NCBI GenBank assembly: GCA_028687475.1 | Contig: JAQUAB010000001.1 | Location: forward strand, 62,001-126,000 | Reading direction: 5' to 3' | Source: Candidatus Gracilibacteria bacterium | Lineage (GTDB): Bacteria; Patescibacteriota; Gracilibacteria; BD1-5; UBA2023 | Length of the DNA: 64,000 nucleotides | In this document: positions 1 through 64,000 of the stretch, piece after piece | Layout of the letters: the number at the start of each line of letters is the position of its first letter | Numbering within the stretch: the stretch's first letter is position 1 | Notes under the pieces: generated by a model | Told to the model about the DNA's origin: nothing | What the model saw: only the letters and a program-made list of their open reading frames with translations | Database searches by the model: none | Position numbers and translations under genes: made by a program

Positions 1-123
1 GAATCCGAACTCAAGTACCCGCATCCCTGTCATGCGCGCTGTCAGGAAATGTCCAAGTTCATGAATCAGAACGACAACAAGAAAAATGAAAAATGTCAGC
101 AAAATTCCAAATACAATATCCAT
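1..123 (-). CDS. rseP: RseP-type site-2 intramembrane metalloprotease, N-terminal part
   Basis: Only the first 41 residues lie in the window; the gene continues beyond its left edge. The fragment starts with a hydrophobic segment and then shows HELGH, the zinc-binding motif of M50 site-2 proteases, followed by AxxxG as usual for RseP. Family knowledge: these enzymes cut transmembrane substrates such as anti-sigma factors inside the membrane. The ATG at 123 is chosen because it opens directly into the first membrane segment. The next gene on the same strand lies about 60 bases upstream, so the two may share a transcript. Confidence 0.85.
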   Translation of the reverse strand, partial: MDIVFGILLTFFIFLVVVLIHELGHFLTARMTGMRVLEFGF

Positions 124-182
124 AACGAAAAATAGGAAATAAGAGAGAGGAGATAGACATCTACCCCCTCTACTCTTAGCGC

Positions 183-482
183 CTAGTCAGCGATCTGATC
201 CTTGATATGACCAAAGAGATGATTCACCAGATCATGCAGATTCGCGAAATTCTCACGTTCCGATCGATATGCTTTTCCATCGATAGTTATCACGAGCTTT
301 CCTGTAGATTGATTGTCTTTCTCACGTTTGAGAGTGAGCTCGACACGGACAGGATTTTCTCACTTATGAAGTTTTCGGATGTATGAATCGAGTTTTCCTG
401 TGAGATTGTTCTGGATAATGATTTCGACACTTTCGCGTTCAACGGGATAATCTGCAGCATGGAGAATGATTTCTGTGTTCAT
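183..482 (-). CDS. Ribosome hibernation promoting factor / RaiA-like protein (99 aa)
   Basis: A 99-residue protein with a pattern typical of the HPF/RaiA (sigma-54 modulation) family: an N-terminal strand, a helix with IQNNLTGKLDSYIRKL, a strand VRVELTLKRE, and a second helix near the end (NLHDLVNHLFGHIKDQI). One in-frame TGA, just before ENPVRV, is read as Gly. Family role: it binds the decoding region of the 30S subunit and silences ribosomes in stationary phase. This is the short form without the C-terminal dimerisation domain. Family assignment is from pattern, not from a search. Confidence 0.75.
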
Positions 483-582
483 AAAATGAATGGGTTAAGT
501 AGTGATTAGTTTTTGATTATTGGTATGAGCTCTATTTTTGTTATTTCGACCGAAGTGAAACAAAGTGGAGAAATCTTTATTT

Positions 583-1362
583 CTAGTGATGATCTTCGTG
601 TTCTTCATGATGTTCACCTTCATCATGGGCATCTTCTTTTTTCTTGTATTTTGTCTTCCATGATTCGATAACGATTTTTTCTTCTTCGGTTCTGAGATCT
701 ATCGGCTTCCCGATAGTGAGTGTATCGTCGAGCTTCTCGACATAGTCACGAGTGATGTATTCTTTGCCTCGAGTCGTGAGGTGTCACTTTACGACGTCTG
801 AGAGCGTATCGACGAGGATATCGAACGGTTCACGTTCATCTTCCGCAATATGGTGTCATTTTTTCTTGGCAGCATCCTGGAGAAATGAGATAATCGCGCT
901 TGGATTTTTCGCACTGAAGAGCGTGAATTGATCTCCACCATTGAGCTTCACGACGACATCTGACATTCCGAGAAGTGCTGCCCACCACGACCGAGTCCGT
1001 ATCTCGACTCATTCGATCTTGTCATAGGGAATATAGAGAAGATCTGATGAGAACCACCGCCACTTCATATCGACGATCGTCCGCTCGGTTGCTATCCAGA
1101 CATCGACATACCAATCGAATAACTTGTACATTAGGAGTGCATATATGAGCAGCATATAGATATATGCGTACATCTCATTCCCGAGACTGGTTCTGATTCC
1201 GAAGAGATCCTGCCCATAGAGGAATGCAGGAATCACGAGTCAGAAGAACGTCCAGAGCACCACATCTTCCACGATGACAAAAAAATGTCTATGAAACACT
1301 TGCTGTATTTCTTCGTCTGCGCCGATATATCCACGGAAAAAGAGAGAATCAAAGTTATTCAT
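583..1362 (-). CDS. Membrane protein with bacterial PH-like domain and His/Glu-rich tail
   Basis: 259 residues. Two hydrophobic segments lie at about residues 30-50 and 65-90, followed by a PH-like (YdbS/YdbT type) beta region with IPYDKIEGVEIRTRSWWAAL and DVVVKLNGGDQFTLFSAK. The C-terminus is charged and ends in a tail of about 20 His/Asp/Glu residues (GEHHEEHEDHH), which could bind metal. Its ATG overlaps the stop of the upstream gene (1355-1618) by 8 bases, so the two are translationally coupled. Two TGA codons are read as Gly. The function is not known. Confidence 0.65.
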
Positions 1363-1618
1363 GATGATCACTATAGAGATGCTTATGATTCAGACTGATA
1401 GCCACGAAGAACGCCCCAATCACAACAACAAGACCGAAACCTGTGAGTGCAAGATAATAGAGAAACTGATTCCCTGCATGAGAAAAAGATGACTCTATGT
1501 AGTACACTCCGATGATGTATGTCGCAATCTCCACAAAAGCCGTGATGTAAAATATCCTTCTATGAATATTATAGAGGACGATGAGAAAAATGAGATTCAC
1601 GAGTGGAAATGCGAACAT
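1355..1618 (-). CDS. Small integral membrane protein (87 aa)
   Basis: 87 residues with about three predicted membrane segments and almost no soluble part; it ends NHKHLYSDHHE. It overlaps the start of the PH-like membrane protein gene by 8 bases, pointing to a two-gene operon and perhaps a complex. No family is recognised. ATG at 1618 is the only good start in frame. Confidence 0.6.
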   Translation of the reverse strand: MFAFPLVNLIFLIVLYNIHRRIFYITAFVEIATYIIGVYYIESSFSHAGNQFLYYLALTGFGLVVVIGAFFVAISLNHKHLYSDHHE

Positions 1619-1973
1619 ACGTCCAGTATAGGAAAAGCTCTCGGGAATTCAAGGGAAAAAGAAAAGAAAGCGGAAAATGGGAAATAGATTTTACAGAAAA
1701 AAGAAATCTCATATAATTCTCGTGCTAAAACTTTTTCCTGACATACTGGACTATTTTTGTCCACTTTTATCTCGATTCGGGCGTTTTTTATGGTAATGAA
1801 TGTTAGTAATGGGTAATTGTCCACTCCCATTTCATTGATTACCCTATTCGATTCCGAATGTTGTATAAGAGAAATGTCGGAAAAAGTTTTAGCGAACTCG
1901 GACAATTACCCATTTTTTGTTGCCAAAAAAAGAGAAATGGTGAAGTCCGACTTTATCCTTTTTCTTTTTTCTT
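1619..1973. other. Intergenic region with nested inverted repeats
   Basis: About 355 bases without a convincing gene. A 15-bp perfect inverted repeat is present (AATGGGTAATTGTCC at 1808-1822 and its complement at 1900-1914). A shorter one lies outside it (GTCCAGTAT near 1621 and ATACTGGAC near 1745). The segment GGAAATAGATTTT near 1680 recurs near 2638, in front of the next pilin-like gene, so it is probably part of a duplicated promoter unit. Confidence 0.5.
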
Positions 1974-2495
1974 ATGCAGAAAAATATACCTTCAGGAGTC
2001 AGAAAATCCTCTCTCCCTGTCCGTGTTATCAGATGGACAGCAGTTCAGGTAATCTCCTTTGTTCTTGCTGTACTTATCCTTGGTATCTGATATGCAGCAG
2101 TAACATGGACTAATATATCTTCTGGATCATGAGCAGCAGGACAACCAGTGACACAGACACTGATACAGGGGATTATTAATAATATGAATGATTTGAATAA
2201 TCGGCTAACTGGCATTAATCCAAGTGGAACGGCAATAAATGTCTCTAAAATTCAAATAAGTACCCTTTATCAAAAAACTCAAACCGTCGGACTAAACGGT
2301 GGGAGTGTTACTGCAACGTGCAACACATGAGATTTGTTATACAGGATACAAACGATGGCATGTCCAACATCTCTCATAGGATGATTAGAACAGATATCTT
2401 CATCATCAAATTCTGCAACATTATATTGTGATTCTGGTGATAATGCTACTTATGATGGAGGGACTCTTGTTATACTCTGCATGAGTGGTATTTAG
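1974..2495 (+). CDS. Secreted, single-span pilin-like hypothetical protein (173 aa)
   Basis: Under code 25 this is one open frame with four TGA glycines. A short basic N-terminus (VRKSSLPVRVIRW) is followed by one hydrophobic helix (VQVISFVLAVLILGIGYAAV). An exported domain follows, with several cysteines (CNTGD, MACPTSL, LYCDSGD, ILCMSG), suggesting disulphides. This is the layout of a minor pilin or an anchored surface protein, but no prepilin peptidase site is evident. Its stop codon sits in a stretch that matches the 3' end of polA, as does the stop of the pilin downstream, so the two genes appear to have the same original setting. Confidence 0.6.
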
Positions 2496-2496
2496 T

Positions 2497-2595
2497 TCTT
2501 CACACTCGTCCATTCCATACCATCGACACGAATCGGAGGAAAAGTCATCGTACTCGGAATATCATGAACACTCAGGGCAACCTGGGTGGTTTTCT
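2497..2595. repeat. Duplicated fragment of the polA 3' end
   Basis: About 95 bases, including the stretch from CGAATCGGAGGAAAAGTC through CATGAACACTCAGGG, match 3290-3393, which encodes the last about 35 residues of DNA polymerase I on the minus strand. The copy carries a short deletion and ends after the GGGTG shared with the parent. It is a non-coding remnant that now separates two pilin-like genes. Confidence 0.85.
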
Positions 2596-2697
2596 TAATA
2601 TTTCATCCACTTTAAATAAAAATAATAATTACGCTAGGAAATAGATTTTGTAGAAAATGAAAACTCTCTAGAATGCAGATGTTTCATTCTATAAATT

Positions 2698-3285
2698 ATG
2701 AAAAAAATACTAAATATCTGACATCGAACATCCGGATTCACTCTCGTAGAACTTATGGTCGTTATAGCTATTATCGGCATTCTTGCCACTGTTCTTTTTC
2801 CAGCGGTAACAGGATATATAAAACGTGCTAAAGACACGGCAAAAATGAATGAACTCAGAAATATCACGACAGCCATCAATGCATATTGGACTGATCACGA
2901 AACATATCAAATACCAGGAGTTGGATGGATGTGAGGATCTCAATGATGGGTTAATTACAAGGATGGAACTGCTTATACAAAAACTATTGCTGAATGACTC
3001 GAAGAGTATCATTATCTCCCTGGATGAGGCAAATTTATCAAAATTGTTCCGGCAACGTATTCGAGCAATCCTGTAGTATCTAATACAAGTCCCTGTGTCA
3101 ATATAAGTGCTTCTCAGGATTTATATATGTACTATTTTGACAATACATTGGGGAGATATTCTCTCTCGACATACATCAACTATCCATCAGATAAACACAT
3201 AGCTACTATCCTAGATTCATTTAATGGATCTGGAACCAATGGAACATGTACCCGTTATGGAAGGAATTATTCTATAGGCAATTAG
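2698..3285 (+). CDS. Type IV pilin / pseudopilin (195 aa)
   Basis: A clear class III signal peptide: basic leader, then SGFTLVELMVVIAIIGILAT, the prepilin peptidase site (G before F) with Glu at position 5 of the mature chain. A long amphipathic helix with YIKRAKDTAKMNELRNI continues from it. The C-terminal domain is Tyr/Asn-rich with two cysteines (PCVN, GTCTRYG) that may form the pilin D-loop. Six TGA codons are read as Gly. The stop overlaps the end of polA tail to tail by 3 bases. Role by family: subunit of a type IV pilus or related filament. Confidence 0.9.
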
Positions 3286-4886
3286 TTCCCCTTCGCACTC
3301 GTCCAATCCATACCACTATGGATATCAACTCGAATCGGAGGAAAAGTCATCGTACTCGGAATATCATGAACACTCAGGGCAACCTGGGTGTTTTTGCTTT
3401 CTGTGAGAGCATTAGATATGACATATTGTCGCCCATGGATGAGGACATTTTCCATCGTTTCACGGATGAGTTCTGTGAAGATTTCTTCCTCTTCTCGAGG
3501 AACATCAAAAACAAGCTCATCATGCACTTGGAGTATCATAGAGCCACGGAGATTCTTCTCGCGGATTTTCGCATCTATACCGATCATCGCGAGTTTTATC
3601 ATATCTGCTGCGGTTCCTTGTATCGGCATATTCATCGCTTCACGTTCTGCGATGGATCGTTGCATTTTGTTCGCATCGTTGATACTCTCAATTTTTCTCC
3701 TACGACCAAAATACGTCTCCACATAGCCGACTTCGCGTGCGTCAGCAAGGAGTTCATCATAGTAGGCACGAACGCGCGGATATCGAGCATAGAACGCCTC
3801 GATATATTGATTCGCCTCGAATGGAGAACAACCGAGCGTTTTCGAGAGTCCGAAACCTGTGATACCATAGATCACACCGAAATTCACCGTCTTCGCAATA
3901 CGGCGTTCTTCACTCGTGATATCTCGGTCAAGGAAAATATATTTCGCCGTCCGCATGTGGATATCTTCATTTTTTTCGAATGCCTCGAGGAGCCCATGAT
4001 CCTGCGAGAGAAATGCCAGCACCCGAAGCTCGATCTGAGAATAATCCGCAACAATGAAGATATTGTCTCCACTCGGAACGAAACACGACTTTATCATATC
4101 GGGATAGCCCTTCCCCGTCGGAATATTCTGGAGATTCGGATCGTTGGAACTCATACGTCCCGTCGCAGCACCGAGTTGTCCGTAGGTGGTATGAATCTTT
4201 TTCGTAATGGGGTTGATGGCTTTCGTGAGTCACTCGATATAGGTCGACTCGAGTTTTGCGAGGGTACGATATTCGAGAATCAGACGCGCGATATCGTAGT
4301 TTTTTGCTATCTCTTCGAGGACTTCATTGTCGACAGAAAATCCTGTCTTATTCTTGCGAAGTGGCTTGATACCGAGCTTTTCGAAGAGAATCACCTGTAT
4401 CTGTTTCGGAGAATTGATATTGAAAAATTCTCCCACCACCTCATAGATTTCGATTTCGAGTTTTTTGATCTCTTCACGGATACTTTCTCCGATTTTCTTG
4501 AGTTTCTCGCCGTCACATCGAACACCCGTATATTCCATCTCTGCGAGAATCGGAAGAAGCTTGGATTCCATTTTTCTGATAAATTCCTCTCCTATTACTG
4601 TTCCTGCTGAATTAGAAACCATTCATCACTCATCACTCATCACTCATCACTTTTCGAAGTACGCATCCATCAGAGCAATCTTCCCCTCGAGAGTCCCATC
4701 CCAATGGTATCCGAGCTCGCGTTCCATCGCGACAGCGAAATCCCCGCGAGAATGACTCTGAGCGAGTATGAGCGTATGATGAATATCAGTGAATTTTGGC
4801 ATGTAATGATTATGGTGAACTTTCGATGAATTACAAATTTTTGTATTTTTGACTTTCTCTCCTCTTTGCTTAGACTTTCCAAACAT
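3282..4886 (-). CDS. polA: Short DNA polymerase I (polymerase domain only)
   Basis: 535 residues, against about 900 for full family A enzymes. All polymerase motifs are present: motif A DYSQIELRVLAFLS, motif B RRIAKTVNFGVIYG, motif C QVHDELVFDV, plus TGRMSSNDPNLQNIP. There is no 5' nuclease domain and no recognisable 3'-5' exonuclease domain. Read as code 25, the frame runs from 4886 through a 7-bp repeat tract (CATCACT x4, 4624-4651), which codes for a Gly-rich linker between an unrelated 79-residue N-terminal segment and the polymerase. Translation might also start inside or just after the tract (ATG at 4622), giving a protein of about 447 residues. Role: repair and Okazaki fragment synthesis. 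Confidence 0.85.
4624..4651 (-). repeat. Heptanucleotide repeat inside polA
   Basis: Four perfect copies of CATCACT (TGATGAG-type on the coding strand). Seven is not a multiple of three, so gain or loss of one unit shifts the polA frame upstream of the polymerase domain. Each unit contains ATG and TGA; with TGA read as Gly the tract is open in the polA frame. Confidence 0.85.
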
Positions 4887-4924
4887 ATAATCATTCTCAA
4901 TAATATCTCTTCGTAACCCTCATT

Positions 4925-4995
4925 GTCATTCTGGCTTTATGCCAGAATCCAATAATCACAACTAGATTCCTGCCTTCGCAGGAATGACAGGAAAT
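4925..4995. repeat. REP-like palindromes between divergent genes
   Basis: Two palindromes lie back to back: GTCATTCTGGC..GCCAGAATCC and GGATTCCTGC..GCAGGAATGAC. They have the look of dispersed intergenic REP-type repeats; a partial relative lies near 22370. They sit in the promoter region between polA and the flippase gene. Confidence 0.6.
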
Positions 4996-5025
4996 TTCAA
5001 TTTATAATCAATAATTTCTGAACCT

Positions 5026-6330
5026 GTGCCAACCAAGAAAATCTACACCAACACCATCGCACAAATAGGCGGAAAAGTTCTCACAGCCCTCATATCCATC
5101 GCGATGATCAAGATCCTCACGGGATACCTCGATATCGCAGGATACGGACTCTATTCGAAGATATACAACTATCTCTCGATTTTTGCTGTTATCGCGGATC
5201 TCGGACTCTATACTATCACGGTTCGTGAACTCTCAGCCCACAAGGACAACGAGAAAATGGTCGCAAAAATCAGCTCCAATGTTCTCACACTCAGGACTCT
5301 TTCTGGTGCATGTATTATCATCTTCTCACTCGGAATCGGATACTTCATCGATGGCTACAATTCGAAGGAGGCGATGATAGGAATCGCGATCACCTCACTC
5401 TTCACTCTGCTCGGACTCATGAATAGCTCCTTGATGAGCTATCTTCAATCAATCCTGAAGACTGAGTTTTCTATCATCGCGAATACTGGCGGTAAGCTTC
5501 TCACACTCGGGATAATACTCCTGTCTGCAGCATTTCTCGACGGAGTGAATCATACAGAGAAATTCATGCTCGTGATGCTCGCAGGACTTGCAGGGAATCT
5601 CCTCATGACGGCACTCACTTGGTGGTATGCGAATCGTTGGCATCCTGTTCGGTTTGGTTGGGATACGGCATATATCAAGCATATTCTCGTCATCTCACTT
5701 CCATACGGCCTCGCACTCTTCTTGAATGTGATATTTTTCAAGGTGGATGTCATCCTCCTCTCAGTGCTCGAAAAACCTGAACTTGCCGATACAGCGATTG
5801 CTCTCTATTCTTTGCCGATGAAGATTGTCGAGGTTGGGATGATGTATGGAACGGTTTTTCTCAATTCCCTTCTCCCTGTTCTCACGGATTCTATAGCGAA
5901 GAAAGATACTGAAAAAACACAGAAACTCATGCATCATGCATTTCTCCTCCTCTCGATCGCTGGCGCTGGAATTGCGATTTTCCTCTTCCTCCTCGCATCA
6001 TGGGTGATACGGATTATCTCGACCGATGCCTTCGTCCATACGGCTGTCATGGGATACACTGCTGTCGATGCGATGCGGATTGTCGTCTGGATTTTTCTCG
6101 TATATTTCGTCTCGTCGCTCTATACGTATGCGCTCATCGCTCGTGGTGAACAGAGACAAATTATGTACATCAATGCTATCGTCGCACTCATCAACATTGT
6201 CGGGAATCTCATATTTATCCCGATGTATTCATTCATCGGATCGGCTTGGGTGACACTCGCGACACAGATATTATTGCTCGTGTTGACGTGGTGGGTTGTG
6301 CGAAAGAAAACACAAATTGTAACTCTATAA
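5026..6330 (+). CDS. Polysaccharide / lipid-linked oligosaccharide flippase (Wzx/MOP superfamily)
   Basis: 434 residues with about 12-14 membrane helices throughout. The N-terminus KKIYTNTIAQIGGKVLTALI and the segment GYGLYSKIYNYLSIFAVIADLGL are typical of polysaccharide biosynthesis (Wzx-like) proteins of the MATE/MurJ superfamily. The family moves lipid-linked sugar units across the inner membrane. Start is GTG at 5026. It is followed 3 bases later by a small membrane protein, suggesting an operon. No TGA is used in this gene. Confidence 0.85.
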   Translation: MPTKKIYTNTIAQIGGKVLTALISIAMIKILTGYLDIAGYGLYSKIYNYLSIFAVIADLGLYTITVRELSAHKDNEKMVAKISSNVLTLRTLSGACIIIFSLGIGYFIDGYNSKEAMIGIAITSLFTLLGLMNSSLMSYLQSILKTEFSIIANTGGKLLTLGIILLSAAFLDGVNHTEKFMLVMLAGLAGNLLMTALTWWYANRWHPVRFGWDTAYIKHILVISLPYGLALFLNVIFFKVDVILLSVLEKPELADTAIALYSLPMKIVEVGMMYGTVFLNSLLPVLTDSIAKKDTEKTQKLMHHAFLLLSIAGAGIAIFLFLLASWVIRIISTDAFVHTAVMGYTAVDAMRIVVWIFLVYFVSSLYTYALIARGEQRQIMYINAIVALINIVGNLIFIPMYSFIGSAWVTLATQILLLVLTWWVVRKKTQIVTL

Positions 6331-6333
6331 AAA

Positions 6334-6747
6334 ATGAACAATAACTCTCGCGCAGCATTATCATTATTCATTGCATTTATCGTATCGCTCTGGATATTTT
6401 TTCTCGGTGCTGGCATGCTCGTCATACTCAGAGAAAGTGAACTCATATCAGAAAAATGGGGAACTGAATTATGGGGAATTGTTTTGCTTTTGTCATCGTT
6501 TCCTTATTTTGTGCGAAACTCCATACCAAAAACACTTTTTCTCACTTGAGGTGTTTCACTTTCTACAGCAGGAACGATATTTCTCTCACTTCATGAAAGT
6601 TATGAGAGCTATCTCAGAGTTATCCAACAACCATATCCACTCAGTGAGTTAGGAAGCGCACCATTCCAACTCATTGTTTATATTGGTTTTATTGGCTTTG
6701 GAATCTGTATGTTTCTCTTGAGTTTCTTTTTCCGGAATCACGAGTAA
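6334..6747 (+). CDS. Small four-helix membrane protein (137 aa)
   Basis: Starts 3 bases after the flippase stop and must be co-transcribed with it. About four hydrophobic segments (near residues 8-30, 45-62, 66-82 and 112-132) with a short charged loop. One TGA (LFLTGGVSL) is read as Gly. No family recognised; an accessory role in surface polymer export is only a guess from position. Confidence 0.65.
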
Positions 6748-6762
6748 TGAGTTCTTATCGGA

Positions 6763-6790
6763 AATCCTGCAATTTTGCAGGATTATTTCT
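6763..6790 (+). terminator. Rho-independent terminator after the flippase operon
   Basis: Hairpin AATCCTGCA-ATTT-TGCAGGATT followed by a short T-rich stretch. The same hairpin is reused at 8051-8078. Confidence 0.7.
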
Positions 6791-7031
6791 AGTTGAATGT
6801 TATAATTGAAGTCAAGAAAAATCTTTATAGAAATTCCAAACACTTAAAAATTCGATTGGAAAGAGGATATTGAGTCAATATACTGTCTTAATTCATTAAA
6901 TATGAATTATGTATATACCTTTCTTTTCAAAATTTAATGTTTTTGTAATAATTGGTTCATAGAATCGATATCGCCGAGAGAAAATTCGGTTATCTTGCAA
7001 GATATTTTTTTATTTCTTTTCTTTTTTATTT

Positions 7032-7478
7032 ATGAAAAAGGGCATTTTCGTTATTATTACTTTGCTTGCAGTTTTATCTCAGGTATTTATACCAACTTTT
7101 GCTGCTGTCAGTGAAAAATGACCTATTAGTAATTCACCCATAGAAAGTGTAGGAACAAAGACAGGTACACTGGTTCAACCTATGGGATTCAAAAGTTGGA
7201 TAGTAAAGAAGGCAATGCAAGCCATTGCCTATTCTCTCCGTTATGCCATCTCTAGTGTTTGAAGCTTTTTAAAAAGTATCGGTGCACCTGCCGCAATAGT
7301 TAATGAAATCACGAATAAAGCTATTCCTCTTGCAACAACTCTTGAACGAGTTGCAATATATTTCGATTATTATTCTGCTACAACGAAAAATATTATTACA
7401 CAACAATTACAAGCACAATGATTTAGCGCTAATGTTGCATTCTGGGTTGCTCAAATAGTTGATTTTGTCTCCTTTTAG
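7032..7478 (+). CDS. Secreted hypothetical protein (148 aa)
   Basis: N-terminal signal peptide: MKKG, hydrophobic core IFVIITLLAVLSQVFI, and a cleavage-like PTFAAVS at about residue 24. The mature part is helical and mildly amphipathic (ISSVGSFLKSIGAPAAIVNEIT). Three TGA codons are read as Gly. No family is recognised. It stands alone between terminators. Confidence 0.6.
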
Positions 7479-7498
7479 TTATTTCCAAATCTAAATTT

Positions 7499-7521
7499 CC
7501 CCCGTAGCTTGCTGCGGGGTT
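7499..7521 (+). terminator. GC-rich palindrome after the secreted protein gene
   Basis: CCCCGTAGC-TT-GCTGCGGGG hairpin about 20 bases after the stop at 7478. The T run is short (TTCCC), so it is only a weak candidate terminator. Confidence 0.45.
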
Positions 7522-7557
7522 CCCATCAAATATTTCATTTAATTTACTTCTTTATTT

Positions 7558-8043
7558 ATGAGCAGACATTCGTTTCATTCTAAAAACCCCAACCTTCTCA
7601 AGCTCTGTAAAACAGAGAAAAATATCGAATTTCTCGAAACACTATATCTGGTTTTTCATCAAATATTTCTCTATCGACTAACTGGTATCGAACTTGATAT
7701 TTCTCGATATGAGCATCTCAAATCTGAGAAAATAGATTCTTTCGAAAAATCATACCAGATGACTGTATACACGATATATCAGAATATCATCAATTCTATT
7801 CTCTCAGATGGGATTCTTGAGAAAAATTTTCACCTATTTAATTCATACGAAAAAATATCTTTTGCATCTTTTGTTCAGATTGCAAAAGAAAAAATCTCAG
7901 AATTTGATGTATTGGAATTTTGGAAATTTCTCGACAATCAAGAACCTTCAGAAAAACAATGTCTCGATATGAGGCTTATTGAAGACTTTACTCTCAGTCA
8001 GGAATGGTATGAATACATGGAAACTCAGAAAAATAACAGTTAA
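7558..8043 (+). CDS. Hypothetical cytosolic protein (161 aa)
   Basis: An uninterrupted frame with no signal peptide or membrane segment. Mostly helical with many Glu, Lys, Phe and Tyr residues, and only two glycines. No domain recognised. It is directly followed by a strong terminator, so it is probably transcribed alone. Confidence 0.6.
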   Translation: MSRHSFHSKNPNLLKLCKTEKNIEFLETLYLVFHQIFLYRLTGIELDISRYEHLKSEKIDSFEKSYQMTVYTIYQNIINSILSDGILEKNFHLFNSYEKISFASFVQIAKEKISEFDVLEFWKFLDNQEPSEKQCLDMRLIEDFTLSQEWYEYMETQKNNS

Positions 8044-8050
8044 TGAACAG

Positions 8051-8078
8051 AAATCCTGCAATTTTGCAGGATTTTTTG
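8051..8078 (+). terminator. Rho-independent terminator
   Basis: AAATCCTGCA-ATTT-TGCAGGATTTTTTG: perfect stem followed by six Ts. The stem is identical to the one at 6763. Confidence 0.85.
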
Positions 8079-8127
8079 TATTTTCACCAGGTTCTGTTAT
8101 ACTTCATATACGTCATAATTTTCCACC

Positions 8128-9354
8128 ATGAACGAACAATCTCGCATCAATGCCATGATTAGCTATTTCTTCCTTGGACCGCTTTTTCTCCTCGCGAAAC
8201 CAGGAACGCCACTTCGTGATCCATACGTTCGTGGGCATGCGATTCGATCAAGTGTGATTATTGGGATTGCATTTCTTGCCTATCTCACGTATGCTTTTCT
8301 CTTGCGTTCTTGGCTGGATTTTTCGATTTTTGGATTCCAGATTCAGAATATCCTTCTCGCGATTCTTCTGAGTGTGACAATACTTTTTCTCCTTCAATGA
8401 GCCTATCGAGCATATAGTGGAGTGACAGCAGAGGCACTTCGAGATCTTCATATGGAGAATATTTTCCATTCTGAGAATACGACCACCCAGATAGATCATG
8501 AAGATGATAAAATCCGTGTCATTGCCAGCATGATTCCATTTCTCGGGATATTCATAGCAGAAAAATATCCACATCCGATCATCATTCGCGGACGAGTGAT
8601 TGGATCGACATTTGCCTTCTTGATCATGATTGCTTCACTATTTTCGAGTGAAGGAGGTTTTCTTTTTTCGATAACTGTTATTCTTTCGGTTCTTCTGTTC
8701 GTGATTCTTTCCGTCAATATTTTTCTCCGAGGAGAATTCATCCTGTCAGGAATTCTCGAGAAAATCCCCACCTATGAAGAACTCGAAGCACATATCTTCG
8801 CCAGTGTCATGAGTACAAAAGAATTCTTTCGTATTGCATTCGGTGGACAGAATAGACAAGACTATCACACATTCTATATTCATGAGATTGCCCAACGTGG
8901 AAAAAAGAGGGTTCCAACGCAGAAATATTTCATGCCGGCGGGATTCATTGGACTTCCTCTTTGGAATATTTTCTGTATTCCATCGCTCTGGATGGAACAA
9001 TATCGCGAATATCGCGAATATATCATCTCTGGAATCATCATCACTGTCCTTGGAATTATTTTCTTTCTCAGCACAGGCAATCAATATCTCATATTTCTCC
9101 TCTTTCCGATAGTTCATATATTCATCTACGCTTCTTCAGATCTCAATGCGTATGTGCCAGGGATTCATATTCTGACGCGATTATTCCGTGTCGCACACAA
9201 TCTCAAAAATCAGATCCAAGAACAAAATCAACAAAAAACAGAAGCTCATTTTTCCTATGAAGCATCAGAACAAGCTGATACTAGTATTTCTCAGAAGTGA
9301 GAAGATGTGGATTTAAAGAGTTCTCATAATGCTTCGTACGAACACCATCAATAA
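8128..9354 (+). CDS. Multi-span membrane protein with two repeated halves (408 aa)
   Basis: Two similar modules: RINAMISYFFLGPLFLLAKPG..RGHAIRSSVII near the start and KIRVIASMIPFLGIFIAEKYP..RGRVIGSTFAF at about residue 130, each followed by membrane helices. The pattern resembles Tic20/DUF4870-like small membrane domains in tandem. Two more helices follow at about residues 290-335, then a polar Gln/Glu-rich tail. Read as code 25, the frame passes TGA at 8398 and 9298 and ends at TAA 9352. The last 74 bases overlap the gene on the opposite strand (9281-9541). Function unknown. Confidence 0.7.
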
Positions 9355-9541
9355 TAGCAATAGATCTCTTGTGAAAAATTGTCCACCACAAAACTACGAG
9401 ACTTGACTGTGCATCCATATAGTTCTCATATGCTTCTCGTCTCACGAACCCCTCACCAAATGGTGAAAATTGTTGTTTGTATTGATCCGGAAGATCTTCG
9501 TAGGTTTGGATATCTGATAACGGATAATATTTTTCTGACAT
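9281..9541 (-). CDS. Hypothetical protein (86 aa)
   Basis: An uninterrupted frame with ATG at 9541 and TAG stop, starting MSEKYYPLSDIQTYEDLPDQY. It has a normal soluble composition with aromatic residues (VVLWWTIFHKRS). It converges on, and overlaps by 74 bases, the 3' end of the membrane protein gene. Either that overlap is real or one of the two ends is not used. Confidence 0.5.
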   Translation of the reverse strand: MSEKYYPLSDIQTYEDLPDQYKQQFSPFGEGFVRREAYENYMDAQSSLVVLWWTIFHKRSIAIIDGVRTKHYENSLNPHLLTSEKY

Positions 9542-9615
9542 ATTAAAATAATTAAAATATACTTTTCTTTTAGTTCTTATATTAATAATATTTTATTTGT
9601 CAACTTCTATAGAAC

Positions 9616-9833
9616 AATAAAAATCTCCTATCCGAATGAATAGGAGGTCTTTAGGGTCTCTCTTGACCGTTATGAATCTTATTTTATCCCTGGTTGCAAT
9701 GAGACCTATCTCAGTACTGCTGAGGTAGATAACAGCGGATCGGACTCCATAGGAGACTATGGCACCCGCCCTAGGAAGCGGTATAAATTGTAGAGAAAAA
9801 TACCGACCAGATGCACGAGAGAAGAGAGAATGT
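9616..9833 (-). ncRNA. Candidate structured small RNA with own promoter and terminator
   Basis: On the minus strand a promoter-like pair (TTGCAG at 9866-9861 and TATAAT at 9845-9840) precedes about 215 bases without a reading frame, ending in a strong terminator (CTCCTAT..ATAGGAG then ATTTTTATT). The transcript can fold into a closed multibranch structure. The outer helix is TCTCTCTT with AAGAGAGA and the next is CTGGT with ACCAG. Three inner hairpins follow: CGGTAT..ATACCG, CCATAG-TCTC-CTATGG and CTACCTCAG..CTGAGATAG. Size and closed ends recall 6S-type RNA, but I see no signature of 6S, SRP, RNase P or tmRNA, so the class is open. Confidence 0.55.
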
Positions 9834-9839
9834 ATTTGT

Positions 9840-9867
9840 ATTATAGACAGTTCTCTTTTTCTGCAAA
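9840..9867 (-). promoter_or_regulatory. Sigma-70-type promoter of the small RNA
   Basis: TATAAT at 9845-9840 with TTGCAG or TTTGCA 15-16 bases upstream on the minus strand. It would start transcription near 9833. Confidence 0.45.
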
Positions 9868-10014
9868 TGAAAACCGATTGACGTTCTTATCTAGATATCT
9901 TAGAATTCTCGTCTTTTGGCTCTATATTCAGGAGAAATATTTCTCCGAAAAATATGAAATGTGTTATAAATATCTTCTCTATTCCCTTCAGTAAGCCATT
10001 ATTGAACACAAAAA

Positions 10015-12459
10015 CTATCCAATATCTTTCCCTGAAACACGATACAATCTCCTCCGAAGCATATAGAGAAATCAAAATCCGAAAATGAACAGGAATCAAA
10101 ATGAAGAAGTTGGCTGAGAATCTGTACCATCACTCGCATACGTCTCAGGAATAATCGATGACGAAGTTTCTTTCACTTTTTGAGTTTTTGGAACTGTTAC
10201 TTTTTTGGGAGTTTTCTTTTTCGTTGGAGCCTTCTTCTTCACTTCGAGTCCATATATCTGCGACCAATACGGCGTCGTTTCTCATTTTTTATAAATACGT
10301 AATTCTACAGAATGCTTCCCGATCGGGAGAGTCCATCATTTTGGATTTTTTCACTGGAAAGTTGTTCCATTCGATAAAATCCATTCGTACGTATCCGTAC
10401 GAGCAGTTCCCGTGAGTGTCAGATTGATCTGGCACGATGTTTTCGCTGCAAGACATTCGAAAGAATTCACTCATCCAGTCAGAGTTTTTCCTTGGAGAAG
10501 AATTTCTGGTGGGGAGAAAAATTGCATATTGATCTTCTTGATTGTCTTTTCCGTGATTTTTATTGATGCAGACAGTGTTTCTTTTGTTTTCTCTTTTTTG
10601 GGTTTTTGTTCTTTTTGTTTTTCTTCTTCTATTTTCGGTCAGAGCACATGAATCTGGAAAAATACAGACGCATAATTCCCCGCGCTATCCATCACGCGCA
10701 ACTCGATACGATGGTCGCCGAGTCCATATTTTCGCTCTCCAGGGTCTTTCTTGGTACTAATCTCATTGATTCCATATATCCAGAGAAATCGTACAGAACC
10801 TCACTCTGGATCATAGGATTTCTCTGCTGTGAGATTGATTGCGCACGTCAAACTATAACAATTCATCTCATTATCCGCTACGAGATCCATGTAGGATTTT
10901 ATTTTTCCATCGAATTCGAGAATAGCAATAGGTGGATTCGCATCATTCTGTACAGGAATTGTAGTATTCTGAGAAGAAGTGGAAGTGCTTGTAGGGATTT
11001 TTTGTTCGACCAAAAAAGAAATATTTTCTGTTTGTCCTGAATTTTTGTGGGTCAATTGCACATCAATATTCCCTGTTCCAGTGAGATACAGTTGTGGTGG
11101 ATTGCAAGTGTCGTAGTTTTCTGTCCCATACGAAATCTGACACGTATAATCTTTCTCAATGAAACTTCCCGTAAAAATCGGTTCCAAAGTGAAATTCACG
11201 CGACAAGGACTCGTGGTACAAGTGAGAAGATTTCATGAAAAAGTTGCATTCGTGTAGTTCTGGAACGTCGGAATAATATCAGGAAAAGGAATAATTTCTG
11301 TACTTCCAGTTTCTGTTGGTGTATTATTTCATCCTTCGATTTCCGATGAGACAACTGCTTCAGCAGGAATTTCTGGATGGATAATATTCCTATAATCACT
11401 GAACGAACTCGTCAGGAGAAATAATTCTAATTCCTGACCATATACAGAACGAATTCCTATATCTCCACTCGATTTGAGTCTGAGTTCACTCGATGTCGTA
11501 TTGGTGATTTTGAGCTTCGATTTCTGGATCGTCGATGGAATAATCGAGAAGATCAATACATTTCCTGAAAGAGAACCAGAAAGTATATATCCTGTCTCTG
11601 TATTTATTCGATGTTCATAGAGTCAACCCGTCGCAGAATAGAGTGAAATCCCACCCGTATTCACACTTCATGAGAGAACTTCTGGATATGTGATAAATAA
11701 TGTCTCAATAAAACTATCTCCATCCATATCCCCATAGGAAAGTGAAGTTGCAACGAGTTTCCCTGTAAACACTATACTTCACGAATTCGTCTGACTGGAA
11801 TCATCAGAATCTCCGAGAATCGCTCAAGAATCAGTCATAGGAATCTCAGTTCCTGTCTGTGAGAGGTTGCTTCCACTCTCAGAAATCGTTCAAGAATTTG
11901 TATTTTCTTCTACATCTGATATTTCCCCAGTTCCTATATTTTCTTCATCTTGCACTCAAGAACTCGTCAATATCTCTCCCGAAAATGTCGAACCAGAATC
12001 GGTGGTTCCCGTTCATATTATTTCTCCCGTGAACGTATTTTCTGGTATTTCTACGACGGTACAATCCGCATCCGTGAGAGAAAAAGTAATCACTACAGCA
12101 TCTTTCTGTGTTCCAGAATAGTGCACTTCATCGACCAGATTTCCTCAGGGATCCTTCAGAAAGACTGACTCATCTCAGGAATTATTGAGCTGAATATTCG
12201 TCTCGGAATATGGGAATCTCCGATTTTCCTGTTGTCCGAGGATTGTTCCATTCGGAATCGGATAGTTTTTCCCACTCGCATCCGAAAGCGAATATCCAGA
12301 AATATCGACCGATTCACATCCCGTATTTCGGATCTCGATATATTCTCCCTCTTCGTCCTTCCCTGCCGGATTCGGTAGAAGTGTAGAAATATAAACACTG
12401 GCAAAAGACTGAAATGGAACAAGAAAAATAAGAATAGTAGATAACAAGAAACATCTCAT
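10015..12459 (-). CDS. Large secreted lamin-tail-domain surface protein with C-terminal anchor (814 aa)
   Basis: Signal peptide MRCFLLSTILIFLVPFQSFA. Then a lamin-tail domain (about residues 21-120): VYISTLLPNPAGKDEEGEYI, EIRNTGCESVDISGYSL, PIPNGTILG, VDEVHYSGT. A long Ser/Thr/Gly-rich region (SGEILTSSG-type) follows, then several Ig/PKD-like beta segments (PPIAILEFDGK, YRTDTYEWIL-type), a Lys/Pro linker, and a last membrane helix (SSFGFLFIFGFGFLYMLRRRL) as anchor. Many TGA glycines. Lamin-tail domains in bacteria occur on secreted nucleases and surface proteins; no catalytic domain is seen here. It probably forms part of the cell surface. ATG 12459 is chosen because it opens the signal peptide. 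Confidence 0.8.
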
Positions 12460-12654
12460 AAAGCGTCTTATTATAAGTATAATTCTTGTTATTTTATGAA
12501 CCAAATATTACAGAAATATTAAATTTTGAAAGATTTTTCGAGAAAAATGTATTTCGACTTTACATGATATTTATATATTTCATTATATAGTACATAAGTG
12601 GAGAATCTTGATTTCCCTGATTTTATTGGTAGTATCTCATTTTCAGAAAAATCT

Positions 12655-13608
12655 ATGCATATAGCAATCCTCACTGGTGGAATCTCGACTGAACGCATCA
12701 TTGCTCTTCGGAGTGCTGCGAATATGAAGGACTGGTGTGAGAAATCTGGACACACAACCGAAATATTTGATTTTCCATCTGATATGCATCGATTTCTCCG
12801 GCAACATCAGGCAACAACTCTTGCGAAACATTTCCCGACAAAAAACCTCAGAAAATACCTCGAAAATCATCAAGACTTTGACCTCGTCATTCCGATGTTC
12901 CACGGAATCTATGGAGAAGATGGGCAAGTGACTGCATTTCTCACAACACTTGGATATCGATATGCGTATTCGGATTTCACCGTTCATGCGCTCTGTATGG
13001 ATAAATATAAAACCAATATCTTCGTCGAAAAGATGGGAATCCGAATCCCGCGATCATTCTTCGTCGAACGTGGATACACTATCGATTCTCTCTGTTCGCC
13101 ACTTGTCTGTTATCCTGTCATCGTGAAGCCGAATCGTGGTGGAAGCTCTGTCGCAACCTCGAAGGTCTCTTCAGTAGCAGAACTCATCACAGCACAAAAA
13201 GCTATCATAGACGATGATATCATCATCCAGGAATGCATAGAATGACGAGAATTCACGGTCGGAGTCTACCGAGATACGGATGGATTCCATGTGCTTCCTA
13301 TTGTGGAAATCTGTACGAACGACGGATTCTTCGACTACGAGGAAAAATACGAAACCGATGGTTCCAATGAAGTCTTCGCAGAACTCGAAGAAAATATAAA
13401 AAATCCCCTCGAATCCATGAGTCTCATGATAGCATCAGGACTCGATTGCAAGGGGGTAGTGAGAATTGATTGGCGATACGATGGAAAGGATTTTTATTTT
13501 CTCGAAGTGAATACGATTCCTGGATTCACGAGCGCTTCACTCGTACCGAAAATGTGGAAGAAAGCTGGAAAGAGTGAGAAGGAATTCGTGGAGATGCTAT
13601 TTTGTTAG
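12655..13608 (+). CDS. ddl: D-alanine--D-alanine ligase
   Basis: 317 residues with the ATP-grasp fold of Ddl. The N-terminus is HIAILTGGISTERIIALRSA. Further motifs are VIPMFHGIYGEDGQVTAFL, YPVIVKPNRGGSSVATSKV, DDIIIQECIEGREFTVGVY (G from TGA) and the closing FLEVNTIPGFTSASLVPK, which binds metal and phosphate. It makes the D-Ala-D-Ala dipeptide of peptidoglycan. The upstream in-frame GTG at 12598 would add 19 residues not found in the family, so ATG 12655 is preferred. Confidence 0.93.
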
Positions 13609-13614
13609 ATGAAA

Positions 13615-14238
13615 CTAAATATGCCAAATTGGGCCTGGTAATCCCCAATATCTATAATCATCATCTATACTCTTTTCGGATACTTCTTCTCAACAAATTT
13701 GTGGATTACTTGTCATACATAAAGATCAAAGTACTCTAAAATGAGCATTTGATTTTACCCTATTTGCTAAATATTGCAGATCCAAATTAACTGATAAAAC
13801 ACACTCTACTGTAGATACTCAGACAATATCACATGATCATCCTCGAGACAAGAGTTCTTTTATCGGATATCACATTATTCATTTTCTAGGGAAGATTGCA
13901 CTGAATTCAGCTTTATCTGATTGCACCAAAGTTCTTCTTATATATTCCCCTTCTAGTATATTAGAAAAAACTGATTTTCGAAGTAATCAAACTGAATGTT
14001 TGGAAAATTGTCTTACCTCACTCGAAAGAAGAACATCACGAAGTTCAGGAACTATAGGAGAATCACCAAAAGTTATATTAATCACTAGATTTTTCTTTTC
14101 GATTGCAGCGACTACATATTCTTGTACTCCTTCTATGAGTTTCTGTCTTCTTGAAAGGTAAAAATCTGGATATTCTGTCTCTCTTCAGAGAAATTCCTCT
14201 TGCATATCTACTACGATGAGAGATTTTCTTTTTGACAT
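13615..14238 (-). CDS. Isochorismatase-family cysteine hydrolase
   Basis: 207 residues when seven TGA codons are read as Gly. The N-terminus SLIVVDMQEEFLG carries the catalytic Asp of the family. A Lys-containing region follows (FSKHSVGLLRKS), then CDIVGVSTVECVLSVNLDL with the nucleophile Cys in the usual GxxTxxCV setting. Family members hydrolyse amides such as nicotinamide or isochorismate; the substrate cannot be told. The C-terminal 40 residues are longer than usual. It ends 6 bases from the ddl stop, tail to tail. Confidence 0.8.
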
Positions 14239-14337
14239 ATATTTTATGTATAGTCAACTTCTTGCTTTTTGCAAGTTTTTTTCTATACTCCACAAAATTC
14301 TCATTACCAATCACTAGTCACTATCCCACTATTTCCT

Positions 14338-15786
14338 ATGTTTGCTTTTTCTGCTATCAATCTCGGATGTTCGAAAAATATGGTCGATCTCGAATTCGCC
14401 ATCGGTGAGATATTGAAGTTCTCAGATAGAACTCCTATCGAATTCCTCGAAGACCCAGAAGACCCACACGTAGAATACGTCATCGTGAATACTTGTGGAT
14501 TCCTCTCCTCTGCTCGTTCAGAATCCGAAGAGACCCTCGCATACTATGATTCTCTCGGGAAAAAACTCATCCTCATGGGTTGCTATGTGAGTGTGAAGGA
14601 TGATGCTTTTCTCGCGAGCCTCCAGAATCTTGTCTCTGTTGTGCCATTTATCAGCTATTCTGTCATCGAAGAACTCGTCCTCGGGAAGAAGTCGAAACTC
14701 AATCTCGGAGCTATCGTCCGTGCGAAACAAGCACACAAGGAATCCCGTGAAAAAACTCTCACTCGCTACCTCGAATCTATCGAAGCGCCTGGAAAAAATG
14801 CAAAAGCCTTCGTCTGGAAGGGTGACGAAGTCCGCGCGTATATCCATGCGCCATTTGGCTACGAATACCTCAAGGTCGCGGAAGGATGCGACAACAATTG
14901 TACCTTCTGTATCATCCCGACAATTCGTGGACGTCAGCAATCTCGTCCGATAGAAGATGTCGTGAAAGAAGTCGAACAGATGCTCGAGAGCGATATCCGA
15001 GAAATCCAGATTATTTCCCAGGATACGACTCGATATGGAACTGACCTCTATGAGGAACCGCGTCTGATGGAACTGCTCGAGAAAATCGATGAGACCATCA
15101 CTCTCTCAGGAAAAAATGCAAAATTCCGAGTCTACTATCTCTATCCAGATATTCTCACGCTCGAGCACCTCGCACGCCTCGCGAAGCTCAAGCATTTTCT
15201 CCCATATTTCGATATCCCATTCCAACACATCTCGGCAAATATCCTGAAACTCATGGGACGACACTACGATCAGAAGCATATTTTCTCGTTTCTCGATATG
15301 ATTCGCTCGACATTCTCAAGCTCATTCATCCGCACGAGCTTCATCGTCGGATTCCCTGGAGAAACGGAGGAAAACTTTCAGGAACTCTGTGGCTTCATCG
15401 CGAAATATGACTTCGAATCAGTCGGGATATTCCAATACCACGATGAACCTCTCGCAACCAGTTCAAAGCTCCCAGACAAGGTGGATGAATCTATCGCGAA
15501 AAATCGCATAGAAAAGCTCACGCCGATTCTCGAATGAATCTATACACGCAAAAAAGACGAACGCAAAGGGAAAAAGCAGTTCGGATATATAGTAGATATA
15601 AGAGATAACCGATGAGGGATAAGAGATGGGGAGGAAATCAAAAATCTCATCTCTCATAACTCATCTCTCATGGTTACGATACGTCCCGAGCTCCATGCTC
15701 CTGAAGTCGACGAATACGATGAAGTGAAAATTGAAAACATTGAAGGAAAAGTTGAAATCGGAAGTTATGTGGAATATATTTTGTAG
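14338..15786 (+). CDS. rimO: Ribosomal protein S12 methylthiotransferase RimO
   Basis: 482 residues. The MTTase N-terminal domain starts INLGCSKNMVDLE and holds NTCGFLSSA and LMGCYV (three cluster Cys). The radical-SAM domain has KVAEGCDNNCTFCIIPTIRG (CxxxCxxC) and FIVGFPGETEENF. A C-terminal TRAM domain is recovered only with code 25: KKQFGYIVDIRD .. TIRPELHAPEVDEYDEVKI. Between these TRAM strands lies an extra loop of about 22 residues, coded by a repeat-rich stretch (15601-15672). ATG 14338 gives the normal N-terminus. It adds a methylthio group to an Asp of S12. Confidence 0.93.
15601..15672. repeat. Repeat tract inserted in the rimO TRAM domain
   Basis: Contains two copies of a 14-bp unit (CTCATCTCTCATAA, then CTCATCTCTCATGG) and, upstream, a partly inverted relative (GATGAGGGATAAGAGATG). 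Read in frame it forms an Asn/Ile/Gly/Ser-rich loop without a counterpart in ordinary TRAM domains. Confidence 0.75.
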
Positions 15787-15828
15787 AAGAAATTTGTAGA
15801 AAAAGAATAATTGTTTTAAACTAAAATC

Positions 15829-16929
15829 ATGAAAATACACCATGCAGAAAAAGCACTTCATCAGTATAAACCTTTTCTCGATGATGAAAATCAAAAAAGA
15901 GCAGATAATTTTTTGAAAGAGTTTTCTCAATTGGTTATGGAAAATTCTCAAGTTTTCTCAACCAGTACAAACGTACAATTTCCCTACACTGTCATAGATA
16001 TTGTGAGTTTCGCAAAAAAACTTCTATGAGAAACTGGAGATATTACTATTTGAAAGACGAAAACACAATATATTTTTTGATCTTCACTTACAGTAGCCGA
16101 ATGAGATTCTATGGTATTTATTGAGGAAACTCTTCATCAGGTCATAAAATTATTACCCTCAGTTATTGAGGCTATTCAGTCAGGAAAACCTGTAAAAAAT
16201 ACTCAGATAATAAATCTCGGATTCCCAACAAATACCAAAGGTTATATCACCGAACAATTTGCTCATGATGCCGAAAAAGATCCATATAGCGCATTTGCTG
16301 ACGTGTATGCAGAGTTCATCCACTCACAAAAATCCTCAGGAAACATAGAGTTTTTCGGAATTTCTATGTGAGGAAATTTCGCAATCCGAACCGCTGAAAA
16401 GCTCATGCAATCAGGAAAATATTCACAAGACCAACAATCTTGAGTACCAAAGATTCAGATACGAGCAGAATCTCCAGTTTCGCTCGGGACATCACCCATA
16501 AAACAATTCCAAATTCCTGTTGGCTTTATTCTCGATAGTATCGGCGCCCTTGTACGAGATGTATTGCAAAAGAAAAATCCTCCAAACTCAATAACAACTG
16601 ATGCGAAGACGAAAATGAAAGAGATTTTTGATAAAAAAATGCCTGATAATATGTCTTCTGAACAGAAATCACGAAAGCTACGAATATTGTGGAATATTGT
16701 GAAATGATTATGAGATTTCACTCCAGACAAAGATACAAAAATTACTCGTGTATTTGGAAGCCGTGATCTTTCTCTAGTGGCTCCAGGAAACAAAAATATA
16801 CAATCTCCATGAAAAACATATACAACAAAAATGATGCATCTTCGACCGTTTTTTGATTCACCAAGTGAGATTCGCAGACTTCTCGTCTTACTCGATAAGA
16901 TAAAGAAGATTGACTTTACAGGAAAATAA
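15829..16929 (+). CDS. Alpha/beta-hydrolase-like protein (366 aa)
   Basis: One frame from 15829 to TAA with about nine TGA glycines. It shows a hydrolase-type nucleophile elbow, FFGISMGGNFAIRTAEKL (GxSxGG), preceded by a conserved-looking region IINLGFPTNTKGYITEQFAHD that could hold the oxyanion turn. No signal peptide. The late His/Asp are not certain (RVFGSRDLSLVAPGNK is a candidate Asp region). It is followed 31 bases later by a glycosyltransferase. Substrate unknown. Confidence 0.65.
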
Positions 16930-16960
16930 AATACTCTTCCCAAAATTTGAAGAATATTTT

Positions 16961-17617
16961 ATGAAATTCTCCTGCATCATCCCCGCCTACAACGAGTGAC
17001 CTCATATCAAAAATATTGTTCATCTTGCTCTTGGTTGTCCAGAACTCGATGAGATTATCGTCATAGATGATGGATCTACGGACAATACGTGGGAAGAACT
17101 CGCAGATATAACGAGTCCAAAACTCAGAAAAATCCAATCCCCTCAAAACGAAGGGAAAATGAATGCGTTTTTTCGTGGTCTTCAGGAAGCTCGCGGTACA
17201 CATATTGTCATGCTTGATGCTGATTATATCTGATTCCGTTCTGAATACCTATCACAGATTATTGTACCCGTTTTGGAAGAACGAGTGGATTCTACCATGA
17301 TCATGTGGAACAATAGTCTCTTCATCTGCAAACTCTTGAAACACGATACTTTCTCATGAACCCGAGTACTTCCGAGATCCGTATTCGATAATGTGTCGTA
17401 TTACCGAGATGGTACGGGATTTTGACTCGAAACAAAAATCAATGAAATCCTTTATCAAAAGAAAATATCCGTACTCTCATTCTACTTTCCTGGAGTATAC
17501 AATCCGCCAAAATGATGGAAACAACTCTACTGGAAACAACCAAAAGATATCCTGAGTTCAATGCCACTCTGGAAAATAGTACGACAGGCTTGGTACATAT
17601 ACAGACAACAGCCTTAG
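16961..17617 (+). CDS. Family 2 glycosyltransferase (218 aa)
   Basis: Starts with FSCIIPAYNEGPHIKNIV and continues DEIIVIDDGSTDNTWEEL, QNEGKMNAFFRGL and HIVMLDADYIG: the standard GT2 nucleotide-sugar binding fold with the DxD metal site. Six TGA glycines. The C-terminus lacks membrane helices, so it is a soluble or peripheral enzyme. It ends tail to tail with a DedA gene (4-base overlap). It probably acts in cell-surface polysaccharide synthesis. Confidence 0.88.
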
Positions 17618-18237
17618 TTTTCCTTTTCAGCGGCAAGTACTTTTTTTGTTTTTTTCTGGAGAAAAAGCATACTCCCAATTCCAAGAACAAAAACGAGAAA
17701 TGTCACCAAAAGGGCTCCCACAAGTTCCATTCCTGAAAATTTCGTGAATATCGTATTCAGATAACCGAGATGAAATCCGACCGCAGTAGCAACGAGCGGT
17801 ACGGGTATACATACCATCAGTGAAGTGATAATATATTTTTTCATATCCACCTTTATTTTCCCGATATAGGTTAGCCCAATAGGAGGAGCATAAGGGGTAA
17901 ATTTGATAATCAGTATCGCAAGTGCGAGATTGGTATGAATAAGCTGATCGAGCTTATGGATAAAAGTCTCTTCTTGTGGCGTATCAATGGCAGTTTTTTT
18001 CGTGAAAATGTGAAATCCGTAACGTCCGATACTATAGAAAAGCAAATCTCCGAGAATATCACCGAGCCATCCAAGAACAAATACAATCCAGATATCGAAA
18101 AATCCGAGCGATGCGAGAAATGCAGCCGCAAAAGTCACCAGCGGTCACTCGACAATCATGAGTCCGAGCATCAGAAAATATCCTCCTGTCTGAAGAATAG
18201 CAATGGTTTGTGGATTGAGATAATTATTTAGATCCAT
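17614..18237 (-). CDS. DedA-family membrane protein
   Basis: 207 residues. The DedA signature is recovered with code 25: GYFLMLGLMIVEGPLVTFAA, then GWLGDILGDLLFYSIGRYG and the FTPYAPPIGLTYIGKIKVDM loop. Five to six membrane helices. Family role: lipid scrambling or flipping (UptA/PetA type recycling of carriers). Its start overlaps the end of the glycosyltransferase gene by 10 bases, so both are in one operon. Confidence 0.85.
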
Positions 18238-19256
18238 AGATTCTTGCTGATAGGAAATTGGTGAGAGATGAACTTCTGTGCATAGTTTTCCCATGTGAAA
18301 TCCTTCACGAAATCAATGGAATCTTGCGGATGAATGTTTGGTATTTTTGGTATTGCGGATTCGAGTTTTTGTCATTCTGGAACGAGGATTCCTGTCTTAC
18401 CATCTTCTATCACACCGCGCGTATTCTCGATATCATAGGCAATGATAGGAAGTCCTGATGCCATCGCCTCCAGATTCACGAGACCCAGTGTATCCGTCTT
18501 CGATGGGAAGACAAATGCATCCACACTTCGGTATATTTCTCCGAGCTCTTTGGGAGATTTTTTTCCGAGAAAAAGAACGTCAGGATATTCCTCCTTGTAT
18601 TTCTGATAGAGTGGACCGTCACCGACCACAACTTTCTGATATTTCGCATTCATATCGAGAAAATCTCCGATATTTTTCTCGACGGCGATTCGACCGACAA
18701 AAAGCAAAATCGGAGTTGGAATATCGCGAAATAAGGTTTTCTCTCATGGAAAAAAAACACTGTGATCGATACCAAATGGAACAACAATTCTTCGTTCATA
18801 GCCATTCTCTTCGAGATATTGATGCAGTCCGTCATTCGAGATGAATATCTGCTCAGCACCGTCATGAATATAGTGAAGATATTGATGCACGTATTCTTCC
18901 TTCACGAGTCGATTGCGCATATGGAGATATTCAGGGAATTTCGTATGAAATGTCGTCGTATAAGGAATTTTTTTGCGCTTGCAGACATACGCAGCCGTGA
19001 GTCCAATCGGTCACTCTGTCATGATATGAATATAATCTGGCTGTATCTCACGAATTCTCTTCTGTATGCGACGTGGAAATGCGAAAGAAAGACGAATCTC
19101 CTTGTATCCAAGAAATGGAATCGAGACAAATTCATCCGAAGAAACAATAGTTACCTGAATATTTCTGGGAAGATTCGCACACAGATTATCGATACATCGA
19201 GTGACACCATTGAGCTGTTCGTTGTATGTGTCAGTGAATATGAGAAGTTTTTTCAT
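18228..19256 (-). CDS. Family 4 glycosyltransferase (342 aa)
   Basis: GT-B fold. The N-terminus KKLLIFTDTYNEQLNGVTRC and DYIHIMTEGPIGLTAAY (G from TGA) fit the acceptor domain. The donor domain has LLFVGRIAVEKNIGDFLDM, KVVVGDGPLYQKYK and DAFVFPSKTDTLGLVNLEAMASGLP, the E-x7-E motif of GT4. It resembles mannosyltransferases that build diacylglycerol glycolipids. ATG 19256 is preferred over an in-frame GTG at 19280. Confidence 0.9.
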
Positions 19257-19321
19257 GAGTGGCTCAGAATTTGTCACCACAGAGTATAGATTCTCCGAGG
19301 AAAGTCAATCTCCTACAATGC

Positions 19322-19912
19322 TTATTCTGTTCGATAGTTTGTATACCGTTGTAGGATGTGTATTTTTTCTTCTTCAGTGATTCCTGGATTCTCTGATAAT
19401 TGTACACGAAGCCAATCCTGAAATGAATCACCAAGAATCTCGAATATTCGTTGAGTAAGTGAAAAATTCCCCTCCGTTGATTCTTGCAATCGCATCAACA
19501 TCATACTATAAAAATGATTCTGGAAGTTTACATATTGCAATCACATATGAGACAATTCTTGTGCCTTATGAGCGGCAGCAAGAATGAATATTTGATTATC
19601 CTCAATCTTATATCTCTCCAGAGAGAAAAATCCCATCATCTGAATGAAGTCTGGATTTCATGAATACTCCAGGGCGATCTTTTCAACTTCTTTGATAAGT
19701 GATTCTTTCTTTATCTCTGATGATTCTGTGAGAAATTGATTCATAAAACGAATCATTTTCTCGAGATTTTCCTTTTTTGAAGTACTTAATTCCATCTCTC
19801 TTTTGAGAGCTCACATCATATCAGCAGTATCTTTTGATATTGGTGGCAGTTTTTTGCAATTAACATCATGACCTTCTGGATCAATATGTTTGATTCTTTC
19901 ACAAGCTTCCAT
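19322..19912 (-). CDS. Hypothetical helical protein (196 aa)
   Basis: One frame with three TGA glycines. Soluble, helix-rich and acidic, with three cysteines or near-cysteine sites only in the first 25 residues (EACERIKH, DVNCKKLPP). No family recognised. It lies upstream of the GT4-DedA pair on the same strand, with 65 bases between them. Confidence 0.55.
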
Positions 19913-20118
19913 AGAAAAAATATTACGTTCTTATGAAGAGTATATACCTATTATCTATAATATGTCAAATATTAGGCTCATTCTGGAAAGAATTATATCT
20001 TTTTTCCCAGTGTTTTCTCGAATTTGGGAATCAATTGGAATCAGCAAAAATGGTGATATACGAAAACCATGGACGAATGGAGATTCTCCAGTGATGGCTT
20101 TTCTCTTTAAGAAAAATT

Positions 20119-20146
20119 GAAAAAATCCTCTCAACACTGAGAGGAT
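20119..20146 (-). terminator. Rho-independent terminator after the AAA+ ATPase gene
   Basis: ATCCTCTCA-GTGT-TGAGAGGAT followed by TTTTTTC on the minus strand, 16 bases after the stop of the AAA+ gene. The preceding stretch 19913-20118 holds no gene I can support. Confidence 0.85.
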
Positions 20147-20161
20147 AGAACGTTCTAATAT

Positions 20162-21169
20162 CTAGAATCCAATCTGTCTTTTTCCTCGAACCTCCACATT
20201 GACGTCAGCTGGCAAGACATAAGAACGCTGTTCTTTGCTCGCATTCCCGAATCATCTTCGAAGAGCAGCTTTCATTCAACGTGGTCAGATTCTTACGAGC
20301 TTCTCGAGGAGGTCATCTCAAGGAGATTCAGTGAATCTTGATCCCCACGGATTCTCATCTCTCATCTGTGTGTAGATGAGATTTGCAATCTGCCATGCCT
20401 GTTCCTCATCAGGAGCAAGTACTTCGTATACTCTCAGACGAGAGAGAATCGCAGGAGGAATCGCATGTTCGTCATTTGCAGTGACAACCCAATTGATCTT
20501 ACTTGCATCGACTGCCACATCAGCATATTCATCCATAAATTTCTTTGCAGTATCTGCTTCGAGCAGTTGATACATAGGAGCAAGAGGGTCAAATTGGTTA
20601 GCAGTTCATACCTTATCTATCTCATCCACAACCACGACGGGATTCGCATATTCGCCATCGATCAGTGTCTGGAATACCTTTCATGGTCGTGCTCATCTCC
20701 ACTGACTCGAGCTCCCAGAGAGTATCCATCCTGCTGTCACTGAGTTCATAGATATGAAGTTATACCCTGTTCCGAGTACTTCTGCAACACGCTGAGCGAA
20801 ATATGTTTTCCCGATTCCTGGCTCTCAGAGAAGGAGAATCGGAGGTATATTGAGTCCACCTGGAGACGAGAGACAGAGACTCAGATCTCACTCGATATCA
20901 CTGATCACTTCAGCAAAATTCGGATGCAATCCATGAAGATCTTGGATATCTGGCATTCCTGATGGCTTGACTTCGAATCGGCCTGGTCATCGCTTAAGCA
21001 TTCTGTTATAGAGTGCGATGACTGGTGCATTTTCTTGGAGAGCAGATTCTCGAGATCGAAGATCATTCATTTTATCAGTTACTTCAATTTCACTGAATAT
21101 AGGAGTTTCATGTGCGACACAGAGAGGAGCTGTATTCATATTGTTATAATTACTATTACAATATCGCAT
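20162..21169 (-). CDS. AAA+ ATPase (335 aa)
   Basis: A single AAA+ module: Walker A LLLGEPGIGKTYFAQRVAEV, Walker B PVVVVDEIDKVG, sensor 1 NWVVTANDE, arginine finger region PPAILSRLRVYEV. Most similar in layout to the ATPase part of Lon-type or ClpX-like proteins but without a protease domain. Five or more TGA glycines. It may start at 21169 or at the ATG at 21139. It stands between a glycan region and a restriction region, so a defence role is possible but not shown. Confidence 0.8.
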
Positions 21170-21233
21170 TATAAATAATAATATAATAAGTCAATATAAG
21201 AATAATAATTATATAGTGTTATATATTTAAATC

Positions 21234-22316
21234 CTACTTCCCACTCTTCACCCGATTGCAACCACGACAGAGCATCTGGCAATTCTCGCTCGTTGTCTTG
21301 CCTCCCGCGTGCCACGGCGTGATATGGTCTGCTTCCATTTCTGAGAGTTCGAAGTGTCACTGACAATGTGTACAGATTCCCTCTTGGCGCTCGTAGGCTT
21401 CGCGCTTCATCCGATCGGTGAATGATCGGATATTGAGGTATTTCTCATTGCGCGTCAGGACATATTCATAGATTCCCGACTTCCGAGTCACGTCTTCATC
21501 CTGCATGAGCACTTGGATCTCTGCTTCGAGCTTCTCTGCATCGAATCCCTTGCTCGAGAACTCGTTGTAGAGACTGCCCCACGCGACTCATCGCATCTCC
21601 CGACGATAGTTCGGGAATATCGTACTCGTCCACGTGATGACATTCTGGAAATACGACCAGAGCTCGAATGCATTCGGCTCGTGTTGGTGCTCCGACATAT
21701 ATTGCTCGATAGTTCTCCAGCTGATCCAGTCGATCGCCGTCTCCAGATAATCCTGTCGTATCGGCGAACCATTCAGATAGTCGCTCCCGATCGCATACGC
21801 AGGACAACCCGTCCGTGAGAAATATCGCTTCGCATCCGTGAGCCACGGTCACGTGTAGACTGCATTGCGGAGCTCCTGATCCGTGAGCTTCTCCCCTGCT
21901 ATATTGATCGTCTTGAACCAGTCGAGCTTCTCGCGATCATTTCCTTCACAGAAATACACCATCAACCGATAATCCAGAATCTGCTCTCGCTCAGTATCCG
22001 TGAGATTGTGGAAATACTGGAAATCCAGAGAAAAATTCCCCGCCACATATTCACAGATACTGATCGTGCGTTGTTGTCCGTCGAGCACCTCATACGTGTC
22101 ATCCGCATTCCGCACCCAATACATGACATTGAGTGGAAAACCTCGACGCACTGTCTCGATGACCGAGTCTCGTTGCCGGTCTCGATAGACGAATTCTCGC
22201 TGGTACTTCGGGCGGATATTGAGCTTGCCCGCATACCCGACGACACCATCTTCCTGGTTGTTCGTGTATCCTGCCACTACATCTCGGATAGCAATCTCTC
22301 GGAGTTCGATTTTCAT
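21234..22316 (-). CDS. DUF262 / HNH endonuclease fusion (360 aa)
   Basis: The N-terminal DUF262 (GmrSD N) domain has IRPKYQREFVYRDRQRDSVI, GFPLNVMYWVRNADDTYEVL and LDGQQRTISICEYV, whose DGQQR loop belongs to the ParB/Srx-type NTPase fold. The C-terminal HNH nuclease has CTHCQGHFELSEMEADHITP, then GGKTTSENCQMLCRGCNRVK, with two CxxC zinc pairs and the DH of the active site. This architecture occurs in type IV-like and other modification-dependent restriction enzymes. Two TGA glycines. It lies 135 bases from an adenine methylase on the same strand. Confidence 0.88.
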
Positions 22317-22451
22317 AGAAAAATAAAGTTAAGAATTAGAGTTTTTGGCTTATGGCTTCTATGTACCGTTTCTGTCATTCTGACGCAAGGAAGAATCTGC
22401 TCTGTTTTTGGTTTTGTCATTCCCCGAAGGAGAATCTCTTTCAAAATCATC

Positions 22452-23432
22452 TTACGAGAGTTTTTTGTTGCGGATAAATAGCCTTTTATACACTTCTTTT
22501 CATGAAATACTTACATTGAAACCTTTGCCTTCAATATGATATCCGATAGGTTCGCCATATACATAACTACAACCTAATATCTCGAATTGGTCGGGATTAT
22601 ATTTATCCATGAACGTTACTGGAACTCCCATAGCACCAACATAATCCAGAGGAATATCTTTCGTTTTACTGACCTCAATTGCATCATAATTATCATATTT
22701 TGGATATTCTTCCTGGGAATATTTCTTGTAGAGTATGAGATCTTCATGTCGTTTCTGTATCTCCAGATTCGTGAACCAATTCACACCAGATACCCGTATC
22801 ATCCCTTCTCTATGGTCTCCAGCAGTTGCATAATCTTCATAATACTTGTTGATGAAGTGTGCTGCACCACCAGAAAATCCATAACCAAGCCATATTCTAT
22901 TTTCCTTGATGAGATTGAATATCTCCTTATAGGTAATAGCGTTCTGATGTCCGACTATTATGAATTTCCTATCGTGTTCGAAAAGTTGCGCGACATATTC
23001 ACGAAAAAGGGAAAATGGTGGATTCGTCACCACGATATCCGACTCTTCGAGTATCTCGATACACTCAGGACTGCGGAAATCTCCATTCTGCATGAGTGGA
23101 GTTCTGATAGTATCGAGCTTGTTGATCCTGCCATCGCCGTTGGTATCTGCGACGATCTCGAGCTTGTATGATGGCTTCTCAGTCTCATAGTGTGTCGCTA
23201 TGAGTCGCTTCAGTCCGAGGAATTCGAAATTCTCAGAAAAATATTTCCAGAAGTGACTCTCTTCTGGGTCATCACAGTTACAGAAAATCACCTTATCTCG
23301 GAAGTGTTCTTTATAATGTTTCAATTCTTTCTCAATATCAGAAAGTTGTGTATAGAATTCGTCATTTTTTGACTTCTTTGCTTTGTGTAGATTCTTGTTG
23401 GAAACCTTCTTCTCTGTTGTTGGTGCGGGCAT
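22452..23432 (-). CDS. EcoRI-family adenine-specific DNA methyltransferase
   Basis: 326 residues. Features of the EcoRI methylase family (PF13651) are KSKNDEFYTQLSDIEKELKH and KVIFCNCDDPEESHFWKYF, plus the catalytic NPPF motif in DIVVTNPPFSLFREYV. The motif order and length fit. No EcoRI-type nuclease is next to it; the neighbour is the DUF262-HNH nuclease. The gene is preceded by a terminator-like hairpin whose T run reaches the ATG, part of a complex leader (23433-23631). ATG 23432 is preferred over TTG at 23444, because the latter would start inside the hairpin. Confidence 0.85.
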
Positions 23433-23631
23433 AAAAAATGGCAATTAGGAAATAATTGCCGAGTTTTTCTGATTGTAAGCAAACAAAAACGGGTGACTTT
23501 ATCGACCTATTCTAGTTTGCTTACAACGAGATTTCCGTGTCTAATGAAAGATAACGGGCGGTGATAAAATCACCCGTATTATTCTTTAGACACGAAAAAA
23601 GTTGTTTTGAAAACCTCGGTTGTAAGCGAGG
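23433..23631 (-). promoter_or_regulatory. Multi-hairpin leader element, copy 1
   Basis: Read on the minus strand towards the methylase there is, in order, a CCTCG..CGAGG hairpin (23631-23614). Then comes a helix TTCGTGTCTAA/TTAGACACG (23594-23536) enclosing hairpin ACGGGTGAT..ATCACC..CGT. Next is a perfect 12-bp helix TTGTAAGCAAAC/GTTTGCTTACAA (23526-23473) whose loop contains GATAAAGTCACCCGT. Last is hairpin GCAATTA..TAATTGC, then CATTTTTT and the ATG. The loop GATAAAGTCACCCGT can pair over 15 bp with ACGGGTGATTTTATC of the earlier hairpin. The same plan with different bases is at 37687-37866. Confidence 0.7.
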
Positions 23632-23711
23632 TGAAGTATATGGAAGATGGAGAGGAAGGCAAGAAAAAGAATTTAAAAAAATCTCTTGCACATAAGAACA
23701 TAATGAATATA

Positions 23712-23738
23712 ATCAGGTTTATATTGATTGTATCAGGT
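23712..23738 (+). promoter_or_regulatory. Candidate operator: two ATCAGGT direct repeats
   Basis: ATCAGGT at 23712-23718 and 23732-23738, exactly 20 bp apart (two helical turns), 26 bases before the start of the LexA-like gene. Placement fits an autoregulatory site, but binding is inferred only. Confidence 0.4.
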
Positions 23739-23763
23739 ACAAATAATCTTTTCTTTAAAAAAT

Positions 23764-24363
23764 ATGCGAGAACACAATTTTGAACTCTATCTTTGAAAAC
23801 TTAAAAAATATTACTGGGAAGTATGAGTTCTGCCGACTTTTGATGTAATGAAAGAATTAATTTGAGTAAAATCTAGGGATTTGGTTTCTAGATTCTTCTC
23901 TCAGATGCTTGAGAGGTGATTTATCGAGAAAGAAAGTCCTAAAAGATATATTCCAACAAATAAATTAATCGCATCGCCACTATATTGAAGTGTGGTCTGC
24001 TGAACGGCAGATGAGATTGAGTCAAATATAGTAAACTATATTGATTTAAATAAATATATTATTTGATGAAACCCAGAATGAATTGTATTAGTGGAGACTA
24101 AGGGAGACAGCATGGAAGACATCTGAATATTTGAATGAGATATAGTGTCAGTCGATCTAAATAATAAATATCCTCATAGTTGAGATTTAGTTATTGCCAC
24201 AATTGACTGAGATGGTAATTTTACTCTGAAAGAATATTGACAAGATAAATTTTGAAATCCCCTTTTGAGATATAGAAATGAAAGGATTTATCCTTGAAAG
24301 ATTATTGAGGCTAACCAAATGAATGTTGTTTGAGTTGTTAAGGGTTTAGTTAGAAAGTTTTAA
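23764..24363 (+). CDS. LexA-like autocleaving repressor (S24 family)
   Basis: 199 residues, about 19 TGA glycines. An N-terminal winged-helix-like part (YYWEVGVLPTFDVMKELIG, DLVSRFFSQMLERGFIEKE) is followed by PTNKLIASPLYGSVVCGTAD with a Cys-Gly cleavage site as in UmuD. The protease domain has VETKGDSMEDIGIFEGDIVSV (Ser nucleophile) and GNFTLKEYGQD (Lys). Family role: DNA damage-triggered self-cleavage and derepression. It sits 18 bases before the metallo-beta-lactamase operon and probably controls it. Confidence 0.88.
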
Positions 24364-24380
24364 TTTTTAATTTTATATTT

Positions 24381-25412
24381 ATGGAGAATATATTTTCCCC
24401 TGAGAAATGAGTATTTCGTACAATCTTTCTATATGTCTGACAATGAGAGTCAACATTAATGATTATACCCGATGGAGAAAGTCATAAATATGTTTTAATA
24501 GACTCAAATATCATCGAAGATGACAATGCGGCAATTGATATTTCCGATGTATTGTCATGACAAATTGCAAAAAATGAATTGATATTTATTAACACCCACC
24601 CTCATAAGGATCATTTAAAATGAATTGATAAAATTCATGAAAATCTATGAGTATGAGAAATTTGGCATTCCTGACATACTCCCCATAAAGATAATAAGGA
24701 GGAATATGAGAAGATGAAGAATGTAATTGATGATATATGAGAAGATAATGAATATTACTTGAAATGAAGTAATGAAAAAAATAATATTCACTCAAATATT
24801 GAAGAGGATTCGAAGATAGAAAAAAGAATATGAGATGTGGATTTTCAAGTCTTCTCTCCTGCACAATACGTAATTGATGATATAGAAGAAGAAACTGAGG
24901 AAACTAGAAGAAACAGAATACACGAACAATGTTGAGTTATTAAATTTACTTACAAAGATAAAAGTATTTTAATTACATGAGACTCCGATAAAAAGGCATG
25001 GAAAGAACATATTACTGAATACTATAAAGATGTTCTGCAATCTGATATTTTGAGTGCAGCCCATCATGGATCAAGGTCATTTTTTAAGGATTGAGAAGAT
25101 GATGAGGATATATTTGAAGAACATCTAGAAAAAATTAATCCAACTTACTTGGTTATTAGTGCCCCAAAAGAATCAGAATTTGAACACCCTCATTCAGACG
25201 CTTTAGAAATCTACGAAAGATATGTCGAAAAAAAGAATATATACAACTTATGAGACAAGGAGAAAAGCCTGGTAATTGACATAGACAGCACTTGAATAAT
25301 AAAGATTGAATATCTTGATATTAAAGGGAATACTGACAATAATAAAAAAGAGTCTGTAAAAAATACTGTTATTATTTGAAATAACCCTCCAAAACCATGG
25401 TTATCAGTATAA
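24381..25412 (+). CDS. Metallo-beta-lactamase-fold hydrolase, ComEC-like (343 aa)
   Basis: One frame with about 21 TGA glycines. An N-terminal strand IFLYVGQGESTLMIIPDG is followed by FINTHPHKDHLKGIDKI (HxHxDH zinc motif), SILITGDSDKKAW (metal-bridging Asp) and DILSAAHHGSRSFF (second His pair), then a final APKESEFEHPHSD with the last His. This order matches the nuclease-like domain of ComEC/Rec2 and defence-associated MBL proteins. No membrane segment, so it is soluble. It overlaps the next gene by 16 bases. The likely role is nuclease or phosphodiesterase in a defence operon; substrate unknown. Confidence 0.88.
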
Positions 25413-26041
25413 CAGAGGATGATACAGCATTTATTAGCAAGAATTATCCCGAATTGACTATATCTAGCAGTAAAATTGAGGGCATATTCAATTTTACTGC
25501 CAATAATGAGAAATTGGGGAAAATAAGTGATAGTTTTCACTTACTAATAAAATTGGAAAGCAGAGAGGGCTCTATCCTCCCGAAGGTAAGTAATCTTTGA
25601 GGGAGATTGATACGAATATCCAAAAAATATAACAAGAATCTGGAAGATATTCATATAAATCCAGATAACACTTTTTGCTTTATGACAGATACAGAGGAAA
25701 AAGAATATTTCGAAGATTGAATTTTTAATTTCCGGGTTTTCTTCTTCGAAATTCTGATACCATATTTGTATGGAATAAGTTTTTATGAAAAGAAATGATT
25801 TTTCCCTTGGGGGGAAAGAGCACATTGATTTTTGTGATATTTGGAGTCGTACAATGAATGAAAAACTTCCATAGAAGAGCTAATTAAAAGGGATCAAGAA
25901 AAAATAATTGCTAGAAATATTTGAATTAAGTGACATCGTAACTGTTTATGCTGAAGTGGTAAGAAAATTAAGGTATGCCATAAAGAAATTCTAGAAGCAT
26001 TCTATAAATTAAGGAGTCTTAAAAAAAAGACTATTCAATAG
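25397..26041 (+). CDS. E2-like (UBC-fold) protein with C-terminal SEC-C zinc motif
   Basis: 214 residues. The segment GSILPKVSNLGGRLIRI followed by EDIHINPDNTFCFM resembles prokaryotic E2-type ubiquitin-conjugating folds, with Cys in the position of the active thiol after HxNxDNT. Then comes FFPWGERAHGFLGYLESY. The C-terminus GHRNCLCGSGKKIKVCHKE is a clear SEC-C zinc-binding motif (CxC..CH). Seven or more TGA glycines. The E2 assignment is by pattern and moderately sure; the SEC-C motif is certain. It is translationally coupled to the MBL gene. Confidence 0.7.
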
Positions 26042-26071
26042 TTTTCAATAAAATTTACTAATCATAATTCC

Positions 26072-26749
26072 ATGTTTAATGAATACGCAATAAAGGCACG
26101 ATTCTTTCCTACAATTCTTTCAGCAATACCAGTTTTACTCTTCCAATATAGCTTTTTAAGTAAAGAGCTATCCGACTTCTTAGCGTTTCTGGGAAAAATG
26201 GAAATAGCTGGAAATATTACAATTTCAATCGTTATTTTATACTTTACATCTCAATTAAATAGATTTATTTCTAAAGTCTTTTTTGAAAAAGAAGAAATCT
26301 ATATGCCAACAACAGATTTTCTACTTTTCCAGAATCCTGAATACAGCGAAGAATACAAAAAGAATATTTATGAAAAACTAGAGAAAGATTTTAATATAAA
26401 ATTGCCTTGAAAATCATTACAAGAAAAGGATATACTAAATTCTAGAAAAAGAATTGCTGAAGTTATGAGTTTGGCAAGAAAAAGAATTAAAGATGGGTAC
26501 TTACTTTTATGACATAATATTGAATACTGATTTTGGAGAAACCTATCTGGCGGTTCGATTATAGCTATTATATTCTCCGCAATAACAACGTATTTAAGCT
26601 TCTATCAAGATAAAGCTTCAATCTTTATCGCATCACTCATATTACTATGAGTATTCTTGATGATTTTACTCTTTAGTAGGTTCTTTATCGATAGAATTGG
26701 TAAAATATATGCAAGAGTATTAATTCAGGAGTATATGGAAAGTCGATAA
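26072..26749 (+). CDS. Four-helix membrane protein, candidate effector (225 aa)
   Basis: Hydrophobic helices at about residues 12-30, 45-60, 155-170 and 180-200 flank a soluble middle part (EKLEKDFNIKLPGKSLQ, SRKRIAEVMSLARKRIKDGY). The layout resembles two-plus-two TM effectors of nucleotide- or ubiquitin-linked defence systems that act by membrane damage, but no family is named with certainty. Five TGA glycines. Third gene of the LexA-MBL-E2 operon, 30 bases after it. Confidence 0.6.
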
Positions 26750-26780
26750 TATAAAATTTATAAATCTAATTCTACACATT

Positions 26781-27110
26781 ATGCCACTAAATCTCTTTGA
26801 GTGAATTCTGAAAGAAATCAAACAACAACCGCCGCAGATTACACATATCCTCTCTTATGATTTGAGAAATGTTACTCCAAAAACATACGTTGATCTAAGT
26901 CAAATGCTTCAGAAGGAGTTTTCATGAGTAAAAACCCATCTTCAAAGTCAAACAGTATGGGAGTTATGTACAAATGAATCTTGCGATGTAATAATGCGTG
27001 CTATTATTTCTATTGTATGAGTAAGTTGCCAGATTAATATTTATCAAGTTAGGGTTCTAGAAAAAAAGACTTATCCTGCAATATTACCCAAGACACTGCC
27101 ACAAAAATAA
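26781..27110 (+). CDS. Cas2/VapD-like ferredoxin-fold small protein (109 aa)
   Basis: The stretch ITHILSYDLRNVTPKTYVDL, followed by THLQSQTVWELC and INIYQVRVLEKKTYP, follows the beta-alpha-beta plan of Cas2/SinR-like small nucleases: first strand ending in D, then a Q(S/T)-V-W strand. The first Asp after LSY is at the Cas2 metal site. Three TGA glycines. No CRISPR repeats are nearby. Last gene of the operon, followed by a terminator at 27241. Assignment is by pattern only. Confidence 0.55.
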
Positions 27111-27240
27111 TTTTGTTCTTCCTCCAACTTTTTCCCCACTCCGTCCGAAAATTGTTTTGATTTTTTATGAAATTTTTTTGACTTTCAGAAGGTTTATGAT
27201 ACTATGCTCGTACACCCGGTGAGTCAGCCTCACCTCCGAA

Positions 27241-27266
27241 AACTCAGTCTCACGACTGGGTTTTTT
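27241..27266 (+). terminator. Terminator of the LexA-MBL-E2 operon
   Basis: AACTCAGTC-TCAC-GACTGGGTTTTTT: 9-bp stem with one wobble pair and a six-T tail, 130 bases after the last gene. It also borders the converging NYN gene. Confidence 0.8.
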
Positions 27267-27923
27267 ATATGTATGGATTCGTGATGAGCTTGCCTTGTAC
27301 ATCGACACAATCTGCCAATAGTGATGACTCCAACATCGATAGATCCGTTTTGACATAGGCGTCACAGATAGACATCATGACTCTCCCCTTTCAGAAGTAC
27401 AGCAATACGCAAGTAAAGTGTTTGTCTTTTTTGTGTCTCTTTACCCGATGAATTGCTGGTGCTATGTCACTATCTCCACTCAGGATCAGGGCTTTGTCGT
27501 AGAGATCTAGTACTCATCCCTCGAAGATTGCGAGCGCGAGATTGACGTCGGTTTGCTTTTCTTCGTATGTTCCATAGGAGAACTTCTTGAGCTCACTATG
27601 GCATCTTTCGGGGAGATAACTGGCATTTTATCCGCATGAAACTTTCTCTCTACAGAGGTATAATTTCAGGAGATTATCTTGATTCAGAGTCATTTTTTGA
27701 GAACATCGAGGTAGTTATTGTGTCGGATAAGTCTTGCTTCATCCCATCTCGGCGGTGCAGTAAAGAAAAATATATCTTGTAGTATATCATCTGGTCAGAG
27801 GAAGCTTTCTACAAACTTTCTATAATTCAGCCACTTATATTTCTCTGGAAGATTATTGGCGATTGCATGGTATACATTGAATCCGTCTATATACGCAACA
27901 ACTCTTTTTTTCGATCGATTCAT
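27265..27923 (-). pseudogene. NYN-domain RNase gene with a frameshift
   Basis: The N-terminal half is in one frame: KKRVVAYIDGFNVYHAIANN (first catalytic Asp), YKWLNYRKF, DIFFFTAPPRWDEARLIRHN, GIKIISGNYTSVERKF. The C-terminal half is in another: TYEEKQTDVNLALAIFEG and DKALILSGDSDIAPAIHRV, the remaining catalytic acids. The frames join near 27596-27612, next to a CCCC run, so a single base gain or a two-base loss separates them. Otherwise the gene is intact with TGA glycines in both halves. It could be a real mutation, a sequencing error or programmed shifting. Family: PIN-like single-strand RNA nuclease. Confidence 0.75.
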
Positions 27924-28452
27924 ACTTGATTTCCTCGGGAAAAATACAAGAAATGTGACCAACTTTCCCGCACGATTGTAATTCCCAATTATTACAGAAA
28001 TATTAAATTCTGAAAGATTCTTCATACACCCTCCAGTAGAACCTTCCCTGAGCCAACTCTATGAAGTGATTTTCACATTGACAGTATATATTCATATATC
28101 ACTATATATTTTCTATATATTCATGCATGAAATAGAGAGTATGTACACCGTATTGTTCCACAGGAAAATCTGATAAAAAAATACTCCGAGATTTCTCTTT
28201 GGAGTATTTTGTTTTTCTTGATGGTGACAAAGAAAACAGCGGTAAGAAATAAGGTTATCATTCATTTAATTTTAAAAAGAGATTTATTAGGAAAGGCTCT
28301 CAAAAAAGAAAAAAGCTAAAACCTTAATAGTAAAAAATAGATATTATATATTCAAGATCATCTATATATAGATCTAATAAATGAAAAAAGAGGTTTGAAA
28401 AATAGAGGAAAAGTGTAGAATAGGATTTATTAAAAATTTATAGATAAAATAA
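27924..28452. other. Intergenic region with a bidirectional terminator
   Basis: About 530 AT-rich bases without a supportable gene. It contains an 8-bp hairpin AATACTCC..GGAGTATT (about 28189-28212) with A/T runs on both sides, a terminator for either strand. Since no gene ends next to it on the plus strand, it may be the remnant of a lost gene or the end of an unseen RNA. Confidence 0.5.
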
Positions 28453-29121
28453 ATGATATCGACAAACAAAATATACTGACAAACAAAACTCAAAAAAGAA
28501 GATATCATACTTTTTAGTCATTTTCTTGGTTTTTGAGATCCAGAAAATAGCAATATATGGTTTATATGAAATGAGGAAAGGCTTTTCCCTGAAGAAAGTT
28601 TAGAAGAAAGAATCAATACGATTCGTGATTCTAAAAAATCTAAACTTTATGATAAGAAAAATTATTTCACAAAATATTTTTATGATTATCAAGATAAAAA
28701 TAACTTATGGTCTTGATATGAAATAATGCGGAAGCTTATACCAAATAAAGAAAACCTTGAACATGTTTTTATATCAGAGTTTTATTTTCTGCCTAGTGAT
28801 AAATGAAATAATATTGCAAAAGAATATTGATTTTCTGAAGTTTCAAGAAATAGTTGCTATTTAGGAAATATTGATTTAAACGAACTATTAAGAAATAGAC
28901 TGGAAACTATATTTCAATTTCTTACAGAATCATCTAAAAAAGTAGTTTACTTTTATAGTTATCAAGATAGGTATCTAGAAGAAAAACTATCTATTCTAAA
29001 AGAATTATTTTCATTTGAAAATGAGCAAAAGATCTGAAATAATTGAATTATATTAACATACAATAAAAGTAATACAATTTATATATGTAAATTACTTCCA
29101 AATTCTCCTATAAATTCATAA
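28453..29121 (+). CDS. Hypothetical protein, possibly uracil-DNA glycosylase-like fold (222 aa)
   Basis: One frame with about 9 TGA glycines. The stretch DPENSNIWFIGNEERLFPEE recalls the first strand and acidic loop of UDG-superfamily relatives, and ENLEHVFISEFYFLPSDKG fits an N-loop-P segment; the rest is Lys/Asn-rich. It lies 3 bases before the cytosine methylase, so it belongs to the restriction operon. The fold assignment is tentative. Confidence 0.5.
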
Positions 29122-29124
29122 AAA

Positions 29125-30009
29125 ATGTCTAAAAAAGATAAGAAAATTAAATTCATAGATTTATTTGCCTGAATAGGCTGATTTCACCTTGCATTTCATA
29201 ACAACTGAGCTGAATGTGTATTTTCTTCTGAATGGGATGATCACGCCAGAAAAACCTATGAAACAAATTTTAAGAAAGTTTCCCCAGAATTGTTTGAGTC
29301 ATGAAATTTCGTGTGAGATATTACCAAAATTGACGAAAAGAATATTCCTGATTTTGATATCCTCACATGAGGATTTCCGTGTCAGCCATTTTCTCAAGCG
29401 GGTCACAAAAAGGGTTTTAATGAAACAAGATGAACTTTATTCTTTGATATAGCAAGAATAATAAAAGAAAAGAGACCAAAAGCATTCTTTATAGAGAATG
29501 TACGCTGACTTTTAAATCATGATAATTGAAGAACCTTCTCAATAATCAAGGAAACCATTGAAAATGATCTCTGATATTCATTTCACTATAAAATAGTAAA
29601 AGCCTCTGATTTTTGATTACCTCAAAATAGACCACGACTCTTTATGGTAGGTTTTCGAGATAAAGATATAGAATTTTCTTTCCCTGAAAATATACCTCTA
29701 AAAATGACTATGTCAGATGTATGGGGATGAAAATGTAATAAAGAAATTGGCTTTACTTTGAGAGTATGATGAAAAGGGTCGGATATAAATGACAGAAGAA
29801 ATTGGGATGCCTATTTAGTAGATGGGGAAGTAAAAAGGCTAAGTCCAAAAGAATGAAAAAAGATGCAATGATTTCCTGAGAATTTTGAGTTCCCTGTATC
29901 AAGAAATGAAGCAATGAAACAACTTGGAAACTCGGTGGCTGTTCCAGCCATACAAGCAGTAGCAGAAAATATCATTCTAGCCTTAACCAAGAAATATTAT
30001 GACAAATAG
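29125..30009 (+). CDS. DNA (cytosine-5) methyltransferase of an HpaII-type system
   Basis: 294 residues with the full set of C5-methylase motifs: I FIDLFAGIGGFHLAF, IV GGFPCQPFSQAG with catalytic PC, VI FFIENVRGL, VIII LPQNRPRLFMVG, X KQLGNSVAVPAI. Most glycines in these motifs are TGA, giving the clearest proof of code 25 in the window. It overlaps the HpaII-type nuclease gene by 11 bases. Inferred target is CCGG because the partner is HpaII-like. Confidence 0.95.
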
Positions 30010-31066
30010 TGCAATTACTGGAAATACTGGTGAATGGAGTGAATTATATGCATTAGTATTTATCTTAACATACTGAGGCCTTTTTGGTGCTGATAAGGAA
30101 CAAAATAGGAAAAAGGAAATTTTTTATAAAGTTGTTGAAGTTTTCTTAGAATGAAAAAATAAAGAATCTACACTACAATATACTCTATTGGAAAAGGATA
30201 TTGAAATATATAATCAGGGGAATTTACTAGGAACTATAAGTATTTCAGATTTGGAAATTCATTTAAAACAATTTTTTACAGACCTTAGTTCTCAAAATGA
30301 TTGAAGAGCATACTCATTAGGAAGCTGATCTGCAATATTAGAACTTCTTCAAAGAAGATGAATCAAAGCATCCAGTAAAAAGAAAAAGGATATTGATTTA
30401 GTTATTTTAGACTCACTCACAAAAGCACCTACTCCAATACTTTGATTTAGTATAAAATCACAACTTTGAACAGCATCCACTCTACTAAATGCATCAAAAG
30501 CAACAAACTTTATATATGAAGTCTTGGATCAGGATTGAAATATTCCTACAAATCTCCCTGTTTTACATGATAAAAATGTAAAAGATAACATATGTCTACT
30601 GAGGAAGAATGGATTTAGAATAGCTTTCAGAAATATAGAAAGTGAAACTTTTGAGAAAAATATAGGATTAATTGATAGTAATCTGGCAAATAGTATAGCC
30701 ACTATTATGCTCTCATATTATTCTAGAAACGGGACAAAAATTGCTGATCTTACAGAAATTGAATATCATGGAAACGATCAAGTAAAACATAAAATCAAAG
30801 AATTTATTGCAATAATGGCATTATGAATGATGCCAAATACTGAATGGGATTGAATATTGACGACTTTATGATGAATAATTCTTGTTAAAAAAGATGGGGA
30901 TGTTCTTTGCTATTATTTATATAATTTAAGGGATTTCCAAGATTATCTATTTGATAATGTGAAATTTGATACCCCAAGTACAACTCGATATGGGATAGGA
31001 AAAATAATTAAAGAATGATGAAGGTCATTTATAAAACTAAATTTACAAATAAGATTTCTTCGCTAA
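29999..31066 (+). CDS. HpaII-family type II restriction endonuclease
   Basis: 355 residues with about 19 TGA glycines. Start TGNTGEWSELYALVFILTYG and core PTPILGFSIKSQLGTASTLL, NASKATNFIYEVL are typical of the HpaII family (PF09561). Asp and Lys of the nuclease core can be seen in KKDIDLVILDS and GFSIKS. The expected cut site is CCGG, by homology only. It overlaps the methylase gene, so both are made from one message. Confidence 0.88.
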
Positions 31067-31120
31067 TTGCAACTTATTACAATTTAAATATAATTTTATC
31101 AAATATAACTTAGTTAAATT

Positions 31121-32275
31121 ATGAAAGTCTTAAATAGAATCAATGATGCCCGTATCAAATCATTAAATGTTATGCTTGAGTTAAGCATAAAAGAATATTA
31201 TGATCTATCGACATCAATATTAGATAATAACATCTTTCAAAGATGAAAAGTAAAATCCTCATCAGTGGTTTATAGTCTACTAAAATCTGACCTTAAAACT
31301 TGATGCATAATTCCACCAATTGTATTATCGCTATCTGCAAGAATCAACGAAAATATATCTGATGACGATTTGATCAAGTATATTAAAGAAAATAAGAATA
31401 AATTATCAATACTTGATTGATTACAAAGGACTTTTGTAATCAAGGATTTAGTAAATGAAACACAGGAAGATGATACAGGATTTCTATTTAATAATAAAGT
31501 TAGAATAGAAGTGTATGTTGGCATCGAAAAACTATGAATTCTATATAGAATGCTAACACTTAATACATGACAGACTCAAATGTCAGTAAGACATCAAATT
31601 GAAATAATATACTCTAATTATATTGAGGAAGGACTTGATGATATAGGAGTAAAATTAATAAGAGAAATTGACGATGAAACACCTAGGCTTCTATGAGAGT
31701 ATAAATTTAGGGATGTCATAGAGTGATTTAGTGCATATCTAAGACGAAATTATTTAACCCTCGATCGAGAAGATCTTCTAGAAATCATTGAAAGTCTTGA
31801 AAAATTATCTAAGGAACAAGAGAATATTGATCTATTTAAAATGTTTCTTATAAGTTATCATTGATTTGTAAAGTTTATTTTTGATAATTCTAATAATTGG
31901 CAATTTGATGATAAATATTTAACGCTAAACTGACGACCTTTTTCGGTAAATGCATTAAACATGTTCAATAAATCACAAACTATGACTTGATTTGGTGCTG
32001 CCATAGGAAAACTAATCGATAATGCATCTATTTCTAACATTGATGATATTCAGAGAATGATAAATAAAATCGATCTTGGTAACATTGATAATAATCTATA
32101 TGATTTATTAAAACAATTTGATTACATTCAAACTACTGCAAAGAAAATAGGTAATGATCAAAGAATGTTCTTTTACTATTTATTTAGAGCATTATTTAAT
32201 GTTGATTCAGATGGTTACCTAAGCTTAGAAAAATCCATCCAGGAGGCGAAACTACAGTATTCTAGAAATGTTTAA
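31121..32275 (+). CDS. DGQHR/DUF262-like protein (384 aa)
   Basis: The N-terminal part FQRGKVKSSSVVYSLLKSD, GCIIPPIVLSLSARI and LSILDGLQRTFVIKDLV shows the DG(L/Q)QR loop of DndB/DUF262-type ParB-fold domains, followed by VYVGIEKLGILYRMLTLNTG, where the NTGQ motif is also common to them. The C-terminal half is helical and unknown. About 12 TGA glycines. It overlaps nothing but is 3 bases from the HEPN gene, so they form a pair. Such domains sense or process modified or foreign DNA in defence systems. Confidence 0.7.
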
Positions 32276-32278
32276 AAT

Positions 32279-33463
32279 ATGTGAATTAAGATACGAAGAT
32301 GAGATGGTGATAAACAACAATTTCATCTCAAAAATATAATATTTCAAGATGGGTATTTTTGTGTCTCCTCAGACAATGAAGAACTGAAAGTAATCTTTAA
32401 TTATACCCCAAGATTACCTCGTGAAACCGTCTTTATTGATTGTGAAATTTACTTACTTATAAATCCATATCTAAAAGCAGAAAATGACGTATTTCAAGTG
32501 GAAATTAATGATAGACGTCTTTGATGGATTTTCCCCATCACTATTTTAGAATCAAATAGTCATAATGAAGCGGAAAATCATCACTTGCAACACTATCAAT
32601 TTCAGGCATATAAAAAATTACTAGAAAAAGAAAAGGAACTTCCATTGGAAAACTCCCCTAACTCAAGTGGATTTAGAATTACTGATTTATATTCAGAAGA
32701 TACAATAATCCTTATTTGGGAAAAAGAGAAAGAAAATACAATAGATGAATTTAATATAGAAGACTATTTATTAGCTTTATATAACTTTTGATACTATTCT
32801 CTTGATAAGTATCCAATAGGAATATCTATAGATAGAAACATAGATAGACCCCTGGGAAAAAAGATAAAACTAAAAAAATTTAACTTTAGTATTCATTCTG
32901 ATAATTTTCTAAGAACTTTGTTTATTGAAAATTGAATTCATAATGAAAGCTATATAACTCGATTTATTCTATTATATCAAATAATAGAATATACAATAAC
33001 TAATCATGTTAATGGAAAAATAAAAGAATCAATAAATACTTACTTAAGGTGAGATATGCCAAGAAATGATTTTATATTTGATTTACGTGAAATAAATAAA
33101 GAATCAAATGCTATTAACTCAATTTTTGAATGAATTACTAACCCAGAAGTTTTTATTGATGAGTGTTCAGCTTTTTTTCGATCTATAAACTATCTTCCAA
33201 AGAAAAGAGATAAAGCATGATTCGGAGATCAACTATATAGTCTGAGAAATATGATGGTCCATAATACTCGGCAATGCATGAGGAATACTGATTGAGCGAA
33301 AGAACTAGTTCATTTACTTGAAAAAATATTAGTGAATTTTCTGCTTGAGAAAGGAAATGTATTATTTGATTCTCTAGAAAATAATACAAAATCTAAGAAA
33401 ATATGAATTATTTCTAGATTATTTAATGTATTGACTAATATAAAGAAAAAATTAATTTTTTAG
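32279..33463 (+). CDS. HEPN-like protein (394 aa)
   Basis: The C-terminus has GDQLYSLRNMMVHNTRQCM, an R-x4-H motif of HEPN ribonucleases, in a helical setting with a nearby acidic region. The N-terminal 180 residues are beta-rich with two Trp-containing strands (RLGWIFPITILE, IILIWEKEK), perhaps a sensor. About 12 TGA glycines. It follows the DGQHR gene by 3 bases. A sensor-plus-RNase pair is plausible. No exact family name. Confidence 0.65.
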
Positions 33464-33709
33464 AAAATCCCATTTATTCTGATCAAGCCAACCATTATAA
33501 TTGGCGGTTATCTCTGAAATAAAAAGTCGATCATTCTTATCTACATATTTTGCAAGGTGCTCACTTATATCACTTGCACTTCCATTGAATTTTACAAACC
33601 ATACGGATTCCAGGGCATGGATGTGTGGATATCTTTTGATCTCAATATATAGATTAGCATAATCATGTCATGGAACTTTTAAATCATAAGTGATGAGATA
33701 GTTTTTCAT
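33452..33709 (-). CDS. SinR/Cas2-like small protein (85 aa)
   Basis: KNYLITYDLKVPGHDYANLY, ALESVWFVKFNGSASDIS and NDRLFISEITANYNGW follow the family often annotated as SinR or Cas2-like, a ferredoxin fold with Asp after ITY. One TGA. The gene is on the opposite strand from the HEPN gene and overlaps its 3' end by 12 bases. In other genomes it is commonly found alone near defence genes; its function is unknown. Confidence 0.75.
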
Positions 33710-33904
33710 AGGTTTTACAAGTGATAATTATCTATAATAGAGGATTACGTCCTTTTCTTTAAATCTTCCAGAAAGTCCAAATCATAAATAGTTTATTTAC
33801 AAATTTCGTTTTTCCAATAAAATTTTCCAGATTGATTTAATCCCTTATTTTTCGAGTTATAAACTCTATCATTTCTGAGTCTAATAAAAATTAAATTGTA
33901 AATT

Positions 33905-34678
33905 ATGCCAAAAAGAAAAGATCCTATTCGAGAAAACTTTTACAAACAACTTGAGCATACCGAATCAGTATTATCTTGGCTTTTCTACATGGGTGCATTT
34001 TTATCGTTTGCACTTCTTTTTATGGATCAAAAGATCTATAGTCAAATCTATCAAATTACCACGATTACTTTCATTCTTGTTGTTATTGCCTTCTTTTTAC
34101 TTGGCATAATATCGAGGTATTACTTATTCACACGCGCAGAGGATGCTAGGCGAGCGGACTTTTTATCGTATGTATCTGGTGTAAATATCACACATCAAAA
34201 AACAGTAGGTTATTACAATAATAAAGAAATCGAAGTGGATAGTAAGCTTATGATTACCGTTCTTGAGAACACCTTTTTTAGCAAATCCATACTACTTGCA
34301 ATGCTTAAAATAGAGAGAATAAAGATGATTATTTATGTATTTGTTTTCATGATATTTATTCTAAATCGTACTACTCCGCTTGACTTAATAGCTACTGTAG
34401 CACAAGTAATTTTTAGTGAAGAAATTATTGTAAAATGGATTCGTATGGAGTGGTTACGTATGCGAGTAGAATCTATTTATGATAAAACATATTCACTTTT
34501 TCATTCAAAACCATCAAATGAGATAATGCAAGTGAGAGGACTAGAAGCATTTGGGAATTATGAATGTGGAAAAGCACTTGGTGGCATCTTATTATCTGCA
34601 AAAATCTTCGAGAAGATGAATCCTAAACTTACAACAGAATGGGAATGAATTAAAAAAAATCTTCCAATACATCGTTAA
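33905..34678 (+). CDS. CBASS-type membrane effector, S-4TM-like (257 aa)
   Basis: Four hydrophobic segments at about residues 22-40, 48-66, 138-155 and 158-172 around a soluble middle part, then a C-terminal soluble segment. It directly precedes a CD-NTase gene, the layout of a type I CBASS whose effector opens the membrane on binding a cyclic nucleotide. Only one TGA is present, at 34646; the nine residues after it (IKKNLPIHR) look like an added tail. In a standard-code donor that TGA would have been the stop. Confidence 0.75.
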
Positions 34679-34713
34679 TCAGATCTATATTTCATACTAA
34701 TTCAAATAGACTT

Positions 34714-35490
34714 ATGTCAGTCCTTAGTTATCTACAAAATAAAGCCAGCAGTGCTGTTCTTTCTGTCTCAGAAAAATCAAGCATTGATACCTCTATCTCT
34801 ACACTTAAAACACGACTTGGTTATCACTTTTCTAATAGTGAAATCAAAGAACACTTTCGTTTTGGATCATCCACTCGGGATACAATACTTCCACGTTTTA
34901 TGGATGACCAATCCGATATAGATTATATGATTGTTTTTTCTGATAATCAATACACACCCCAAACATATTTGAATCAACTTAAGAAATTTGCCACAGATCG
35001 TTATGGTAGTTCTGAAATTTTTCAGTCCAGTCCAACTATTGTTCTTGAATTAAATCATATCAAATTTGACCTTGTTCCTGCAATTCGTACATGGAGTGGT
35101 GGTTTGCAAATTCCGAGTAGGACATCTGCTTGGCAAGATACAAATCCAAATGATTTTAATAACAACTTAATTATAGCAAACACAAGTAATTCATTTTTAA
35201 TAAAGCCAACGATACGGCTTATGAAATACTGGAATGTGAAAAGTGGTGGTGGATTTGATTCGTTTTTGCTTGAAAAATGGATTATAAATCAGAATTTTTT
35301 CAATTGTTCCAATCAAAAAGATTACCTTTTTTCTATAATTGATAAGCTGACCACCTCTACCAATTACTCTCAAAAACTTAACGATGAAATAAGTCGTGCG
35401 AAGAAAATAATTACCACAGTTAGAGAAGATGAGGCTAAATATCCAAACTTGGCTGAATCTGAAATAAAAAAATTATTTCGAGATTCATAA
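34714..35490 (+). CDS. CD-NTase (SMODS) cyclic oligonucleotide synthase
   Basis: 258 residues. The nucleotidyltransferase core is FRFGSSTRDTILPRFMDDQS followed by DIDYMIVF, with the two catalytic Asp in DID, and the third Asp in IKFDLVPAI. RLMKYWN and the helical C-terminal half fit the SMODS/CD-NTase family. By family it makes a cyclic di- or trinucleotide when phage infection is sensed and activates the membrane effector upstream. There are no TGA codons, although eight or so glycines are present, unlike the defence genes to its left. No E1/E2, JAB or HORMA genes adjoin it, so it looks like type I CBASS. Confidence 0.92.
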   Translation: MSVLSYLQNKASSAVLSVSEKSSIDTSISTLKTRLGYHFSNSEIKEHFRFGSSTRDTILPRFMDDQSDIDYMIVFSDNQYTPQTYLNQLKKFATDRYGSSEIFQSSPTIVLELNHIKFDLVPAIRTWSGGLQIPSRTSAWQDTNPNDFNNNLIIANTSNSFLIKPTIRLMKYWNVKSGGGFDSFLLEKWIINQNFFNCSNQKDYLFSIIDKLTTSTNYSQKLNDEISRAKKIITTVREDEAKYPNLAESEIKKLFRDS

Positions 35491-35604
35491 TTTATATATC
35501 ATTGTACTTATACTTTCCTTTGTAAATTCTTTACAATTGAAATAAGATATTCTTCTCTTATTTAAAGGATTTTCTCATTTTGCAATTTCAGATTTTTCAT
35601 TTTT

Positions 35605-36366
35605 TTAGTATATCTTCCCTCCTGTCTCTCGTAACCACTCAACATATTTTGGACCGTATTCTTGTATAGACTCTTGTTGCATTTTCTGAGTCCTCTTTCT
35701 CGTTTCTCTCATGTCTCTTACCTTTGCTCGTTCTCGAATAGAACTCTCGGCATCTTGAAAGAAAAGAGCCATATTTGAGTAGCTTATCTTATGTTCTCTG
35801 AGGAGCTTAAAAACAAGCTCTTCCGTATCTTTCCATATCTCTCGTGTTTTAATAAGTTCATCAGTAAAGTCAGTTTTAGATTTTGAGTATTTATATCCTC
35901 CTTTCCATTTATCACTAAATCGTCTCATACTTTTTGCTGGAGCTCTTTTATATTGTGCACCCTCCTTTCTTGGTGTTCCTTTTGGATATTCGTCAAAACT
36001 AGAAGCATCAAAACCAAATCGTGACATGATTTCTTCAGGAATATTTGAGAGGTCACCTCTTGAATATCTGGCTTCTTGTTCATTTCATGCTTCATCAATT
36101 TCTTTATATTCAAGACAAGAAGCATTTCAGAATAAGTAAATCTTTAATCCTCCTACAGTAATCATGGAATATCCTGTTTCTCTATGAAGAAGAGTGTGTT
36201 GTTTCATTTCATTGTTGTAGGATTCGAGAAATGGGAGTTCTTCAATAGGTGGAAGAGTTTCTTTTATATTTTCTGGTTCGGGTACTACAGAAATATCCTC
36301 TAATTCTGGTGGTAACTCAGGAGGTTGTTTTCCGAGAACTGAAAATATTGAAGAGGGAGAATGCAT
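35605..36366 (-). CDS. Hypothetical protein (253 aa)
   Basis: A Pro/Glu-rich N-terminus (PPELPPELEDISVVPEPENI) may act as a signal or docking tail. Then comes ETGYSMITVGGLKIYLFGNA and a basic C-terminal half with a long helix (SSIRERAKVRDMRETRKRTQ). Two TGA glycines. Possibly DNA- or RNA-binding by composition. Upstream of it are GTGTATTGGT repeats. No family recognised. Confidence 0.55.
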
Positions 36367-36519
36367 ATGAAATGAAGGTAAAAAGTATGCTCTTTTTCAT
36401 TTTCTTTCAAAAAATCATTCATTTTTGAACCATTTTCAGAAAGAAAATATACAGTTTCCTGACTATAGAGCCACTACATATAGATATTGCATGTCGAGCG
36501 TAATAGCTTCTGTATATTA

Positions 36520-36615
36520 GTGTATTGGTCGTATTGTATTGTGTATTGGTTTCAAATAGATAGTGTAATATCTCGTATATATTGGTGTATTGGTTTCGGG
36601 TAGTATATGTATTGG
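36520..36615. repeat. Iteron-like GTGTATTGGT repeats
   Basis: Perfect copies of GTGTATTGGT at 36520, 36541 and 36585 plus a shorter one (TGTATTGG) at 36608. Spacings of 21, 44 and 23 bp are near multiples of two helical turns. They sit upstream of the gene at 35605-36366 and could be an operator array or an iteron-type origin. The rest of 36367-36684 holds no gene. Confidence 0.6.
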
Positions 36616-36637
36616 ATTACATAAGGCAATACTTGGC

Positions 36638-36670
36638 AAGAAAAATCCCTCTCGGGAATGAGAAGGATTT
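36638..36670 (-). terminator. Terminator after the gene at 36685-37686
   Basis: On the minus strand AAATCC-TTCTC-ATTCCC-GAGAG-GGATTT followed by TTCTTG, 15 bases after the stop. Confidence 0.7.
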
Positions 36671-36684
36671 CTTATGTTTTATTA

Positions 36685-37686
36685 CTAATTTTTCAAGGGA
36701 ATAGTTACCCAATCTTTCATATTGTTTTCTATTATAGCATATTTCAAAGTATCGTCATCTGTATAATGTACATCAAAAACAGCATTATATACTTTCGGGG
36801 AAATTACTCAATCTATCATTATTTTCCACTTACTATTTTCATAAGGCATTCAATCTTCTATCTCTAAAGGAACTACAAAATGATTGTCTTTTGTTATAAA
36901 CCAATTTCCCATCCATTTTCCATCAAGTCAGTAATGCATCATACTTCTATATCATGAGGCAAGTACTGTATCGTTTTTAAGGAAGTCGAAAGTAGTTTTA
37001 TATTCTGTATATTCAGAATCTGTTCCGGTACCAGTTGTCCATTTAGGAGTTTCTTTTTCTCCTATGTAAATAATATCACCATTTGGAAGGCATCAGTTAT
37101 TATGATCGAATCATTCAATCTTCTTATAATGTGGTCATTCTATATTATTTTTTACCATGAATTCTTCATTATTATTTGAAGCTTTGAATACATCATTTCA
37201 ATTACATATATAATGATATTGTATTTTATCATATGACGCTATTTCTTTTCCATTAACTATAAGTGTATCTTTTTCATTAGTACCTCATGATGAGGCTATA
37301 GCAATATAAGAATAGTTTCAATCTTCTGAAATATCAAATTCTTTAATGCTATAATATGGTCCATATTCTATTCCATCAATCGTAACATACTCTTCTCTAC
37401 GATATAATACTCAACGTTCTTTTGGTTGGTTATTGTTTGAACGGAAGATAAGTTTATTATTCATGTAATGCAGTTCAGTAATCTCATCATATTTCTTTGA
37501 TTCCTTTTTTCCTGTTACAACAAATTGTTTTCCATTACGAGTACCAATTATGCTCGTATGTTTTCAATCACTAGAAGTCTTAATATCTCAAATGGTAACA
37601 TAAGGATCTTCTTTTTGAGAGAAGTAAACACCCAAACCGACAAGAATAATAGCAAGAACTATGACGATCCATTTATATTTTTTCAT
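36685..37686 (-). CDS. Membrane-anchored beta-rich hypothetical protein (333 aa)
   Basis: N-terminal anchor MKKYKWIVIVLAIILVGLGV followed by a Tyr/Asp/Asn-rich outer domain in which short units of the type DGIEYGPYYSIKEFDISEDG repeat loosely, resembling WG or beta-propeller repeats. About 16 TGA glycines. No catalytic motif. Its ATG is preceded by a terminator-like hairpin and a T7 run, the end of leader element copy 2. Confidence 0.6.
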
Positions 37687-37866
37687 AAAAAAATGGTTAT
37701 AAAATAGGGATTTATAACCAAAATGACATAACTACTTAGGAGGTTTTAGCGAACAAAAAGCAAAAAGGGCGACTTATGTGCTATGTGTTCGCCAAAACCC
37801 ATTACCTATCCGAGCATTAAAAACAAGGACGGTGCGACATAAGTCGCCCTTTCTATCTTTAATGCA
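37687..37866 (-). promoter_or_regulatory. Multi-hairpin leader element, copy 2
   Basis: On the minus strand, helix GCATTAAA/TTTAATGC (37865-37814) encloses hairpin GCGAC-TTAT-GTCGC. Then helix TGTTCG(C)CAAAACC-type 14 bp (37799-37742) carries a loop with CATAAGTCGCCCTTT. Then hairpin GGTTATAAA..TTTATAACC is followed by ATTTTTTT and the ATG at 37686. The loop can pair over 15 perfect bp with AAAGGGCGACTTATG of the first hairpin. The order, spacing, long-range helix and final hairpin-T run-ATG all match copy 1 at 23433-23631, while the helices have different bases. Confidence 0.7.
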
Positions 37867-38036
37867 AGAAAATAGGGATATTTTAAGAAATAGTAACGGA
37901 TTTTGGCACGACCTATACTATCCTAATTTATAAATAATGCAAGAGTATTTTTTATAAAATCATTATTCCGTATTGATTTTTCAGTATTTGTTGATAATAT
38001 ATTACATATACTATATAAAATATAAGTTTAATCTTT

Positions 38037-38279
38037 ATGGGAAGACCCAAGAAAAAAATACTCCTTCATGAAAGACTCAAAATAGCTCGACAAGAAAAGA
38101 ATATGAGTATAGATGCCCTTACGAAGGAAGCGAATATTACTTATGTTACTTATGGAAAAATTGAAGCATGAATAACAGATAATCCAACTATCAAGAATCT
38201 TACTCGTATTGCTCGTACACTCGAAGTAAGCATAGATGAACTTGTGCAAGATATGGATTGGAACGATAAAGAAGAGTAA
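38037..38279 (+). CDS. Cro/C1-type helix-turn-helix regulator (80 aa)
   Basis: HERLKIARQEKNMSIDALTK, EANITYVTYGKIEAG and NPTIKNLTRIARTLEVSIDE form the five helices of an XRE/HTH_3 domain; one TGA is read as Gly. It lies just upstream of a small membrane protein and the recombinase, so it probably regulates the mobile element. Confidence 0.88.
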
Positions 38280-38319
38280 AGTCTTCCCTATAAATTTCAT
38301 AATTCCCCTCTTTTCAATT

Positions 38320-38523
38320 ATGCCGAAAAAACTCAAAGAACGAATATTTCGATACTTCTTTCTCCAAGGTACAGAGAAAGAAAATGAGGAACTCAAAAGA
38401 GAGCTCACAGAAGTACTTAAAGAGATTGTACTCAAAAAAGGATTTGTGATCTTTGAGATACTCTTATTTCTTCTCATCGTATCAATTATTTTGAATGTTG
38501 TACAATATTTCTTAAACCGATAA
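38320..38523 (+). CDS. Small coiled-coil membrane protein (67 aa)
   Basis: MPKKLKERIFRYFFLQG, then a charged helix (EKENEELKRELTEVLKEIV) and one C-terminal membrane segment (FVIFEILLFLLIVSIILNVV). Placed 4 bases before the recombinase gene. Function unknown. Confidence 0.6.
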   Translation: MPKKLKERIFRYFFLQGTEKENEELKRELTEVLKEIVLKKGFVIFEILLFLLIVSIILNVVQYFLNR

Positions 38524-38527
38524 TCTC

Positions 38528-40609
38528 ATGGAAAAGAAAATCAACATATGATGTTACATACGTATATCATCTTTAGAGCAAAAAAAGAATGGGCATGGCA
38601 AAGATTTACAATTAGACAAGATCAAGAAATTTATCGAATATAATTCTGATAAGTGATATGTATACAATGAAGAATTTGTCTATAAAGATCTTGGTATATC
38701 TGGAAGCAAAGATGAGAATGAGAGACCATGATTGAAACAAATGAAAGAGGATATAAAGAATGGAAAAATACAGGCAGTTGTCGTATATCGATTAGATCGA
38801 TTGGCACGTAATACAAAAGTACTCCTATCTCTCATCGAGGAGTTCAATAAACATGGGATTGTTTTCATGTCAGTAAATGAAAATATCGAGACAACAACAG
38901 CGAATGGACTCTTCTTTATTACTATGCTCGGTGCCATTGCTACTCTTGAGAGAACAAATAATAGTGAGAAAATGACAGCTTGAAAAATGGAAGCTGTCAA
39001 AAAGTGAATATTTGCAATCTGAGGAAATCCTCCTTATGGTTATCGGAAAAATCATGAAACAAAGAGACTTGAGATTGATCCAGAACAAAAAGAAGTAGTA
39101 CTAGAGATATTTGATCTCTATGTAAATCAAAATAAATCCATATCCGAGATATGAAAAATCCTCTATTCTCGGGGTATTGGAACGAGTTATGAAACCAAGC
39201 TCAAGAAAGAAAGAATTACCCCATGAAGAAAGTGAAAATGGTCTCCTGCTCAGATATCTCGTATTCTATGAAGTGAAGCTTATATAGGTCAATTATGGGT
39301 AAATAAAACCATTACAGAAGAATATACAGCTATATCTCCCGAAATTGGAAAAGAAATCAAGAAAAAGAGACAAGTAGAAAGACCGAAGGAAGAATGGCTT
39401 CTTATGGAAGTGGAGCCAATCATCGAAAATAAACTTTTCCTAAAAGCTCAAGAAAAGCTCATTACGAATAAGTACAGATTCAACAACAATAATAAGCCGA
39501 TTATTCGTCATCTTTTCGCATGACTCACAAAGTGCTGAGTGTGCTGAGCTAATTATAAGGCATATAGGGAAAGAGACAAATCATGAGAGCATAAGGTATA
39601 TTATAGGTGTGGTCATGGTCACTCACTCAAATATGGGGATGAGCGGTGTCGAAATTCTCAAGTCCGAGAAACTGAGCTTATCGAGGGTACTTTCGGGCAT
39701 ATCGATAGATTCATCAAGAATCCAAAGAATATCATAGAGGAATATCTAAAAGAAAATATCGATAAAAATGAAGCTGAAAAATATAAGAAAGAGCAAGAGA
39801 AAAACTCTCTACAAATTCGAGAAATATATAGTATTGTCGATGAACTTTTTGATAGTCTCATCAGCGAAAGAAATCCAACATTCAAAGAGATAATTCAAAA
39901 AAAAATCGATACTCACAGAGAGAGGATCGAAGTATTAGAAAAACGAAATATGGAATTATCAGAGCTTATAAAAAGCCAACTAGATAAAATAGAAAACTCA
40001 AAAGAAGTACTTAGATTTTCTGAAAAAATGAAAGGAAAAGATATCTATTCATTTACACGAGAAGAGCAAATAAATCTCCTAAATCTTCTCATCAAAAAAA
40101 TTGTAATCAATACTGACAATATAGATGTTTATTATATTTTTGAGGACGATGAGTGATGATGAGGTGATAATCAGGAAGATACCCCAAATGGAGACCCTAC
40201 GAACAAAGAAAAAGGTTTAACTCCTCATAATGAGAAATTAAACCTTACTGCTGTTTCTGAAATGGTGGCGAGGAGTGGAATTGAACCACCGACACAAGGC
40301 TTTTCAGGCCTCTGCTCTACCACTGAGCTACCCCGCCGTGGTGAGTGAGTGCGATTATATGGAGAAATTTGAAAAAGCAAGTTTTACTCGTCATTTTCTC
40401 CTATTTTTATACTTTTTCTCTTCAAGGAGATGGTATGAACAGATTGTCCAATGGTTCTCTCGTGCTTATTTTTCGATGAGAGGATATTTGCTACTGACTG
40501 GCAAGGAGAATTACTAAGAGTAATTTCCCAGCTTCACATCGATTCTACAGGAATACTGACTTCTTCAAGCTTTATATCGACAGGAAATCGGATATGCATA
40601 GCACCATAG
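38528..40609 (+). CDS. Large serine recombinase (mobile element integrase)
   Basis: The N-terminal resolvase domain begins GCYIRISSLEQKKNGHGK (catalytic Ser) and has VVVYRLDRLARNT and LGAIATLERTNNSEKM. The recombinase domain has GNPPYGYRKNHE, SEIGKILYSRGIG and WSPAQISRIL. A zinc ribbon LTKCGVCGAN..YYRCGHGHSLKYGD is followed by a coiled coil. Domain coding ends at about 40156. Three TGA codons in a row follow, so under code 25 the frame continues through the tRNA-Phe terminator and, antisense, through tRNA-Phe (EMVARSGIEPPTQGFSGL), reaching TAG only at 40607. The true end is uncertain; the last part overlaps 40384-40809 on the other strand. Confidence 0.88.
40205..40244 (-). terminator. Terminator of tRNA-Phe
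   Basis: On the minus strand GGTTTAA..TTAAACC with an inner CTC/GAG, followed by TTTTTCTTTG, 19 bases after the tRNA 3' end. It lies inside the read-through tail of the recombinase. Confidence 0.75.
40263..40337 (-). tRNA. tRNA-Phe (GAA)
   Basis: 75 bases including encoded CCA. Acceptor GGCGGGG/CCTCGCC, D-arm GCTC..GAGC, anticodon loop CTGAAAA (anticodon GAA) on stem GAGGC/GCCTT, T-arm GGTGG-TTCAATT-CCACT. The 3' half forms the likely attachment site of the adjacent serine recombinase. Confidence 0.97.
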
Positions 40610-40809
40610 ACCGCGCATACCATTCCATTTTCAATCATCCGAAAATATGAAGAATTTGATTTTTTGAGATTAGGAAAGAGAGCATGCAAATGTCAGATAA
40701 GCAACTGAAGTATATCTTTATATTCTTGTTCTAGTCTTATTATCCGTTCTTGCGAAGATAACTCTCAAGATTTTATTCATCCATCAACTACCTTTAATGA
40801 TGCATTCAT
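40384..40809 (-). CDS. Hypothetical protein (141 aa)
   Basis: One frame with four TGA glycines: an N-terminal helix (SSQERIIRLEQEYKDILQLL) and a beta part with YFRMIENGMVCAVYGAMHIR. No family recognised. It starts 11 bases from the end of ybeY on the same strand. Confidence 0.5.
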
Positions 40810-40819
40810 AATAAAGAAG

Positions 40820-41260
40820 TTATATTAATATTTCTTTCCGAAGCGGTTCTTCATAGCTCCACATAGCTTCATAGTCTTCGTCCGTCTCGTGATCAAAACC
40901 GATTATATGGAGGATCGAATGAATGACAAGAGTTTCGAATTCCTTTTCTGCAGTGTGTCCGTACTCCTCTGCCTGTGTGAGAATCCGAGACTCCGAGAGG
41001 ATAATCTCTCCCGCGATATCATCATCCGCTACATCGGTGAAATCTTCGAAATAGTGAAATGAGAGCACATCCGTCGTCTTGTCGATACCACGATGATCAC
41101 GGTTCAGTGCCTGTATTTCTGTATCCGAGAGAAATGCAATATCCAGGATTCCCTTCTGAGGAATATCGACCATCTCGTCGATACGTTCAAAAATCATCTG
41201 AATCCGAGATGTATCGAGTGTGAATTTTTCGGGATGATTCAGAATCTGGTAAGAAAACAT
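40820..41260 (-). CDS. ybeY: Endoribonuclease YbeY (rRNA maturation factor)
   Basis: 146 residues. The UPF0054 zinc motif is HSILHIIGFDHETDEDYEAM (HxxxHxxGxDH). DVLSFHYFED and GEIILSESRI are also family features. It processes 16S rRNA 3' ends and takes part in ribosome quality control. It starts 40 bases after the murB stop, behind a heptameric repeat tract. Confidence 0.94.
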   Translation of the reverse strand: MFSYQILNHPEKFTLDTSRIQMIFERIDEMVDIPQKGILDIAFLSDTEIQALNRDHRGIDKTTDVLSFHYFEDFTDVADDDIAGEIILSESRILTQAEEYGHTAEKEFETLVIHSILHIIGFDHETDEDYEAMWSYEEPLRKEILI

Positions 41261-41269
41261 GACGGTAAT

Positions 41270-41334
41270 TGTTATTTGTTCATTGTTATTTGTTCATTGT
41301 TATTTGTTCATTGTTATTTGTTCATTGTTATTTG
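41270..41334 (-). repeat. Heptad repeat tract at the murB-ybeY junction
   Basis: Alternating TTATTTG and TTCATTG units (14-bp period on the coding strand AATGAACAAATAAC). The MurB reading frame ends inside it (TAA 41302-41300), and the tract ends 10 bases before the ybeY ATG. Closely related to the tract at 44981-45033. Confidence 0.85.
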
Positions 41335-42229
41335 TCACGATTCGTACTTCTTCTTCGAGCTCGACACCGTATTTCTCACGGATAGTATCCTTCACGAGGT
41401 CACGAAGTCATATGACATCCTGCCAGGTTCATTTCTGATCGTTGATGAAGAAGTTCCCATGCTGTTCACTCACTTTCACCCCACCGACTCGTGTCCCCTT
41501 CAGTCCTGATTCGTCGATCATTTTCCCTGCTGACATTCCTGGAGGATTCTTAAAAAAACTTCCACACGAGAATCCTGGTGGTTGCTTCACTTTGCGAATC
41601 GCCTGAATATCTGCAGGTGTGAATTGTCCATAATCCTTGTTCTCGAACGGAGAGACATCGAGGAGCATCGACACGACGAAAAACCGCTCATCTCACTTCA
41701 GGATACTGCCACGATATCGGTATTCCATATCATCATGCGTGTAGGTGTGGATGATACTGCTCTCGAGCTCGAGCACTTCCGCCTCGACGAATATATCGGC
41801 TGTCTCGATACCAAAGCATCCAGCATTGCCGACACAAGCACCACCGATTGTCCCAGGCAGTCCAGTCCAAGGCACAAGGACAGAGATTCCATAGTGCTGG
41901 TAGAGTGCAAGTGCGAAAACCGTACTCATCTCACCACTATGTACGCGGACATAAGTTCGCCCATGTTGATCGAACGGTTCACTGTATCCTGCATAGCGAT
42001 TGCGGACGATGATGCCGTCATATTCATCGAATGCGAAAAGGCAATTCGAACCACCACCCACTATCATTATCGGAATCCCCTGTTCGCGTGCAAATGTATA
42101 AACCATCGGCAATAACATCACATGATCCCGTTCTGTGATATCGAAAAAATATCGAGATTTTGCAGGAGTCTTGAATGCAGAAATGAATCAAACATCGCGG
42201 TCATGTTCGAGAAAATGTGGTACAGTCAT
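41300..42229 (-). CDS. murB: UDP-N-acetylenolpyruvoylglucosamine reductase MurB
   Basis: 309 residues, with four TGA glycines. FAD-binding IPIMIVGGGSNCLFAFDEYD and PWTGLPGTIGGACVGNAGCF are typical, and the C-terminal substrate domain has QPPGFSCGSFFKNPPGMSAG with the catalytic Ser/Cys loop and a final Glu region. Type II MurB by length. Its last eleven residues (TNNNEQITMNK) are coded by the repeat tract. It makes UDP-MurNAc for peptidoglycan. Confidence 0.94.
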
Positions 42230-42348
42230 GCTCTGATAGTATGGAAAAGGCTGAGAAAGTAAAGATTTCCGAGTGAATTTTCGTATTTTCAGAATAAGTA
42301 TTGACTATTATAAAAATATCCTATAATCAAATCTTCTTAAAAAAGAAT

Positions 42349-42744
42349 ATGGAAGATTTTCAACTCGCGGATGCCATGAGAATTCGATATTCTCAAGAGA
42401 AACAAGAAATCTATAATATGCTTTCTTCGCTCTTCTATAGAATCATCGAAAATGATTCTCAAGGAAGAGAACATGGAAGAGGAATATGTATAAGTATTTG
42501 CACGTACTTGGATAACCCATCAGAGTGAGGCATCCATCAAATCGAGCGCATGGGAATCAATCAAAAAACGAGTAAAGAAATTCGCGATATATCTCGATTT
42601 ATTCAAATGACATGAGAATCACAAGAAGATATCAGAGATTTCATAGATGAGATCCTCAAATATCTGAGCAACAAACTCCTCAACCAAGTTCTAGGAAAAA
42701 GGTCTACTATAGAAAAGAAAGTCTATACTCTTCTCGCCGCATAA
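42349..42744 (+). CDS. Hypothetical protein (131 aa)
   Basis: Soluble, helical, with GREHGRGICISICTYLDNPS and QEDIRDFIDEILKYLSNKLL. Two TGA glycines. No family recognised. It meets yidD tail to tail without a gap. Confidence 0.55.
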
Positions 42745-42996
42745 TTACTTCGAACTTTTCTCTACAGGATTATACCCGCCCTTCGACCACGGATTACACC
42801 GAAGGATTCTCCCAGTTCACTTGATGAGTCAGATGATGACTCATTTTTTTTCGAGAGATTCTATCATATAGTCGCTACAGGATGGAATATGCTTGCAATA
42901 TGGCGGTCGGTTCAGTGACTTTGCCCAGACAGAATGATCGGGCGAGAGGTATTTCTGATATTGACGGACGATGAAGATGAGAGTTTTTTTGATCAT
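42745..42996 (-). CDS. yidD: Membrane protein insertion efficiency factor YidD
   Basis: 83 residues: FIVRQYQKYLSPDHS, CKHIPSCSDYMIESLEKKG and RILRCNPWSKGGYNPV, the full YidD pattern once three TGA codons are read as Gly. It helps YidC-dependent membrane insertion. Confidence 0.95.
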
Positions 42997-43005
42997 AAAG
43001 AGAGA

Positions 43006-43647
43006 TTACCAATCCACTCGCTCGACTCATTCATCGAGGAATTTCCGTGTATCTGAGAGATTTTCTGGAGTAGTATTGAGCGGATAGAGGTATTTTTGTT
43101 TTTCGGATTCCGTCTTAGCGAGTGAATCAAGCGCTGACTGGAGAGAACTCGTACCTGAACCACTTCCTGAAGGAAAAGCTATATTTCCTGTATTCGAGAC
43201 CGTTCCAGAGGCATTCTCAGAATTCGAAGAAGATTGACCATCGAGCAATGCGATCTTCTCGAGGAGCATATCATTCGGACGAATATCACGAGCGAGGATG
43301 TAGAGCTTCTTCACATCATCCTTCGAACCACTGGAGAGATAGAGAACATCACCATAGAGCTCATAGACTCGTTCTCTCGCGGTGATTTCTGGATTCGATT
43401 GTACGAGTCTTTCGAGAATAACACGAGCTTCATCATATCGCTTCTCTTTCGCGAATGCGAGTGCTGTATTGTATCGTGACTCGGGCATATCCTGAGAGAT
43501 CCCTGAGAGGAGAGAGAAATTCTCGACAAGTATTCTCCATGAGAAAACCATGAACAATATCAACCAAAGCCCAAGAAAAATCATACTTTCGAGAAGTATT
43601 TTTTTCCACTTTTTTTCGGTGATGTTAGTTCTTTCTCAGTGAGACAT
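43006..43647 (-). CDS. TPR-like membrane protein (BatE/BatC-like, 213 aa)
   Basis: Basic N-terminus (NITEKKWKKILLESM), one membrane helix (IFLGLWLILFMVFSWRIL), then a TPR-like pair (YNTALAFAKEKRYDEARVIL, RVYELYGDVLYLS) and a Ser/Gly-rich tail. ATG 43647 gives the basic start and overlaps the VWA gene by 23 bases. VWA plus TPR pairs are typical of Bat (aerotolerance-like) operons. One TGA. Confidence 0.7.
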
Positions 43648-44455
43648 ACGGAGGGAAGATCAGAGCCAAGAGGATAAAAAGCGAACCGATGATGCGGAGT
43701 ATGAAGAGGAGTGATTCTGGTTTTTGTATTTCTATTTTTGGTGTAATAGCCTCAAGCACTTCAGGAATTTGTCGTGTATTTTCTATCGTAGAAACTGTGG
43801 CACTATATATCTTGGCGAGTTTCTCGATATTCGATTGCTCGTATGCAACATTCACTTCCTTGCCCTGATATATCTTGTATCGTCGCTGTCCGAGCGCGTC
43901 ATAGCCGAGAGAGATGGGTCAGCCAGATTCCGTCCCGATTCCGACGATCTGCAGTCGGACTCCCTCAGGAAGCGGTGGAAAATCAGAAATTCCCGTATCG
44001 CCACCATCAGAGAGAAGAATCACGTTCAGGGGAGTTTTGCGCGTGCTATAGAGTGATGCGAGCAATCCGAAAACACTCTTCATATCACTTCCACCATTGT
44101 CCATGACTGGAGCGATATTGGCAACATTGGTATCGAGAATGTTCTTGTCAGAGGTCAGTGGTACAAGCACTCATGGACTCCGCGCATAGATGAGCACTCC
44201 ATGATTCCCCGAGAGCTCATGGACTCCACTCATCACGAGCGAACGCGCTACTTCGAGGCGGCTATGATTCAGATTCTGTACACTATCCGCGATATCTTCG
44301 ACTGCCATACTCATCGAGTTATCGACGATCCATATGGTATCATTTCCTGTGTTTGATTCTTTTTGCCCTAGACTGAATCCAAGGAGAAAAAGTCCAATCA
44401 CCAAAAGAAAAAGAGAAATGAGAAATCGACGATGAGAAAAAGTGGAAATATGCAT
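43625..44455 (-). CDS. VWA-domain membrane protein (BatA/B-like, 276 aa)
   Basis: An N-terminal membrane helix (FLISLFLLVIGLFLLGFSLG) and a VWA domain with TIWIVDNSMSMAVEDIAD (MIDAS DxSxS) and NVILLSDGGDTGISDF. A C-terminal helix follows (LLFILRIIGSLFILLALIF). Two TGA glycines. It probably forms a periplasm-facing complex with the TPR protein downstream and the DUF4012 protein upstream. Confidence 0.82.
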
Positions 44456-44473
44456 GAAGAATTATGGGAGAAA

Positions 44474-46771
44474 CTATTTCATCATCGTATTCTGAAGTCC
44501 TGGCTGACGATACCAAGTGAGCCCACCTGTGAATGTCTGACAGTCAGCAATCGGAGTAGTATAGCGAATTGTTTTCGAAGCACTCGCACCCACTGGAGTC
44601 TCCATAAGCCAGGTGAATACAGTGCTATCATCTTTCTCTACCGTCTCGATACCAATCGTAGAACCAGTCAATACGGAACCCTTCGGAGTATAGAGTCGCA
44701 TATAGGTTCGATTCGCTCCGTTTCCTTGGACGAAGAGCATTTTCTCACGGATTTTCTGATCTTTGATACCGAGAAAGTCGAGATATTTCTCGAGCGTTGT
44801 ACTATCGGATTTCTCGTACGAATGCGTGTGGGTGAATGTCATCTTGTTCTGATATTGGCAACTGCCGACAGGGAAAGTATCAGACTCATAGAGTCGCTTC
44901 ATGAAGCGATCACTCTTGTTCCCAGATACCGAAGTCAGCACTGGATACGCCCAGTTCCGCGGACAATCGTTTGCTCCTGTATTATTCATTATTCATTGTT
45001 CATTGTTCATTGTTCATTGTTCATTGTTATTTGCTCATCCGCACTGCCATGGAAGTTCTTTTCGGAAAGTCGAGAGAAAATCATCTACCTGAACATCGCG
45101 CGAAGCAAAAAGGATTTCTCCATTTCTGAGTTCTTCTTCGAGCAGTGTGAGAACCGTATCATAGGCTCGTTTCTCATTAATTTTTGCAGCCAGCGCAGAA
45201 ATAAATCGGAACAGTGTATCTTTCGGTGTATTCACTTCCCCGTGACGTGCCTCGACGAGTGTCGACATCAGTGGAGAAAAATTCTCACTCGTGAATGGCT
45301 CGGTCACGCCAGAAAGTGTAACTGGTCACACTTCCTTCAAAATATCTTCGACGATTCCTTGGTGAATCGCGATTCCTGTCGTGAGCGTCGCATCGCCCGA
45401 ACGTTCGATGAAGGCATTCGCTTTTTCGAGAGTGTCACGAAAATCAGGATAATAGTTCACATCACGCAGTCCATAGTTATCCGTGAGGAGCGCGACACCA
45501 GGAGGTGGCACTTCCTTGTACGGATAGAGATTCCAATCATAATAATACACATCATCCGTGCGATAGTCGAGGACATTTCCCTTGTAGAGAGTGAAGGTGA
45601 TGACACTTCCAGGGAATCCACCATTGGCGCGAATCTCATCACGATTCTGATTGAAGATGATATATCGTTGCGGTTCATCATGTCCGAGCATTTGGAGGAT
45701 ATTTTTCTCGTGAGACTCATAGAATCCGAGTATTCATCCGAGTTGTTCGAAAGTTTTTCCGATATGAATCAGTTCGTCTTTTCGGCTATCAGAAATATTT
45801 CTCGCGCGATCGAAAGCCATGCTCGCATCATGCAGCGCTGTTGTCAGAATACGAATCGCATCTTGATTCTGTGTGAGCCAATCGGTCGGCGTATCGATAC
45901 CCAGTGGCGCGAAAAGTGTGATATCTCGTGCCTTGGCTCGAAAACTCGGCAAAGAAGAATTGTCGATGGAATCATGAATAATCGAACCAGAAAACGTCTC
46001 GCCACTTCCTGTCGGAATCGTATTCACCACTGCATCCATACCACGAGTCAGCGCCAGTCCGCCATCGATCGCGATCGACGCGAGTCGGAATTGATCCTGC
46101 GGAATCCATCGGAACGGCATGAAGAGGATATTCGCACGTTCAAAATCTCCACGTGATGCATGAATCGATTGCAATAGCGTTATTTTGTCAGAAATATTCC
46201 TGAGTGCCACGAGTTCATGGAGCCCATCCTCGACGAGGAATTTCGTATAGAGAAGCGTGGGAATCGAGAGTGACACGAGGATAAATAAAGTTGCGAAGAT
46301 CGATTTCCGTTTTCGCTTCAGGAGTGTGCGCGTATTCTTCCATTCGCGGCGCAAGTGGAGTGAAGCAGGGAGTTTTCTGCGATAGATGTCTCCGTATTTT
46401 TGCTCAGAAAGGATCGGAATCTCGCGCCGAATATCGAGCGAACCGAATGGAATCTCGAGTGGAGGAACGAGATCGATGGTATGGAATCGTGGGCGAATCT
46501 GGAGAATCTTGGTCGTGAGAAGGGACGGTTGCCAGAACTCAGATGTCGAGAGATCGAGTGTTGATATCGTGCGAAATCGCTTAATAGAGAGCTTGTGTGA
46601 GAGTGAGAAATCATGCGTCACACCACGTCATTTCGCGAGTGTATCGAGAATCGGCTTCGTCGAACGAATCGCATGCACGCTCGAAATCGGGAACATACTC
46701 GCAATATCGAGCATACTTCCCTTGCCTGCCTGGAGATCGAACGAGATGATATCGCTATGGTGATGAGACAT
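44474..46771 (-). CDS. DUF4012 membrane/exported protein (765 aa)
   Basis: A cytosolic N-terminus of about 190 residues with a P-loop-like start (SFDLQAGKGSMLDIAS) and a basic stretch. One membrane helix (FATLFILVSLSIPTLLYTKF) follows, then a large outer domain with FNQNRDEIRANGGFPGSVIT, the DUF4012 signature. The frame stays open through a 7-bp repeat tract (44981-45033) under code 25, which codes for an Asn/Gln/Gly-rich linker (NNNEQGTMNNEQGIMNNTG) before the last 170 residues. DUF4012 proteins are common in Gram-positives and candidate phyla; their function is unknown. Confidence 0.78.
44981..45033 (-). repeat. Heptad repeat tract inside the DUF4012 gene
   Basis: TTCATTG x5 with flanking ATTATTCATT and TTATTTG variants. 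Since 7 is not divisible by 3, a change of one unit would put the last 170 residues out of frame. In the present allele it is open with TGA = Gly. Confidence 0.85.
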
Positions 46772-46878
46772 ACTGGCACGAAGTATAGCGAAAAAAGTTT
46801 ATGAGTAAAGAATATCCTCACATTCCCCATATCCTAAGACATAAAACTGCATTTGACATTCTATATATACATATTAAT

Positions 46879-47103
46879 ATGTTCATACAAACTCATAAAA
46901 TTACCCATATGTATCAATCCATCAATCTTTGAATCTCATGAAGCCGATATCATCATGATATCTTAGCAAAGCTACCAGTAATAGAACAGCCCAATAGACC
47001 GTCAATGAGATGAGATATGGGGAATATCCAAGAAGTTATTGATCGATGTGAGGCAGTCCATGCTTGGTGTCTCGCGAACCCAGGAAAAGATTTGAAATTC
47101 TAA
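46879..47103 (+). CDS. Hypothetical small protein (74 aa)
   Basis: Short frame with three TGA glycines ending LKF; contains RYHHDILAKLPVIEQPNRPS and a Cys/Trp pair (EAVHAWCLANPG). It ends in a strong terminator (47103-47131). No family recognised. Confidence 0.5.
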
Positions 47104-47131
47104 AATCCATGGACTCCATGGATTTTTTTGT
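47103..47131 (+). terminator. Terminator, CCATGG type, copy 1
   Basis: AAATCCATGG-ACT-CCATGGATTTTTTT, then GTTATACTT. The same hairpin and flank recur at 47461 and 57031. Confidence 0.9.
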
Positions 47132-47170
47132 TATACTTGAAGTAGTTTATATTTTTATTACTTTTCTTAT

Positions 47171-47401
47171 ATGTGACCTTTTGATATGTGACCTTTTGAA
47201 GCTCTAGGTCGAGCGGTTGCTTGATATCCATTTCCTCGTCAACAACATCAATGTCCTAGAATATCGACTTGAAATGGAGCTCCTGTTCCTGAAGTTGTTC
47301 AGACATTGTTAGAAGATACTATTCATCCGGCAAACGCACTTTCTAGTCGGCAACTCCACAAAGTAGCTGAAGATATCCTCAGACTTCATTGAATCAACTA
47401 A
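47171..47401 (+). CDS. Hypothetical small protein (76 aa)
   Basis: Starts with a short direct repeat (GPFDMGPFEA), then RAVAGYPFPRQQHQCPRIST and an acidic helix (EVVQTLLEDTIHPANALSS). Six TGA glycines. ATG at 47171, or at 47186 without the first repeat. No family recognised. Confidence 0.5.
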
Positions 47402-47405
47402 ATCT

Positions 47406-47510
47406 ATGACTAATCATCAAAATCTCATCACCTGTCCGAATTGCGGTCAGCAGTTTTTCAAAATCCATGGACGCCATGGATTTTTTTATTATACTTCATC
47501 CAACTCATAA
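47406..47510 (+). pseudogene. Truncated DUF2130 5' fragment, copy A
   Basis: The first 16 or so codons (NLITCPNCGQQF) match the start of the DUF2130 gene at 57540; the frame then runs into the CCATGG-type terminator and stops. No function expected. Confidence 0.8.
47461..47487 (+). terminator. Terminator, CCATGG type, copy 2
   Basis: AAATCCATGG-ACG-CCATGGATTTTTTT followed by ATTATACTTCAT. It is fused to the truncated DUF2130 fragment A. Confidence 0.88.
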
Positions 47511-47514
47511 AACT

Positions 47515-47847
47515 ATGAAAAATGAATTAGAAAGATTCAGAGAGTATAGAGATGCTTATCTATCTGAATTACCGGAAAACATCCTACAACCATGAGATCC
47601 GAATTATCATCTCTACAAATGTCGAACAAGCGTATTTTGATGAATTTCTCTCAGAATTTCTCAGTTAATCAATAAAGGTATTATTCCTGATGATGATCGG
47701 CTACAATCTTTTTTTGATTTTATAAACTTCAGACATCAACAAACTGAAAGATGAGATACCCCCAGAACAACTCCAAAGGAGATAGAAATAATAAATAATG
47801 CTATATGAATTGTTATTAAACTTCTCGAATTAACCCCTAGAAACTAA
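47515..47847 (+). CDS. Hypothetical protein (110 aa)
   Basis: Soluble protein of ordinary composition (ERFREYRDAYLSELPENI, YKCRTSVFGGISLRISQLIN), with five TGA glycines. It lies between two DUF2130 fragments. No family recognised. Confidence 0.55.
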
Positions 47848-47848
47848 T

Positions 47849-48013
47849 ATGTCCTCCCAAAATCTCATCACCTGTCCGAATTGCGGTCACCAGTTTTCTC
47901 TCTCCGATGTCCAGAAACACGAGATGGAAGAGATGCGAGAGAAAATAGTGTCCAATATTACACTATCAACTCAAACATCCCCCATACCAACAAGTCTTTC
48001 TTATCGAAGTTAA
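47849..48013 (+). pseudogene. Truncated DUF2130 5' fragment, copy B
   Basis: About 31 codons match the start of the intact gene at 57540 (NLITCPNCGHQFSLSDVQKH, EMEEMREK), then unrelated sequence follows to a TAA. The break is abrupt after GAGAAAAT, as if the gene had been cut and the RHS locus placed in between. Confidence 0.85.
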
Positions 48014-48193
48014 CAGAAAAAGGTGAAGTATAAAATACAAAACTACATCCATACACCCATGCTATACTAATTTATCTTTAGACTTATACGAGATAAACCT
48101 AATTATAGTATTGAGAATGACAGCATCAAATATGATAAGAAAATTGGTAAGATCAAATCCTAGAAATAGAGTCATAAAAGAATAAGATTTAAT

Positions 48194-48538
48194 TTATACT
48201 AAAATGCCGAATAAAAGAGACAATATAATTATCAAGAATGCTGGAAACAATAAGATATATGCTGTATATATCTTAATCTGATATACATTCTTATTGTATT
48301 GGACTTCCTTCATTTTCTTATTAAGAATAAATATATTTATCGGAAAGATAATAACTGAGTATATTAAATATAAAAGATATATCTCAATTCATTTTAATCA
48401 TGAGTCATATGCATAATATAAAGGGATACCTGTGATTCAATAAAAGATTCACAACAATAATATCAAAATAATCACATGTGTGCTAGAAAATTTTAAAGCG
48501 GTTTTTAATATAAAAAACAAGTTCTTTGAATAAGTCAT
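48194..48538 (-). CDS. Small membrane protein, likely immunity protein of the orphan RHS tip (114 aa)
   Basis: Three to four membrane segments (HVIILILLLGIFYG, YLLYLIYSVIIFPINIFIL, YILLFPAFLIIILSLLFG). It follows the orphan RHS tip by 8 bases, the position of immunity genes in RHS loci. Four TGA glycines. The role is inferred from position only. Confidence 0.55.
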
Positions 48539-48546
48539 AAAAAGAA

Positions 48547-49197
48547 TTAAAATATTATAGGATATTCTTGATTTAAAACTTTTATCAATACTTCAATTGT
48601 TGAAGTAATTTCATTAATTGCCAATTCAATGCCCTTATCATAATAAGGTCTGTCATCTATTTCATTTATATTTGCCTTAATTAAATTGAAATCATTTTTA
48701 AAAACTTCAACTGAAAATCAGGCAGAGTATATTAAAGTACTTGGCATATATGAATACGTATAACCATATCATATAAGCATATTACCCAATTGATCAAGCT
48801 TATATTCTTGTCATTCAAAATATACAACACAATTTGCAGAATAGCTTTCTCATGCACAATTTTCTTTAGTAATTGGTTCAAATGCTATATCCCTATAATC
48901 ACTTCTCATCTTTGGATTATATGAGTCATCTAAAAATCCTGATTTAGATACTTTTTGGAAGAAATTATCTCTCCTAATATCCATCATATCTTTCTTTAAT
49001 AGAGTTGTAGCATCATGGGCTTGGACAAACTTCTTTTCCTTCCCAAATGGGTCAACATACATCACTGGAGAGTTCGCTACATAGGTGTAGAGGTTGATGT
49101 TATCTCTCATACCGATAGGATCCTTCTGAAGGAATCTGTCTGATGATGAGTCGTAAAGTTCTGGCTCTGAATGGAGCAAAATAGATTTACCAATCAA
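48547..49197 (-). pseudogene. Orphan RHS C-terminal tip with alternative toxin domain
   Basis: Begins, after a TAG at 49198, with ELYDSSSDRFLQKDPIGMRD and NINLYTYVANSPVMYVDPFG, the end of an RHS core, then about 150 residues of unknown toxin-like domain (RRDNFFQKVSKSGFLDDSYN, ENCAGESYSANCVVYFEGQE). It lacks a proper start (TTG at best) and the core repeats, so it is silent unless recombined onto the large RHS gene upstream. Such orphan tips are known as reservoirs of alternative toxins. Confidence 0.85.
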
Positions 49198-49602
49198 CTA
49201 TTTCTTGAAATGAAAAAATACAAATATTAATGAGCAAGCATTTAATATAAATTGTAATAAATAGCAGGAAAAATATATCCATCCCGTATAATTGGAAAAA
49301 TAATACGGATTATAAAGAAGCATGTAAATATTGACTACAATAGCCACGAATCAGAAAGTAAAAATCAAATTTAATTTTCTTTCGTTAATAGCATAGAATA
49401 GATTAGATACTAAATAAATGACAAAGAAACAAGAAATAATGAAGAGTAATCTAAATTGTCGTTCATCTTCATAGATATAACGATAATATTCATTTGAGAA
49501 TGAGTGTATCAAGTATAAAAAATAGCCTAGAAATGAGTAAATAGATGAGACTGGCAGTAATCAGTTTATTATCTTATTTATGAGTTTGGTGGTATTATTC
49601 AT
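49198..49602 (-). CDS. Membrane protein, likely immunity protein of the RHS toxin (134 aa)
   Basis: Four membrane helices (LLPVSSIYSFLGYFLYLI, LLFIISCFFVIYLVSNLFYA, FTFGFVAIVVNIYMLLY, YFSCYLLQFILNACSLIFVF). Its ATG overlaps the RHS stop by 8 bases. A membrane immunity protein would suit a toxin that acts on peptidoglycan outside the membrane. Two TGA glycines. The role is inferred. Confidence 0.65.
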
Positions 49603-52600
49603 AATTATTAATTAGTAAGGATATATAACTAGCCGAATCTGTTGCATATTCTTGAACTCTCTTACCGTATTGAATTGCATGTGAACTACATTCACCTCCA
49701 GGAACTGCACATTGATATCATCCATTCCATACATTTCATATAGACTCTGGTGTGATTTCAATATTATTATCACTCAAAACTCATCGAATTGTATTAATTC
49801 TATCATTCATAATCTCAATATGTTTTTCTGGATTCAGTAAATCTTCTTTATTTAGATCCGAAAAACCAAAGTGTTCGCGGTCACTTTTTGTTGGATGAAT
49901 ACTGATTTGAGAGAGTCCATAGGTATTTCCTCATAACAAATCTTCAATAACTGGTGGCATTAAGTGAGATTGTTCTTCATAAATAATACTATAAATAATT
50001 AGGGCATTCTCCTTATGTTTCAGTATATAATCCATTGATAACGTCATGTTTGCGCTAACATTTCCGCGACTCAAGAAACTTCAAACAGTAAAGAGAAATG
50101 GTTTTTCTGTTAATCCACTTGGGTCAGTATGCATAATGGGACTATTCTTCACATATCTATATAGATTCACATCATCCTCCATCCCAATAGGATCTCTGCT
50201 CACGAATCTACCTAGTCCAGCATCATAGTAACGTGCACGGAGATAGTAGAGAGAGATTTCTTTGTCGTATTCTCTACCTGTGTAGAGTCTCGTATTTCCT
50301 ATTGGAGAATCGTTTGCTCATGCTACAGGCTTATAGAGTCAGTTAAGGTTCTTGCGATACGGTTTACCGAAGACAGTATAGCTATATTCATCTATAGTAA
50401 CTCATGTACTTGAGGTTATGCGAACTACGCTTCAGAGGTGGTCTTTCTCGTAGTAATAATCTCCTGTAGTGGTGAGTACATCTTGTTTATTCTGTCGAGT
50501 GTACTTATTGAATCGTACAGATACTATATCATCGGTTCATCTTGCACCATAGGTATATTCTCTACTTTCTTTCTTGATCTTCGCTCCTGTAGTGGCATTG
50601 ATGTTACTCTGAGTTTCCTCTATGACATCATTTCCTGAGTAGATATATTCTGTGAGTTGATTTACTACTCTTTTGCTCGTTCTGCGACCGAGAGCATCAT
50701 AACTGAAGCTAATCAATACTTCCTTCTGGTTGACTTCATTATACCTACTGACATTTATGAGCCTATTTTGTGCATCATACACATATTCGAATTGTCTCTT
50801 GTTGTTGATAGTATTTCCGATGAGGTTGCCGTTTTTGTCATAGAGGAGACGTCACTGGAGAGCTCAGGTGTCTACTGGAATATCTGTCGCTCAGGTATCT
50901 GTGAGAGTTCAGGTGTCAGTAGTAGTTCCAGAATCTACGAGGAGAACTTCACTGGCAATGAGGATAGTGCCCGTATCTGTAGCTCCATCTGTCGCTCAGG
51001 TGAGAGTAAGCGTGATTCCAGAACTTGTGGATCCTGTATCTGTAGAGTCTGTAGTTGAGAATTCTCCTGTACTTGTGAGTGTTGCTAGTGTCGATCCTGT
51101 ATCGACCACTTTCTCAGGCTCAAGTGACATACCAGAATCACTCGTACTTCCAGAGAGAGATATTCCTGTTTCGGAGAGATTCACGATATCCAGATATGTC
51201 TTTCCTGTACCTGTATCCACGCTTCCCGTACTGGTGACTCCTGTACTGGTGATTCCTGTATCGGTTGTTCCCGTGTTGATTGTTGTTCATGTATTCGTGG
51301 TATCAGTATTTGTCATTATTCCTGTATTCGTGGTATTTCCAGTACTGATGAGAACTGTTCCACTCTGAGCAAGGATATCTGTGTATTGATTTAGTGAGTT
51401 GGTCGTATAGTTCCAGATCTTGTTTCTCTGGACTTCTGTGGTGGTTCCTGTTTTCTTGTTGGTCTTGGTGATGATACGGATATTCTGCTCATTCTGTCTA
51501 TTTCCCATGAGATCATATTCGTAGGCATTTCCCTGGATACCTGTACCGAATCTCGTATTTCGATACATCGCCTCGATGAGTTGGTTGTATGAGTCGTAGG
51601 TGTAGGATTCTATCCCCTTACTCGTGATATTGGAGTTGGCATCGTAGGTGAGAGTGTTGGATTGTGCTGGAGACTGGAGAGAATCCAGACGATTGCCAGA
51701 ATCATATCCATAGTTGGTCGTGACACCATTGCCGAGTGTTTCACTCATGAGATTGAGGGAGTCGTAGGTATAGCTCGCTATGGTAGTAGTTCCCTCTCGT
51801 ACGCTTGTGAGACGATTCTGATTGTCGTAGATATATGTGAGATTTCTGCCATTTGGAGTATGTATTCCGAACTTGTTCCCCACCGCATCATACGTGTAGG
51901 TACTTGTCTTGCCGCCACTCGTTTCACTCATGAGATTGCCGAGAGTATCATAGGTATAGCTCGTCTGATTGTTGTCAGAATTGTTGGTCGCTGTGAGGTG
52001 ACCGAGCGCATCATAGACATAAGTCTCATAGGTCACTCCTCCTACTCCTGGAGCAAGAGCATAGTCCTTTCTCGTGATACGATCGAGGTTGTCGTAGGTG
52101 TAGGTCGTGATAGTACCATTCGGATCCGTCTTCGTATGGATATTTCCTCTTGTGTCGTAGGTATAGCTCGTCTTGTTGCCATCAGGAAGAAACTCTTGTG
52201 TGAGCTCGTTATTGGTATTGTAAGTGTAGGTTGTAGTATTGTTGTTTGCGTCCGTGAGACTCGTGAGATTGCCCATCGTGTCATAGGACTTCGAGATAGT
52301 CTTCCCTGCTCGTGTCTCTGTTTTCACCTTTCCACGATAATCATAGGTATAGTATGTTGGTATACCACTTGGGTCAGTGACAGTGATTATTTGTCCGAGC
52401 TTGTTGTAGACATATCTCGTAGTATTACCATTAGCATCGAGTGTCGCTACTTTTCTATTATCTTTATCATATGTTGCCCGAGTCGTGATGATTTTATCCC
52501 CGTTTTTTATCTGTGTTTCTACGAGGTTGCCGTTGGCATCATAGAAATTCTCAGATATGAGCCCATTCGCAAGAGTCGTGAGCTTCAGTCGACCGAGTGC

Positions 52601-55600
52601 ATCATAGGTAGAAGTGGTAGTATGACCATTGGCATCAGTTTCTGTGAGGAGATTGTCCCCTGCATCATAGGTGTAGAGTGTATCTCGTGAGATATCTTCT
52701 GAGAGACTCGTCTTCGTGACACGTCCGAGAATATCATAGGTATATACGGTTTTTGTGAGAAGAAGCCCAGTATTATTTTTCTGATTCGTCTCGATGATAT
52801 TACCTCACTGATCATAGATGATGCTCGTGCTCGTACCATTCGCATCCAGAGAAGTGATGAGACGATCATATCCATCATAGGTGAAAGTAGATGTTTGTCC
52901 GTCTCGATTCTCTGTGATGATATTCCCATTCGCATCATAGGTATAGAGAGTTGTATGCGTTGTACTTCCGATGACTTCCTTCTTGGTGAGGCGATCCAGG
53001 GCATCATAGGTTCTCTGTTCTACTTGGCCATTCGGATAGGTCGTCGTGAGGAGATTCTCATTCGCATCATAGGCATACGTGAGCGTGGCTCTCTGGTTCA
53101 CATCGATATCTGCTGTGAGAGTAGTTGGCTTGTCGAGGAGATTGTAGATGGTATCTGCGACTACTTGTACCCCACTTTCAATAGTTGTAGTAGACTTCGT
53201 CTTGTTGTTATTCGCATCGTAGACGAGCTCACTCATAATCCCTTCTGGAGTGAGGGTTTTCGTGAGACGATCATAGGCATCATGGGTGAGAGTCGTGGTA
53301 TTCCCGCGACCATCTGTCACTGTGAGTGGATTGCCATATATGTCATAGGTATAGCTCGTGGTGGTAACATCTGGAGTTCCATATCCACTCGCCTTACTCA
53401 TGAGACGACCATCTGCATACGTCATCTTGGTAACAATTCCTCTCGCATCGGTAGACTCAGTGAGATGACCGAGAGCATCATAGACAAAATGAGAACCACG
53501 GAGTCTTGCTCCATTCATATCTTTCTCCACAATATCTATGATATTTCCATTCGCATCTGAGATGAATTCTGTGATTTTCCCACGTGGATCAACTACGCTG
53601 GAAAGTGTATTCTTTGCTCCATTGTATGTGAGTGTCGTCACAATATCAGTAGCATCATCATCTGCGTGAGACATATCTGCTTTCTTGCGAATCATACTCT
53701 TGTTGCCAAGTGCATCATAGGTATATTTTGTACCATTGCCATTCGGAAGAATCTCTTCGATGAGTTGTCCGAGTTCGTTGTAGGTATAGCGAGTAGTCAC
53801 CGTATTTCCAGATCCCAGATCAGTCGTCCGAGAGAGAACATTTCCCATACGGTCATAGGTATACTCTGTCACTTTTCCATTGCGATTGGTAGCCCGATTT
53901 TTCACCACATAGGTTCCGATAACTTGTCCCATTCCAACGGTTGTCAGAGTATCATCTTCATGGATATCTGCAAGGGTGTAGACATAGCTTCCTACATCGT
54001 TCCCATATTTCTGTGAGATGACTCGATCATTCGCATCATAGGTATTCTCTACATAGATCTGATTCTTGGAATCAATGAGTTTGCGGATATTGTGATCAAG
54101 ATTATTGTCTCCCGTATTGGTGTAATACGTGAAGCTAATAGTCTTCGTATCGTTGCCATTCTTGAGTGTAATAGCTTTCAGATCATGAAGTCCGCCATCA
54201 GTTTCTCCACTGCCATAGTAGGAGAGAGTGACACTTTTCCCTCCTGATTCTGCAACGCTCGTAAGGTGATCAGTAGTATCATAAGTATAGGTAATAGTGC
54301 GACCGAGAGTATCAGTGACAGTCGTAAGAGCTCCAGAACTGTTGTAGGCAAAATCAAGAGATTGGTTGTACTTGTTGGTAAGAGTAGCAATCTTGTTGTT
54401 AACACCAAAGGTATACTGCGTTCCATCATTGAAGAACATGGTGTAGGTTCCACTGGCTGACTTCACGAGATCAACATTGAGTCCACCCATGTGAGCAAAT
54501 CCAGAACCAGAAACAACGAAAGTATATTTCCCGAATTTTCCATCGTAGTAGGTCACACTTCCTCCTGTATTTTCTACGAGTTTCTTGTTGTAGTTGTGAT
54601 CCCAATTCTGTCCTACTGGTCAGTCGTAGACTGAGCGAGAGCGATACTGAAGAGTAAAATCGTAGTCGAGACTATTGCCACCGAGATGAAGGAGAGTGTT
54701 GTTGTAGGTGAAATCTCCTGTCGAAAGATTCACCGGATCGAGGGCATCTTGGGACTGGGTGGTAATGGAGGTGTTATTGGAAGTGTTAGAAAAAATATGA
54801 GGAAGCCTTTCATCTGAGTATACATTGAGTTTTAGTACATCTTGTAGAGTTGGCACTGTAAATAGTGGTGTCGAATTTGGTTGAGATGGAATATATGTTC
54901 ATCCCTCTATGCAACCCATATTAATACATCTCTGAGGATAAGCAGTTCAATTGTCTGGAGTGACTTGCCAATAGTATTGTCCATTGATTTTATCCGTGAT
55001 ATAGTATAAGAGTCTTGTCGTACTAATACCAGTTGAGGTTCATGGGGTGAAGATGAGATTATAATTCGATGCACCCGGATAGGAAGACCAGGAAATATAG
55101 GTTGGAGCTGTCCAGGTTCAGAGATTCTCAATATTTCCCCCTACCACCATTGATCCAACATCAGAAATATTTCCTTCATTCACCACATCTCAAGAAACAG
55201 TAAGTGTCTTTCTATTCGAGATTGCTATGGTGGATCAAGAAAAGAGGTGAAATATATTCGTGTGAAGAGTGGTATCGAAACAACTTTCATTGAGATAAGT
55301 ATATGACCCCTCCGTGAGGTTAACATTTTTTGCATTAATCGTAGACTGACAGAGATATTTCTCCGAATCTGGATTGTCTCCATCTTTTCCATCGAAAATA
55401 AAATAGTCAAGGGAACCGGTAATAGTCATCGCATAGATATATCCACGAGTCTTAAGAAAAGAATTTATTCCTCCTAAAACGGTTGCCTGACCATAGTAAA
55501 ACCCAACTCCTGTAGTAATGCCATGATTGTCTTCTAGGGAAATATTTCGGTTTCCATTATTAAAGGATATCTGGCCAGTAACATTGAGATCTCAGATAAC

Positions 55601-56695
55601 AGAAATATCTGAATTGAGTGAAAGGTTTCCAGTGAGAGTAGTATCGTGGAAATCGAGAGTTCTAGAACCGGTACCAAAGAGGTAAAGATTTGGTATAGAG
55701 AAAATGGCACGATTCTCAATATTTCCCCCTACCACCATTGATCCAACATCAGAAATATTTCCTTCATTCACCACATCTCAAGAAACAGTAAGTGTCTTTC
55801 TATTCGAGATTGCTATGGTGGATCAAGAAAAGAGGTGAAATATATTCGTGTGAAGAGTGGTATCGAAACAACTTTCATTGAGATAAGTATATGACCCCTC
55901 CGTGAGGTTAACATTTTTTGCATTAATCGTAGACTGACAGAGATATTTCTCCGAATCTGGATTGTCTCCATCTTTTCCATCGAAAATAAAATAGTCAAGG
56001 GAACCGGTAATAGTCATCGCATAGATATATCCACGAGTCTTAAGAAAAGAATTTATTCCTCCTAAAACGGTTGCCTGACCATAGTAAAACCCAACTCCTG
56101 TAGTAATGCCATGATTGTCTTCTAGGGAAATATTTCGGTTTCCATTATTAAAGGATATCTGGCCAGTAACATTGAGATCTCAGATAACAGAAATATCTGA
56201 ATTGAGTGAAAGGTTTCCAGTGAGAGTAGTATCGTGGAAATCGAGAGTTCTAGAACCGGTACCATAAGTAGTGATGTTTCCTATAGTAAAAGAGCCTTGA
56301 TTAATAATACCTCACCCAAGATTAATCTGTGAAATTCAAGAAATGGTTCCAAGATTTTCAATATCACCAGTAATGGTAATATCGTTTGCTTCAGATAAGC
56401 TACCAATTGAATCAACTAAAAGACCTTGAACGGTAATATTTCCATTGATAGAAATATCTCAAGTAATGAGAACAATATCATCAACAGTTGGAACTCGTCC
56501 TTCTAACCAAGCGCCTGGATCATTCCAATTGCCAGAATCTGAAATAGAATGAATTGTTGGAGCAAGTGAGAAGGCGTTAACTTCATAAAAAGAAGTTAGT
56601 AAGACTTCAACGAACGTAGTGACAATAAAAAAAGAATACATCATGAAAAATATACTCTTTTTTTTATTCCATCACTCCTTAGCTTTCTCGAGCAT
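49595..56695 (-). CDS. RHS/YD-repeat polymorphic toxin with lysozyme-like C-terminal domain (2366 aa)
   Basis: One open frame of 7.1 kb under code 25. The N-terminus is a signal-like helix (KKKSIFFMMYSFFIVTTFVE), then about 600 residues of beta-roll repeats (TLTGNLSLNSDISVIGDLNV) including two identical 185-residue copies. An RHS start follows (STGDFTYNNTLLHLGGNSLD, YRSRSVYDGPVGQNWDHNYN), then about 40 YD repeats, a Thr/Gly-rich insert and the core end (YLRARYYDAGLGRFVSRDPI). The last about 180 residues look lysozyme-like: IIYEEQSHLMP with a Glu, NTYGLSQISI, NPEKHIEIMNDRI, WNVWNGG, YGKRVQEYA. ATG 56695 gives a basic signal n-region; the frame is open upstream to ATG 56833. Confidence 0.88.
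55123..55676 (-). repeat. RHS N-terminal tandem duplication, unit 1
   Basis: Identical, as far as I can read, to 55711-56264 over 554 bases; the period is 588 bp (196 codons), so the frame is kept. The units are separated by 34 non-repeated bases. Confidence 0.92.
55711..56264 (-). repeat. RHS N-terminal tandem duplication, unit 2
   Basis: Second copy of the 554-base unit, see 55123-55676. The two translate to the same stretch containing IFDGKDGDNPDSEKYLC and ESCFDTTLHTNIFHLF. Confidence 0.92.
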
Positions 56696-57030
56696 ATAAA
56701 AAAGATAAATACTAAATGAATCCATTGTGCCCAGCAAAAGAATTTGTATTAACAATAGAAAGTATAATGATGCTCCGTATAAATCAAGCAGAAAAATACT
56801 TGTTCTGTTACAATTAATGTGCACATATTCCATAAAAAAAGAAGGTATCCAATCTGATTTTCTCTATTTCATAACAAAGTACTCTAAATAGAAAGAACTC
56901 TATTTACTTCATTTACATCATGAAAAAAGAACTTGTTCGAAGAAAAACTGTGACCAAGAAGATGTAGAAATATTTAGAATAGATGAACTAATTGAAACTG
57001 CCTGCCTTTTATTTATTACAAGTTTTCAAA
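56696..57030. other. Intergenic region upstream of the RHS gene
   Basis: About 335 AT-rich bases. The RHS frame remains open on the minus strand up to 56833, so part may be coding. A 15-codon plus-strand frame at 56921 is too short to support. It ends at the CCATGG-type terminator copy 3. Confidence 0.45.
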
Positions 57031-57059
57031 ATCCATGGACGCCATGGATTTTTTTGTTA
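57031..57059 (+). terminator. Terminator, CCATGG type, copy 3
   Basis: AAATCCATGG-ACG-CCATGGATTTTTTT followed by GTTATACTTCATGG, nearly identical in sequence and flank to 47461. No plus-strand gene ends directly before it, so it is probably a duplicated piece. Confidence 0.88.
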
Positions 57060-57065
57060 TACTTC

Positions 57066-57530
57066 ATGGAAATAATTCCTGATATGATTATCGATACAAA
57101 AACAGAAGCCTTCCAAGACGCGCCAGAAATCGTATGATGTATACTCTATACATTAGACAATTCATTTCTCCTCCTGAAGCGCCACTCAGATAAACCCGAA
57201 TGATCCACATGGTGAGATCCAGGTGGGAAGGTCGAATCATGAGAAACTCTCGAAGCAGCAATCATCCGTGAGACGCAAGAAGAAACAGGAATTCTCCTTT
57301 CGAAAGACAGTATCGAATATGTGAAAACATTCTATATCATCCGTGAGCGGGATAATAAACACCTCATCTATCATCTCTTCTGTGCAGAATATCATGGAGA
57401 ACCTATCATTCTGAGTGATGAGCATACTGAATATGGATGGTTCAATCATGAAACTGCTCTCACTCTTCCACTCATACATGATGAAGAGCCCTGCATAGAA
57501 GCCTTCCTCCAATATAGAAATAATCTCTAA
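57066..57530 (+). CDS. NUDIX hydrolase (154 aa)
   Basis: The NUDIX box GGKVESGETLEAAIIRETQE followed by ETGI is complete (two of its glycines are TGA). Strand CILYTLDNSFLLLKRHSD and the late YGWFNHE fit the fold. It hydrolyses a nucleoside diphosphate derivative; the substrate cannot be told. ATG 57066 or 57084. Confidence 0.92.
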
Positions 57531-57539
57531 CTTTCCCCT

Positions 57540-58712
57540 ATGTCCAACACGAATCTCATCACTTGTCCGAATTGCGGTCACCAGTTTTCTCTCTCAGACG
57601 TCCAGAAACATGAGATGGAAGAGATGCGTGAGAAAATGAAAACAGAAGTAGAAGCTGACATGAAAAAACGCGCATTTGCTTGGGCACAAGAGGAAGTGAA
57701 GAAGGCGGAAGCAAAAGCCCGAGAAGATGCACAAAAACAAGCAGTCGAACTCGAAGATTTGCGAAAAAAGCGTGATGAAGCAGAGAAAAAAGAAATGGAA
57801 TTTCTCAAGCAATCTCAAGAATTCGAAAATATGAAGCGCAATCAAGCGCTCGAACTCGAGAAGGCAAAAATGGAAGAACGCAAGAAAGTCGAAGAAGAAG
57901 CTCGAAAACAAGCAGAAGAGCGTGCCAAGTTCGAGAATGAGAAGATGAAGCTCGAATCTGACAAGCGTATCGCTGAACTCACGAAACAACTCGAGATGAC
58001 ACAACGCGCCGTCGAAGATGCGAACCGCAAGGCGAATCAATGAAGCATGCAGATTCAAGGAGAAATCCAGGAAGATGCGCTGAAGGAATTATTGCAACAG
58101 AGCTTCCCTATCGACATTATTTCTGACGTGGAGAAAGGCATCAAGTGAGCGGATATCATCCAAGAAGTCCGCAATGATTTCGGTCAGTCCGTTGGTGTCA
58201 TCGCTTGGGAATCGAAGAATACGAAAGCATGGTCTGATGGTTGGGTAGAAAAACTCAAAGAAGATCGTCTCCGTGTCGGCGCTGGAGTCTCTGTCATCGT
58301 CTCATCCGTTCTTCCAGAATGAGTGAACCGATTCGGACTCTACCGCGATATCTGGGTCACAGACTACGAGTCTGTCCTCCCACTCACGATTGCCCTCCGC
58401 GCACATATCATCGAGATGACGAAGGTACGCAATAGTCTCAAGGGGAAAGACGAGAAGATGGAAGTCCTCTATAACTACCTCATCTCTCCAGAATTCAAGG
58501 CAAAGATCGAGAATATCGTCGAGGCATTTTCGACGATGAAGGATGATCTCGACCGTGAGAAGCGCGCTATGGAGAAAATGTGGAGTGCTCGTGAGAAACA
58601 ACTCTCTCGTGTCATCGATAATACTGCTCGACTCTATGGTGACATGCAATGACTTATCGGGTCGCAACTTGGGACGGTCGAGTATTTGGAATTGGGGGGT
58701 GGGGAGGAATAA
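57540..58712 (+). CDS. DUF2130 protein with zinc ribbon and long coiled coil (390 aa)
   Basis: N-terminal zinc-ribbon half TNLITCPNCGHQFSLSDV, a charged coiled coil to about residue 165 (AEKKEMEFLKQSQEFENMKR), then the DUF2130 domain: DIIQEVRNDFGQSVGVIAWE, SKNTKAWSDGWVEKLKEDRL, VIVSSVLPEGVNRFGLYRDI. The last domain resembles restriction-endonuclease-like folds (ExK near AWESKNT), but activity is unproven. Four TGA glycines. Truncated copies of its 5' end lie at 47406 and 47849. Confidence 0.88.
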
Positions 58713-58745
58713 TTTCTGTTATTGCGAGGCACGAAGCAATCTTAT
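58713..58745. repeat. Short palindrome ATTGCGAGGCACGAAGCAAT
   Basis: REP-like palindrome directly after the DUF2130 gene, of the type dispersed in many bacterial genomes. No other full copy seen in the window. Confidence 0.5.
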
Positions 58746-58793
58746 CTACATTGTCCGATTTGCTAAAGTTATGGAAAATAAAAATCTGAAAAT

Positions 58794-59258
58794 ATGCTAG
58801 ATTTCCTAAATCAGAAACTTTGAACTTCTTTTAAAGAAGATGACCTAATGGCACTTAAAGATTTTGTTTTGTTATGGAACGTATTTGAAGATACTTTGTT
58901 TAATAAAAGTTTCAGTGTTACAAAAGCATCTGAATTTATTTGAAGCAATTCTCTGGATATTGAATTATTTGAAAAACACCTATCCTATTTCAGGGATCGA
59001 TATGTTTTAAATTGAGTTTTTACAGATAAATATCAGCTATTTTTCCGAACTAGCGACCGAGAAGATATTGTAAAGAAAGTTTTATTGTGAGAAACTTCAA
59101 ATTCTGATGAATTAATACTCGGAATGCTATTAATTATTTTCAGATATAGAAATAATTTGTTTCATTGACTTAAAGAGTTTTGAAAATTCGATAAACAAAA
59201 AGAGAATTTCGAAATAGCAAATGATTTCTTAAAAACCATAATTGATTATATTCTCTAA
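58794..59258 (+). CDS. HEPN-like hypothetical protein (154 aa)
   Basis: All-helical protein with FRYRNNLFHGLKEFGKFDKQ near the C-terminus, an R-x4-H motif in the position of HEPN/Apea-type domains. The N-terminus has LMALKDFVLLWNVFEDTLFN. Six TGA glycines. No partner nucleotidyltransferase is adjacent. Confidence 0.6.
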
Positions 59259-59265
59259 AAATAGA

Positions 59266-59847
59266 CTATTCTTTTTCAATTCAAGTAATATAAGAAAATC
59301 ACTCCCAATTAAAATGCGGGATATTATAAAATACCTGCTTTTCATCTGGGGAAAGTTTTTTCCACATTTTTACAAAAGCAATCTGAAAACGTCATGACCA
59401 ACAATCATTATAATTAAAGTCAATATGATATACTCCTGTATTAAATCTTGTTAACTCATGAATAGTTTTTTCTACCTTCCTAAACTCATCTTCGGAAACC
59501 TGTTTATTAAAAATTCTAAATTCTTTTCCTTGAAAAGCAACTCCTTTAGTAAATTCCTTTCCCTGAGGTGTATACCCATCTATGAAGTAACAAAATATAT
59601 TATTTCTCGTAAATTTTAAACCTCTGCAATAAAAACAATCTTCGCAAAAAATACATGCATCACAATAGTGACAATTACGAACATTTGAAACATTATTACA
59701 ATAAAAGCTATCTCTAGAATAATTGATTTGATGACAATATTGGCAACCAGATGAAGTACCTGATCAGACACAATAGTGGCACCATTGTAAACTTTTACAA
59801 CCAATACAATTTGTACATGATGCATCACAATTTAAACACTCCTTCAT
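59266..59847 (-). CDS. Cysteine-rich protein with many CxxC pairs (193 aa)
   Basis: The first about 90 residues contain 18 or so cysteines in CxxC and CxxxC units (CLNCDASCTNCIGCKSLQWC, HYCVGSGTSSGCQYC, RNCHYCDACIFCEDCFYCRG), as in multi-zinc modules. The C-terminal half is without Cys except one, and aromatic-rich (KMWKKLSPDEKQVFYNIPHF). Four TGA glycines. No family recognised; metal or nucleic-acid binding is likely. Confidence 0.65.
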
Positions 59848-60142
59848 ATTATTCTTTGGAAAAAAATAATCAAACATACCTATTATTTTATAAAGAAGTA
59901 AACGAATTCTATTTACAAGAAAATTTTAAGAATCTAAGAATCTTCTAACACATAGAATATATAAATACATTATTATGTAAAGGTAAATAATTTTACATAT
60001 ATCACTATCTGCATAAAATGGGGTTCTCCCGAAAGTATTGGTTTCAGTTATAGTCTTTGTATGATTTCTATATAAGATTTATTTCTCATTTAATGATATC
60101 TATGAAGTTATGATTAAACTAATTAATATTGACGTATGGAGT

Positions 60143-60260
60143 GTTGGCTTCGCCCCCGCTGGTTGCAGGTTAGCAAAAAGCACAAAATCTTCAATAACTA
60201 TAGCGGACTGATATACAAGGAGGGGTAGCAAGTGTGGTTCAATTCCACGAGCCAGCACCA
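60143..60260 (+). ncRNA. tRNA-like RNA of 118 nt, class unclear
   Basis: Acceptor GTTGGCT pairs with AGCCAGC (one wobble), followed by A and encoded CCA. The T-arm is canonical (TGTGG-TTCAATT-CCACG). Between them are about 83 bases that do not form ordinary D and anticodon arms. Instead GCCCC can pair with GGGGT, CCGCT with AGCGG, and TTGC with GCAA. It is too long for a normal tRNA and too short for a known tmRNA. No ALAA-type tag is seen. A terminator follows at once, so it is an independent transcript. Confidence 0.6.
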
Positions 60261-60273
60261 TTAGAAAGCCAGA

Positions 60274-60297
60274 AGACCAGAAATGGTCTTTTTTTCT
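60274..60297 (+). terminator. Terminator of the tRNA-like RNA
   Basis: AGACCA-GAAA-TGGTCT followed by seven Ts, 13 bases after the encoded CCA. Confidence 0.9.
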
Positions 60298-60489
60298 TTT
60301 TTGACTTCATAAACACTTTCTATATACTTGACCTGTCAAGCATTTAAAAAGTAAATTACATTTACTCACTTCGTGAACGGCAATGCTTGCCGTTTTTTAA
60401 ACGCTCGGAAGACTTCGCTCACTCGGAAAATAAGCAAGCTTCTTTTCCTCGTTCTGCTCGTCTATCAACTATTAATTAAGTATATTTTT

Positions 60490-60918
60490 ATGTCTCCTAT
60501 TTCCCCGACTCTTTCATTTTTCATTTCCCTCTCTCGTATCGAGACAGTTCTCTCACGGAGACTCGATGCTCGGCTCGGTGGACTCGGATGGTCAGATTTT
60601 CTGATTCTCCATGCACTCTCGGTTGCACCAGATGGACGACTCCGTCGCGTAGATCTCGCGGATACAATCGGACTCACAGCAAGCGGGATTACCCGACTTC
60701 TCCTCCCGATGGAGAAGGTCGGACTCGTGAGACGTGAAGCACACGAGGGTGATGCACGTGTGAGCTATGTCGCTATTGCTCCAGGAGGTCAGGCGAAGCT
60801 CACAGAAGCCATCATTCGTGCCGAGGAGTTCTGTTCGGATATCATCCATTTAGCAGAATCTGTCGAGATCGAGCGTGCGAACAATATCATCCAGAAGATG
60901 AGTAAGAGGATTGGATAG
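60490..60918 (+). CDS. MarR-family transcriptional regulator (142 aa)
   Basis: Winged helix pattern: LGWSDFLILHALSVAPDGRL, RRVDLADTIGLTASGITRLL and EKVGLVRREAHEGDARVSYV (wing with DAR). No TGA codons. ATG 60490 starts the protein at the first dimerisation helix. The regulated gene is unknown; the neighbouring rhuM-like gene is on the same strand. Confidence 0.9.
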   Translation: MSPISPTLSFFISLSRIETVLSRRLDARLGGLGWSDFLILHALSVAPDGRLRRVDLADTIGLTASGITRLLLPMEKVGLVRREAHEGDARVSYVAIAPGGQAKLTEAIIRAEEFCSDIIHLAESVEIERANNIIQKMSKRIG

Positions 60919-60944
60919 TTCTCTGGAAAAACATTTGCAATATT

Positions 60945-60975
60945 ATACATATGTATATACTGTATACATATGTAT
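60945..60975 (+). promoter_or_regulatory. Perfect 13-bp inverted repeat in front of the rhuM-like gene
   Basis: ATACATATGTATA-TACTG-TATACATATGTAT, 8 bases before the ATG, overlapping any promoter. A typical operator for a dimeric repressor, such as the MarR protein just upstream or the gene's own product. Confidence 0.65.
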
Positions 60976-60982
60976 TTCATAT

Positions 60983-61468
60983 ATGAACAACGAGAATAAT
61001 AATATCATCATCTATCAGAGAAAGAATGGAGAAATCCAGATACAGATGGATCAGAAATCCGATACCGTCTGGGCTCGACAAGAACAGATTGCCGAGTTAT
61101 TTGATATCGATAGAACGGTCGTAAATAAACATATTCGCAATGTTTTAAATACTGATGAGCTAGATCCAGACTGAGTATGTGTAAAATTTGCACATACTGC
61201 GGAAGATGGAAAAACCTACCAAGTTATGTTCTATAATTTGGATATGATTCTTGCGGTTGGTTACCGTACTAATTCCAAAAATGCTATCAAATTCCGTCAG
61301 TGGACAACCGCCAGACTCAAGGAATATCTCGTCCAAGGGTATTCTATCAACCAATCTCGTCTTGATAAATTGAAGAAAAGTCCACTAAATCTCCTCATTG
61401 CCCAGAGTGATCCGAAGGAGAAAGAGATGATGATAAAGCTGGTGGTGAACCTGATAAATCAGGGATAA
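60983..61468 (+). CDS. RhuM-like virulence-associated protein (161 aa)
   Basis: The RhuM family start has IIIYQRKNGEIQIQMDQKSD, TVWARQEQIAELFDIDRTVV and NKHIRNVLNTDELDP, then VMFYNLDMILAVGYRTNSKN and FRQWTTARLKEYLVQGYSIN. Full RhuM proteins are about 330 residues, so this is the N-terminal part only. One TGA. Often found in toxin or restriction islands; molecular role unclear. Confidence 0.85.
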
Positions 61469-61532
61469 AAAAACCATAAAAACTTGTAAAGTAGCTATTA
61501 TAGATACAATGGACATATATTAAAATCTTCAT

Positions 61533-61763
61533 ATGCAAACTATCACTTCGGTCGAAGCCCAGAATAACTTCGAGCGACTCATGAATACCATTCCTCGCGA
61601 GCCTGTCATCATCACAAAACATGGGAAAAATTTCGCCATGGTAATCCAATATGAAGAACCTGTCGAGTTCGGAGAAATAGCTATTTCCGAACTCTCTTCT
61701 GAGACTCAGGAATCCCTCACAAAAGCGAGAAAACTCTCAAAAAGTGCATTCATAAACTACTAA
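61533..61763 (+). CDS. Phd/YefM-type antitoxin (76 aa)
   Basis: TSVEAQNNFERLMNTIPREP followed by VIITKHGKNFAMVI is the Phd/YefM DNA-binding fold; the C-terminus is the toxin-binding tail. It is 1 base from the toxin gene. Confidence 0.88.
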   Translation: MQTITSVEAQNNFERLMNTIPREPVIITKHGKNFAMVIQYEEPVEFGEIAISELSSETQESLTKARKLSKSAFINY

Positions 61764-61764
61764 T

Positions 61765-62013
61765 ATGGTAAAAATCCGTCAGGTATTTATCGCGCCCGAA
61801 GCACTCGAATATCTCGTGAAACGACAACTCGAAAAACAATACCAGAAAGCGAAAATATTCATCATTGCGTGACATTTCTCGAATGTAGATCTGAAAATCC
61901 GCGAACCAAAAGAAGATAGAATTTGGTATTTCCGTATCAATAAGCAATATCGAGCACTCTGTGAACTCGATGGAGAAATTCTCTATGTGTTAGCAATAGA
62001 TAGTCATCAATAG
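61765..62013 (+). CDS. ParE/RelE-like toxin (82 aa)
   Basis: Fits the RelE/ParE barrel: two helices (LEYLVKRQLEKQYQKAKIFI), then DLKIREPKEDRIWYFRINKQ and YRALCELDGEILYVLAID. Follows its Phd antitoxin. RelE-type members cut mRNA on the ribosome, ParE-type poison gyrase; which applies here is not clear. One TGA. Confidence 0.82.
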
Positions 62014-62029
62014 TCATTTCTCGCTTAAA

Positions 62030-62093
62030 TTGGATCCAAAGAGAAAGAGATGATGATAAAACCGTAGTGAATCTTAATTAACAAGGAGTAGTG
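62030..62093 (+). repeat. Degenerate copy of the rhuM 3' end
   Basis: About 60 bases match 61407-61468 (both contain GAGAAAGAGATGATGATAAA). Together they flank the toxin-antitoxin pair as imperfect direct repeats. Confidence 0.75.
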
Positions 62094-62288
62094 ATCTTTA
62101 CAATTTCCGTATTTCATAATAAATCATATAAATTAGTTGACTTTCTATTGTAAATTAATATAACTCGTAAATCAGACTCTCCAATTGCTGTACAAAAACA
62201 TTCTCAATAGAGAGGTATCCGAAAATTCAATAAGCACAAGAGAATATACGATATACATTCCCTGAAAGCATTTCTTATCTATGAAATT

Positions 62289-62786
62289 ATGGAAATTGCA
62301 AATATATGAGACCTATGAGTACAGAAAGATGCTCTCAAAACCCATGATCTCGTCCAACAAAATCAGTGAACGATAGAGGAAGAGGGTTATGCAAGTACAG
62401 GAATCGGCTGCAATGTGAAATCGGTTGCAGCAATGCATTATGTATTCACCCGAGCACCGTGATGCGAAACTTGCCCCCATGAATACCATGCCCTCGAACA
62501 CCTCACACACTTACTTATGCTGTGATATGATGTCTGCAAGACAGATGAGTCATTTTTCGGTGCTGGTGATATATTCTTCCTCATGTATATACGATGAAGA
62601 ACACATAGTCCTCAGCTCATACATGATATGGAGATGGCCTATGATGAACAGGCAAGGACAGAAAAAGATGAATCACGGAAAATACTCCTAGTCACCCTGA
62701 AGATGAAGGTCCGTGAATATGTGCCACTCCTACGGGAATTCTATGGGCAGATACGTACATTGAATGATAGATACAAAAATTCATAA
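62289..62786 (+). CDS. Hypothetical protein with Cys/His motif (165 aa)
   Basis: One frame with eight TGA glycines: GYASTGIGCNVKSVAAMHYV, then CETCPHEYHALEHLTHLLML (C-x2-C-x2-H-x2-H, a possible metal site) and a basic helical end. No family recognised. Ends in a good terminator. Confidence 0.55.
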
Positions 62787-62812
62787 TCCTCTTCTTACTA
62801 AGAGGATTTTTC
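62785..62812 (+). terminator. Rho-independent terminator
   Basis: AATCCTCTT-CTTACT-AAGAGGATTTTTC directly at the stop of the preceding gene. Confidence 0.85.
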
Positions 62813-62863
62813 TTCCATTTTCTCCATATTTCCATATACTCTGTCCATACTCAATTTCGATTT

Positions 62864-63028
62864 ATGCCAATCAAACCGCCACATCTCCAAGACGAAGAAG
62901 AACTCGCAGAAGAGCAGACACTCAATAGAAGCTTCTCTTCTATCTGAGCACAATGACCGAGCAAATATGGAAAATGAGGATCCAAACTCTACAAAGCAAA
63001 ATGACGCGCTCGCGGAAGAAGACAATAA
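62864..63028 (+). CDS. Small acidic-basic protein (54 aa)
   Basis: Acidic start (DEEELAEEQT) and a basic Gly/Lys/Arg end (SKYGKGGSKLYKAKGRARGR). Same design as the next gene, so probably a paralogous pair; nucleic-acid binding is a guess from charge. Five TGA glycines. Confidence 0.5.
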
Positions 63029-63094
63029 AAACTCGTATTTCACTTGAAAATTCCCTTTCCTTTTCTATAATTCCCATATCCTAAATATTCCTAT

Positions 63095-63301
63095 ATGTCA
63101 CAAGATAATCTCGATGAAGAGCTTCCTGAAAATGAGGAAGAAAAAACAGAAGAAACCAGCAAAATTCCACCAGTAGCACAGAAAGTGTCTCGATTCGGGC
63201 CAGCTGGATTCCAGGGTGGAAGCCGATTCGGAAAATGAGCAACAAACTTCAATCCCCCGAACAAGCAACGTCCAGGTCGCGCCGCAGGACGAGGAAGATA
63301 A
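63095..63301 (+). CDS. Small acidic-basic protein (68 aa)
   Basis: Very acidic first 25 residues, then KVSRFGPAGFQGGSRFGKGA and a Pro/Arg/Gly end (RPGRAAGRGR), an RGG-like tail. Follows its look-alike by 66 bases. One TGA. Confidence 0.55.
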
Positions 63302-63322
63302 TATTTACATCATCATTTCACC

Positions 63323-64000
63323 ATGAAAAAATACACACCCATTTTTATCACGATATTTCTTGGGTTTTTTGTTGTATGAGGATATTTCCTCTTCTCTCCA
63401 AGATCACATGAAGAAGCAAAGATAATCCCATCCGTATCAGCAGATTCCTCGCTCGATCATCTCAGCAATCTTTTCGATGAACACATTGCGAACTTCGTGA
63501 CACAGAAAATACCAGCACCAAACTATACGTATGAAGAACAACTTGCTCATGAGAAAGCCGTCCAAGAATCCATAGAAAATCTGGGGACGGAATATCAAAA
63601 AGTAGAAAAATCATTCACTGGATTCTCAGGAAGCATCGAGTTCTATGATGCACCGAGAACGATGAATCCGCTCGGATTCTTCAGACATATTTGATCCGAT
63701 ACGTATGCAGATACATACACAGAAAGCACTGGAAGTTACCGAGAATTAGGAACTATTCATCTGACAGATCATAGTAGTGGTACACTCTTTTCATTGTGAA
63801 CTTCTGCTTTTTATGGACTCGAAAATAGTACTTTTTATTTCATTGCCTATAATGGCGAATATTATTTTCTCCCGAGTATTCCTTATACTCCAGGAACGAA
63901 TCGTCTCGATACTCCCACAAAAATCGGAAAAATTCTCCGACTCAAAAGCCAACTCCAGAAACCGGTTCATCTATTTGAAGAAGCAAAATTCCTCCCAATT
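63323..64000 (+). CDS. Membrane-anchored or secreted hypothetical protein, N-terminal part
   Basis: 226 residues up to the window edge, no stop reached. N-terminal helix TPIFITIFLGFFVVGGYFLF as signal anchor, a helical segment (EEQLAHEKAVQESIENLGTE), then a Gly/Ser/Thr/Tyr-rich beta part (GFSGSIEFYDAPRTMNPLGF). Three TGA glycines. No family recognised. Confidence 0.6.

What the first reader, a model, noticed from the sequence alone, without database searches (positions are those of the whole stretch)
60143..60260. A 118-nt RNA with tRNA ends but no ordinary tRNA middle
A paired acceptor, encoded CCA, a canonical T-arm and a terminator 13 bases later mark a real, independent transcript. The middle 83 bases hold helices GCCCC/GGGGT and CCGCT/AGCGG instead of D and anticodon arms. 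It could be a much reduced tmRNA, a tRNA with an insertion or a new tRNA-like regulator.
Basis: partly seen in the sequence, partly recalled or inferred. Interest (0 to 1): 0.65.

Follow-up and report, generated by a model that had tools for sequence, protein, structure and literature searches.

The report
Sporadic tRNA-like RNA without anticodon arm
A 118-base RNA gene in a Gracilibacteria genome has the ends and elbow motifs of a transfer RNA but no anticodon arm; related copies, kept by matched base changes, occur in at least three other Gracilibacteria genomes, so it looks like an unrecognised tRNA-mimicking RNA rather than a tRNA, an intron-bearing tRNA or a tmRNA.

Summary
In the 1.06-Mb genome the T-arm+NCCA motif occurs 40 times: 39 ordinary tRNAs and this site. 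The 7-bp acceptor, T-arm, CCA and terminator are real. GCCCC/GGGGT is plausible but unproven; CCGCT/AGCGG is not supported.

It is not the tmRNA, which lies elsewhere, and not a tRNA with one removable insertion. A covariance model built from this sequence alone found clear homologues in two other Gracilibacteria genomes (52.8 and 49.8 bits). The model of those three found a fourth (59 bits) and a tentative fifth. All end in tRNA-like 3' ends followed by a terminator. Five base pairs change on both sides and stay paired (0/500 shuffles). Four members keep the D-loop-like motif GCUGG near its tRNA position, then a hairpin, then an A-rich strand with no conserved reading frame. None matches Rfam or ARAGORN.

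It is a patchy family: 4-5 of 353 genomes of the class, none found outside. Three of four firm members lie beside genes with HEPN ribonuclease motifs. Best reading: a non-decoding tRNA mimic, probably a decoy or antitoxin for a tRNA-handling protein. The family is well supported; the function is inferred.

The parts
60143..60260 (+). tRNA-like RNA, 118 nt (RNA positions 1-118)
60143..60149 (+). P1, 5' strand of the acceptor stem (GUUGGCU)
   Evidence: compensatory changes at two of seven pairs, all cells paired
60150..60151 (+). UC linker (positions 8-9 of a tRNA; U8 in the four firm members)
60152..60156 (+). P2, 5' pyrimidine-rich strand (GCCCC), at the place of a D-stem 5' strand
   Evidence: pair probability about 0.8; weak across homologues
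60158..60164 (+). D-loop-like motif GCUGGUU; GG at RNA positions 19-20 (17-19 in the tRNAs of this genome)
   Evidence: GCUGG kept in the four firm members
60163..60176 (+). P3 hairpin UUGC-AGGUUA-GCAA
   Evidence: predicted independently from the alignment, one both-sided change
60177..60221 (+). A-rich, mostly unpaired central strand with the conserved GCA(C) element at 60180-60183; no conserved ORF
60222..60226 (+). P2, 3' purine-rich strand (GGGGU)
60233..60249 (+). T-arm UGUGG-UUCAAUU-CCACG
60250..60256 (+). P1, 3' strand of the acceptor stem (AGCCAGC)
60257..60260 (+). discriminator A and encoded CCA
   Evidence: sequence; CCA also encoded in G064 and G071, not in G059 or G122
60271..60302 (+). 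intrinsic terminator (hairpin 60271-60292 and T-tract)
   Evidence: a terminator follows all five members
58794..59258 (+). neighbouring gene, 154 aa, HEPN-type motif RNNLFH (code 25); possible partner, link not shown
59266..59877 (-). Cys-rich protein of 203 aa between the HEPN-type gene and the RNA; role unknown

Best explanation
This is a member of an undescribed family of free-standing, terminator-ended, tRNA-like noncoding RNAs of Gracilibacteria. The RNA keeps the upper half of a tRNA: acceptor stem, U8, D-loop GG motif at nearly its normal place, T-arm, and in three of five copies CCA. It has lost the anticodon arm: the strand after the D-loop runs into a hairpin (P3) and an A-rich strand before returning through P2 to the T-arm. 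Shown: the parts, the homologues, the covariation, the terminators and the lack of an anticodon arm or conserved ORF. Inferred: it folds with a tRNA elbow (D-loop/T-loop contact) and is trimmed like a tRNA (RNase P, 3' nucleases), so that it can occupy a tRNA-handling protein without decoding. The most likely use is as a decoy or RNA antitoxin for a tRNA-targeting ribonuclease of the accessory island it sits in, the HEPN-type neighbour being the first candidate (about 0.25 for that partner).
For: T-arm+NCCA motif has no background in the genome. A single-sequence covariance model finds full-length homologues at 52.8 and 49.8 bits (E 1.2e-10 and 7.2e-10), while other hits are at or below 27 bits. 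The three-sequence model finds a fourth at 59 bits. In the alignment P1, P3 and T-stem are paired in every cell, 5 pairs change on both sides, 0/500 shuffles equal it, and sliding the partners destroys it. RNAalifold finds P1, T-arm and P3 unprompted. Terminator after all five. RNA far richer in G+C than its flanks in the four firm members: 0.49 against 0.31, 0.34/0.15, 0.40/0.19, 0.42/0.24. GCUGG with GG at positions 19-20 (16-17 in G064) in the four members; tRNAs of this genome have GG at 17-19. Rfam and ARAGORN negative on all members at default thresholds. HEPN motifs in adjacent or next genes: window RNNLFH, G064 RVEYTH, G122 RNPKAH (TIGR02391, PADLOC Aga_HEPN) and RNQVAH (PADLOC CARF_HEPN).
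Against: Only four firm members, so covariation is limited and P2 is not proven. No expression data. G059 has no HEPN motif in the neighbours checked. The HEPN-type proteins of the window, G064 and G122 are not detectably related to one another, and homologues of the window protein on three proteobacterial plasmids and one viral contig have no such RNA nearby. Both single-sequence AlphaFold models of the neighbours are too poor to confirm the fold. CCA is not encoded in G059 or G122, although the tRNAs seen in G059 and the tmRNA of G122 encode it.
Confidence: 0.6

Rival explanations
1. A degenerate tRNA gene, or a tRNA carrying an unknown intron or insertion, that still yields a decoding tRNA.
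For: Acceptor, D-loop motif and T-arm are tRNA-like; ARAGORN at 60% threshold draws a poor tRNA-Phe(AAA) with a 21-nt intron.
Against: Best score after removing any one stretch is matched by 23 of 60 shuffled middles in the window copy; homologues give different, inconsistent 'tRNAs'. The genome already reads all amino acids with 39 tRNAs. Compensatory changes across families argue against decay.
Confidence: 0.12
2. A miniature tmRNA: tRNA-like domain plus a short tag in the A-rich strand, rescuing stalled ribosomes.
For: Same general order as tmRNA (acceptor, stem, unpaired A-rich strand, stem, T-arm); a GCA triplet is kept after P3 in four members and in frame gives AQNLQ*, ARKL*, AHNIQTLGKVNY*.
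Against: The frame is open into the T-arm in G059, and tag lengths and ends do not match. Acceptor pair 3-70 is U-A in all, not G-U. True tmRNAs with long tags coexist in the window genome, G064, G071 and G122.
Confidence: 0.08
3. A structural or regulatory RNA of a mobile element (integration site, replication or copy control) whose tRNA likeness serves processing or stability only.
For: Patchy distribution; AT-rich island in the window; large serine recombinase near the G059 copy; MazF-like genes near G071.
Against: No shared element gene among the carriers; no related copy in IMG/VR, phage or plasmid collections by the patterns and searches used.
Confidence: 0.15
4. A Y RNA (YrlA type) with a tRNA-like module.
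For: Size, tRNA mimicry, and end sequences GCUGGUC/GACCAGC that resemble a Y RNA stem (recalled, not tested).
Against: No TROVE (Ro60/Rsr) protein in any of the five carriers; no Rfam match; here the terminal stem is the acceptor itself, directly joined to the T-arm.
Confidence: 0.03

Closest known systems
tmRNA (SsrA, RF00023)
   Same: tRNA-like ends (acceptor, T-arm, CCA), no anticodon arm, long stem and unpaired A-rich strand in place of the lower half
   Different: 115-133 nt instead of about 370-460; no conserved tag, no G3-U70 pair, GG motif after rather than before the second stem; coexists with a normal tmRNA
YrlA bacterial Y RNA
   Same: noncoding RNA that mimics a tRNA; suggested as competitive inhibitor of an anticodon nuclease (PMC7790460)
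   Different: no Ro60/Rsr gene in carriers; no separate Ro-binding stem; not matched by Rfam
abiF RNA (RF03085) / RNA antitoxins of HEPN ribonucleases such as AbiF
   Same: small RNA linked to a HEPN ribonuclease (PMC12373285)
   Different: abiF RNA is a 36-37-nt motif and no Rfam match was found here; the link to HEPN in this family is only genomic and incomplete
Non-canonical tRNAs (tRNA-Sec, allo-tRNA, tRNA-Pyl)
   Same: unusual arm lengths around a tRNA core (reviewed in PMC7609411)
   Different: those keep an anticodon arm; this RNA has none

Membership tests
tRNA (RF00005) | match to the tRNA covariance model or ARAGORN at default thresholds | tested here: not met
tRNA (RF00005) | anticodon arm with 7-nt loop, with or without an intron | tested here: not met
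   single-deletion scan no better than shuffles in the window copy and inconsistent among homologues
tRNA (RF00005) | acceptor stem, T-arm, NCCA | tested here: met
   CCA encoded in 3 of 5
tmRNA | match to RF00023 at the locus | tested here: not met
   genome match lies at another place; no match here
tmRNA | G3-U70 alanine identity pair | tested here: not met
   U3-A70 in all members
tmRNA | conserved tag reading frame | tested here: not met
tmRNA | SmpB binding and tagging activity | not testable with these tools
   needs experiment
Y RNA (YrlA) | Ro60/Rsr (TROVE) protein in the genome | tested here: not met
   0 of 5
Y RNA (YrlA) | match to an Rfam Y RNA family | tested here: not met
   no Y RNA match in the Rfam scans; whether a bacterial Y RNA model is in this copy was not checked
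RNA antitoxin of a HEPN ribonuclease | adjacent HEPN ribonuclease gene | tested here: inconclusive
   HEPN motif near 3 of 4 firm members, families differ, none seen near G059
RNA antitoxin of a HEPN ribonuclease | RNA neutralises the toxin | not testable with these tools
   needs experiment

The most novel reading that the evidence does not exclude
A tRNA-shaped RNA antitoxin: a mobile cassette of about 2 kb couples a tRNA-cleaving HEPN ribonuclease with a tRNA mimic that has the acceptor, T-arm and D-loop but no anticodon arm to cut, so the enzyme is held inactive until the mimic is lost or phage infection disturbs it.
Probability: 0.18. Interest if true: 0.85.

Novelty: new variant of a known kind. 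Interest (0 to 1): 0.62.

Why it matters
tRNA mimics with no decoding function are few in bacteria (tmRNA and YrlA are the main ones, from general knowledge). A compact, patchy, separately transcribed family in reduced-genome Gracilibacteria, invisible to Rfam and ARAGORN, would add another tRNA-like RNA that can be tested directly for processing, charging and protein partners. If the HEPN link is real, it would be a tRNA-shaped antitoxin.

Tried and rejected
Deleting every stretch of 0-49 nt (window copy) or 0-63 nt (all copies) and rescoring with ARAGORN: scores within the range of shuffled middles for the window copy (23 of 60) and inconsistent among homologues. BLAST for homologues in 40 relatives and in the 27 genomes of the family: only chance matches in coding sequence or shared T-arm words. 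A 27-nt match in Klebsiella phages is the 3' end of an unrelated, unannotated phage tRNA-like gene. Alternative 5' end at 60158: rejected by pair probability and covariation. Weak model hits L098, L242, L243, L157 and L310 are ordinary tRNAs, and L099, L100, L241, L244, L305 and L309 look like chance or coding matches. G071 (31.5-33.2 bits) is kept as tentative because ordinary tRNAs can reach about 33 bits with this model. Pattern scans of IMG/VR gave no homologue. The pattern scans of the genome collection returned only the two Gracilibacteria already found. AlphaFold models of the neighbours are low confidence and were not searched. Pairwise identities come from a gap-tolerant alignment and are not used as evidence.

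Full report
What was claimed and what is there. The window lies in a Gracilibacteria-type genome that reads TGA as glycine: ORFs need code 25, a tRNA-Gly(UCA) is present, and two homologue-bearing contigs are titled Candidatus Gracilibacteria. At 60143-60260 (+) the sequence has a 7-bp acceptor stem, a T-arm with the loop UUCAAUU, a discriminator A and encoded CCA, then a terminator from 60271. I rebuilt the whole genome from 54 stretches plus the window and asked how often a T-arm followed by NCCA occurs: 40 times, of which 39 are ARAGORN tRNAs and one is this site. The ends are therefore not a chance resemblance.

What it is not. Default ARAGORN and Rfam find nothing here. A real tmRNA lies on another contig, with GGGGAUG...CAUCUCCACCA ends and the G3-U70 pair. 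Removing any one stretch of 0-49 nt and rescoring gives at best 100.1, equalled by 23 of 60 sequences with a shuffled middle, so a tRNA with one insertion is not supported. The genome has 39 tRNAs covering all amino acids, so no tRNA is missing. TROVE, the partner of Y RNAs, is absent from this genome and from the four other carriers.

Homologues. BLAST saw none. A covariance model made from this one sequence, run over 353 genomes of the class, gave two further full-length matches far above the rest: G059 at 52.8 bits and G064 at 49.8 bits, in another family of the same order; all other matches were at about 27 bits or less. A model from these three found a fourth in another family of the class, G122, at 59 bits, and a weak fifth, G071, at 31.5 bits. 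A model from four gave the same set plus one weak match that does not look like a member, and no firm new member among 380 genomes spread over the phylum. More sensitive runs over 39-40 relatives of G064 and G122 added nothing convincing. The family is therefore patchy: four firm carriers and one tentative in 353 genomes.

Anatomy. All members begin with an acceptor strand (GCUGGUC in G059, G064 and G122; GUUGGCU here), and the four firm ones have U at position 8. A pyrimidine-rich strand follows, then GCUGG, with GG at positions 19-20 (16-17 in G064; the motif is absent in G071). Most tRNAs of this genome carry GG at 17-19, two of them in the context AGCUGGUUAG. A hairpin P3 follows, then an A-rich strand with GCA near its start, a purine-rich strand, 0-6 nt, the T-arm and the acceptor 3' strand. 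CCA is encoded here, in G064 and in G071, but not in G059 or G122. Each copy is followed closely by a terminator. In the four-sequence alignment P1, P3 and T-stem are paired in every cell; five pairs change on both sides; none of 500 shuffles reaches the observed paired percentage, the number of such pairs or the covariation score, and sliding the partners by one to three columns drops paired cells from 95% to 51% or less. RNAalifold, given no structure, returns P1, P3, T-arm and a short extension that closes GC of GCUGG onto the later GC. P2 is plausible but not proven.

No reading frame. From the conserved GCA the frames give AQNLQ*, ARKL*, AHNIQTLGKVNY* and, in G059, a frame that stays open up to the T-arm; the other frames agree no better. 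The true tmRNA of G064 has a long tag ending in LAA. A miniature tmRNA is thus unlikely, though four sequences cannot exclude it fully.

Surroundings. Here the RNA is in a stretch of 21-33% G+C (58.7-60.45 kb, rising to 41% at the RNA itself) between a DUF2130 gene and a MarR gene, with a 154-aa protein bearing RNNLFH and a Cys-rich protein. In G064 the RNA and a 376-aa protein bearing RVEYTH fill the 2 kb between an oxidoreductase-like gene and ligA (named by eye). In G122 it lies next to a TIGR02391 protein (RNPKAH; PADLOC Aga_HEPN), with a second HEPN-type protein and a PemK/MazF-like gene (read by eye) nearby. In G059 a large serine recombinase is about 1.3 kb away and no HEPN motif was seen in the neighbours checked. 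In G071 MazF-like and DUF5677 proteins are near. These look like accessory or defence islands. The window's HEPN-type protein has relatives on proteobacterial plasmids without such an RNA, so that protein does not need it.

How it most likely works. The parts preserved are those read by proteins that handle tRNA without reading the anticodon: acceptor stem, T-arm and probably the elbow formed by D-loop and T-loop. The part removed is the one that decodes and that anticodon nucleases cut. The simplest use is a decoy or inhibitor. For YrlA the same idea has been put forward by others (PMC7790460), and RNA antitoxins of HEPN ribonucleases are known (AbiF, PMC12373285). That this RNA pairs with its HEPN-type neighbours is an inference from three of four loci, with unrelated HEPN families, and I give it about 0.25.

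Membership. It fails the defining tests of tRNA, tmRNA and Y RNA made here, while working like a tRNA in its upper half. It is best filed as a new family of tRNA-like noncoding RNA. Existence of the family: about 0.9. Noncoding: about 0.8. tRNA-mimic mode of action: about 0.6.

Noticed in passing
L092:753-825 (MW713578.1, Klebsiella phage Shaphc-TDM-1124-4): Unannotated 73-nt tRNA-like gene with acceptor GCTGGTT/AGCCAGC and no obvious D-arm, between annotated tRNA-Thr and tRNA-Gly-pseudo; the same 3' end matches in about 30 related Klebsiella phages.
   Followed up: partly
G000:C4:91761-91839 (-), outside the window: The tRNA-Gly(UCA) that would read TGA as glycine has no GG in its D-loop, unlike the other tRNAs of the genome.
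   Followed up: no
window 58700-60450: AT-rich island with a HEPN-motif gene (RNNLFH) related to proteins on rhizobial and Vibrio plasmids, and a Cys-rich 203-aa orphan.
   Followed up: partly
window 60956-61468: RhuM-family protein matching PADLOC candidate families PDC-S05 and PDC-S23.
   Followed up: no
G000:C4:91233-91310 (-), outside the window: tRNA-Arg has anticodon GCG, not the usual ACG.
   Followed up: no
G064:C28:22060-22518 and G064:C5:117-562: Two tmRNA genes over the Rfam cut-off in one genome; may reflect contamination of the assembly, listed at 7%.
   Followed up: no
window 60217-60226: The purine-rich P2 strand AAGGAGGGGT resembles a Shine-Dalgarno sequence and the opposite strand is pyrimidine-rich in the firm homologues too; ribosome binding not tested.
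   Followed up: no
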